Source: a virus
Length of the DNA stretch: 30,781 nt
Virus record (IMG/VR): IMGVR_UViG_3300042691_036726
Coordinates: 1 to 30,781 of that record
Reading direction: 5' to 3' (one strand)
Program-made: the position numbers and the translations under genes
The notes under the pieces: generated by a model
Database searches by the model: none
Told to the model about the DNA's origin: nothing
What the model saw: only the letters and a program-made list of their open reading frames with translations
Shown here: positions 1 through 30,781 of the stretch, in pieces
Layout of the letters: each line of letters begins with the position of its first letter
Position numbering within the stretch: the stretch's first letter is position 1

Positions 1-1170
1 CACTCTGAGTAGGAGTAGCAGTTAAGGTACGAGTAGGCGTGGCAGTTAAAGTAGGAGTAGCAGTACTAGTTTGAGTAGGTGTAGCAGTTAAAGTAGGAGT
101 AGCAGTACTAGTTTGAGTAGGAGTATTAGTAGGTGTAGCAGTTAAAGTAGGAGTAGCAGTACTAGTATTAGTAGGTGTAGCTGTACTTGTTAGTGTTTGA
201 GTAGGAGTATTGGTTAGAGTCTGCGTAGGGGTATTAGTGGCTGTTACGGTCTGGGTAGGCGTACTCGTTAAGGTACGAGTAGGCGTGGCAGTTAAAGTAG
301 GTGTATTAGTCGAAGTACTCGTTACTGTCTGAGTAGGCGTACTTGTTAATGTTTTAGTCGGAGTTGAAGTGCCTGTTACGCTCTGAGTCGGAGTACTTGT
401 TAATGTCGGAGTAGGAGTAGCAGTTAATGTTTGAGTAGCAGTACTAGTAATAGTCGGAGTATTAGTAGGAGTATTAGTTAGTGTCTGCGTAGGAGTAGCA
501 GTTAAAGTGGGTGTATTAGTAGGTGTAGCAGTTAAAGTAGGGGTATTAGTAGGAGTATTAGTACTAGTTTGAGTAGGTGTATTAGTAGGGGTAGCAGTTA
601 GTGTTTGAGTAGGAGTATTGGTTACCCCAGAAGTGCTGGTTTGAGTTTGTGTAGCAGTTAAAGTAGGGGTATTAGTTGCCGTACTTGTGTTAGTTGCAGT
701 TAGTGTCTGCGTAGGAGTAGCAGTTAAAGTGGGTGTATTAGTAGGTGTAGCAGTTAAAGTAGGGGTAGCCGTTGCTGTTACACTCTGAGTAGGAGTAGCA
801 GTTAAGGTACGAGTAGGCGTGGCAGTTAAAGTAGGAGTAGCAGTACTAGTAATAGTTGGAGTAGGAGTAGCAGTTGGGTTGCTAGTGCTTGTTTGAGTAG
901 GTGTAGCAGTTAGAGTAGGAGTGTTAGTCGAGGTTGAAGTAGCGGTAGCCGTTACGGTCTGGGTAGGCGTAGCCGGAGGCGTGCTAGTGGGAGTCTGTGT
1001 AGGTGTGTTAGTAGCAGTTAATGTTTGAGTTGGCGTATTAGTAGCAGTTAATGTTTGAGTCGGAGTTAAAGTAGGAGTACTCGTAGGAGTAGATGTCAAA
1101 GTTGGAGATAGTCCAGGAGTAGTAGTAGGAGTCAATGTTTGTGTAGGAGTCAAAGTAGGGAACACGCATA
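1..1170 (-). repeat. Degenerate Thr/Pro-coding repeat array with exact long internal repeats
   Basis: The stalk-coding DNA is built from GTAGGAGTAGCAGTTAAA-like units (plus-strand view) of about 18 bp mixed with 12-bp variants. Above this simple pattern there are exact long repeats: positions 1-70 equal 781-850 base for base, positions 478-545 equal 700-767, and a 42-bp block at 42-83 recurs directly at 84-125 with one mismatch. Repeat spacings (780, 222 and 42 bp) are multiples of three, so the reading frame is kept. This points to recent in-frame duplication or gene conversion inside the stalk. Confidence 0.85.
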
Positions 1171-1780
1171 CCCCAATCGATACTATTACTCCATCTTGTA
1201 TATAAGTTATTTGACCTATTTCAGGATCTGTAACATAGTATCCTGTAGGCATTAAAGAACATTCACTAGATACTCCATAATATACTGTCTGGCCTACTGT
1301 ATGAGAAGAATATTGTCCTACTGCACCAATATAATAATATAGTATATCAGTTGTAATGTATAGTTGGGCTGCATTACACGCTGCTTGATAAGTATTTTTA
1401 AACTCTGTACAAGTTCCGTCTACGCATATACTGGACCAAAAACTCATTTGAGATAACCCGGAAGGTCTGCTGCAAGTGGATGTTACTGTCTGAGTAGGGG
1501 TTGCCGTTACCGTTTGTGTAGGAGTAGGCGTAGGAGTATTTACCGCAGTAGATGTAGGAGTTGGGTTCGAATTTATAGATATAGATAGACTAGTATTACA
1601 CTCTCCTGTTGACTGTACATATATAATCGTCGTTGACGTATTCACTGATACGTAAAAACCCGATATTAATTGACTAGCAGTTACCCCAGAAACAATAGTG
1701 CCATCAATATCACTTGATATTATAAAAGGGCCAGCATCTGTCCCTATACTACTTATTATTATGAGTACTGTCTTTTTCAT
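1..1780 (-). CDS. Thr/Pro-repeat fibre-like structural protein, 3' end outside window
   Basis: An uninterrupted reading frame starts at the ATG complementary to 1778-1780 and has no stop before the left edge, so at least 593 residues are encoded. Residues 1-70 form a beta-rich N-terminal module ([19 protein letters not shown]) almost the same as that of the upstream gene at 1783-2661. A short Thr/Pro linker follows, then a Cys-containing domain at about residues 100-206, then a stalk of nearly 390 residues made only of TPTxTxTA-type repeats. The middle domain resembles the C-terminal domain of the gene at 2668-4053 (ACNxA, GYYV/GYDYV and a final xGxIxxI..C pattern). The position at the end of a baseplate operon suggests a fibre or decoration protein with an extended stalk; this is inference. 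The stalk DNA contains exact long repeats, so its length may vary between isolates. Confidence 0.8.
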
Positions 1781-1782
1781 TT

Positions 1783-2661
1783 TTATGGAGCCACAAATGT
1801 TTCAGTGGGCGTACTAGTTGGTGTAGGAGTTAAAGTCCTAGTGGCCGTTTGAGTAGAAGTTAAAGTAGGTGTAGGCGTTGGGGTTCTTGTTCTAAGCGGC
1901 GTTTGGCTATTCGTTTGTGTCGGAGTTAGTGTGGGGGTGGCAGTAGGGGTAGCAGTAGTAGTAGGTGTGTTTGTAGCAGTGCTAGTAACCGTTTTAGTTG
2001 GAGTTGCCGTCAAAGAAGCGGTAGGACTACTAGTAGGAGTTGATGTCAATCCTGGAGTGGTTGTTGGGGTAGCAGTAGGGAGGACAGATCCGGCAGAGTA
2101 ATAGCTTATATTTACACAAGAATCTGTAGATACTGGTATTCCATATGCACAAATGTAGACATACTGTAAATCACTTACATTTATAGTTTGAGGATTACCG
2201 CTGCAATCAGTATATTGAACTTCTCCGCTACAAGATATATTTCCGTCATAAGCTCCTACTAATTGCCATATGACTGGCGAAGATGTAGAAGTCACTGTAG
2301 GAGTCGGAGTAGCAGTAGGATTACTAGTTCCTGTAGGAGTAGCAGTACTTGTTATTGATGGAGTAGGAGTTTTTGTAGGAGTTCTAGTTACAGAAACCGT
2401 AGGAGTAGAAGTAGGAGTCAATCCCGGAGTAGTAGTTTGAGTAGGATTTGGGTCTATCACCAAAGTTACCTCCGTGCTACATTCTCCGGTAGATTGTACA
2501 TATACAATAGTAGTAGAAACGTCTACTTGAACATAATAGCCTGCTATTAAAGAAGAGGCAGGCACTGCTGTAGCAATAATCCCTTCTACGTTTGTTGATA
2601 TTGTAAAAGGTCCTGCATCTATTCCTATATTATTTAATACTATTAATATAGTCTTTTTCAT
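1783..2661 (-). CDS. Thr/Pro-linker fibre-like structural protein (292 aa)
   Basis: The protein has four parts: residues 1-70, a module shared with the next gene downstream (both carry xxIGxDAGPFxIS and [10 protein letters not shown]); a Thr/Pro linker at 73-128; a Cys-containing domain at 129-191; and a Thr/Pro-rich C-terminal tail at 193-292 ending in TETFVAP. No enzyme motif is visible. The three bases 1781-1783 between its stop and the following ATG show tight coupling. Two adjacent genes sharing an N-terminal module but differing afterwards suggest gene duplication with a common attachment domain, as expected for fibre or surface-decoration proteins. The role is inferred from context only. 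Confidence 0.8.
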
Positions 2662-2667
2662 AACTTT

Positions 2668-4053
2668 TTAACATTGCACAGGAGATATTCCTGTTATTAT
2701 ACCAGTGGAAGAATCAATTAACCATAGAGATCCATCTATAAATACATAATCATACCCGGTAAGTGCTGCTCTTCCTGTAGACAGAGGATAAATAGTACAC
2801 CCATTTGATATACTACCTAGACAGTTCGAGTATAGAGTTCTAGCATTAACAGTAGCATCGTTACAAGCTTCGGAAGGGCTATTACCGTACCCGCAATTAT
2901 TATACGCAGCATAAGTCAACGGGCTACTAGTGGTAGGCGTAGGCGTACTAGTTAGTGTAGGCGTAGGCGTACTAGTAGATGATGGAGTCGGAGTTAGTGT
3001 ACGAGTAGGAGTAGCAGTTACAGTCTGAGTAGGTGTAGCTGTGGGGGTCAATCCTGGCGTAGAAGTTGGAGTAGGTGTTAAGGTCTGGGTAGGAGTAGGA
3101 GTAGACGTTACTACTACAGCAGATCCTCCCACTATTATACAATCAGCAATTTCTTCTACTGTAAATACAATACTACATACCGGCTGTTTAACTTTTACAG
3201 TTATTTTAGCATAGTTAGAATCCAAAGTACAACTAGAGTCTGGAGAAAGACTGGAGTACTTATAATTTACAGGATATTCTCCTGGAGTTGATCCGGAAAA
3301 AGTTAAAGACCCATCTCCTACTACAGTATACATAGAAGAATTGGATCCGGATAATACTATTGAAGAAGTCAAAGTAGTCCAATACTTTGAACTATCATTA
3401 GCTAACGGGTATAAAGTTTTAGGGCTAGCTGATTTTTTAAATTCATAATAATCATCGGCAGCATACGGGGGTACTGGGAATATACTTTGATAGCTTTGAT
3501 TAGTTATTATAGCTAATCCATGCTGATAAAATATGTTTCCTACGTGCGTATTAGTAGATCCGGAAATATCGTATATATTCCCTTTTTTGTCATCTATAAG
3601 ATAAAAAGAGGAAGCGGATATATAAAAAGACCCCGGCTGTACTTTAGTAGAGTATAAATCAGTAGGTATAGATAGAACCTTTATTTCTTGTCCGGAACCC
3701 GTAGGAAAACTCTTATACATGTATCCTATGGGAGTATAATTTTCATAAGAACCAGATCTTCTATAGATGGAAGCGCTTTGGTAATTATTAGAAGTTAAAT
3801 TAGAATGAGCATCAAGAAAAGATCCGGAAAACTCTTGATAGAAAAGGTGATTTACTGAGGAGTAAACCAGTCTTTCATATTGTCCTCCGTATTTAAATTC
3901 TGTGTCAGGATTAAAACTTCCTGACATTTTTTTTCCGCTGAGTACCGCTATACCGGCTGTGTTTAATCCACATGATGTGAATTCCCACAGTTTATTAGCT
4001 ATGTAGGGAAGCGATACAACGTCTGCGTTATTTAGTCTTTTGAATGATGACAT
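2668..4053 (-). CDS. Fibre-like structural protein with Thr/Pro linker and Cys-rich C-terminal domain (461 aa)
   Basis: Residues 1 to about 290 are Ser/Tyr/Gly-rich beta-type sequence typical of tail or baseplate structural proteins (many SGS/TGS turns). A short segment (CSIVFTVEEIADCIIVGGS) leads into a Thr/Pro linker at about 316-376, followed by an 85-residue C-terminal domain with several Cys and the motif GYDYVFIDGSLWLIDSSTG. That domain resembles the middle domain of the partial gene at the left edge. It therefore links the unique upstream baseplate-type protein to the two repeat-stalk proteins and may be the anchor of the same appendage. No catalytic motif is seen. Confidence 0.8.
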   Translation of the reverse strand: MSSFKRLNNADVVSLPYIANKLWEFTSCGLNTAGIAVLSGKKMSGSFNPDTEFKYGGQYERLVYSSVNHLFYQEFSGSFLDAHSNLTSNNYQSASIYRRSGSYENYTPIGYMYKSFPTGSGQEIKVLSIPTDLYSTKVQPGSFYISASSFYLIDDKKGNIYDISGSTNTHVGNIFYQHGLAIITNQSYQSIFPVPPYAADDYYEFKKSASPKTLYPLANDSSKYWTTLTSSIVLSGSNSSMYTVVGDGSLTFSGSTPGEYPVNYKYSSLSPDSSCTLDSNYAKITVKVKQPVCSIVFTVEEIADCIIVGGSAVVVTSTPTPTQTLTPTPTSTPGLTPTATPTQTVTATPTRTLTPTPSSTSTPTPTLTSTPTPTTSSPLTYAAYNNCGYGNSPSEACNDATVNARTLYSNCLGSISNGCTIYPLSTGRAALTGYDYVFIDGSLWLIDSSTGIITGISPVQC

Positions 4054-4069
4054 TTGTGTTCATAACGAT

Positions 4070-5098
4070 TTAAAATTCTAGCTTAACTCTGCAAGTCAAT
4101 TGCTTTGTAAAATCTTTAGGCAAAGGCTTACTTAATTTTGCCACAGCCAGAAGCTCCCCAGTTTCGTTATACATTCCTATAGTAGTAGGGTACGTCTGTG
4201 GATTGTCTATTAGAGTAGAGTATAATACATTCCCATTAGTATCAATAATTGAGGGGTTTGTAGTATAATTTAACTGGCCGCTTTTCGCATTAACAAAGAA
4301 GAACCTGGAGGATATCGTTTCTTGGCTTCTCCCCGCAAAGTATTGTCCGGCTGATATTGCTTTATATAATGCAGTATTGTTAATATTATATCCTAATGAG
4401 TAGCTTGTAGCAGCAGTTTCTGTAACAGATAAAGATATTCCTCCATCTGCATAAGCTAAAGCCAAGGCTCTAGGGTTAAGTATGAAAGTCCCCATATCAG
4501 GGAAAAATAGACCATAACTTCCACTATTAGTTTGAATAGAAGAAGTATTCCAGCTTTTACCTAAAGTGCCGCTAACTATATAATATACTCTGTTTCCTCC
4601 TATAAAATTAACCACTGAGCTATCTTTACTATCATCCGTCAAATATACGGTACTAGCTCCATTTGTCAAAGTTAATCCCCATGTACCAGGGTTTACACTC
4701 TCTTTATACTTAGATCTATTTACTGATAATACAAAAATATCTCTTGACCTACCTCCTGTTCCTCCAAAATTAAACACAGCAGCTTCATCTCCGTAAGCCA
4801 CATTTCTAAATTGACCGTATACGTCTCTAGTAGGGCTTTTTTCATTTACTCCGGAATTAAAAAGAGCAGATCCGCTACCAGAAATATGTCCGTAAGCTAT
4901 AGCGTATTGTACCTCAGAACCCGAAGCATCAAATGCTAAATTATAGACATTTAAGTAGGATTTTCCACTTGTAGAAGTTTCTTGAGCACTAGAAGAAAAA
5001 GAAGCAGTTAAAGCATAAGCGTTCCCTGTCCACATAGGAGCAGTTATCAATTCAGAGCTTATTACACTATCTTCCGGTAAAAACTGTATAAATGACAT
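4070..5098 (-). CDS. Baseplate/tail structural protein (342 aa)
   Basis: A Ser/Thr/Gly/Tyr-rich protein without transmembrane segment or catalytic motif. The N-terminus (MSFIQFLPEDSVISSELIT) and the C-terminal segment with NETGELLAVAKLSKPLPKDF followed by a basic RVKLEF end look like those of virion structural proteins of large T4-type phages, but I cannot name the exact family. It lies between the 218-aa structural protein and the fibre genes in the same transcription unit, nine bases after the preceding stop. A tail-periphery role is inferred from position. Confidence 0.8.
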   Translation of the reverse strand: MSFIQFLPEDSVISSELITAPMWTGNAYALTASFSSSAQETSTSGKSYLNVYNLAFDASGSEVQYAIAYGHISGSGSALFNSGVNEKSPTRDVYGQFRNVAYGDEAAVFNFGGTGGRSRDIFVLSVNRSKYKESVNPGTWGLTLTNGASTVYLTDDSKDSSVVNFIGGNRVYYIVSGTLGKSWNTSSIQTNSGSYGLFFPDMGTFILNPRALALAYADGGISLSVTETAATSYSLGYNINNTALYKAISAGQYFAGRSQETISSRFFFVNAKSGQLNYTTNPSIIDTNGNVLYSTLIDNPQTYPTTIGMYNETGELLAVAKLSKPLPKDFTKQLTCRVKLEF

Positions 5099-5107
5099 TA
5101 CTTATGT

Positions 5108-5764
5108 TTATTTTTTTGTTACGGTTAAAGGGATAGTAATTCTAGCTCCAGAATCTCTACCCATAACTGTCATGGTAGTATTTAATTCTTTAAGAGTAGA
5201 TCCAAACAAAGTATCTATTGTAGTTCCTATTAAAGTAAAGGAAGTTCCGATTACACTCTTGCTAATTTGAGTGCCAGTAGTAGTAGAGAGACCAGGAAGT
5301 CCGGTAGCAGGAACTTGGATACCAGTTCCAGTAAAGGTAGACAACAGTCTTGCATCTCCTACGGTAACAATATAGCCATTAGGCTCAAAAGTACTAGTAG
5401 CCCCTAAGTAATTTAAAGTCTGGGGAGTTACTACAAGAGAAGCCCCCTGTTTTAGGCTAATGTTGTTATATCCTACGTTTAGTACAGGCAGTTTGCTTGT
5501 TCCTCTAGGCAGAGTTACTAACTTATACTTCATTGCCTGAGTTTCATCCGGGAAAGCCTCTAAGAGTGGCATATTTTCTATGGCCTGCCCATAAAACGCT
5601 GATCCTGAGGGATGACTAGGGTTATATAAAGTATAATCAACTTCATCGTCAGCTAAAGCAAACTGTGTTATTCTAAAAGATCCATCATTTCTAGCTAGTA
5701 ATTCTCTGCCTTTTTTAGTAAGAATGGCATCGACTGTAACTACAACATTATTTAAGTATCCCAA
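5108..5764 (-). CDS. Tail/baseplate structural protein (218 aa)
   Basis: The N-terminus reads MGYLNNVVVTVDAILTKKGR with RITQFALADDEVDY soon after, a pattern that places a conserved head domain in front of a beta-rich Thr/Gly C-terminal half (TGTGIQVPATGLPGLSTTTG). No enzyme signature. There is a 63-base gap upstream, large for this operon, which holds the GATATTTATATAC element 34 bases before the ATG, so this gene may head its own transcript with the downstream fibre genes. The function beyond virion structure is not recognisable. Confidence 0.75.
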   Translation of the reverse strand: MGYLNNVVVTVDAILTKKGRELLARNDGSFRITQFALADDEVDYTLYNPSHPSGSAFYGQAIENMPLLEAFPDETQAMKYKLVTLPRGTSKLPVLNVGYNNISLKQGASLVVTPQTLNYLGATSTFEPNGYIVTVGDARLLSTFTGTGIQVPATGLPGLSTTTGTQISKSVIGTSFTLIGTTIDTLFGSTLKELNTTMTVMGRDSGARITIPLTVTKK

Positions 5765-5798
5765 TTTTTTACTTTTTAAAGGTTAACTACTGTAATTT

Positions 5799-5811
5799 GT
5801 ATATAAATATC
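5799..5811 (-). promoter_or_regulatory. GATATTTATATAC element upstream of the 218-aa gene
   Basis: Read on the minus strand the site is GATATTTATATAC, ending 34 bases before the ATG at 5764. Near-identical elements lie before three other genes (15795-15807, 23305-23317, 25050-25063). Its complement contains TATAAATA, the T4 late promoter core. It could be a late promoter or an AU-rich translational operator; the distance here suits a promoter. Confidence 0.4.
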
Positions 5812-5827
5812 AATATTTACATCTTTG

Positions 5828-7834
5828 TTATAAAATAATATCCCTGAGAGGCCTTATGATATTACTAGTATTTTCTTGTATCGGATTATATAAATTATAA
5901 GGTATAAGTAGAAAATTAGATGATATGCCTTCTTGTTTTTTGTAATTTAGTATAACACAAGTCTCATCCTTAGACTTTTTAAAGAAAGCAAAAGATCTAC
6001 TATTTACTTTTGATTCATTAACAAATCTATCTAATACTACTCTTAAAGGAGTTCTAACTGTTTCTGGAGTTGTACTATAGTCTATATCCGGATTTATTAC
6101 TTGAGCCACATAATACGCCTCTGGGTTAATAGTGTAGTATGATCCGAATCTTATCATGTCTCCCGGCTCAAATACGAATTTTGATTCTACTCCACTATAA
6201 TAAAATCCTGTAGGATTAGTATCACTTCCTGTGGGCGCAAAAAAAGTACTATTGTTATATAAAATAGAGCCTGTATAATCAAATTCTAGAGTATCATCGC
6301 TTACTCTATAAAACATTTGATAGCTAGCATCTGTCCCTTTTACTACTTGATCAAAATCTAAAGTTAATCCGGAAGCTATATCATCATATACTTCTAAATA
6401 TCCTTTTGCACTATCTCCTCCTAATATCTCAAAGTATATAGACTCAGTCCTCCTAAAAAAGTTCATAACTTCTACACAGTAAACTTTTAGCCTTAGTTTA
6501 TCGTCTTTAGTTAGAGATATTTTTTTATTTACTATTATACAGCTTATTTCTAAAAAAGGATTGGTTCCGGTAGGACTGTGGTCTAAAAATATCGAACTAT
6601 TAATTTCGTCAACTCCTATACCGCCATATGGAGAAGTAGTCGGAATATTAGTACTCCTAATAGTAGATGCTCCGGCATATACCCAAGAAGAAGATCCTAC
6701 AGATTGTTTTTCTAATACAGCCACTACTTTTAGTACAGTAGGCCCAGGATCGGGATTTGAAGCGTATTTTATTTTTATAGGAACATCTACATTTACTATG
6801 TAATCAGACGTTCTAGGGGCCTGAAAATAGCTGTAGCGCTGTCCTCCGGTAGTAACTACATTCAACGAGCCTATACTATCATTAGTAACATAGCCTCCAT
6901 AAGAAGAGCCTGACATATTGGGAGTAAACCAGTCTAACGTATAGAAATTTTTTCCTCCGATAGTATCTGCTGAAAAAGTTAGTCCCAACTCTGTATTGTA
7001 AAATATAGACCCATCAGATCTTTTATATGGGCCTGTAGTATTTAATGGCTGTTGACTAAGATAAGGCCACTGGGATATGTTTAGCTTATTGTAAGAAAAA
7101 GGGATCCCGGGCTGATCTATTCCATCTATTTTAAAATAAGTCCAAGTATCGGTCGTATTAGTAAAATCGGTGTCTGTATTACCGACAGTCTCAAATAAAT
7201 AAGAAGCTGTGCTGACGCACTTTATACCCAATTTAGCAGTAGCAGTTTCTTTAGGAGTATCGTATAAAAAAGTTAGAGGCTCGTTCAACTCTCTAAATAC
7301 TAGAGGGCTATACCTATATCCGGACTCATGAATAATTTTAGGACCATCCAATCCCGTTTGATTAGAGGGTACTGTCTTATTTAATAAAGAAATGCTTGCA
7401 GTATCTCCTTTTTTATATGTATTTTGTATTTCAAACCAATTGTAATTTTTGCTAGACAGCTCTGTTAATGAGCCCGTAGCATCTATCAAATACTTTAAAT
7501 TTACAATTGTCTTATCAAAAAAATTCAAACTTCTGGAATCAGTAGGATTAGCCCATCCAAATTTTACAGTATTAAAATCAATAGCAGCTGTTTTACCGTA
7601 AGATGTGTCTCCCGGAGTATAAAAATTGTATTTTTCGCTAATAGACTTAGCTCCTACATATCTAGGTCTGGTGTAGGCAGGGTCCTGGTACTTGCCATCT
7701 TGTATTTGAACCGGCTCTAGTATTCCTTGATATGGATTTATTTTTTGGAATATAAGAGAATCTACGCTAGACGAAACTGCGTTTATTGTAGTATTATAGT
7801 CTGATCTAATAAACTTTTCGTAATCTATACTCAT
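5828..7834 (-). CDS. Large baseplate/tail structural protein (668 aa)
   Basis: A 668-residue protein rich in Tyr, Ser, Thr, Asn and Gly with no signal peptide, membrane segment or catalytic motif. The ATG overlaps the stop of the 1100-aa gene in an ATGA arrangement, implying translational coupling with that baseplate protein. Segments such as EPGDMIRFGSYYTINPEAYYV and the repeated beta-strand/turn texture fit a virion structural protein. I do not recognise a named family. Its position just after the 1100-aa protein suggests a baseplate-wedge or fibre-attachment role (inference). Confidence 0.8.
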   Translation of the reverse strand: MSIDYEKFIRSDYNTTINAVSSSVDSLIFQKINPYQGILEPVQIQDGKYQDPAYTRPRYVGAKSISEKYNFYTPGDTSYGKTAAIDFNTVKFGWANPTDSRSLNFFDKTIVNLKYLIDATGSLTELSSKNYNWFEIQNTYKKGDTASISLLNKTVPSNQTGLDGPKIIHESGYRYSPLVFRELNEPLTFLYDTPKETATAKLGIKCVSTASYLFETVGNTDTDFTNTTDTWTYFKIDGIDQPGIPFSYNKLNISQWPYLSQQPLNTTGPYKRSDGSIFYNTELGLTFSADTIGGKNFYTLDWFTPNMSGSSYGGYVTNDSIGSLNVVTTGGQRYSYFQAPRTSDYIVNVDVPIKIKYASNPDPGPTVLKVVAVLEKQSVGSSSWVYAGASTIRSTNIPTTSPYGGIGVDEINSSIFLDHSPTGTNPFLEISCIIVNKKISLTKDDKLRLKVYCVEVMNFFRRTESIYFEILGGDSAKGYLEVYDDIASGLTLDFDQVVKGTDASYQMFYRVSDDTLEFDYTGSILYNNSTFFAPTGSDTNPTGFYYSGVESKFVFEPGDMIRFGSYYTINPEAYYVAQVINPDIDYSTTPETVRTPLRVVLDRFVNESKVNSRSFAFFKKSKDETCVILNYKKQEGISSNFLLIPYNLYNPIQENTSNIIRPLRDIIL

Positions 7835-10800
7835 AGGTATGGATTTCTATTTCTTGTTACAAATATTGCGTGTACATCTATCTCAGATCCGGACAGCTCT
7901 CCTGTATAAAAATCTCTAAGATCTCCTACTCCGCTTATATAAATACTATCAGCTTCTATTTTAGATCCAGTAATTTCGGAATTAACTTGATTGAAAGTAG
8001 TATCTCCGGAAGGTTGGACAGATTTAGCTTTTGATCTTTCTAATATAGGAGATTTTATAGTAATACCTGTTGTGATACTATCTCTTGCCGGAATATAGTC
8101 TAGTATCATCTTAAATAGAGCATTATCGTAAAACTGTATGAGTCTTACATAGTCTTTAAGATTATACTTCCTGACATACTTTTCGTAGTACTCAGAATTC
8201 AGTTTTACTAGATCTGGGTACGATATTAATGCTGACTGTCTTGGGTCTCCTATTACTTGATCTAAGTCTATAGTACTTCCGTATTGAGATATTATATCTT
8301 TGTTTATTTCATTTTGAGGAGAAAAAGAAACATCTGTAAAGTGGACATCCTTTGTCCTATAAATAGAAGTTTCATCTTCTAATCTTAAAAAATGAGATAG
8401 TACGCTACCTGTAATTTGATTATTTACTATTCTTACTTTTTGATTTACTGGATTAGAATATACAGAGTTTGGAGAATCTGTTACATAAGTTTCTATGTTT
8501 GTTTTATATGTAGACCCTGTACCATAATTAAAGCTAGCGCTTTGACTAACTGCTACGTTGTAGAACACTCTATAATCCTGATTTGGGTGTATGGACCCTA
8601 CTTCTGTAATTACAGAGTGATTATAAGTCTCTAAATCATTTCCTAAAGCAAATCTGGCTGACAAGTCTTGATACGAGGACCCACTTGTATTTCCTCTTAT
8701 AGACTCTGGGCTTAGTACATGGTAATTAAACGTAGATTGAGATAACGGAGTAGCCCAGTACCTCAATTCTTGGAAATTCCCAGTAAATTTGTACGTAGGT
8801 AAAAAATTACCATCAGAAGCGATATTAGAACCTCCTAAGTATATTGCTTGATTACTATTAGACCAAGATTGATTATAAGAAGAAGAGGCTGCTCCATTCA
8901 CTTGTACAGAAGAAGATGCTTGGTGTCCTATTCTATCTTCTATTTTATTTGCTACAACTAGGGTATATACTTGATTACTTGAAGTAGCAGATCCGCTAGT
9001 ATGGTTCTGCCTTTTTAGCATGACATTCCACCAAAGAGTATCGCCTGTAAAATCAGTATAGTATATCGGCAAAGAAATGCTGGAGCTATACACAACTGTT
9101 CCTCTTAAATAAAACTCTACTTTGCTATAAGGAGATCCTAATGTAGTATCTGGTCTTAAAATAATCCCAAAACTTCTGTCTGTAGAGCCAGTTACTACAG
9201 CCTCTAACAAAGAAGATGTTTTATTATAGAAGTTTTTATCAGGCTTAAACCTAAACTCTATCGTATCCGGTACGTAATCAGCAAATACAGGCACTGCTGT
9301 AGAATATAAAGAAGCCCAGGAAGTTTTTACATAAGAAGATCCTGTATTGTAATAAGCATAAGAAAACCTATCATATGTATATTCTACAGTCTGACTGGTT
9401 TTATCCGCTCCTCCAAATTGAGTCGGAGACAATACTGTGTAAGGTATTCCAAATATAGATATTAAATCGTCTATGCCATCTACAGTACCTTTCTTTTTTA
9501 ATAGGCTAGGTATGTTATGGTATATCCTCTTTAGTACTTCTTTTTGTATGTCTTGCCCTGGGATAATATCAGAAGAAGCACTCACATATGTACTATACCC
9601 GTCTGATAACGGAGAATAGCTTCCGGATACGCTGGATCCTATTAAATACCTATATAAGTCTTCGTTTGCTTTAGAATTATACAGTTTTACGCCCAAAGAT
9701 CGAAGAGCATGGTAAACTAGGTCTTTAGATATGCCTCTATTTAACTTGTTACTAGCTTTGTATAAATCAGTAACAGATTTAATATATACCCATATGCTAT
9801 CAAAATACTCTCCCATCATTTCCACAAATCGGTCAAAAGCTTCATTAGCTTCATCCATTCTTATGTACTCTGGGACAGTATATACTAAATTATTTTGATT
9901 CTCATTGTCGTAATAGGAGGCGCTATATATCTCCCCTCCATAATACCTACTGTCATAATCAACGCTACCTACCCAAGAAACTGCTTCAAGAGTATTACTT
10001 CTATATAAAGTATAGGGTTTGGCACTGCCTGACTTAGGCCAGCTTTTGGAGCCACTCTCATAATACAGAAAATTCTCATATCCGTCAAAATTAGTTATGA
10101 TATCTGTTATTCCGGACTGGATTTTGTACGCACTTTGGCTTGTGCTAAAGGATGCGGTATAATATGGAGTTTGCTTTATTATATTTAAGTCGTCTGTATA
10201 ACTCTCAATTTTTTTAACTTTGTTTATAAAGTTAATCAATCTTCTGGCCGCCGATGAAAAATGAACAAATTCTTCATATTTAGTATAATCAATGTTAATC
10301 TGTATTTTTTGATCATACAATTTATTTACCAACTGCTGATAAGAAAACAACGAATCATTGCTTAAAAGCTGATCTTTATTATAATAGTCAGATAAAGAAT
10401 TAGCTCTGTAATCTACTTCTATATTAAAATTAGCTGACTTTAGTTTAGGAGTTTCTATCTCAAAAACATCTGGAGATACTTCAACTTCATAGCTAACGGC
10501 AGTGCTTAGTTCTTCGACAAACCAAAAAGCAGATTTTTCTGAAAACTCAGAAGGGAGGGGCTTATACAGTTTTACTAGTACAGAAAAAGGAGAAGTATTA
10601 GTATCTAATGCAATATTTATAGCATTTACTAATTTATTATCTCCAAAATTTAGTAAATAGTCTTTATAATATGCAGAAGATTGATACTCTTGTATAAAAT
10701 TTACAACTCCGCTCTGTACTTCTGCATCCGAAACTTGATTTGATATTATCCTAAGTTCTGTCCTGTCCGAAGATATTTCTTTTATAAAGAAAGATTTTCC

Positions 10801-11133
10801 GGAAGCATTAACTATTTTCTTTCTTAGAACATTATAAGTAACTATGTATCTACCAGCTATATATCCTAAACTTTCTATAAAAGGCCCAGGAGAAAATTGT
10901 AGATAGTTAGTAACTGTTTCAGCTTCTCCTTTCAAAGTAGGAGGTATCTTGTATGCTTTAGAATTATAGTCTGAATACAATAATCTGCTTCTGGATACAT
11001 TGTACACATGTACTTCTACGTAGTCTTCGCTCAGTCCAAAATTTCTAACAAAGTCTCTAGAAGCTATTAAAGCTTGATCTATAACATCGTAAGTATTAGT
11101 AGGTATTTCTAGCTTTTTTTCGTAAACTATCAT
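7831..11133 (-). CDS. Giant baseplate protein with P2 gpI-like segment and LamG-like domain (1100 aa)
   Basis: The largest gene in the window. Residues about 420-570 are helical and contain KRIYHNIPSLLKKKGTVDGI followed by DDLISIFGIP, which resembles the tail protein I (P2 gpI) family of baseplate proteins. Residues about 620-810 look like a concanavalin/LamG beta-sandwich (TIEFRFKPD, DTLWWNVMLKRQ, KFTGNFQELRYWATPLS). The C-terminal region includes YEKYVRKYNLKDYVRLIQFYDNALFK and a Ser/Gly-rich end. In gene order it falls downstream of the gp6-like gene, where T4 has its own very large wedge protein gp7 (1032 aa); equivalence to gp7 is only positional. The LamG-like part could bind a surface glycan. 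ATGA overlaps exist at both ends. Confidence 0.8.
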   Translation of the reverse strand: MIVYEKKLEIPTNTYDVIDQALIASRDFVRNFGLSEDYVEVHVYNVSRSRLLYSDYNSKAYKIPPTLKGEAETVTNYLQFSPGPFIESLGYIAGRYIVTYNVLRKKIVNASGKSFFIKEISSDRTELRIISNQVSDAEVQSGVVNFIQEYQSSAYYKDYLLNFGDNKLVNAINIALDTNTSPFSVLVKLYKPLPSEFSEKSAFWFVEELSTAVSYEVEVSPDVFEIETPKLKSANFNIEVDYRANSLSDYYNKDQLLSNDSLFSYQQLVNKLYDQKIQINIDYTKYEEFVHFSSAARRLINFINKVKKIESYTDDLNIIKQTPYYTASFSTSQSAYKIQSGITDIITNFDGYENFLYYESGSKSWPKSGSAKPYTLYRSNTLEAVSWVGSVDYDSRYYGGEIYSASYYDNENQNNLVYTVPEYIRMDEANEAFDRFVEMMGEYFDSIWVYIKSVTDLYKASNKLNRGISKDLVYHALRSLGVKLYNSKANEDLYRYLIGSSVSGSYSPLSDGYSTYVSASSDIIPGQDIQKEVLKRIYHNIPSLLKKKGTVDGIDDLISIFGIPYTVLSPTQFGGADKTSQTVEYTYDRFSYAYYNTGSSYVKTSWASLYSTAVPVFADYVPDTIEFRFKPDKNFYNKTSSLLEAVVTGSTDRSFGIILRPDTTLGSPYSKVEFYLRGTVVYSSSISLPIYYTDFTGDTLWWNVMLKRQNHTSGSATSSNQVYTLVVANKIEDRIGHQASSSVQVNGAASSSYNQSWSNSNQAIYLGGSNIASDGNFLPTYKFTGNFQELRYWATPLSQSTFNYHVLSPESIRGNTSGSSYQDLSARFALGNDLETYNHSVITEVGSIHPNQDYRVFYNVAVSQSASFNYGTGSTYKTNIETYVTDSPNSVYSNPVNQKVRIVNNQITGSVLSHFLRLEDETSIYRTKDVHFTDVSFSPQNEINKDIISQYGSTIDLDQVIGDPRQSALISYPDLVKLNSEYYEKYVRKYNLKDYVRLIQFYDNALFKMILDYIPARDSITTGITIKSPILERSKAKSVQPSGDTTFNQVNSEITGSKIEADSIYISGVGDLRDFYTGELSGSEIDVHAIFVTRNRNPYL

Positions 11134-11465
11134 CCTGATATAGAATTAGAAAGGGTGAACAATTGATTTTTCAATGAAACATTCTCTTCTCTTAGTTGCC
11201 TAATTTCCTCTTCTAATTCTTCTAAGCTTATACCTAGATATTCGCTAGACCTAATAACTAGCTCTTCGTGAGAATTTGTAGAACCGCTAGCAGGAATATC
11301 ATAAAATAATGTGTTATAGTCATTAAAAAACTTATCTACAGTAGTAGCCGGAGGCGATACTGTTGCCGGATCAGAAGGCACTAGTTGAGTAAACTTGGTG
11401 TCTACTACGCTGGAAAATGAATTCTTCCCAAATATCTTTCTCTCTACTGTTATTACTTCTGCCAT
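11130..11465 (-). CDS. Small coiled-coil baseplate-operon protein (111 aa)
   Basis: The first 75 residues are polar with a Pro/Thr-rich stretch. The C-terminal 35 residues form a clear heptad coiled coil (LGISLEELEEEIRQLREENV, then SLKNQLF). Start and stop overlap the neighbouring genes (TAATG upstream, ATGA downstream), so it is translated together with the 367-aa and 1100-aa structural proteins. A trimerising or chaperone-like connector is plausible; no family recognised. Confidence 0.75.
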   Translation of the reverse strand: MAEVITVERKIFGKNSFSSVVDTKFTQLVPSDPATVSPPATTVDKFFNDYNTLFYDIPASGSTNSHEELVIRSSEYLGISLEELEEEIRQLREENVSLKNQLFTLSNSISG

Positions 11466-12568
11466 TATTCTGTCACTTTAAAGAAATACCTATTATCATA
11501 TATGATAGTAGACCCGCTTATCACAGTCTTTATTAGTATTTTATAGTACCTCTGTGGTTCCAGGCCATACATATACAAATCAAAATAATTTCCTTGAGAG
11601 TCTGCACTTATTTTAGTATAGCTGTCATCAAAATCTACCACGTTTATATCGGACTTAGTGTCTTTTATAGCGTAGTAAGAAGAGCTTGGTAAATATTTTG
11701 GAACAGTATAAAGAGAGGAAGTACTAAAAGTCCTAGTAGGAAATTGCTCTCTTACGTTTAGCCTAAATCTATAAATTTCATGATCTGAAAACTCTCCTTT
11801 ATTATTTGATATAGTAACTGTTATGTTTTGATTTGGCACTGGAGTATACGCAGAAGAAGTGGGTACGCTAAAAGCAGAATCATCCCATTTTAACTCTAGT
11901 ACAGGAGGATGCACTGTATTAGTATCTCTAGAAAAATAGTTTAATACATAGTTATATGCAGGATTAAATTCTAATGATCCGGAAGTCTTCAGTATAAGAC
12001 CATTATTAGGAATAGATCCGGATACGTGAGCCTTAACTATGCTTGTTACATCTATGTTAAGGTCTTTATTTATGTATACGCCAAAAGATTGAGTAGCAGT
12101 TAAGTTGCTGTACCACACTCCTCCTCCGGAATTAGAAGGAGCAAAGGATGCAGTAACGTTCGCACTAAAAGAAGCGGTTTCCCAACGACCTGTATTGTTA
12201 CTATTTCTGTATCCCCAAGAAACTCCCGATTTGTTTATCGGCGAGTCTCCAAATCTCCCTACCCCCATATCCCACGTTCCTGATACTGGGAAAGCCTCTA
12301 TCGTATAATCTGTGGGTAATCCGCTAGCATCAGCCATATATAGCCTTAAATAGGCCTTAAAATCTTTATTACCTATATACCTAGACACTACATCAGATAT
12401 ATCATCATCAGAGAACTTTATTAACATCCTGGCAGCAGTAGACTGACTTTCATAATACAAGCTTGTATTTTTTGTCAATTCTAAAATAGCATCCATTCCT
12501 GTATTCATAGTAGTGTAGTCTGAATACATGGTTGCGTCTTTCTCTGCAAAAATTTTATATACTGACAT
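11465..12568 (-). CDS. Tail structural protein with DNRLRE-like beta domain (367 aa)
   Basis: The segment NIDVTSIVKAHVSGSIPNNG followed by LILK and, a little later, PPVLELKWDD is typical of DNRLRE-type beta-sandwich domains, which occur in cell-wall and virion proteins. The remaining C-terminal part contains an Ig-like strand pattern (YKILIKTVISGSTIIYDNRY) ending in FFKVTE. No catalytic residues are evident. It sits between the M15 peptidase and the coiled-coil protein in the baseplate operon, one base overlapping the latter. A fibre or baseplate periphery role is inferred. Confidence 0.8.
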   Translation of the reverse strand: MSVYKIFAEKDATMYSDYTTMNTGMDAILELTKNTSLYYESQSTAARMLIKFSDDDISDVVSRYIGNKDFKAYLRLYMADASGLPTDYTIEAFPVSGTWDMGVGRFGDSPINKSGVSWGYRNSNNTGRWETASFSANVTASFAPSNSGGGVWYSNLTATQSFGVYINKDLNIDVTSIVKAHVSGSIPNNGLILKTSGSLEFNPAYNYVLNYFSRDTNTVHPPVLELKWDDSAFSVPTSSAYTPVPNQNITVTISNNKGEFSDHEIYRFRLNVREQFPTRTFSTSSLYTVPKYLPSSSYYAIKDTKSDINVVDFDDSYTKISADSQGNYFDLYMYGLEPQRYYKILIKTVISGSTIIYDNRYFFKVTE

Positions 12569-12570
12569 GC

Positions 12571-13110
12571 TTATATTATTACAAAATTAGTTCCTGGGAT
12601 GAACTCTTTTTTATCGTGCTTTTGTTTTAGAGTTCTCCAAGTATGTCCAAAAGTTTTTTCAAAATGAGGAGCATCCCTTAACTTTCCTTTCCAATCCCCT
12701 CCCCATGCCCATCCATATTTTTTAAATATAGATACCACTTCCATCCAATCTGGCTTACCGTCTTTATCAAAATCTACATTTGTCTCCCAAGAGGCAGTCT
12801 CAAATCTGCCATCGTTATTAGTATCTTTTATTAATACTATATCTACGGCTAAAGCATAGTTATGAAAACTTTGACCAGGTTGAGCATTTGTTACTATTCC
12901 TAGTCTTTTTCCATTAGAATCGTACAACTTTGTTCTACCTTGAGCATATATTTCTGCCTGCTCTGCGAAAGTTCTTAAAGTGTATACAAATCTACAAATA
13001 GCTTTACCAGACAATGCCGGTATTATTTCTTTAGTATAAAACCCCTTAACTTCATCCCTAACTTTAGGATGCAAAAGGTCTATTCTATCAATAGTAAGCT
13101 TATCAATCAT
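12571..13110 (-). CDS. M15-family zinc peptidase (endolysin or tail lysin)
   Basis: The 179-residue protein carries the M15 signature: RTFAEQAEIYAQGR at 46-59, SFHNYALAVD with zinc ligands H83 and D90, and WAWGGDW...DAPHF with the third ligand H149. The family cleaves peptide bonds in peptidoglycan stems (L-Ala-D-Glu or D-Ala-D-Ala). Two Asp-rich loops, DTNNDGRFE (96-104) and DFDKDGKPD (113-121), resemble calcium-binding EF-hand/dockerin loops and suggest calcium-dependent folding. No signal peptide. Lying among baseplate genes it may be a tail-associated lysin for entry, but a cytoplasmic endolysin needing a holin is equally possible; no obvious holin is adjacent. Confidence 0.88.
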   Translation of the reverse strand: MIDKLTIDRIDLLHPKVRDEVKGFYTKEIIPALSGKAICRFVYTLRTFAEQAEIYAQGRTKLYDSNGKRLGIVTNAQPGQSFHNYALAVDIVLIKDTNNDGRFETASWETNVDFDKDGKPDWMEVVSIFKKYGWAWGGDWKGKLRDAPHFEKTFGHTWRTLKQKHDKKEFIPGTNFVII

Positions 13111-13121
13111 ATACTTTAGAT

Positions 13122-15017
13122 TTAAGAGAAGTTTATAGCTCTACCGTAAATATCGTTATCAGGGTATCTTAGCTCAAATATAGAAGGGTCTAAACTAGGA
13201 TATATAATATTGTTTTTGGTAGCCCCGTATATATCGTATGCGTAAGGAGAATACCCTGCTACCACTCCAGATTTATTGATGATTTCTATTTTAGAAATAC
13301 TTTGTACCCCTTTAACACTACATAATACTAAATTATATAGCTCTGATAAGACTATAGGCTGGTTAATTTGCCATTTATCTATGTTGAAATACTCTTTGAA
13401 CTTTTCAATACATTGGGCTAAAACTTCCCTATTGTTATAGGACGGTAATATTACTACATCAAAATTCAACCCTATGTTAATATAATAAGCATCTTTTATA
13501 TTCACAGCATCAGTAGTTATTTTGTACTGACTCACATAATTCTTTAGATTTTGTTTTATTCCATAACTAGTATTAACTAGTTTCTTATCTTCATTGTAAG
13601 AAAGAACATATAAACTTAAAGAAAGCGGATTATTAGTTATAAAATCTACATTTTGAGTAGGGTCCATAAATGACATATCCTGGGTCAAATAAGCTTTTGC
13701 TATTGTTCCGAATTTAGAGGGCATGGACAAAGACCTAATGATAAAGTCTTCTTTAGTCACATTTCTCAATTGTGCAGGGAAACTAGCTAAAGTCTTTAAT
13801 CTTAGGTCTTCTATAGTATCTCCGCTGCCTCCTCCCGATGAGGGCTCTGGATTATTAAATGATACTGTGCTTACTATAAAATTTAACAGATTTTGATTAA
13901 GGGTAGTCGCTACAAGAGATACGGTACTAGTATTGACTTCTGTAACTCTAGTTATGGTGTTTGAAGAAACATTCGACTCTGCTCCTCCCCCTACTAAATA
14001 CTTTATAGTCAAAGTAGTATTAGACGGCGCTAGCCCATAATCCTGTGTGTAGGTAAAATTTGCCGGATCATAGGCTGTCTGCATTTTATCTATAGAGTCT
14101 ACTATTCCTATGCCTACATTATCTGGGTTAGGGACAATCTCTTCATCCGGGGAACTTACTACTCCAGAGCCAAATTCTAATACCAGCTTATCATCAGAAT
14201 TGAATCTAGTAACGAATCTTCTAGGTATCTTTTTTAATTTCAATAAATAAGGAGTAGTATCGGAGTACTGAGCTAAAGTAGGATCATTGAGTTCGTTATT
14301 CTTAACTTCAGTATATACAGTGCTTTGTGCTAAGTACGGAACTTCAAACCAGTTATTACCATCGCTATCTACCACTTCTAATATCTGTATAACACTATCA
14401 TCTGGAAGTTCTACAGTAGAGAATTTCTCCGGATCTCCGAACGATACTTGGTATGTTTGTAAAGTCCCTGCTACTGCTTTAACTTGTTTCTTTAGTAAAT
14501 AGTATTCAGGTTGTCTAGTAGTCTGATTTATACTGTATATGGTAACATCAGTTAGATCTTGAGAAGAAGAAAAACTAAAGTCTACAACATCTTCTGTGAC
14601 AAATACTACAGAAGATCTATTAGTACTGCTTACTTTGGCTTCTTTATTTACAATAAGACAGTATCTATAGTCTGGGGACGCACTCCCGCTAACTATAACT
14701 GCTGGGAGCTGCTGATATACGTCTAGTGTAACGGTGGCAGTAGAAGTTACTTTAGGTCTGTAGCCTAAAGCATAGGCCATGGCAATTAAGTTATCTTTAT
14801 CTTGCGCATACAATAAAAAGTTCTCTTGGGTCTGCTTATCCAAATAAAAAGACAATACATCTCCTACATAAGATGCCATCTCTATAATCATATTACCGGG
14901 AGAAGCCTCGCTAAAATCATTATAGATCTCAGGGAAATAGTTCTTCGCATACTGTATTAATGCGTTCTTAAATCCTGTGAAGTCTTTATTTATGTATTTT
15001 ATGTCTTTTTGAGCCAT
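13122..15017 (-). CDS. Baseplate wedge protein, gp6/baseplate-J-like
   Basis: The N-terminus (INKDFTGFKNALIQYAKNYF, then PGNMIIEMASYVGDVLSFYL with DKQTQENF) is the hallmark of T4 gp6-like baseplate wedge proteins, which make the inner ring dimers of the contractile baseplate. The middle contains the baseplate-J-like motif DTIEDLRLKTLASFPAQLRN preceded by a Gly-rich loop (GGGSGDTIEDLR). At 631 residues it matches the size of T4 gp6 (660). The stop overlaps the start of the next gene by position 15017 on the upstream side (gp25-like gene ends there), as expected for the gp25-gp6 pair that interact in the wedge. Confidence 0.9.
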   Translation of the reverse strand: MAQKDIKYINKDFTGFKNALIQYAKNYFPEIYNDFSEASPGNMIIEMASYVGDVLSFYLDKQTQENFLLYAQDKDNLIAMAYALGYRPKVTSTATVTLDVYQQLPAVIVSGSASPDYRYCLIVNKEAKVSSTNRSSVVFVTEDVVDFSFSSSQDLTDVTIYSINQTTRQPEYYLLKKQVKAVAGTLQTYQVSFGDPEKFSTVELPDDSVIQILEVVDSDGNNWFEVPYLAQSTVYTEVKNNELNDPTLAQYSDTTPYLLKLKKIPRRFVTRFNSDDKLVLEFGSGVVSSPDEEIVPNPDNVGIGIVDSIDKMQTAYDPANFTYTQDYGLAPSNTTLTIKYLVGGGAESNVSSNTITRVTEVNTSTVSLVATTLNQNLLNFIVSTVSFNNPEPSSGGGSGDTIEDLRLKTLASFPAQLRNVTKEDFIIRSLSMPSKFGTIAKAYLTQDMSFMDPTQNVDFITNNPLSLSLYVLSYNEDKKLVNTSYGIKQNLKNYVSQYKITTDAVNIKDAYYINIGLNFDVVILPSYNNREVLAQCIEKFKEYFNIDKWQINQPIVLSELYNLVLCSVKGVQSISKIEIINKSGVVAGYSPYAYDIYGATKNNIIYPSLDPSIFELRYPDNDIYGRAINFS

Positions 15018-15415
15018 TATTGTATTTGTATTGATATAGAATCTGCTTCTGTGTTTATAATATAACTTATTTTAATAAATAAAGTATTAGTGTCATAATT
15101 AGGAGTAAACGACAACTCTGTTAAGTCTAATTCAGGAAAATACAGAGAGATACTATCTGTTATAGACTCCCTGGTCTCTTCTAAATTAACCATTTGATCA
15201 AAAACCAAAGACCTTATATCAGCTCCAAAATTTGGATTAAATACCCTTTCTCCTTTATTAGTTAATAAAAAATTTAACAAATTGCTTTTTATCTGATCTT
15301 TAGTCGTATACGTTATCTTAAATATATTAACAGGATCAAAAGGTATAGCGATTCCTATACCTCTGTTCTTGTCTACATCTAGAGTATTTATTCTGTATTG
15401 CCTTCTTGGAAGCAT
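15017..15415 (-). CDS. Baseplate wedge protein, gp25-like
   Basis: A 132-residue protein of the GPW/gp25 family. Diagnostic features are the segment IKSNLLNFLLTNKGERVFNP followed by NFGADIRSLVFDQ, with the conserved GER-x-x-x-P-x-FG pattern, and a C-terminal beta strand region. In T4, gp25 joins the wedge to the sheath and primes contraction; size is the same as T4 gp25 (132 aa). It overlaps by one base the gp6-like gene it is expected to contact. Confidence 0.92.
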   Translation of the reverse strand: MLPRRQYRINTLDVDKNRGIGIAIPFDPVNIFKITYTTKDQIKSNLLNFLLTNKGERVFNPNFGADIRSLVFDQMVNLEETRESITDSISLYFPELDLTELSFTPNYDTNTLFIKISYIINTEADSISIQIQ

Positions 15416-15416
15416 T

Positions 15417-15791
15417 TTAGCTTACTTTTTCTTTTAAACCTTTCCACACAACGGAGTCTTTATTTATAAAAGGAATAGGAGCATCAAAATCAGGAAGAGT
15501 TCCATTTTGAGATACATTCATGGCTTGCTCAGGAGACATTGACATAATAGGCTTCCTAGCAGGGGGCTGGAAATCAGCTCCTACGGACTCCCTTATTTTT
15601 TGTCTCAGGCCCTCGTCTATAGTAGTATTGGCAGGTCTGGATAGGCCTTCCTTTAAGGTTTTAGCTAGCAAAAGTTTAACCTCTCTTAGGTCTTTATTAC
15701 TTTTAAGTTCTTCCCTTAAAGTCTCCTTTACTATGGACTTTACTGATTCTTTTATCAGCTCTTTAATTAAGTATATTTCCTCTTTTGTCAT
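15417..15791 (-). CDS. Small hypothetical tail-operon protein (124 aa)
   Basis: Residues 1-55 are strongly helical and charged (EEIYLIKELIKESVKSIVKE then TLREELKSNK); the rest is Pro/Met-rich and disordered-looking (QPPARKPIMSMSPEQAMNVS). No family recognised. One base separates it from the gp25-like gene, and the CATATTTATATAC element ends three bases before its ATG. Confidence 0.7.
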   Translation of the reverse strand: MTKEEIYLIKELIKESVKSIVKETLREELKSNKDLREVKLLLAKTLKEGLSRPANTTIDEGLRQKIRESVGADFQPPARKPIMSMSPEQAMNVSQNGTLPDFDAPIPFINKDSVVWKGLKEKVS

Positions 15792-15794
15792 GAC

Positions 15795-15807
15795 GTATAT
15801 AAATATG
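15795..15807 (-). promoter_or_regulatory. CATATTTATATAC element abutting a start codon
   Basis: Minus-strand CATATTTATATAC, three bases before the ATG at 15791. This is too close to act as a -10 box for that ATG, so a translational or RNA-binding role must be considered for this copy. Confidence 0.35.
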
Positions 15808-15810
15808 GGA

Positions 15811-16722
15811 TTATGAATTTATATTTAATATTGCTTTCAATTCCGACAACAATTCTTCCGGGGTAGCAAAAAAACTAGGAGAAGTTTGTTGTTTAATCAT
15901 TCCCGATTCTTTTTCATAAGCAACTGCTATTAATTGCTTTTCTTGATACTTTTCTACTTTTAAGAGATATTCTATATTTTTAGGAGATAGATACTCTTCA
16001 GTAGTAGAGGTAATGCCTTCTTGATTTGTTCCAGTGTCCAGCAACTGTTGTGCTAATAAGTCCTCAGCTTCAGAAGTAGATATAATATTACCTTTGTCTT
16101 TTTCCTCCTGTACTTTTATAGATACTTGCAGATTCCTAAATCTGTTTGATAATTTAGATATTTCTTTGTTACTAGTCTTTAGCTGCCTCTTTAATATAGC
16201 TGAATACTCTTTTATCATATCTTTTAAAAAGATAAGCTTTACTCCTTGTTTTATTACTTGGAATATTGGTCCGGATACCGGATTAGCAGATAGAGCTATT
16301 TCTTGTATGGACAAAGCCGTTCTCAATACATCAATGCCTGTCTGCACTGTTTGGAGAGTCGTTAATGTGACTTGTAAGGTGTTTAGTAGAGTCTGTACTG
16401 ATTTTATTTTTATATCAATATCTCTTTTTAGTTGCTCTGCTTGTTGAGCATTTTCTTTAGATACAGTAATTACTATGGTATTTCCTTGTAGAGACACTTT
16501 ACCAGTGGCATCTGCGGATTCTATTATCTTTTTAGTTAAATCATCTATTTTTCCCTCCACTACAACTGATAATTGCCCTATTTTGGTTACTACTTTAGTT
16601 ATTACGGCCCCAAAAGGGTCTTTTACAGCAGAGCTAACATTCTGTTCTAAATCCTGTAGCGGGTCAGGTCTTTCTGATATAGTGTTCCTAATAGACCCTA
16701 TCCTATCTGTAGAAAGTGACAT
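15811..16722 (-). CDS. Helical baseplate-operon protein (303 aa)
   Basis: Mostly alpha-helical: residues 85-135 (KRDIDIKIKSVQTLLNTLQV and following) and 170-215 (KRQLKTSNKEISKLSNRFRN) are long amphipathic helices, separated by a short hydrophobic region around PVSGPIFQVIKQGVKLIFLK. No signal peptide. Its start overlaps the stop of the 184-aa gene by one base. Position between spike components and gp25 suggests a hub or tape-measure-associated protein; I cannot name a family. Confidence 0.75.
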   Translation of the reverse strand: MSLSTDRIGSIRNTISERPDPLQDLEQNVSSAVKDPFGAVITKVVTKIGQLSVVVEGKIDDLTKKIIESADATGKVSLQGNTIVITVSKENAQQAEQLKRDIDIKIKSVQTLLNTLQVTLTTLQTVQTGIDVLRTALSIQEIALSANPVSGPIFQVIKQGVKLIFLKDMIKEYSAILKRQLKTSNKEISKLSNRFRNLQVSIKVQEEKDKGNIISTSEAEDLLAQQLLDTGTNQEGITSTTEEYLSPKNIEYLLKVEKYQEKQLIAVAYEKESGMIKQQTSPSFFATPEELLSELKAILNINS

Positions 16723-17276
16723 TATAGTGTTTTTGATACTTTTGAAGGGATAGGAGAGGTAGTTTTGTTTCCATACTCTCCTTTTATTTGATTTAACTTG
16801 GATCTCAATGTGCTAGCTGCTGCGTTTATCTCCGGCAATCCCACTGTACCTACTCCTATCCCTTTAGCAGGAGATAAGGAGTTACAGAAGTTATTTAAAG
16901 CCTCTATTAAATCATTTACAAAATCAATAGTAGAATGGGCTTTAGCAATAGGCTCATTATTTTCATTTTTATCACCTACAGGAAGTCCTAGTTGTATTCT
17001 AGGAGAGTTAACAACCAAGAAATGTTTATCCGGATCTCTTTTTCCTAAAGGTCCTATGTTTATATGTACTTGTTCAACAGCAGATAGTCCTATAGTCCTC
17101 TTAGAGGATAGAAATATAGAATCTTCTTTGGAGTTTAATATTAGCCTATCTGAAGTTAGTACTACATAGCTTTTATCGTAAGAATTAAAATCAGTATATC
17201 CCTTCTTTTTATCAAAAGAATCCTCACTAGTTTTTAATACTCCATTTGCCGGTATAGGATTTGGTTCTGTGCTCAT
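16722..17276 (-). CDS. Baseplate hub/spike-associated protein (184 aa)
   Basis: The segment SYVVLTSDRLILNSKEDSIF followed by LSSKRTIGLSA resembles the strand repeats found in gp5/VgrG-type spike C-termini, where regular short strands wrap into a needle. The C-terminal half is helical (STIDFVNDLIEALNNFCNSL). It directly follows the gp5-like/C39 gene (five bases between them), so it may be a separate needle or hub piece. Assignment is tentative. Confidence 0.7.
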   Translation of the reverse strand: MSTEPNPIPANGVLKTSEDSFDKKKGYTDFNSYDKSYVVLTSDRLILNSKEDSIFLSSKRTIGLSAVEQVHINIGPLGKRDPDKHFLVVNSPRIQLGLPVGDKNENNEPIAKAHSTIDFVNDLIEALNNFCNSLSPAKGIGVGTVGLPEINAAASTLRSKLNQIKGEYGNKTTSPIPSKVSKTL

Positions 17277-17281
17277 ATTTT

Positions 17282-18841
17282 TTATTTATCAAAAAATCTA
17301 AGACTTCCTCCTGATTCTTTTAAATTATCCATGGACAAATAAGTTCCGTTTTTATACTCTTTCTTCCCTGGGTCCAATATAACTATTCTGTTTTGAGCAT
17401 TTAGTCCAACTACTACTACGAAATGATTTTTACTAGAAATTCCTTTTCTTTGTAGAATAAAAGGCTTCCCGTTTCTACTTTTTATAGTTTGCAGTATAGC
17501 ATTGTATGACGCACTCTTACCAGCAGGGAGATCTTGTCTACGATAAGAGACTCCATAAGTTTGAGCTGCTTTGTAAGAATTTAAACTACCATCATACTTG
17601 CCTCCTTTAATAACAGAAGTACTATATATGTTTGTCTGAGAGGTATTTATTTTATAAGACTTCAATATCATGGATAGACTTGCTACGTAGCACCATGTCT
17701 TTCCTTCTTGCAGCTCCCATCCTATATTAGTAGTAGCTATAGAGTTTGTATAAACAGCAGATGCTGGTACATCCGAATCGTTTGAAGGAAGATCGTTTTC
17801 ATCGACTGGTGCTGCATCGGAGCATTCTTTCAAGTCTACAAACTCATCTATTTCATTCTGAGTAAAGAACTCTTCTGGGAATTCTCTTTCTTCCAGTTCT
17901 GTGTCGTCTCCAGCTACGACAGACTTAGTATTTTGTTTTTCCGGGTTTGCTGTATTAACTACGGGCTTAGTTTCCGGAATAGTGTCTACTACAGGATCTA
18001 CTACTTTCTCGGGTTCTCCTTTTGGTGCTATAGTCTCTACATAAGCAGTCTTAGGGCTAGGCTGTGTCGGAGCTATGTCTTTGGTTACATCTTCTTTATA
18101 GCTATCAAAATTTAAACTACTTGGTATAAAATTAACATTGTGCCCATTAAGCATATACAGGGAGGACCCGTCTAGATTTATGTCTTCGTAACTCCCTACT
18201 TTATAGTCAGGAAGCTCTCTATACTTATTTACAATAGTAACTACAGGACTTCTGTCTGGCCCGTTAAATGGGCCTTTAAAGTCTTTTATAGAGGACCCCA
18301 TCCTTATGAAGTTCCCAGATCTCCCCTCTAATGTAATGTCACCGGGAGCTTTAATTATTTTAGGGACTTTGCCGTTTTGATTAAAGAGCCCTGTTACTAG
18401 ATTCGCCCCGTTATCAGCCCAATTATTATTAGGAACAGCATTATGCTCTGGATTATTCCACGCTGAAAGCACTTGAGTATAATAGTATTGAGGGTCATAC
18501 GCTGTTTCATTTCCTTGAGCAAAAGGAGATATGGCTACCATAATAACGACTACCTCGTTTATTACGGGATATATATTTAAATTAGCAGTTACTGGAGTAG
18601 CTACTATGACATCTGTTGTGCTATGATTATTGACAAAAGGAGTACATTCTATAGTGCCTATACCCTTCCATCCTCCATATTTATCAAATTTATCCTTATT
18701 GGAATCATCTAATAATACAAAAGATACTCTAGCAAAAAATATAGAACTGTTCCCTCCTCCATAATTCCCTATCCCAAAAAGAGAGTCAGAGTTTCTAAAG
18801 GCAGATCTAATTCCGTTCCTAATCCCTATTTCTGCTGCCAT
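17282..18841 (-). CDS. gp5-like spike/hub protein fused to a C39-like cysteine protease (519 aa)
   Basis: Residues about 30-125 look like the OB-fold of gp5-type hub proteins (IFFARVSFVLLDDSNKDKFD, PVINEVVVIMVAIS). Residues about 165-215 include the spike-type DITLEGRSGNFIRMGSS. An acidic, Pro-rich linker spans about 245-370. Residues 372-519 form a papain-like domain: Q379 and C384 in QEGKTWCYVASLSMILKSY, H473 in KNHFVVVVGLN and D490 in IVILDPG, matching the Gln-Cys-His-Asp layout of C39/papain-like peptidases. In T4 the gp5 spike carries a lysozyme; here a cysteine peptidase replaces it, probably attacking peptidoglycan peptides or envelope protein during entry. It overlaps the 122-aa gene by one base. 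Confidence 0.8.
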   Translation of the reverse strand: MAAEIGIRNGIRSAFRNSDSLFGIGNYGGGNSSIFFARVSFVLLDDSNKDKFDKYGGWKGIGTIECTPFVNNHSTTDVIVATPVTANLNIYPVINEVVVIMVAISPFAQGNETAYDPQYYYTQVLSAWNNPEHNAVPNNNWADNGANLVTGLFNQNGKVPKIIKAPGDITLEGRSGNFIRMGSSIKDFKGPFNGPDRSPVVTIVNKYRELPDYKVGSYEDINLDGSSLYMLNGHNVNFIPSSLNFDSYKEDVTKDIAPTQPSPKTAYVETIAPKGEPEKVVDPVVDTIPETKPVVNTANPEKQNTKSVVAGDDTELEEREFPEEFFTQNEIDEFVDLKECSDAAPVDENDLPSNDSDVPASAVYTNSIATTNIGWELQEGKTWCYVASLSMILKSYKINTSQTNIYSTSVIKGGKYDGSLNSYKAAQTYGVSYRRQDLPAGKSASYNAILQTIKSRNGKPFILQRKGISSKNHFVVVVGLNAQNRIVILDPGKKEYKNGTYLSMDNLKESGGSLRFFDK

Positions 18842-19209
18842 TATGACTCAGGTAATGATTTTTTTGTGCTAACCATCTTGTCCACCATACTTTCCTGGGC
18901 CAACTTAAGGAGCTCTTCCTTCTCAGTTTCAGACAAAGTAGAGTCTCCCGTATCTTTGCTCTTATTAATAGCGTTTTGGATGATAGCTGCCATCTTTATT
19001 AGCGCATCATCATTCTTAATGTTAAGCTCCATATACTTAGCAATAAGAGGCACCATCATGGTGGCATCACCTATATTTTGTATCAATTCTTGCAATTGTA
19101 GAATGAGCTCATTGATCTGTTTTTCTTTACTTGCAGACCTGTCGTATATCTCTTTTAGTATTTCCGAAAATTTTTTTCTTCCAAATACGACCTCTTCAAA
19201 ATTCGCCAT
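18841..19209 (-). CDS. Helical hypothetical protein (122 aa)
   Basis: Almost entirely helical and charged (KFSEILKEIYDRSASKEKQI, NELILQLQELIQN), with no membrane segment or motif. It lies between the sigma factor and the spike gene, eleven bases from the former and overlapping the latter by one base. Proteins of this type and place occur in T4-type phages as small head/tail accessory proteins, but I cannot identify it. Confidence 0.72.
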   Translation of the reverse strand: MANFEEVVFGRKKFSEILKEIYDRSASKEKQINELILQLQELIQNIGDATMMVPLIAKYMELNIKNDDALIKMAAIIQNAINKSKDTGDSTLSETEKEELLKLAQESMVDKMVSTKKSLPES

Positions 19210-19220
19210 ATTTATGCTTT

Positions 19221-20000
19221 TTAATAAATATCCGATTTATCGGTTTCTAGCTCTCCTTTTATGTACATCTCGTTCATTAACTTCTTATAACACCTCTTCA
19301 GCTCTTTCATAACTTTAGTGATAGCAGGAGTGTTTTGGCCTGTGATTTCCCTGATATAAAAATAAAATTGCTGTTTATTGAAGACATCTAAGGATTCCCT
19401 CCTTTTGAATATCTCCATAACAGCAATAGCTATAGATTGGTCCAGAACCGTTGGAAACATAGATTCCATGTGTTTTTCCACATACCTTACATAAGAGTCT
19501 ACAAAAGCAACTAACTCTGTGCCGGTCTCCTGGTTTACTAAGTCAGTAAAAATTCTTTTATCTTCATCTACTTCCTCTAATTCCGCCTTACCTTTTAGTT
19601 TTTTGTAGTTATTCTGATTATAGACTATCAAATACCTTTTAGCTATGGTTCCAAAAAAAGAGTAAGCTTTTCCCTGGTTCTGATCATATCGATGAAATTT
19701 TTCCAATAAAAAAACCACAACCTCATGTTTTAGATCCTCTACATTGTCTAGCTCAGTGTAGTAAAACTTGAAGGTGTGGATGATATTCTCAGCCAGCTTA
19801 TGAATACTATAATTTATGTGCTCATTGAAAAGTTTATTTCTTTCAACAAATAAATCAGATTGTAGATATCGTACAATAGCATCCTCTGTCTCTTGGGTGA
19901 AGTACTCTCTAGATGTCTTTTTCTTTCTCCTCCTTAGCTTACCTGTTTTGGTAAATACTTCCAAATCCAGCTGCGTCTGCTCTTTTTTCTTCCTCGGCAT
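19221..20000 (-). CDS. gp55-like late transcription sigma factor
   Basis: A 259-residue protein with a basic N-terminus (MPRKKKEQ, KLRRRKKK) and a sigma-70 region 2-like core at about 85-130 (NVEDLKHEVVVFLLEKFHRY, then KAYSFFGTIAKRYLIVYNQN), which is how T4 gp55-type late sigma factors look. The C-terminal part is helical with a possible helix-turn-helix (EITGQNTPAITKVMKELKRC). It should bind host RNA polymerase core and direct it to late promoters, which probably include those of this structural operon. The gene is within the operon it may help express. A general sigma-70/ECF assignment is the alternative. Confidence 0.78.
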   Translation of the reverse strand: MPRKKKEQTQLDLEVFTKTGKLRRRKKKTSREYFTQETEDAIVRYLQSDLFVERNKLFNEHINYSIHKLAENIIHTFKFYYTELDNVEDLKHEVVVFLLEKFHRYDQNQGKAYSFFGTIAKRYLIVYNQNNYKKLKGKAELEEVDEDKRIFTDLVNQETGTELVAFVDSYVRYVEKHMESMFPTVLDQSIAIAVMEIFKRRESLDVFNKQQFYFYIREITGQNTPAITKVMKELKRCYKKLMNEMYIKGELETDKSDIY

Positions 20001-20065
20001 ATAATTTTAAAAGTGGGATTTTATTTTTCCTAGCCATAACCATTTTTTTTATTATTTTAAGCAAA

Positions 20066-20377
20066 TTATTTTTTATCAGCAGTATCCTCTTCCGTAACAT
20101 AGTTTTTGAAATAAGCGTCTAACCCTAAAGAAATTCCTTTTAAATTTTTAAAGAAATGACCTACTTCGTCATCAGACTCAAAAGCTCCCATAGTGTCCAA
20201 CTCTGTGACTTTCCGGTGTGCTTCGTTTATTAGCTCTCTGAATTTTGCTATAAACTCGTCTTTCAAAATAATGTCCTCTTCGTATCTTTCTACTTTCTTA
20301 AGTAGATTCCAGATCACAAAAGACATCCCCACTATCACTAGTAGGGATGTCAAGATTACGTATATCATATTATTCAT
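20066..20377 (-). CDS. Small membrane protein with coiled-coil tail (103 aa)
   Basis: Residues 4-25 (MIYVILTSLLVIVGMSFVIW) form one transmembrane helix, followed by a positively charged KK and a charged helical cytoplasmic region (VERYEEDIILKDEFIAKFRE). Single-span with N-out topology is likely. The reading frame overlaps the HD-domain gene by eight bases. It could be a membrane anchor, spanin-like or lysis accessory protein, but nothing specific is seen. A 65-base gap separates it from the sigma gene downstream. Confidence 0.72.
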   Translation of the reverse strand: MNNMIYVILTSLLVIVGMSFVIWNLLKKVERYEEDIILKDEFIAKFRELINEAHRKVTELDTMGAFESDDEVGHFFKNLKGISLGLDAYFKNYVTEEDTADKK

Positions 20378-21086
20378 TAAAAAATTTACTAAATGTTTTA
20401 GCGCCTACTGTGGAGACTTCGACTTCCTTCTTTGGCGCTGGTTTACTTCCTAAATTGGCGTTAGCTTTATTGGCAGTCTTGCAGCTAATAAGATCAGCCT
20501 GATGGAGTATATGAGGCAGCATAGTCTTTAATTCGTAGTCCTCGTTATAAGCCATGAAATAGGCCTTATTGGAGTCTTCGTAAAGACCATCAACCAACTT
20601 TATAGCCAAGTACTCTTTATCAGTCATCCGGATGCCTTCATTACTGAGAGTCATCAAAGAGCGATCAGAAGCTTTCATGTACTGGAGTTTAGGATTAAGG
20701 ACATACTTAATACCTTTACGAAGCATCCAGTCCTCAGTACACTCGATATACAAATCCTCTGTTTCAGAGCCAATCTTCCCTAGATCATGAGTAATTGCAA
20801 CAAATGCTAGCTCTTCCCAAGTAAAATCAAGGGTTCCTTGCATCTGTGTCCATACGTCATACATAAGGGCCGCTGCCTTACAAACACCAAGAACATGAAG
20901 AACGTACCCTCCTGGGAATGCATTAAAGTATGCAGTCTTGGTGGAGGCAGGAGCCGTAGCTATCCGGTCAAACCAGCTCATGTGAAGATTAAGAAGTTTA
21001 TCCTTCCTGTCTCCAGTAAACTCACTGGAAATGATAGTCGTAAGCTTGTCAAAATTCTCATGCATTTGTTCCGCTGAAAGTCTCAT
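20370..21086 (-). CDS. HD-domain phosphohydrolase
   Basis: A 238-residue protein with the metal-binding pattern of the HD superfamily: H64 in GGYVLHVLGVCKAA, H100-D101 in FVAITHDLGKIGSE and D198 in ILHQADLISCKTAN. The family hydrolyses phosphoesters of nucleotides or cyclic nucleotides; in phages such enzymes may remodel nucleotide pools or degrade host signalling nucleotides. Codon choice here is less AT-biased than in the structural genes. The start follows a 21-base gap after the 65-aa gene. Substrate cannot be deduced. Confidence 0.82.
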   Translation of the reverse strand: MRLSAEQMHENFDKLTTIISSEFTGDRKDKLLNLHMSWFDRIATAPASTKTAYFNAFPGGYVLHVLGVCKAAALMYDVWTQMQGTLDFTWEELAFVAITHDLGKIGSETEDLYIECTEDWMLRKGIKYVLNPKLQYMKASDRSLMTLSNEGIRMTDKEYLAIKLVDGLYEDSNKAYFMAYNEDYELKTMLPHILHQADLISCKTANKANANLGSKPAPKKEVEVSTVGAKTFSKFFNE

Positions 21087-21107
21087 AACTGTTTGATTTT
21101 TAAATAT

Positions 21108-21305
21108 TTAGATTCCTTTATAGCCTCTGTTTAGAAGAGTATCTTCTTCAATTTGAATGAGATTGTGCAGCTCATCCATAAGCTCCATTACTCGATCATA
21201 CCTCTCTGAGAGGTCATTAGCTCCCCTGTAAGCAGACGTTTTGAAGTTAACAAGAGCTCCTGAAAGTTGGTCCATCTTCTTTAATGCTAGTTCCTTATTT
21301 TTCAT
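21108..21305 (-). CDS. Small helical protein (65 aa), first gene of the minus-strand operon
   Basis: A short charged helical protein (ALKKMDQLSGALVNFKTSAY, RYDRVMELMDELHNLIQIEE). It is the promoter-proximal gene on the minus strand, immediately next to the divergent control region. No family recognised. Confidence 0.65.
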   Translation of the reverse strand: MKNKELALKKMDQLSGALVNFKTSAYRGANDLSERYDRVMELMDELHNLIQIEEDTLLNRGYKGI

Positions 21306-21330
21306 ATTATAGTATATATTTATAAATAGA

Positions 21331-21370
21331 TTAGTTAGATATAGTCAGCTATAGTTAGCTATAGTTATCT
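21331..21370. repeat. Four 10-bp direct repeats in divergent intergenic region
   Basis: Four consecutive decamers: TTAGTTAGAT, ATAGTCAGCT, ATAGTTAGCT and ATAGTTATCT (consensus ATAGTTAGCT). A 10-bp period puts each copy on the same face of the helix, as for cooperative binding sites. The array lies between the divergent 65-aa and nuclease-like genes and is followed at once by a hairpin. Confidence 0.8.
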
Positions 21371-21382
21371 GCGTAAACGCAG
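21369..21382. other. Perfect hairpin next to the 10-bp repeats
   Basis: CTGCG-TAAA-CGCAG forms a 5-bp stem with a four-base loop, starting inside the last repeat unit. No T-run follows, so it is more likely an operator or origin element than a terminator. A TATAAT hexamer is present at 21406-21411 before the plus-strand gene. Confidence 0.5.
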
Positions 21383-21427
21383 AACAAAAATAGGGACAGT
21401 TATATTATAATCCAAATTTATTTTTAA

Positions 21428-21988
21428 ATGGCGTTTTCGTTAATAGACTTTAACTCTCTGGAAAAGACTGCTTTAGTAAAGCCAGGTCATAAGAAAAAAA
21501 AGTCTATAAAAAATATCTCAGCTGCAAGAACAGAAGATTTATCTTCTAAGGATATAGTAGAATCTCTCAGACTAAAATTCTTTAGTCATAAATACCAGCT
21601 GAATAATTCTTTTGTCTATGAGTGGGAAAGTGACTTCTTCACTATCACTGAATTAGACTATGCTTTTGAATTTGAGATTAAAGTATCCAGAGGAGATTTT
21701 AAAGATGATTTTAATAAAAAAGACAAACATCAGCTTTTAGAAGCTGTAGAATGCTCAGAAAATCACAAAAGACCTAATAAATTCTTCTATGCTGCTCCAA
21801 AAAATCTCTTATCTACTTCAATGATTCCTTCATACGCTGGGCTGATAGAAGTAGATCCGGTAGACCGGATAGCCCATATTGTCAAAGATGCTCCCTATAT
21901 CCATAAAGAAAAGTCCTTTTTTCATCTAAAAGATCTTCTTTTAGAAAAATTCTATGCAAAATATAGAGATTTACTACTAAATTCTTAA
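21428..21988 (+). CDS. PD-(D/E)XK nuclease-like protein (MmcB-like)
   Basis: A 186-residue protein with an ExK core, E83-I84-K85 in AFEFEIKVSRGDFKDDF, preceded by acidic residues around 66-77 (WESDFFTITELD) and followed by NKFFYAAPKNLL and AGLIEVD. This order (acidic residue, EIKVSRxDF, then a YFAVP-like strand) is typical of MmcB-type PD-(D/E)XK nuclease-fold proteins. The first 35 residues are basic and probably disordered (GHKKKKSIKN). A role in DNA repair, recombination or host DNA degradation is plausible. It is the first plus-strand gene after the divergent control region. Confidence 0.75.
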   Translation: MAFSLIDFNSLEKTALVKPGHKKKKSIKNISAARTEDLSSKDIVESLRLKFFSHKYQLNNSFVYEWESDFFTITELDYAFEFEIKVSRGDFKDDFNKKDKHQLLEAVECSENHKRPNKFFYAAPKNLLSTSMIPSYAGLIEVDPVDRIAHIVKDAPYIHKEKSFFHLKDLLLEKFYAKYRDLLLNS

Positions 21989-22035
21989 TTTGTTTGAACA
22001 AAATAGTTGTATTTTTGATCCAAATAACATAAAAA

Positions 22036-22311
22036 ATGAGTAATAAATTAGAGCATTTCCAGGAGAAAATGAATATACTTATCGCAGAATCAGAAGAATC
22101 TGATGTAAAAGACTTTACTTACAATCTAATTTTGCTGGTTTGGTCAGAAGTTTGCGGTGTTCCGGACCCAGAAATTGACGAAACTACTGTAGAATCTATG
22201 ATTATTGAGATAGAACAGTCTCTAGAAATCATGAATCCAGAGTTAAAGTTAGACGTAAAAGCGCTAGAAGAACTACTAAATTGTGTCAAATCCTATCAAG
22301 AATCTGAGTAA
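22036..22311 (+). CDS. Acidic hypothetical protein (91 aa)
   Basis: Highly acidic and helical (EKMNILIAESEESDVKDFTY, DETTVESMIIEIEQSLEIMN). No motif identified. A 47-base AT-rich gap separates it from the nuclease-like gene, and 17 bases from thioredoxin. Confidence 0.7.
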   Translation: MSNKLEHFQEKMNILIAESEESDVKDFTYNLILLVWSEVCGVPDPEIDETTVESMIIEIEQSLEIMNPELKLDVKALEELLNCVKSYQESE

Positions 22312-22328
22312 AACCTAAAATATAGCAT

Positions 22329-22589
22329 ATGAGTTTACGAGTAATCCGATTTACTGCCACTTGGTGTGCCCCTTGCAGGGCCGTAGGACCCCTCCTAGAA
22401 GAGCTCGCTCACCAGTACTCTGGAGAAGGCACTTTTATGACCGTGGATATTGATAAAAACAGAGAACTGGCCGCTCAAAAAGGTGTATCCAGCGTACCTA
22501 CCGTTATTGTAGAAAAAAACGGAGTAGAGGTAGCCAGGATCGTAGGGGCCAAGCCTAAGTCAGTATACGAAAATGCAATTAAATCTTAA
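22329..22589 (+). CDS. Thioredoxin
   Basis: An 86-residue minimal thioredoxin: active site W12-C13-A14-P15-C16 in FTATWCAPCRAVGPLLEELA, the FMTVDIDKNRELA strand-turn and the cis-proline loop GVSSVPT with P57. It is shorter than bacterial thioredoxin (about 105 aa), lacking the N-terminal helix, as many phage thioredoxins do. The CAPC dipeptide differs from host CGPC and may shift redox potential. It could reduce ribonucleotide reductase or other phage enzymes; no such gene is in the window. Confidence 0.93.
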   Translation: MSLRVIRFTATWCAPCRAVGPLLEELAHQYSGEGTFMTVDIDKNRELAAQKGVSSVPTVIVEKNGVEVARIVGAKPKSVYENAIKS

Positions 22590-22599
22590 TTCAAATATT

Positions 22600-22794
22600 A
22601 TGAATGAGACAGTTTTGACTAGAGAGCAATTAAGTCAAATAGCTCAATTTGAGATGGCGCTCTCTCTATTACAGGAAAGCTACCCAGTAGCAGACTTATT
22701 TGTAAAATTAGCAGAGAAAGTACCAAATAACTACGATTATGGTACAATCGTCAAAGAGGTAGTATCAAAACTAAAAACAGAAAAAATCATTTAA
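22600..22794 (+). CDS. Small helical protein (64 aa)
   Basis: I choose the ATG at 22600, ten bases after the thioredoxin stop, rather than the in-frame ATG at 22573 that overlaps thioredoxin. The product is helical (MNETVLTREQLSQIAQFEMA, LSLLQESYPVADLFVKLAEK). No family recognised. Confidence 0.65.
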   Translation: MNETVLTREQLSQIAQFEMALSLLQESYPVADLFVKLAEKVPNNYDYGTIVKEVVSKLKTEKII

Positions 22795-22796
22795 CC

Positions 22797-22928
22797 ATGG
22801 CAAAACCTAAAGGTGGATCCGCAGACAAAAAGAAAATTACTTTCGGGAAGAAAAAGCTTGGGAAAGCCAAAAAATCCTTCAACAGACACGACAGGACCGA
22901 AAAGAACTATAACGGACAAGGACGATAA
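22797..22928 (+). CDS. Small basic protein (43 aa)
   Basis: ATG at 22797, two bases after the preceding stop; stop TAA at 22926-22928, one base before the nuclease ATG. The product is very basic (MAKPKGGSADKKKITFGKKK, then LGKAKKSFNRHDRTEKNYNG). The perfect fit between neighbours (gaps of 2 and 1 bases) makes it a real gene, and means the thermonuclease reading frame upstream of 22930 is only a frame shadow. It may bind nucleic acid; no family named. Confidence 0.75.
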   Translation: MAKPKGGSADKKKITFGKKKLGKAKKSFNRHDRTEKNYNGQGR

Positions 22929-22929
22929 C

Positions 22930-23280
22930 ATGAATCTATACACATACATTGCAACGGTCAACAGGGTCGTTGACGGAGATACTATCGACTTGATCTTAGA
23001 TCTTGGTTTTAGGATGTCCTGGAAGGCAAATTGTCGCTTTGCCGGAGTAAATGCTCCGGAGCTGTCTTCTACTATTACCGAAGTAAAAGAAGCCGCCTAC
23101 AAGGCTAAATCTTACGTAGAGAGCAAGATCAAGCCTGGAGACAAGATTCTCCTCAAGAGCCACAAATTAGACAAATACGGTCGTCCCGTAGCCAAAATTT
23201 ACTACGGGAAAGACTATGTGAATTGCATTAATGACGAGCTACTAAAAGAGGGACTAGCAATCAGCTATATGGCTGACTAA
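22930..23280 (+). CDS. Staphylococcal-nuclease-like (thermonuclease) enzyme
   Basis: With the start at 22930 the protein is 116 residues. SNase motifs are present: VVDGDTI (D17, T18), CRFAGVNAPE with R36 and E44 (equivalents of R35 and E43 in the staphylococcal enzyme) and DKYGRPVAKIYY with R85 (equivalent of R87). The family cleaves DNA and RNA with calcium. The aspartate normally before the T/P of the second motif is Asn (VNAPE), a common variant. No signal peptide, so it acts inside the cell, perhaps on host nucleic acid. An upstream in-frame start is rejected because the 43-aa gene occupies that DNA. Confidence 0.88.
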   Translation: MNLYTYIATVNRVVDGDTIDLILDLGFRMSWKANCRFAGVNAPELSSTITEVKEAAYKAKSYVESKIKPGDKILLKSHKLDKYGRPVAKIYYGKDYVNCINDELLKEGLAISYMAD

Positions 23281-23304
23281 ATATCCAATACATAGCCGGT
23301 ATTC

Positions 23305-23317
23305 GATATTTATATAC
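23305..23317 (+). promoter_or_regulatory. GATATTTATATAC element directly before a start codon
   Basis: Plus-strand GATATTTATATAC immediately followed by the ATG at 23318. Same 13-mer as 5799-5811 on the other strand. Zero spacing to the ATG excludes ordinary -10 function for this start and favours a translational or RNA-level role for this copy. Confidence 0.4.
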
Positions 23318-24355
23318 ATGAAACTAGGTAGAATATTTTTAGAGGCTCTACTAGAAGCTGGGGGACGAATCGAAATAACAGAAGACTTTTTTGTGAACTT
23401 CAACGAATCTTTCCAAAAGGACCCCGATGCCAAAAAGATTCGAGAAGCCATGAAAAAGTCTTTTAGTCTTAAAGATATAGACGAATACACTGAGGAACTA
23501 AAAAAGCTAATTTCCGAAAAGCTAATCAATGCTGTATTCTTAAAACTCTTCGGAGAATCGTTTAAGGGAGAAATGACATTTCGGACTAAGCCAACCCTAG
23601 ATACAATCCGAGTAACCAGCAGCGATGGAAGGCTAGATGCAATCGTATCCGCTAGGTTTAGCGACTCTGGAAGAGAGCCTAGACCCTTTAAGGTCCTCTC
23701 AGACTATACTACTATAGAGTATCAGTTGGACGAAAACAAAGATGAGAAAACCCCATTATGGGTCCCTAAAGGGAGCCAATCCAAAATCAATCAATACTAC
23801 TCTACCACAAAAAGAGTGGTAGATAGAGACAGCCCCATATACAGCTATACTGATGATGGTAAAGCAAAACGAAAATATTCCAAAACCGGGGAAACCGAAA
23901 TACAAACCAGATCCACAACCAAAGCACCTTCTAGGTCGAATAAGAACCTAATCAGAACAGCTGCTGCTGGTACAGTAGAAAAGATTCAAGGATTTATAAA
24001 CGCATATAACAAGGAAGAGGTAGACGATCCGATCTGGGGAAGACTATTAAATCCTTATATTAAACCTGTAGCCGGAGTAGACCCAGACGATGAAGACTCT
24101 CACAAAGAGAGAGTAGGTCTCCTCTTACAAGCCTTAGTTCAGTGGGCCTTAGACAAAGAATTCTTGTTATACTCCGAAGCAGATCCAAATAAAGAGACTA
24201 TAGAGATAAAAGGAGAGCCTCAAGGAGATAAAGTAAATATTATAGCAACGCAAGGACCGGTAAAGTTAGATACGATGCTAGACATAAAGAACCACAAAGT
24301 AGATCTAGGTCGAACAAAGATCTGGGTCCAAGGAATTCAACTACTAGGAAACTAA
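23318..24355 (+). CDS. Hypothetical protein with T4-internal-protein-like N-terminus (345 aa)
   Basis: The first residues MKLGRIFLEALLEAGG resemble T4 internal-protein capsid-targeting peptides (IPI begins MKTYQEFIAEA), including a possible prohead-protease site F-L-E9 before Ala10. Residues about 10-85 are helical and charged; a beta-rich middle (MTFRTKPTLDTIRVTSSDGR) follows; a basic disordered linker lies near 180-215 (KAKRKYSKTGETEIQTRSTT). The C-terminal third is mixed. No catalytic motif seen. It ends at a strong bidirectional terminator and faces a kinase-like gene with a similar N-terminus, suggesting that both are packaged in the virion (inference). Confidence 0.75.
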   Translation: MKLGRIFLEALLEAGGRIEITEDFFVNFNESFQKDPDAKKIREAMKKSFSLKDIDEYTEELKKLISEKLINAVFLKLFGESFKGEMTFRTKPTLDTIRVTSSDGRLDAIVSARFSDSGREPRPFKVLSDYTTIEYQLDENKDEKTPLWVPKGSQSKINQYYSTTKRVVDRDSPIYSYTDDGKAKRKYSKTGETEIQTRSTTKAPSRSNKNLIRTAAAGTVEKIQGFINAYNKEEVDDPIWGRLLNPYIKPVAGVDPDDEDSHKERVGLLLQALVQWALDKEFLLYSEADPNKETIEIKGEPQGDKVNIIATQGPVKLDTMLDIKNHKVDLGRTKIWVQGIQLLGN

Positions 24356-24360
24356 AAAAG

Positions 24361-24387
24361 AAACCTCTCCTAAAAGAGAGGTTTTTT
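24361..24387. terminator. Bidirectional intrinsic terminator between convergent genes
   Basis: AAACCTCTC (24361-24369), loop CTAAAA, GAGAGGTTT (24376-24384), a 9-bp perfect stem, followed by TTTT on the plus strand and flanked by an A-run on the left, so it can work for both convergent transcripts. Confidence 0.92.
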
Positions 24388-24388
24388 A

Positions 24389-25015
24389 TTAAATGTCGAT
24401 ATACTTAATATTTCCGTCTGAGTCGTACCCTACATTTTTAGAATGTAGATCCGGGCTCAAGGTCCTATCTTTATTAAACCTATCAACATAGCTTTTATCC
24501 ATATCGACACTCTTCTTCATAAACGTTAACCAGTTACTCAGCATAGTAGCTATGTCAGTCTTATTAATTTTACTAAGCACCTTTTTTTCTATATTAGGAT
24601 TCTCTGCCATAGTCTCTATAAAAAACATCACATTATTATCATAGTCAGCTTTAGTATAATCTATGTTTTCTGTATCTAGCTTATATAAAGGCTTAAGCTC
24701 CTTTGTAAGAATATCTATTTCTTTTATAGCTCTATCCGTATCTAGTTTCTTTTGGATCATAATATTTCTGTCAAAATCCATTTTAGATATGTAAGCAAAC
24801 ATATCCGGATTCTTCTTATACACGGTATACTCCCTATTAATAATACCCTGTACGGTAGGGTCTTTTTTCCATTTTTTAATAACGTACTCTCCCTTCTGTA
24901 TAACATCGTTATACTTTACAGCAGGGTACGCTTCTTTATGCGCTCCTTTACCTAGGAGGTCTTTTTTTTTAATCTCCTCTTCTATCGTTTCGAATAATAG
25001 CCTTAGTAGTTTCAT
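24389..25015 (-). CDS. Kinase-like protein with T4-internal-protein-like N-terminus (208 aa)
   Basis: The protein has the order of protein-kinase-like enzymes: Gly loop LGKGAHKEAY (21-30), a Lys in EYVIKKWK (47/48), catalytic loop D189-L-H-S-K-N194 in SPDLHSKNVGYD, and a terminal D207 in KYIDI in the position of the metal-binding DFG aspartate. It stops right after that residue, so no activation segment or C-lobe helices follow; the fold would be minimal, as in aminoglycoside-phosphotransferase-like phage kinases. The N-terminus MKLLRLLFE/TIEEE matches that of the 345-aa protein, including an L-F-E9 prohead-protease-like site. An ejected kinase acting early on host proteins is an attractive inference. 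Its stop overlaps the terminator T-run. Confidence 0.72.
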   Translation of the reverse strand: MKLLRLLFETIEEEIKKKDLLGKGAHKEAYPAVKYNDVIQKGEYVIKKWKKDPTVQGIINREYTVYKKNPDMFAYISKMDFDRNIMIQKKLDTDRAIKEIDILTKELKPLYKLDTENIDYTKADYDNNVMFFIETMAENPNIEKKVLSKINKTDIATMLSNWLTFMKKSVDMDKSYVDRFNKDRTLSPDLHSKNVGYDSDGNIKYIDI

Positions 25016-25049
25016 CTCAATTTTTTAAAAATTTTTTACCGGGGGTATT

Positions 25050-25063
25050 GCATATAAATATGC
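25050..25063 (-). promoter_or_regulatory. GCATATTTATATGC element upstream of the kinase-like gene
   Basis: Minus-strand GCATATTTATATGC, a near-palindromic variant of the ATATTTATATAC element, ends 34 bases before the ATG at 25015, the same distance as for the 218-aa gene. This spacing supports promoter function for this copy. Confidence 0.42.
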
Positions 25064-25095
25064 AAAAATCTATACACCTAAAACAGCCCCTTTAA

Positions 25096-25109
25096 GCCCC
25101 CGGAGGGGC
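25096..25109. other. GC-rich hairpin in the 25.0-25.6 kb gene-free stretch
   Basis: GCCCC-CGGA-GGGGC, a 5-bp stem with tetraloop and no T-run, followed by two copies of GGGCCTGG/GGGGCCTGG. The gene-free stretch 25064-25584 also holds the duplicated RNA module (25325-25511), an inverted-repeat arm (25535-25561) and the first parS-like site. Confidence 0.45.
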
Positions 25110-25324
25110 CTGGTAATACGAATACCTTACCGAACACCGAACAGGGCCTGGAACAGCCTGGGAATCGCTCACACAAGCATTGGGCAACTTATCAAGCGAG
25201 GGGGAGACTTATACTGTATATATGTATATATTAAAGTTTTTCCAAAATTGGGGCGTATATGAAAGGTTACCTGCTAGTTCTCCCCAGATTGCTAAATTCT
25301 TTAGTCCCAAAAATACTAACTTTT

Positions 25325-25403
25325 TTAGCATACATCCGGCATCATTACAAGTGTCAGGTACTACCTATGTTGAGTCGGGGAAATAAAGCCCCCGACACCC
25401 ATA
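25325..25403 (+). ncRNA. Structured RNA module, copy 1
   Basis: Begins TTAGCATACATCCGG, later GGTACTACCTATG, then hairpin GTCGGGG/CCCCGAC (25374-25380 with 25390-25396) whose loop contains AAATAAAG, closed outside by TATG/CATA (25366-25369 with 25400-25403). A second copy lies 107 bases downstream. No T-run follows the hairpin. Direction is assumed from neighbouring genes. Confidence 0.5.
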
Positions 25404-25431
25404 CATCGCGGCTCACAGGTTACTAAAGAAG

Positions 25432-25511
25432 TTAGCATACATCCGGTATCGTTAACGGACAAAGGTACTACCTATGTAGTGTTGAGGGAAATAAAGCCCC
25501 TCATCACATAG
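25432..25511 (+). ncRNA. Structured RNA module, copy 2
   Basis: Repeats TTAGCATACATCCGG and GGTACTACCTATG of copy 1. The hairpin is TGAGGG/CCCTCA (25483-25488 with 25498-25503) extended by GTG/CAC and CTAT/ATAG; the loop again contains AAATAAAG. Stem sequences differ from copy 1 on both sides while pairing and loop are kept, i.e. compensatory change, the best sequence evidence that the structure matters. Confidence 0.55.
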
Positions 25512-25534
25512 TCGGGACGGGTATAGTTCTTTAC

Positions 25535-25561
25535 ATACGGGTATGGGCGTGGCTGATGGAT
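25535..25561 (+). repeat. Left arm of inverted repeat flanking the 194-aa gene
   Basis: Contains ATACGGG, GGGCGTGG and TGATGGA in that order; the reverse complement of 26208-26232 has the same three blocks with one-base indels. 22 positions match. The arms enclose the first parS-like site and the 194-aa gene. Confidence 0.6.
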
Positions 25562-25584
25562 GCCTAATCACATCCTAAACACAA

Positions 25585-25600
25585 TGTTCCACGTGGAACA
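25585..25600. promoter_or_regulatory. parS-like site 1 (perfect palindrome)
   Basis: TGTTCCACGTGGAACA, a perfect 16-bp palindrome equal to the chromosomal parS sequence type bound by ParB (consensus TGTTTCACGTGAAACA, with CC/GG variants in many bacteria). It lies 15 bases before the ATG at 25616, so bound ParB could also affect that gene. Confidence 0.8.
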
Positions 25601-25615
25601 CTAAAAAAATCAGCC

Positions 25616-26200
25616 ATGAACAAAGTTACATTCATCCTCGAAGGAACGAAAGAGACAGCCAAAGGATCAGCGCCTTCCGCTCGGCTCACTTATGTAGACC
25701 TTGATACCAAGGAACGCATGACAGTCGCAATCGGGAACGCAATCAGGTTCATCATGACAGGTTTGCCCCTTTACAAGGCATACGCCCCTGTCCTGACATT
25801 GAAAGTAGGTGACGAAATAATCGGATACGTTACACGTTTTCCGGGAAAAACGACCACTGAAATATTCACGGCTATGAATGCCGAAGTACTCCGGATGGTG
25901 CTCTCATCCCGTTTCACCACTGATGAACTCATCAACCTGAAGAGTTCAACTGATAAAGTAGTGAACGGAATATGCGAAGCCTTCGGACACAAAGGGAAGA
26001 GTATTAACATCGCAGGTGCTGAACAGAACCTCGGTGCGAAATTCCAATCTTTGAAAGATATCCTGAAGTATGCCAAGCATGGAGGCAAACAACTCTATGA
26101 AGAGCAAACCCCGACCGAGGTTATCAACTTCATCAAGGTAGATAAGGAAAACCGCCGTATCGCCTCTGCTGAAAGAAAACTCCTCAAAAGTTCTAATTAA
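25616..26200 (+). CDS. Hypothetical protein (194 aa) downstream of parS-like site 1
   Basis: A 194-residue protein with a beta-rich N-terminal half (NKVTFILEGTKETAKGSAPS, VLTLKVGDEIIGYVTRFPGK) and a helical C-terminal half (FQSLKDILKYAKHGGKQLYE) ending in basic residues (RRIASAERKLLKSSN). No ParB, ParA or helix-turn-helix signature is apparent and no family is recognised. Codon use is more GC-rich than in the left arm. The gene is enclosed by an imperfect inverted repeat and by parS-like sites 1 and 2, an unusual setting for a single small gene. Confidence 0.8.
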   Translation: MNKVTFILEGTKETAKGSAPSARLTYVDLDTKERMTVAIGNAIRFIMTGLPLYKAYAPVLTLKVGDEIIGYVTRFPGKTTTEIFTAMNAEVLRMVLSSRFTTDELINLKSSTDKVVNGICEAFGHKGKSINIAGAEQNLGAKFQSLKDILKYAKHGGKQLYEEQTPTEVINFIKVDKENRRIASAERKLLKSSN

Positions 26201-26207
26201 TTAAATT

Positions 26208-26232
26208 GTCCATCACCACGCCCCGCCCGTAT
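26208..26232 (-). repeat. Right arm of inverted repeat flanking the 194-aa gene
   Basis: GTCCATCACCACGCCCCGCC and the five following bases pair with 25535-25561. In a transcript the two arms would close a stem around the whole gene; in DNA they could mark an inserted cassette. Confidence 0.6.
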
Positions 26233-26240
26233 TATAGATA

Positions 26241-27003
26241 GGTGCAGAAGGCTAACGACCTTACTGTGAGCGATACACACTGCACCACATAACATCTATG
26301 ACCTCATAGGGAATAGAGCCCTATGATGAGATGTTAGCGGAAGGATGTTCCACGTGGAACGTTCTAGATCTTAAACAGAACAGATTGGGAACGGAGTCGA
26401 AGCGCTCCGCCATGTACTCACCCGGACATAAAACCCGGAGATCAGGTACACCCCCATCCAAACGACCACAGAGCGTATGAGGTACGCCAACAGAGGCTCG
26501 TAAGCTTAGTCCCTGAATAGACCCACCGTGGAACAGTGGAGACGTTCATACCCCCAAGAGCGATATGAATAATGGGTTTCTACCCAAAGGCACGTAGAAC
26601 TTTCTGCGGAGAGTAAACTACTCAAAAGGTCTGTGTGAGGTTAGGGAATGTACAGCACATGGCAAGAGAACGTAAAGTTGCAGGCACGAAATAAAGAGAT
26701 ACACGTGTGAGAGCCGTCTGCATCGTCCATGAACCAATCGGAAGCCCACCTGTGTACCCGCAGGCTGTCTGCTTGACCTGTCTCTCCGGAGTATTGGGTC
26801 TTGTATGTTCTGCGGCAAATACAAAACTCCCTTTAGTGTTTGGTAGTTTGGGAGTGTTTAGGTTTACAAGAAAATTACCACCAAGCGAGTCCGAGTGAAT
26901 TAACACTCCAATCGTCCCATTTCTATGGTTCGGTAGCGTCCGCTGTCCTTGGGCAAGTTAATAGATGCAAGATGGTGCAGACATGTCGTGGTGTTTGCAC
27001 ATC
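26241..27003 (+). ncRNA. Hairpin-dense gene-free segment, candidate large structured RNA
   Basis: No credible gene is present. Many local stems occur: a 46-nt three-way junction 26241-26286 closed by GGTGCAG/CTGCACC with two 7-nt-loop arms; a long hairpin 26291-26335 (AACATCT/AGATGTT outside, TCATAGGG/CCCTATGA inside); CGGAG/CTCCG at 26392-26409; TGTAC/GTACA at 26413-26450 around CCGG/CCGG; GCGTA/TACGC at 26473-26487; TTCATA/TATGAA at 26545-26569; TGGGT-TTCT-ACCCA at 26573-26586; GGAGTGTT/AACACTCC at 26851-26909; and GATGGTGCA/TGCACATC with one bulge at 26971-27003. parS-like site 2 interrupts it. The right end runs into a tRNA-like element. Large ornate phage RNAs (GOLLD, ROOL) are often near tRNA genes, so such an RNA is a candidate; limits and strand are approximate. 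Confidence 0.45.
26346..26361. promoter_or_regulatory. parS-like site 2
   Basis: TGTTCCACGTGGAACG, one mismatch at the last base from site 1. Lies between the 26291-26335 hairpin and the rest of the structured segment. Confidence 0.78.
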
Positions 27004-27019
27004 GAGAGTAAACGACTGA

Positions 27020-27082
27020 AGGCGTTGGGAGAGGGTCTCCCACGGAGTAAAATCCGTCCCGGTTCGAGTCCGGGAGCGCCTC
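27020..27082 (+). tRNA. Atypical tRNA-like element (63 nt)
   Basis: A canonical T arm is present: CCCGG-TTCGAGT-CCGGG (27058-27074), followed by AGCGCCT which pairs over 7 bp (one G-U) with AGGCGTT at 27020-27026. Between these are a short GAGA/TCTC arm and an arm ACGGA/TCCGT with loop GTAAAA (only 6 nt). D arm and anticodon loop are too short for an ordinary tRNA, and no CCA is encoded. It may be a degenerate tRNA, an unusual small tRNA, or a tRNA-like domain of the adjacent structured RNA. No anticodon is called. Confidence 0.5.
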
Positions 27083-27085
27083 CGA

Positions 27086-27140
27086 TGTGTCGGAGTAGTC
27101 CGACCGTGCGTATGCTTCCGCGAAAATCGGAGTGCGCATG
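27086..27140 (+). other. Two hairpins after the tRNA-like element
   Basis: GTCGGA-GTAG-TCCGAC lies at about 27088-27103, and GTGCGTAT pairs with GTGCGCAT (with G-U pairs) around TCCG/CGGA at about 27105-27140. They lie between the tRNA-like element and parS-like site 3 and may be part of the same transcript. Confidence 0.45.
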
Positions 27141-27146
27141 AAAAAA

Positions 27147-27162
27147 TGTTCCACGTGGAACG
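27147..27162. promoter_or_regulatory. parS-like site 3
   Basis: TGTTCCACGTGGAACG, same sequence as site 2, 47 bases before the ATG at 27210. Confidence 0.78.
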
Positions 27163-27180
27163 TTGCAATTAAAGTCTTCA

Positions 27181-27212
27181 TTCTTAAACCATCATAAAAC
27201 AAAACAGTTATG
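27181..27212 (+). promoter_or_regulatory. Leader family B, copy 1
   Basis: TTCTTAAACCATCATAAAAC followed 9 bases later by the ATG. Shares TTCTTAA(A)CC(A/T)TCA with four other leaders in the window; 29 bases from first base to ATG. Confidence 0.65.
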
Positions 27213-27560
27213 AACCAGTCAGCACAAACAGTACCGTTCGCAAACATGCAATCAATCCCTTACCTTTTGAAAGGTCGGGTGGAAGACTATAGAATTGACG
27301 AAATGGTCACCCTCAAGGGTGGCAGACCTGAATTCCACCCCACAAGGGGGTTCACATTCCGCAAGCACATCATCTCCCTCGGGGATGAGGGGGTAATCGT
27401 AATAGAAGATTTCGGGTACCATACCGAAATCACATGTGTCCCCACCGCAGGCATGCCTAAACTCTTCAAGATTGTTTATCATGTCCTGAAATGTGCGGGC
27501 GTTAACATCATCCCCTACGTATACACAAAGGCCACAGACCTCATAAAAGTAGAAATCTAG
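27210..27560 (+). CDS. Hypothetical protein (116 aa)
   Basis: No family recognised. The protein has an N-terminal polar stretch (MNQSAQTVPFANMQSIPYLL), a central beta-rich part (RKHIISLGDEGVIVIEDFGY) and a C-terminal segment with Tyr/Val-rich strands (GVNIIPYVYTKATDLIKVEI). The start follows a family B leader and lies downstream of parS-like site 3. A pair of hairpins follows the stop, without a T-run. Confidence 0.78.
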   Translation: MNQSAQTVPFANMQSIPYLLKGRVEDYRIDEMVTLKGGRPEFHPTRGFTFRKHIISLGDEGVIVIEDFGYHTEITCVPTAGMPKLFKIVYHVLKCAGVNIIPYVYTKATDLIKVEI

Positions 27561-27572
27561 GTCTCTGTCCCT

Positions 27573-27614
27573 CCCCACACGGTTTAGCCGTGGGTCTTCG
27601 ATACCAATGTGGGG
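27573..27614 (+). other. Branched hairpin after the 116-aa gene
   Basis: CCCCACA (27573-27579) pairs with TGTGGGG (27608-27614); inside are an ACGG/CCGT arm and a TGG/CCA arm. No T-run follows. It may protect the 3' end of the mRNA or belong to a small RNA. Confidence 0.45.
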
Positions 27615-27629
27615 GCTAATAACTTAAAA

Positions 27630-27645
27630 TGTTCCACGTGGAACG
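27630..27645. promoter_or_regulatory. parS-like site 4
   Basis: TGTTCCACGTGGAACG, identical to sites 2 and 3, in the gene-free stretch 27561-27909. Confidence 0.78.
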
Positions 27646-27652
27646 TTCACAT

Positions 27653-27694
27653 AACTTATTCACACTCAATGAGTTGGGTGTGGAAAAATAAGTT
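27653..27694 (+). other. Long hairpin between parS-like sites 4 and 5
   Basis: AACTTATT (27653-27660) pairs with AATAAGTT (27687-27694) and CACACTCA (27661-27668) with TGGGTGTG (27675-27682), a 16-bp stem with one small bulge and loop ATGAGT. A second stem, GCAGGTAG-TCAC-CTACTTGC, is at 27731-27750, and GTGTGGAA near 27678 can pair with TTCCACAC near 27774. The stretch has no gene. Confidence 0.55.
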
Positions 27695-27787
27695 TTGTGG
27701 TGTGAAAAGGAAGTTGTATGGGGATAAATAGCAGGTAGTCACCTACTTGCCGTACATCACCTTGCAACAATACTTCCACACATTATA

Positions 27788-27803
27788 TGTTTCACGTGGA
27801 ACA
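27788..27803. promoter_or_regulatory. parS-like site 5 (hybrid half-sites)
   Basis: TGTTTCACGTGGAACA: the left half matches the B. subtilis-type parS half (TGTTTCAC), the right half the CC/GG type (GTGGAACA). Confidence 0.78.
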
Positions 27804-27816
27804 TTGTTATCTTACT

Positions 27817-27844
27817 CCCCTATTACTTATGTGGTAGGGGTTTT
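27817..27844 (+). terminator. Intrinsic terminator
   Basis: CCCCTA (27817-27822) pairs with TAGGGG (27835-27840), followed by TTTT. It ends whatever is transcribed from the 27.56-27.81 kb stretch, supporting the presence of an RNA there, and isolates the next gene. Confidence 0.7.
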
Positions 27845-27880
27845 GTGTGCTATCTATAATGGGTAGCACGTTAGTTTGTA

Positions 27881-27912
27881 TTTCATCCACCATAACAAGG
27901 ATTAAGGCTATG
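27881..27912 (+). promoter_or_regulatory. Leader family A, copy 1
   Basis: Contains CCACCATAACAAGGATTAA followed by four bases and the ATG. The AAGGA part can serve as a Shine-Dalgarno with 8-base spacing. It decides the start at 27910 over an upstream in-frame GTG at 27847. Confidence 0.7.
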
Positions 27913-28092
27913 AGTAAGAAAATCGAAAAGGAACTCGAACTGCTTCAAGAGCAGACTTTATTCCAAGTTAAAGTAGTACGGGAATTTACCCGTATCTATG
28001 GGCGTAAGCCTACTTGGGAGGAGTTCCTCAAGTTCGAAGTTCGCTGCCGTCTACACGGTAGCAAAGCATCTTTCCACCATAACAAGGATTAA
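27910..28092 (+). CDS. Small charged protein (60 aa)
   Basis: ATG chosen at 27910 because it sits at the standard distance from a family A leader. The protein is helical and charged (MSKKIEKELELLQEQTLFQV, then KVVREFTRIYGRKPTWEEFL). The last residues (HHNKD and stop) are encoded by a second copy of the leader sequence. REFxxxxGRKPTWEEF suggests a small helical domain; no named family. Confidence 0.7.
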   Translation: MSKKIEKELELLQEQTLFQVKVVREFTRIYGRKPTWEEFLKFEVRCRLHGSKASFHHNKD

Positions 28093-28096
28093 GATA
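28071..28096 (+). promoter_or_regulatory. Leader family A, copy 2, without ATG at the expected place
   Basis: CCACCATAACAAGGATTAA is identical to copy 1, but four bases later the codon is TTC (28097-28099), not ATG. The leader overlaps the 3' end of the 60-aa gene and supplies its stop codon. Confidence 0.6.
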
Positions 28097-28180
28097 TTCT
28101 GTCTTGATGACAACAAAGAGGTATTGCCTGTGTGCCTCCGAGTTGTCTTAACTAATTACATCACGGGTAAAAACCATTAA
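28088..28180 (+). pseudogene. Open frame after leader copy 2 lacking a normal start codon
   Basis: In the frame set by the leader, codons from 28097 read FCLDDNKEVLPVCLRVVLTN and nine more residues (ending in GKNH) to a stop at 28178-28180. No ATG, GTG or TTG is available at the expected start; ATT (28088) or ATA (28094) would be needed. It is either a decayed small gene or uses a rare start. Low confidence. Confidence 0.3.
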
Positions 28181-28182
28181 TC

Positions 28183-28201
28183 ACCGGAAGAGCCGACCGG
28201 T
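28183..28201 (+). other. Short hairpin upstream of the 163-aa gene
   Basis: ACCGG-loop-CCGGT, 5-bp stem with 9-base loop, ending 18 bases before the ATG at 28220; could influence initiation. Confidence 0.4.
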
Positions 28202-28219
28202 ACAAAACGGCAAAGAATT

Positions 28220-28711
28220 ATGACTAAGAACATGTTTAAGAAAGTAGACATCGAAACCAAGATGTTCGAGATCGAGGAGGAGATATCTCGCCTCGAGAAA
28301 AGGTATGCAGTAGGGTTAGAGAACTCAATGCAGTTCTCGGACCTATCTGTACGGCAGTTTGAACAGGATCCCGGTACAAACGGTATTCTTGCCAAGATCC
28401 AGAAACTCAATAAGGAGTGGCAGGCTCTTGAAGATAGTAAGCCTAAGATGACATCTCCCTTCAAGAAGAGGAATGATGCCCCCTCTGTAATGTCGGAGGA
28501 GGACAGAAGCCGCTACCGTGCGGTGATGTCTAAACTCACGGATGAGGAGTTCGAGGCTTATCTCCTCTATGTAAGATGGACTCCGGAGCAGATAGAAGGG
28601 CTCTATGCAAAGTACTATAATTGTCAGATGTCAGTACTTTGTAAGTCCTTTGATTTTAAGGAGACAGAAGAAGGCGGTAAGTTCTGGTCTGCAATAGCGG
28701 ATCGGATCTGA
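28220..28711 (+). CDS. Hypothetical helical protein (163 aa)
   Basis: Residues 10-32 form a coiled coil (DIETKMFEIEEEISRLEKRY), residues 58-72 another short helix (LAKIQKLNKEWQALED), then a Pro/Lys linker and a C-terminal domain with SKLTDEEFEAYLLYVRWTPE and a Trp/Phe-rich end (GGKFWSAIADRI). No family recognised. A strong terminator follows eleven bases after the stop. Unlike its neighbours the start is not preceded by a clear A or B leader. Confidence 0.78.
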   Translation: MTKNMFKKVDIETKMFEIEEEISRLEKRYAVGLENSMQFSDLSVRQFEQDPGTNGILAKIQKLNKEWQALEDSKPKMTSPFKKRNDAPSVMSEEDRSRYRAVMSKLTDEEFEAYLLYVRWTPEQIEGLYAKYYNCQMSVLCKSFDFKETEEGGKFWSAIADRI

Positions 28712-28722
28712 TATATCTCTAT

Positions 28723-28757
28723 AGCCCCTGGGATTATTATTATCTTGGGGGCTTTTT
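28723..28757 (+). terminator. Strong intrinsic terminator after the 163-aa gene
   Basis: AGCCCCTGGGAT pairs with ATCTTGGGGGCT in a 12-bp stem (with G-U pairs) followed by TTTTT. Confidence 0.9.
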
Positions 28758-28776
28758 CTTTCTACTATTACTTTTT

Positions 28777-28873
28777 GAGAGGGGATAAAAATGCGGTTGA
28801 ATTATCCCTGTTAATTGTACCAACATAGGTACACCCTCTCATTCTAGATCCTGAACATCATAGGGATCTTTTT
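28777..28873 (+). ncRNA. Compact three-way-junction RNA ending in a terminator
   Basis: GAGAGGG (28777-28783) can pair with CCCTCTC (28834-28840); inside, GGGATAA (28782-28788) pairs with TTATCCC (28802-28808) and TGTACC-AACATA-GGTACA forms a hairpin (28816-28833). A second terminator-like stem AGATCC/GGATCT (28846-28869) with TTTTT follows. The block lies between two terminators in a 206-base gene-free gap, so it is either a short independent RNA or a 5' regulatory element for the zinc-ribbon gene. Confidence 0.5.
28846..28873 (+). terminator. Terminator-like hairpin before the zinc-ribbon gene
   Basis: AGATCC pairs with GGATCT across an 12-base loop, followed by TTTTTA. Could terminate the small RNA or attenuate the gene at 28918. 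Confidence 0.6.
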
Positions 28874-28889
28874 ATTATTGCATTATTTA

Positions 28890-28920
28890 TTCATCCACCA
28901 TAACAAGAATTAAACCTATG
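28890..28920 (+). promoter_or_regulatory. Leader family A, copy 3
   Basis: CATCCACCATAACAAGAATT then AAACCT and ATG: one base change (GG to GA) from copies 1 and 2, weakening the AAGGA part. Confidence 0.65.
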
Positions 28921-29106
28921 GCACAGCCTGCTATAAAGGTTATCGGGAAAATCGAGATCCCTGAACCTAAAAAGAAAGTTATCTGCACTTGTGATGAGTG
29001 CGGACGTAGGGTCGATGACCGCTTTGGAGACCCAAGGATTACTGTTTACTCCTTAAACAAATCTGTAATAAAACAGGTCTGTGAGGAGTGTGTCAATGAA
29101 GATTAA
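28918..29106 (+). CDS. Small zinc-ribbon protein (62 aa)
   Basis: Two CxxC pairs, C25-x-x-C28 (CTCDECGRR) and C55-x-x-C58 (VCEECVNED), separated by 26 residues, form a classic zinc ribbon/knuckle. The N-terminal 20 residues are Lys/Pro-rich (EIPEPKKK). Such small proteins may bind nucleic acid or host proteins. It is the first gene after the double-terminator block and is preceded by a family A leader. Confidence 0.8.
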   Translation: MAQPAIKVIGKIEIPEPKKKVICTCDECGRRVDDRFGDPRITVYSLNKSVIKQVCEECVNED

Positions 29107-29138
29107 TTTCATCCACTATAACAAGGATTAAGACCATG
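29107..29138 (+). promoter_or_regulatory. Leader family A, copy 4
   Basis: TTTCATCCACTATAACAAGG then ATTAAGACC and ATG; one change (CCA to CTA) from copy 1. It begins only one base after the zinc-ribbon stop. Confidence 0.7.
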
Positions 29139-29441
29139 AACATTCAAGAGTTAAGAAAGACCCTGCCCTCTAAGAGAGAAATGACCTGTGCGGAGCACTA
29201 TGCTGCCGTGACACAGGCAATCTTTGACTCCTTCAAGGCAGACACAAAGGCTAACAGGGAGTATGAGTACCGGATCCTCGAAGATGAGGAGGAGTCAGCC
29301 TTCCTTATTAAGGTAGACTATATCTCCGGCGGTAAAACCTGTGTAACCGGAGCATGGGACTTGGATACCTTGGAGTTAGCCTATACTAAGGCTAGGAGGC
29401 AGTTCCGTGAATGGGAGACTCTGTACCTCCTCGAACATTAA
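29136..29441 (+). CDS. Hypothetical protein (101 aa)
   Basis: N-terminal helix (AEHYAAVTQAIFDSFKADTK), then beta strands (EYEYRILEDEEESAFLIKVD) and a C-terminal helix (LAYTKARRQFREW). The pattern Cys-strand-Asp-Leu-helix-FxxW resembles loosely the end of the 128-aa protein that follows, so they may be distant relatives; this is weak. Preceded by leader A copy 4. Confidence 0.78.
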   Translation: MNIQELRKTLPSKREMTCAEHYAAVTQAIFDSFKADTKANREYEYRILEDEEESAFLIKVDYISGGKTCVTGAWDLDTLELAYTKARRQFREWETLYLLEH

Positions 29442-29442
29442 T

Positions 29443-29470
29443 TTCTTAACCTTCAATAATAAATGTCATG
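29443..29470 (+). promoter_or_regulatory. Leader family B, copy 2
   Basis: TTCTTAACCTTCAATAATAA then ATGTC and ATG. No Shine-Dalgarno. From TTAACC onward it is identical to copy 3 through the ATG. Confidence 0.7.
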
Positions 29471-29854
29471 GAAGTAGTCACTACGCATTATGAATTCAAT
29501 GTCATAGACTTTGTACAAAAGTATATTGACGAAGAAAATGCCAAGTATGGTGCCGAGTACAAGGTTTACGATCCCCCAGTTTGGGAGTTCATTGTAAATA
29601 GAGAATCAAGATCAATGATATCAAAGGATGATATACCATCTATGATATTGATGTACTTCACTGTTCGTGATAATAGTTTTAGCGAAGACGACAAGATATA
29701 CTATATGTTAGTAACAAGCTGTGTAGGTACTATTTTATATGCAGATACTAACCTTACGCTCATAAACACAAACTATACCTTGGCACAGGTAAAAAATGCC
29801 TTTGCCGGATGGTGCAGAAGTGCACTTGACGATCTAGGAGAAGAGTATTTTTAA
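29468..29854 (+). CDS. Hypothetical protein (128 aa)
   Basis: A mixed alpha/beta acidic protein with segments FNVIDFVQKYIDEENAKYG and DKIYYMLVTSCVGTILYAD and a C-terminal helix LAQVKNAFAGWCRSALDDLG. No family recognised. It has no signal peptide. Start fixed by leader B copy 2. Confidence 0.78.
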   Translation: MEVVTTHYEFNVIDFVQKYIDEENAKYGAEYKVYDPPVWEFIVNRESRSMISKDDIPSMILMYFTVRDNSFSEDDKIYYMLVTSCVGTILYADTNLTLINTNYTLAQVKNAFAGWCRSALDDLGEEYF

Positions 29855-29875
29855 CCTTCAATAATAAATGTCATG
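29851..29875 (+). promoter_or_regulatory. Leader family B, copy 3
   Basis: AACCTTCAATAATAAATG followed by TCATG. It starts at the stop codon of the preceding gene, so its presence does not need a long intergenic gap. Confidence 0.7.
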
Positions 29876-30088
29876 ATTATTACATTCGACCCCTACTCCC
29901 GGGTAAAGGAGATCCTCGTCAAGAAAGAAAAGGACATCCTCCCCGTCCTTTACTACCTCGATCCAAATGAGGAGATCAAGGTGACTTACCTCCACAATGA
30001 ATACAAGATCTCCTTCCCTTCGGAGATTATGTTAGTTGAGGATGTCCAGAAGGAGATCCCGGAGGCTGTTATCCTCTCTGTGTGGTAG
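29873..30088 (+). CDS. Hypothetical protein (71 aa)
   Basis: A small acidic alpha/beta protein (MIITFDPYSRVKEILVKKEK, VTYLHNEYKISFPSEIMLVE). No motif recognised. The stop lies eight bases before the tRNA gene, so gene and tRNA are probably co-transcribed. Confidence 0.75.
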   Translation: MIITFDPYSRVKEILVKKEKDILPVLYYLDPNEEIKVTYLHNEYKISFPSEIMLVEDVQKEIPEAVILSVW

Positions 30089-30096
30089 TACCCGGA

Positions 30097-30167
30097 GATC
30101 AGGTCGGCTAATGGTAGGCCGTCTCTCTGTATGGGAGAAAGTGTGGGTTCGATTCCCACTCTGATCA
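30097..30167 (+). tRNA. tRNA with GUA anticodon by position (Tyr), short variable region
   Basis: Acceptor GATCAGG/TCTGATC (7 bp with one G-U), D arm GGCT-AATGGTA-GGCC, anticodon arm TCTCT-CTGTATG-GGAGA with anticodon GTA after U33, variable region AAGT, T arm GTGGG-TTCGATT-CCCAC, discriminator A; CCA is not encoded. All four arms are complete. Bacterial Tyr tRNAs have a long variable arm, which is missing here, and base 37 is T rather than a purine, so identity is less sure than structure. Confidence 0.82.
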
Positions 30168-30170
30168 CTA

Positions 30171-30202
30171 TTCTTAAACCTTCAATTAAATCAAACAGTA
30201 TG
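30171..30202 (+). promoter_or_regulatory. Leader family B, copy 4
   Basis: TTCTTAAACCTTCAATTAAA then TCAAACAGT and ATG; same 29-base length as copy 1. It starts four bases after the tRNA and sets the start at 30200 rather than at an in-frame ATG inside the tRNA. Confidence 0.68.
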
Positions 30203-30673
30203 AATCTCACATTGTATTTCCGCCTGATCCTCATGAGTATCTTTCAGACAGGTATTACCTATGACAAAAAAGATAGGTATGGGAGGCCTATGTCCTACGA
30301 TAACCAGCACTTCTTTTGTCCCAAAGTGTATGCCAAGGACGGGTTTAGTATCTCTCTACAAATAAATCGGAACAACTATTGTTCTTCCGAAAATGGATAC
30401 AGAGAGTTTGGACACACCATGCAGTTGGTAGAATTTGGATTCCCCTCTGAGGACGATATCTTATTGCATCGATACTCGGAGGAATACGGATATGGCGGAT
30501 GGGATGATAACGGGAATGAACTTCCGTTTGATAATACTTCTTTCTCTGCTGTTGGGAGGGTAGGAAATATACCTGTATCTGTATTGGAGGAGTTGTTTGC
30601 AAAGAGAGGAGGGATTGATTGGGAGAAGACAATCTCTGTTGAGGCTTTTGATAGACTAACTAAGAGAGTTTAA
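30200..30673 (+). CDS. Hypothetical protein (157 aa)
   Basis: Start chosen at 30200 after leader B copy 4; the longer frame from 30131 runs through the tRNA and is rejected. The product has a hydrophobic N-terminal stretch (MNLTLYFRLILMSIFQTGIT) and is then Tyr/Gly/Asp-rich (SEEYGYGGWDDNGNELPFDN), ending in a helical VLEELFAKRGGIDWEKTI. No family recognised; the N-terminus is not a clear signal peptide. Confidence 0.78.
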   Translation: MNLTLYFRLILMSIFQTGITYDKKDRYGRPMSYDNQHFFCPKVYAKDGFSISLQINRNNYCSSENGYREFGHTMQLVEFGFPSEDDILLHRYSEEYGYGGWDDNGNELPFDNTSFSAVGRVGNIPVSVLEELFAKRGGIDWEKTISVEAFDRLTKRV

Positions 30674-30701
30674 TTCTTAACCATCAAAATAAAAACACAT
30701 G
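30674..30701 (+). promoter_or_regulatory. Leader family B, copy 5
   Basis: TTCTTAACCATCAAAATAAA then AACAC and ATG; same 25-base length as copy 2. Confidence 0.65.
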
Positions 30702-30781
30702 AAAAAGAACATCCTTTTGATCATCTCAGTATTCTTATTCCTGCTTACATCAGGCATTCCCTTCTGTGTCAAGGTAGGGAT
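30699..30781 (+). CDS. Membrane or secreted protein, 5' part only
   Basis: ATG after leader B copy 5. The visible 27 residues (MKKNILLIISVFLFLLTSGI and PFCVKVG) have a Lys-rich start and a long hydrophobic stretch, i.e. a signal peptide or membrane anchor. The gene continues past the right edge. Confidence 0.7.
   Translation, partial: MKKNILLIISVFLFLLTSGIPFCVKVG

Follow-up and report, generated by a model that had tools for sequence, protein, structure and literature searches.

Processive antitermination through boxA has been studied in the ribosomal RNA operons of Proteobacteria and in the lambdoid phages. In rRNA antitermination, boxA is the RNA element that is bound by NusB and NusE, and in the rrn leaders of E. 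coli the order of elements is boxB hairpin, boxA, and boxC (PMC10250234; PMC4807359). The putL and putR sites of phage HK022, two stem-loops in about 70 nt, act through the zinc-binding domain of the β′ subunit without other factors (PMC9378689). Here we describe a pair of hairpin modules in the window, a 30,781-nt fragment of a virus record (positions 1 to 30,781 of IMG/VR record IMGVR_UViG_3300042691_036726). At a probability of about 0.5, these modules are part of an rrn-type hairpin-boxA antitermination leader that would drive the expression of a unit rich in untranslated RNA.

The modules sit in a 600-bp gap between a gene on the minus strand (24389-25015) and a gene on the plus strand (25616-26200). 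On the minus strand, a contractile tail is encoded as far as 21.3 kb, with baseplate wedge and endolysin genes. The nearest named relatives are the Flavobacterium phages immuto (Immutovirus, 160 kb) and the Microcystis phage Mel-JY01; the baseplate protein is 47% identical to that of immuto, and the gene order around the phosphohydrolase and baseplate genes is kept. The phage is a distant relative of the Flavobacterium Immutovirus and a virus of Bacteroidota. Closer relatives are the metagenomic contigs G001 (77%), G002 (60-63%), and G003 (41-43%), and the comparison below rests on three phages, with G003 as the distant one. The neighboring genes at 23318-24355 and 24389-25015 have no relatives in IMG/VR. 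Farther into the tail region, the minus-strand gene at 17282-18841 encodes a 519-aa protein that has a C39-type peptidase domain at its C terminus (Pfam PF13529, PF03412).

The elements of the first part of the leader, with the modules taken from the repeat and hairpin analyses, are as follows.

25215-25274, plus strand: AT-rich block, 71% similar to the promoter-bearing part of the G002 leader (blastn, E = 0.013)
25325-25403, plus strand: module copy 1
25325-25339, plus strand: block TTAGCATACATCCGG of copy 1
25356-25370, plus strand: block AGGTACTACCTATGT of copy 1
25366-25369 and 25400-25403, plus strand: outer stem of copy 1, TATG with CATA
25374-25396, plus strand: hairpin of copy 1, with loop AAATAAAGC at 25381-25389
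25432-25510, plus strand: module copy 2
25432-25446, plus strand: block TTAGCATACATCCGG of copy 2
25463-25477, plus strand: block AGGTACTACCTATGT of copy 2
25473-25476 and 25507-25510, plus strand: outer stem of copy 2, TATG with CATA
25483-25503, plus strand: hairpin of copy 2, with loop AAATAAAGC at 25489-25497, extended by GTG/CAC

The original prediction of two copies with common blocks, 107 bp apart, was confirmed at both positions. Each copy is about 80 nt long, and the two have three identical 15-nt blocks in common (TTAGCATACATCCGG, AGGTACTACCTATGT, and GGGAAATAAAGCCCC) with differing stretches between them; this count of three was obtained after one gap had been inserted to put the hairpins of both copies in register. 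A repeat finder applied to the window returned a direct repeat of 80 nt with 71% identity and a spacing of 107. The sequence TTAGCATACATCCGG is exact in both copies and has no third site in the window, and GGTACTACCTATG is found at 25357-25369 and 25464-25476. Two runs of at least 13 matches were obtained in 0.4% of the shuffles of the match string. A candidate third copy at 26305-26325 was rejected, as it is merely a hairpin, GGGAATAGAGCCC, at 7 bits. A duplicated small reading frame was rejected as well: both copies can be read as SIHP[AV]SL...GTTYV, yet the ends of the frame differ, and one synonymous and one non-synonymous change are too few to judge.

The hairpin of copy 1 is GTCGGGG-AAATAAAGC-CCCCGAC and that of copy 2 is TGAGGG-AAATAAAGC-CCCTCA with the GTG/CAC extension. 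As the original prediction had described, the loop AAATAAAG is common to both hairpins, and the stem arms differ on both strands with pairing retained. Each hairpin is more stable than 98-99% of the shuffles of its own 41-nt stretch. Relative to shuffles, the whole modules fold on the plus strand with z values of -2.4 and -2.5, and more weakly on the minus strand (-0.5 and -1.3). However, covariation within this genome did not prove to be the strong evidence for a selected RNA structure that had been claimed. With the hairpins in register, both sides have changed in 2 of 10 stem pairs and 8 pairs are constant; the first G-C of the copy 1 stem faces T-T in copy 2, and the covariation score was equalled by 128 of 500 shuffles in which the letters were re-dealt. 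The predicted outer TATG/CATA-type stem is present in both copies, but its four pairs never vary. The covariation is real but thin, and it is insufficient by itself to establish an RNA. An intrinsic terminator (a G+C-rich stem with a T-run) was rejected for both hairpins, as had been predicted: neither is followed by a terminator-like T-run and both are absent from the terminator scan. Even so, the reading as a selected, non-terminator RNA hairpin is supported, mostly by evidence outside the original prediction: the homologous leader of G002, the similar hairpin loop of G003, and the shared boxA 3′ of the hairpins.

No recognizable sequence homologue of the module was found in the viral contigs, the genome contigs, or the phage records. 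An exact-pattern scan of the viral contigs with TAGCATACATCCGG returned 30 stretches, all chance matches in which the rest of the motif is absent. The pattern GGTACTACCTATG-gap-AAATAAAGC gave no match in the same contigs, and CATCCGG-gap-GGTACTACC gave chance matches only, among the matches listed; pattern scans of the genome contigs likewise yielded chance matches alone, none of them accompanied by the remaining parts of the motif. When a covariance model was made from the pair of copies, the check that had been proposed with the prediction, it retrieved those two alone. Its best other matches (E = 0.03-1.8) are at chance level, with the top one in Mel-JY01. For 25016-27210, no Rfam family was found at the gathering threshold, with chance matches only at E = 0.5-10. 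A known riboswitch or other Rfam family was rejected, since no covariance-model match was obtained even at E up to 10.

The elements that follow the modules are listed below.

25525-25552, plus strand: block AGTTCTTTACATACGGGTATGGGCGTGG with the boxA-like element AGTTCTTTACATA at 25525-25537 (blastn, E = 9e-5; Bacteroidota rrn boxA)
25548-25618, plus strand: stem of CGTGGCTGAT (25548-25557) and ATCAGCCATG (25609-25618), fold z = -3.2
25616-26200, plus strand: first gene of the unit, 194 aa, with a homologue in G002
26201-27209, plus strand: 1 kb without a convincing gene, fold z = -2.5, a candidate large untranslated RNA
27811-27848, plus strand: intrinsic terminator CCCCTATTACTTATGTGGTAGGGG-TTTTGTGT (27817-27840 in the scan), with a G002 counterpart in the same order (77%)
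25585-25600, 26346-26361, 27147-27162, 27630-27645, and 27788-27803: parS-like palindromes

When the two 600-nt leaders of the window and G002 were compared by blastn, AGTTCTTTGACATACGGGTATCGGGTGG was found to be common to both (E = 9e-5). The boxA block, GTTCTTTGACATACGGGTAT, is the sole well conserved block between them, and AGTTCTTT-ACATACGGGTATGGGCGTGG of the window agrees with AGTTCTTTGACATACGGGTATCGG-GTGG of G002 in 26 of 29 columns. The shared block, AGTTCTTT(G)ACATACGGGTAT, is the boxA of Bacteroidota ribosomal RNA. A search for GTTCTTTGACATA in 11 genomes, mostly of Bacteroidota, gave five matches; two of these lie between tRNA-Ala and 23S rRNA and come from two Bacteroidota genomes, whose 16S leaders contain the close variants GTTCTTTAACATATTG and GTTCTTTGAAATATTG at ~120-160 nt before 16S. 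In all four rrn leaders, a hairpin is found at most ~25 nt upstream of boxA. The pattern GTTCTTT[AG]?ACATA occurs once in the window, inside this leader, and in 4.4 Mb of compared sequence its occurrences outside rrn loci are confined to G002 and G003, in a count that leaves out the rrn loci and the loci retrieved with the pattern itself. The window version, GTTCTTTACATA, is one base short and is without one purine of the rrn consensus (GTTCTTT-ACATA); the exact GTTCTTTGACATA is found in G002 and G003, from which the window differs by one deletion. The boxA begins ~22 nt after the hairpin core in both the window and G002, and a hairpin shortly 5′ of boxA recurs in window copy 2, G002 copy B, G003 unit 1, and the four rrn leaders. 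The predicted duplicated module is real, but it is not a free-standing RNA: it is part of a leader, and the boxA at 25525-25537, the most informative element of this leader, lies just beyond the interval originally reported. The leader element is real and selected, and the adjacent rrn-style boxA explains it better than the reported covariation.

The G002 contig was retrieved via a gene of the tail region and carries a homologue of the gene that comes right after the modules (7808-7242, minus strand; tblastn E = 5e-22; about 35-36% identity over the aligned proteins). Its layout matches that of the window: a leader of 400-500 nt comes first, then the gene, a gene-free 1.6 kb, a parS-like palindrome, and a terminator similar to that of the window. 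As in the window, the leader contains a tandem repeat (84 nt, 73%, spacing 119, E = 3e-10), which has no sequence in common with the window repeats beyond the boxA block and a resemblance in the 3′ arm of the hairpin (UCACAUA). Copy B of this repeat forms an 8-bp hairpin, GUAUGUGA-AC-GG-CAACAAA-CC-AA-UCACAUAC, the energy of which was reached by 0 of 1000 shuffles; the hairpin of copy A is weak and not significant (769 of 1000). In the window and G002 alike, UCACAUA is the end of the second-copy hairpin, and the G002 boxA lies 19 nt after the UCACAUAC arm. The repeats, the hairpins, the boxA block shared with a relative, its identity with the rrn boxA of Bacteroidota, the boxA before tRNA arrays in another relative, and the downstream non-coding sequence are matters of observation.

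A canonical Bacteroidota promoter, TTTG-N20-TATATTTG, is found at 8194 in the G002 leader, upstream of both repeats. The AT-rich block at 25215-25274 of the window has no TTTG box, and a promoter-pattern scan of the window returned no canonical promoter upstream; from its similarity to the promoter-bearing part of G002, this block is likely the start region of the transcript. The modules themselves could instead be tandem promoters, like rrn P1/P2, with the 15-nt blocks serving as -35-like and -7-like DNA for a host sigma or a phage factor, an explanation that we consider possible but rather unlikely. Transcripts would then start near the hairpin and carry a 5′-terminal RNA hairpin, with boxA still following. 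Two conserved blocks with a 16-nt variable spacer are promoter-like; block 2 includes TACCTATG, which differs at one position from the Bacteroidota -7 box TAnnTTTG, and in the G002 repeats TATCTTTG and TATCTTAG occupy the corresponding position ahead of the hairpin. The hairpin stem starts 0-6 nt past this box in four of four modules, and TTTG-N20-TAnnTTT promoters occur in the related phages (G002 at 8194; G003 at 2548, 3564, and 4155). However, the window copies have no TTTG -33 box at the right distance, with poor matches in a relaxed scan, and the outer TATG/CATA stem would be left without a function. In addition, the canonical promoter of G002 would transcribe both repeats from upstream, and the window is similar there. 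The two 15-nt blocks upstream of each hairpin have no counterpart in any known boxA leader, and an rrn leader does not account for them; they could be promoter DNA and not RNA. The hairpin and boxA would be transcribed under either explanation.

In G003, boxA precedes tRNA genes. An exact boxA is found at 1109, and an array of five tRNAs (1135-1530) begins within 12 nt; AGTTCTTTGAAAC at 2584 is followed by an array of four tRNAs. Between the promoter and boxA of unit 1 there is a 7-bp hairpin with the loop GAGAUAAAG, a near match to GAAAUAAAG in both window copies. The nine-base loop motif has a background of ~2.7 per Mb with a stem of at least 6 pairs and ~0.7 per Mb with a stem of at least 7 pairs, and its presence within 70 nt of a boxA is therefore not expected by chance. 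Units 2 and 3 have no clear hairpin upstream of boxA. The several units of G003 (L040; 1049-1530, 2548-2922, 3564-3860, and 4155), in which boxA precedes tRNA arrays, have near-identical promoters (GATTTGGTACTTT...TATCTT or TATATTT). Another boxA-like element, the third, lies at ~3760 between an upstream tRNA-like element and a downstream non-coding stretch.

Because the window carries the same boxA as the host rRNA genes, after twin hairpins, the virus probably borrows the rRNA antitermination machinery of its host for its own untranslated RNAs. As the leader RNA emerges, boxA would bind the host NusB and NusE (S10), and RNA polymerase would become resistant to Rho and to pausing, so that it could cross the ~1 kb of untranslated structured RNA at 26201-27209 and reach the terminator (27.82 kb). 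From the position of boxB, the AAAUAAAG hairpins would help to build or position the complex and would perhaps bind a phage or host protein. Transcription, Nus binding, antitermination, and the role of the hairpins are what we infer from the sequence comparisons. In common with the Bacteroidota rRNA leader, the locus has the boxA core GTTCTTT(R)ACATA with a hairpin shortly 5′ of it and would stand at the start of a unit with a long candidate untranslated RNA, and the G003 boxA lies directly before tRNAs. Unlike that leader, it is borne by a phage, its hairpin is doubled in 107-nt repeats with two extra conserved 15-nt blocks, the phage boxA continues with ACGGGTAT and the rrn boxA with ATTGG, and the window boxA is one base short. 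It also counts against an rrn-type leader that a protein gene of 194 codons, not an RNA gene, comes first after it; the non-coding 1 kb comes next.

The locus also resembles the nut site of lambda (boxA-boxB, with the N protein) in having boxA and a hairpin in a phage leader immediately before the first gene. However, the window hairpins lie 5′ of boxA, as in rrn, and the lambda-type order of boxA followed by the boxB hairpin was rejected on this basis. The stem 3′ of boxA (25548-25618) is long and open, and the window loop is AAAUAAAGC in place of the GNRA-type pentaloop of lambda. No N-like protein was recognized; the product of 25616-26200 is without recognizable homology, and its structure model, with a pLDDT of 44, is too poor for use. 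Antitermination could also be phage-specific, with the duplicated AUAAAG-loop hairpin binding a phage protein next to a copied host boxA in the service of a new family of large untranslated phage RNAs. We regard this as unlikely; the phage protein would perhaps be the product of the directly downstream gene, by analogy with lambda N. It is highly improbable that the modules are a put-like RNA, which would act by direct contact with RNA polymerase and need no Nus factors for antitermination. Two similar hairpins in a phage leader, near the start of the unit, recall putL and putR, but put is without boxA, the only block conserved between the phages here, and the single hairpin in each 107-nt direct repeat is unlike the two-stem fold of put, by description one compact 70-nt element.

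The gene at 25616-26200 has no match in Pfam, PHROG, or PDB, and no homologue was found in IMG/VR (by patterns), the phage records, or 395 Bacteroidota genomes; the one homologue was obtained by tblastn on G002. Its whole ATG is taken in by the 10-bp stem 25548-25557/25609-25618. The modules could accordingly belong to a cis-regulatory RNA, either riboswitch-like or the site of an autoregulatory protein, that controls translation of this gene through the start-codon stem. Tandem RNA elements before genes are known from riboswitches, the stem folds with the z of -3.2 given above, and the same UAUG could pair with either GCAUA of block 1 or the 3′ CAUA, in competition. Nevertheless, we find this explanation doubtful: no Rfam family was matched at E up to 10, and the pairing that block 1 forms in copy 2 (GUUAGCAUAC/GUAUCGUUAAC) is disrupted in copy 1 at two positions. 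Moreover, G002 has a GUGGU../..ACCAC stem at the same place with the start codon free, outside the stem, and translational control is for this reason a secondary possibility.

After the homologous gene, G002 (L035) has ~1.6 kb of non-coding sequence at the same place (7241-5607, minus strand). Both non-coding stretches have strong predicted folding and no Rfam match. They have short islands in common, partly in the same order (GCTTAGTCCCTG, GTATTGGGT), and they share 17 9-mers versus 8.3 expected (3 of 200 shuffles). From these comparisons, the stretch after the gene is a candidate for a new large phage RNA. This downstream stretch resembles the GOLLD and ROOL large ornate RNAs in being ~1 kb of phage sequence that is untranslated, folds strongly, and bears a tRNA-like element; unlike them, it has no Rfam match at E up to 10 and is not a member on this evidence. 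The tRNA-like cloverleaf at 27020-27081 (AGGCGUU...CCCGGUUCGAGUCCGGG AGCGCCU; z = -2.8) is without a variable loop and is recognized by neither ARAGORN nor Rfam. Over 36 nt it matches the end of the human-gut phage scaffold MT835528.1 at 92% identity; in G002, a hairpin resembling a T arm immediately follows the gene (about 7215-7175). A very stable hairpin at 26290-26335 (z = -4.2), where the non-coding stretch begins, has the loop AATAGAG and the stem CATAGGG/CCCTATG, extended by AACATCT/AGATGTT. It recalls the module hairpins; the other blocks are absent.

Five copies of a palindrome with the parS consensus, TGTT(C/T)CACGTGGAAC(A/G), are found within 2.2 kb, and a single copy is found in G002 (6080-6095), just before the terminator. 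Neither this record nor any of five related ones yielded a ParB gene; a host ParB may therefore be recruited, or the palindromes may act as RNA hairpins. With five such palindromes between 25.58 and 27.80 kb, and with the cumulative GC skew at its lowest at about 26.2-26.5 kb, the repeats in this divergent intergenic region could be a DNA element for replication or partition. This is very unlikely, as the skew tracks gene direction and there are merely two repeats, the number of parS-like sites is not conserved, a ParB gene was found in none of the six records, and stems with a conserved loop and a boxA indicate RNA.

Farther downstream, two repeat families lie directly before the start codons of small genes. 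The first, TTCATCCACCATAACAAGGATTAAG..ATG, is found at 27880-27913, 28067-28100, 28888-28921, and 29106-29139, and the second, TTCTTAACCTTCAATAATAAATGTCATG, at 29443-29470, 29848-29875, and 30674-30701. Both families probably serve early genes as common ribosome-binding or start elements.

If the hairpin-boxA leader is what we propose, boxA is used by Bacteroidota phages in the form found in the rRNA genes of their hosts, before phage tRNAs and before a long untranslated RNA. This would provide a testable entry into antitermination in a phylum where it has been little studied (no dedicated paper was found in a literature search), and it points to a new large phage RNA that is worth isolating.

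Follow-up and report, generated by a model that had tools for sequence, protein, structure and literature searches.

A D-arm-less element derived from tRNA-Leu at the end of a noncoding stretch in an immuto/Mel-JY01-like phage

The noncoding MALAT1 transcript obtains its 3' end by cleavage at a tRNA-like element, which also frees a stable small RNA, mascRNA. The corresponding family (mascRNA-menRNA, RF01684) is eukaryotic, and its members are minimal, short-armed cloverleaves of tRNA-like shape that follow a long noncoding stretch. The locus described here is built in a similar way, although its element scores below the gathering score of that family. A long noncoding phage stretch near a tRNA-like element also recalls the large structured RNAs GOLLD and ROOL, both of which have been described near tRNAs (PMC12286853). 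A third point of comparison is the class II tRNA-Leu(UAA) of Clostridia and of phage Mel-JY01, with which the anticodon stem, the variable arm and the T-arm of the element align without gaps.

The window is the whole stretch of DNA that was analysed, a 30.8-kb virus record in which minus-strand structural genes extend across about 1.8-21.3 kb and small genes on the plus strand take over at 21.4 kb. The baseplate wedge protein shares 47.5% identity with that of Flavobacterium phage immuto and 45.9% with that of Microcystis phage Mel-JY01; the virus is an immuto/Mel-JY01-like myophage with a contractile tail. The noncoding stretch lies between two plus-strand genes of 194 amino acids (25616-26200) and 116 amino acids (27210-27560), for which searches for families and relatives gave no match in the collections used. 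Homologues were sought by DNA similarity, by DNA patterns and through the proteins encoded nearby; none emerged for 25616-26197, 28220-28708 and 23318-24352, and the same searches gave no match for the whole noncoding region. At the other end of the window, positions 1-1000 show a strong G-over-C skew of 0.57, and a long run of short GTAG-rich repeats covers 1-1780, apparently encoding a minus-strand Thr-rich repeat protein that continues past the contig end.

The absence of a credible gene from the stretch, already noted in the first-pass annotation, was upheld by codon usage. Using a score trained on the early genes, with a leave-one-out control, we found positive values for all early genes in their own frame. 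Across 26201-27100 the score was about zero or below in all six frames, rising only at the start of the gene at 27210, which rules out hidden genes. The GC content is 0.49 over this noncoding DNA of roughly 1 kb and 0.36 over the structural genes. Because the flanking genes also reach 0.46-0.47, this rise is regional and does not point to an RNA.

The first-pass annotation had further proposed that the stretch is one large ornate RNA with many local stems, either a divergent GOLLD or ROOL or a member of a new class. The listed stems are present, but the stretch is not evenly ornate. In single-sequence folding against dinucleotide shuffles (200 shuffles wherever counts are given), only 26241-26336 and 27020-27140 did better than the shuffles. 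The noncoding body between them (26365-27015, plus strand) had a minimum free energy (MFE) z-score of 0.08 when pairing was limited to a maximum span of 120 nt, and its Watson-Crick stems of 6 bp or longer numbered 6, where shuffles had 5.0 ± 2.2. Five pieces from the middle gave z-scores of -1.1, -0.25, +1.4, -1.3 and -0.9, and local 100-nt windows agreed with a body at shuffle level and folded ends. Folded as one piece, 26230-27085 has a z-score of about -2, which is owed to its two ends because the body is at shuffle level. The mutually exclusive pairings reported at 26826-26909 (plus strand) do exist and do exclude each other, ACTCCC/GGGAGT spanning 26826-26855 and GGAGTGTT/AACACTCC spanning 26851-26909, but they are near chance, since 21 of 200 shuffles reach them.

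Membership of the known classes was not borne out either. The GOLLD and ROOL covariance models gave no match over 26190-27210, whether at the gathering score or at E ≤ 10, and tmRNA, introns and riboswitches were rejected for want of an Rfam match. A remnant tRNA array within the body was also rejected, as BLAST similarity to tRNAs is confined to the 3' element. One could still imagine a large structured RNA of some 700-850 nt, either novel or far diverged from known ones, with a role like that of GOLLD or ROOL and a tRNA-like 3' end, given that the noncoding DNA, about 1 kb long and rich in GC (0.49 versus 0.36), ends in such an element and that both ends carry structured elements. We regard this as unlikely in view of the silent Rfam search at E ≤ 10, the body at shuffle level and the GC-rich neighbouring genes, although the folding energy of a single sequence can miss a functional RNA. 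The stretch also contains a palindrome that recurs at four other intergenic sites, which suggests separate elements. The best explanation is that the stretch is intergenic DNA with separate small RNA elements rather than one giant ornate RNA. For calls of large ornate RNAs, this means that the body needs testing apart from a tRNA-like end.

At the 5' end of the stretch, two structures had been predicted and both were recovered. The 46-nt three-way junction with two 7-nt loops (26241-26286, plus strand) is exactly as claimed, with a 7-bp closing stem, GGTGCAG/CTGCACC, around the arms AAGG-CTAACGA-CCTT and TGTG-AGCGATA-CACA (z = -2.6; equalled by 5 of 200 shuffles). Downstream, the nested hairpin at about 26290-26336 (plus strand) consists of two 8-bp helices and an AATAGAG loop (z = -4.7 for the segment 26289-26338; 0 of 200 shuffles). 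At the other end, two plus-strand hairpins at 27089-27140, directly 3' of the tRNA-like element, read GTCGGA-GTAG-TCCGAC and GTGCGTATGC...GTGCGCAT; the segment 27083-27146 has a z-score of -3.7, and the hairpins have no clear U-tract.

The first-pass annotation was right that the stretch runs into a tRNA-like element, which we now place at 27020-27081 (plus strand) and describe as tRNA-Leu-derived, lacking a D-arm and non-decoding. It is 62 nt long and folds with a z-score of -3.4, which none of 200 shuffles reached. Its acceptor stem, AGGCGTT/AGCGCCT, joins 27020-27026 to 27075-27081. The equivalent of the anticodon arm, TGGGA-GAGGGTC-TCCCA (27026-27042), could alternatively fold at 27027-27041 as GGGAGA-GGG-TCTCCC, with 6 bp and a GGG loop. 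It is followed by the equivalent of the variable arm, CGGAGTAAAATCCG (27043-27056), folded as ACGGA-GTAAAA-TCCGT and placed by alignment, and by a T-arm with a consensus T-loop, CCCGG-TTCGAGT-CCGGG (27058-27074), supported by folding, BLAST and alignment. A further outer stem of 7 bp around the element, CACATCG/CGATGTG, appears in the MFE structure and is absent from the centroid. The D-arm is thus missing while a complete acceptor stem is present in cis: all seven bases of the acceptor 3' strand pair with the bases immediately before the arms, whereas neighbouring registers give 0-3 of 7 pairs and only 0.02-0.09% of random 7-mers would pair at all seven positions.

Standard tools pass over this element. 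ARAGORN with default settings called no tRNA at 27020-27081 and neither did the Rfam tRNA model, so it goes unseen by the default tRNA finder used. On the local stretch, mascRNA-menRNA scored best among the Rfam models, at 18.1 bits (E = 0.12) against a gathering score of 42.5. In a generic scan for cloverleaves, in which an arm with a 7-nt loop had to abut the 3' strand of a 7-bp stem, the plus strand yielded a tRNA-Tyr, the element, the junction at 26241-26286 and one site within a structural gene; within 24356-28220 there were 2 matches on this strand, against 0.12 expected from shuffles. The idea that the junction may be another tRNA-like element, of very small size, was formed after the fact. 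The tRNA with the GTA (Tyr) anticodon lies at 30097-30168, and its variable loop appears short by eye; that of bacterial tRNA-Tyr is normally long.

The origin of the element is clearer than its role. Among phages, its best BLAST match (E = 2e-5) was the 3' portion of a TAA-anticodon tRNA-Leu, sited at the end of a faecal phage scaffold. In bacteria, a first, strict pattern of the element had no match among 85,000 species genomes, and a relaxed pattern returned 18 loci, mostly from Clostridia, of which ARAGORN called 16 as tRNA-Leu(UAA), the remaining two being cut at a contig end. We aligned the element with 12 of these loci and the intact tRNA-Leu(UAA) of the related Microcystis phage Mel-JY01, that is, with 13 tRNA-Leu(UAA) genes, over 49 gapless columns, the bacterial loci having been picked with a pattern derived from the element itself. 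Outside the anticodon loop, 38 of 42 positions match the tRNA-Leu consensus, and the four that differ form two compensated pairs: in the anticodon stem U-A replaces A-U, and in the T-stem C-G stands in place of A-U or G-C. Every aligned sequence has standard pairing at all 14 pairs. The variable arm is identical to that of several tRNA-Leu(UAA) genes (for instance at loci L114, L116, L117, L119 and L120). As judged by this sequence comparison, the arms of the element are shown to descend from tRNA-Leu(UAA). Because much of the covariation in the alignment lies among ordinary tRNAs, only the two compensated pairs speak for the phage element, and these may be older than the loss of decoding.

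In other respects the element differs from its ancestors. All seven bases of the anticodon loop have changed (GAGGGTC for CTTAAAA), leaving neither U33 nor an anticodon, so that features of a functional tRNA-Leu are lacking. The acceptor strand differs from those of the tRNA-Leu genes found. At the 3' end, the T-stem is followed by AGCGCCT and then CCGA, with C73 in place of A73 and no encoded CCA, which might be added after transcription. Since the D-arm is lost and the anticodon loop wholly replaced, the element cannot be a translating tRNA. From general knowledge of tRNAs, decoding and leucylation are ruled out by the lack of U33, an anticodon, A73, a D-loop and an encoded CCA.

The same losses are what one would expect of a decaying pseudogene, which is the main rival to a mini-tRNA that has been kept. 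According to this explanation, a former tRNA-Leu(UAA), as in Mel-JY01, lost its D-arm and anticodon and became functionless, and the rest of the stretch is spacer with intergenic hairpins. The missing D-arm, anticodon, A73 and CCA and the unremarkable body would fit, as would the presence in the 5' flank of GAGAGTAAAC, a start found in tRNA-Ser genes of phages and placed here at about the right register. However, every change outside the anticodon loop leaves the pairs intact, yet the loop has changed at every position, and an acceptor stem paired at 7 of 7 positions is improbable as a chance formation in cis. Neutral decay therefore seems to us possible but rather doubtful. The sequence GAGAGTAAAC occurs at 26609 and again at 27004; as a signature of the region it was rejected, its matches in viral contigs being mostly ordinary tRNA genes, chiefly tRNA-Ser.

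The similarity to tRNA-Leu starts in the anticodon stem and extends 3', as is typical of attP sites. An integrating element may thus have carried the 3' half of a tRNA-Leu as its attachment site, as in Pseudanabaena phage Pan4, whose match, resembling the 3' part of a tRNA-Leu, adjoins a tyrosine recombinase (integrase) gene. This explanation is very improbable, since the acceptor and anticodon stems each have a paired 5' strand in cis, for which an attP fragment has no need, no integrase was found among the window genes searched, and the relatives that are named are large phages with contractile tails. Other phages yielded no homologue of the element, and a single-element covariance model run on 25 records gave no second copy, its two weak matches being ordinary tRNAs.

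We therefore return to the reading that the element is a mini-tRNA which no longer decodes but has been kept for its shape, and that it most likely marks the 3' end of a noncoding transcript for processing by RNase P/Z; our confidence in this reading stands at about an even balance. The stretch upstream of the element would be transcribed as a noncoding RNA. Host RNase P would recognise the minihelix of acceptor and T-arm, which RNase Z may possibly recognise as well, and would cut near A27020. By cutting at the 5' end of the element, the enzyme would fix where the upstream noncoding RNA ends, and cleavage could release a stable small RNA by analogy with the release of mascRNA from MALAT1. Recognition by RNase P is made less certain by the 3' end of the element, which reads CCGA and lacks RCCA. 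A fuller version, which we offer as speculation and hold to be improbable, is that a noncoding RNA of roughly 0.65-0.8 kb, with its 3' end set by a D-armless mini-tRNA, is the phage counterpart of MALAT1 and mascRNA, possibly with 26241-26286 as a second D-armless tRNA-like element marking the other side. If the mini-tRNA reading is true, the element, a tRNA that gave up its D-arm and decoding loop and retained all its other pairs, would plainly show a phage putting the tRNA shape to use outside translation.

A role in regulating the downstream gene has also been considered. The element lies on the same strand as the gene at 27210-27560, 128 nt upstream of its ATG, and its tRNA-like shape could allow it to act as a tRNA mimic in the mRNA leader, bound by the protein of that gene or by a synthetase. 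We find this the most improbable of the explanations, as two hairpins and a palindrome separate the element from the gene and the encoded protein has no recognisable family.

That palindrome is parS-like (TGTT(C/T)CACGTGGAAC(A/G)) and, by pattern match, occurs in five copies within 2.2 kb, all of them intergenic, where 0.04 would be expected (25585-25600, 26346-26361, 27147-27162, 27630-27645 and 27788-27803). The copies at 26346-26361 and 27147-27162 read TGTTCCACGTGGAACG. No ParB_N domain was found in the present record or in seven relatives, and the same seven relatives contain no copies of the palindrome. In several other viral contigs that carry it, a TATAAT-like box lies a few nucleotides away. 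Upstream of the stretch, an 80-nt element is repeated in tandem (25314-25393 and 25421-25500, 71% identical) and has no match in Rfam or viral contigs; its hairpins have different stems (GTCGGGG/CCCCGAC and a GAGGG type) and keep the loop AAATAAAG. Downstream, an exact 21-nt direct repeat, TCCACCATAACAAGGATTAAG, occurs at 27886-27906 and 28073-28093, with a spacing of 187 nt.
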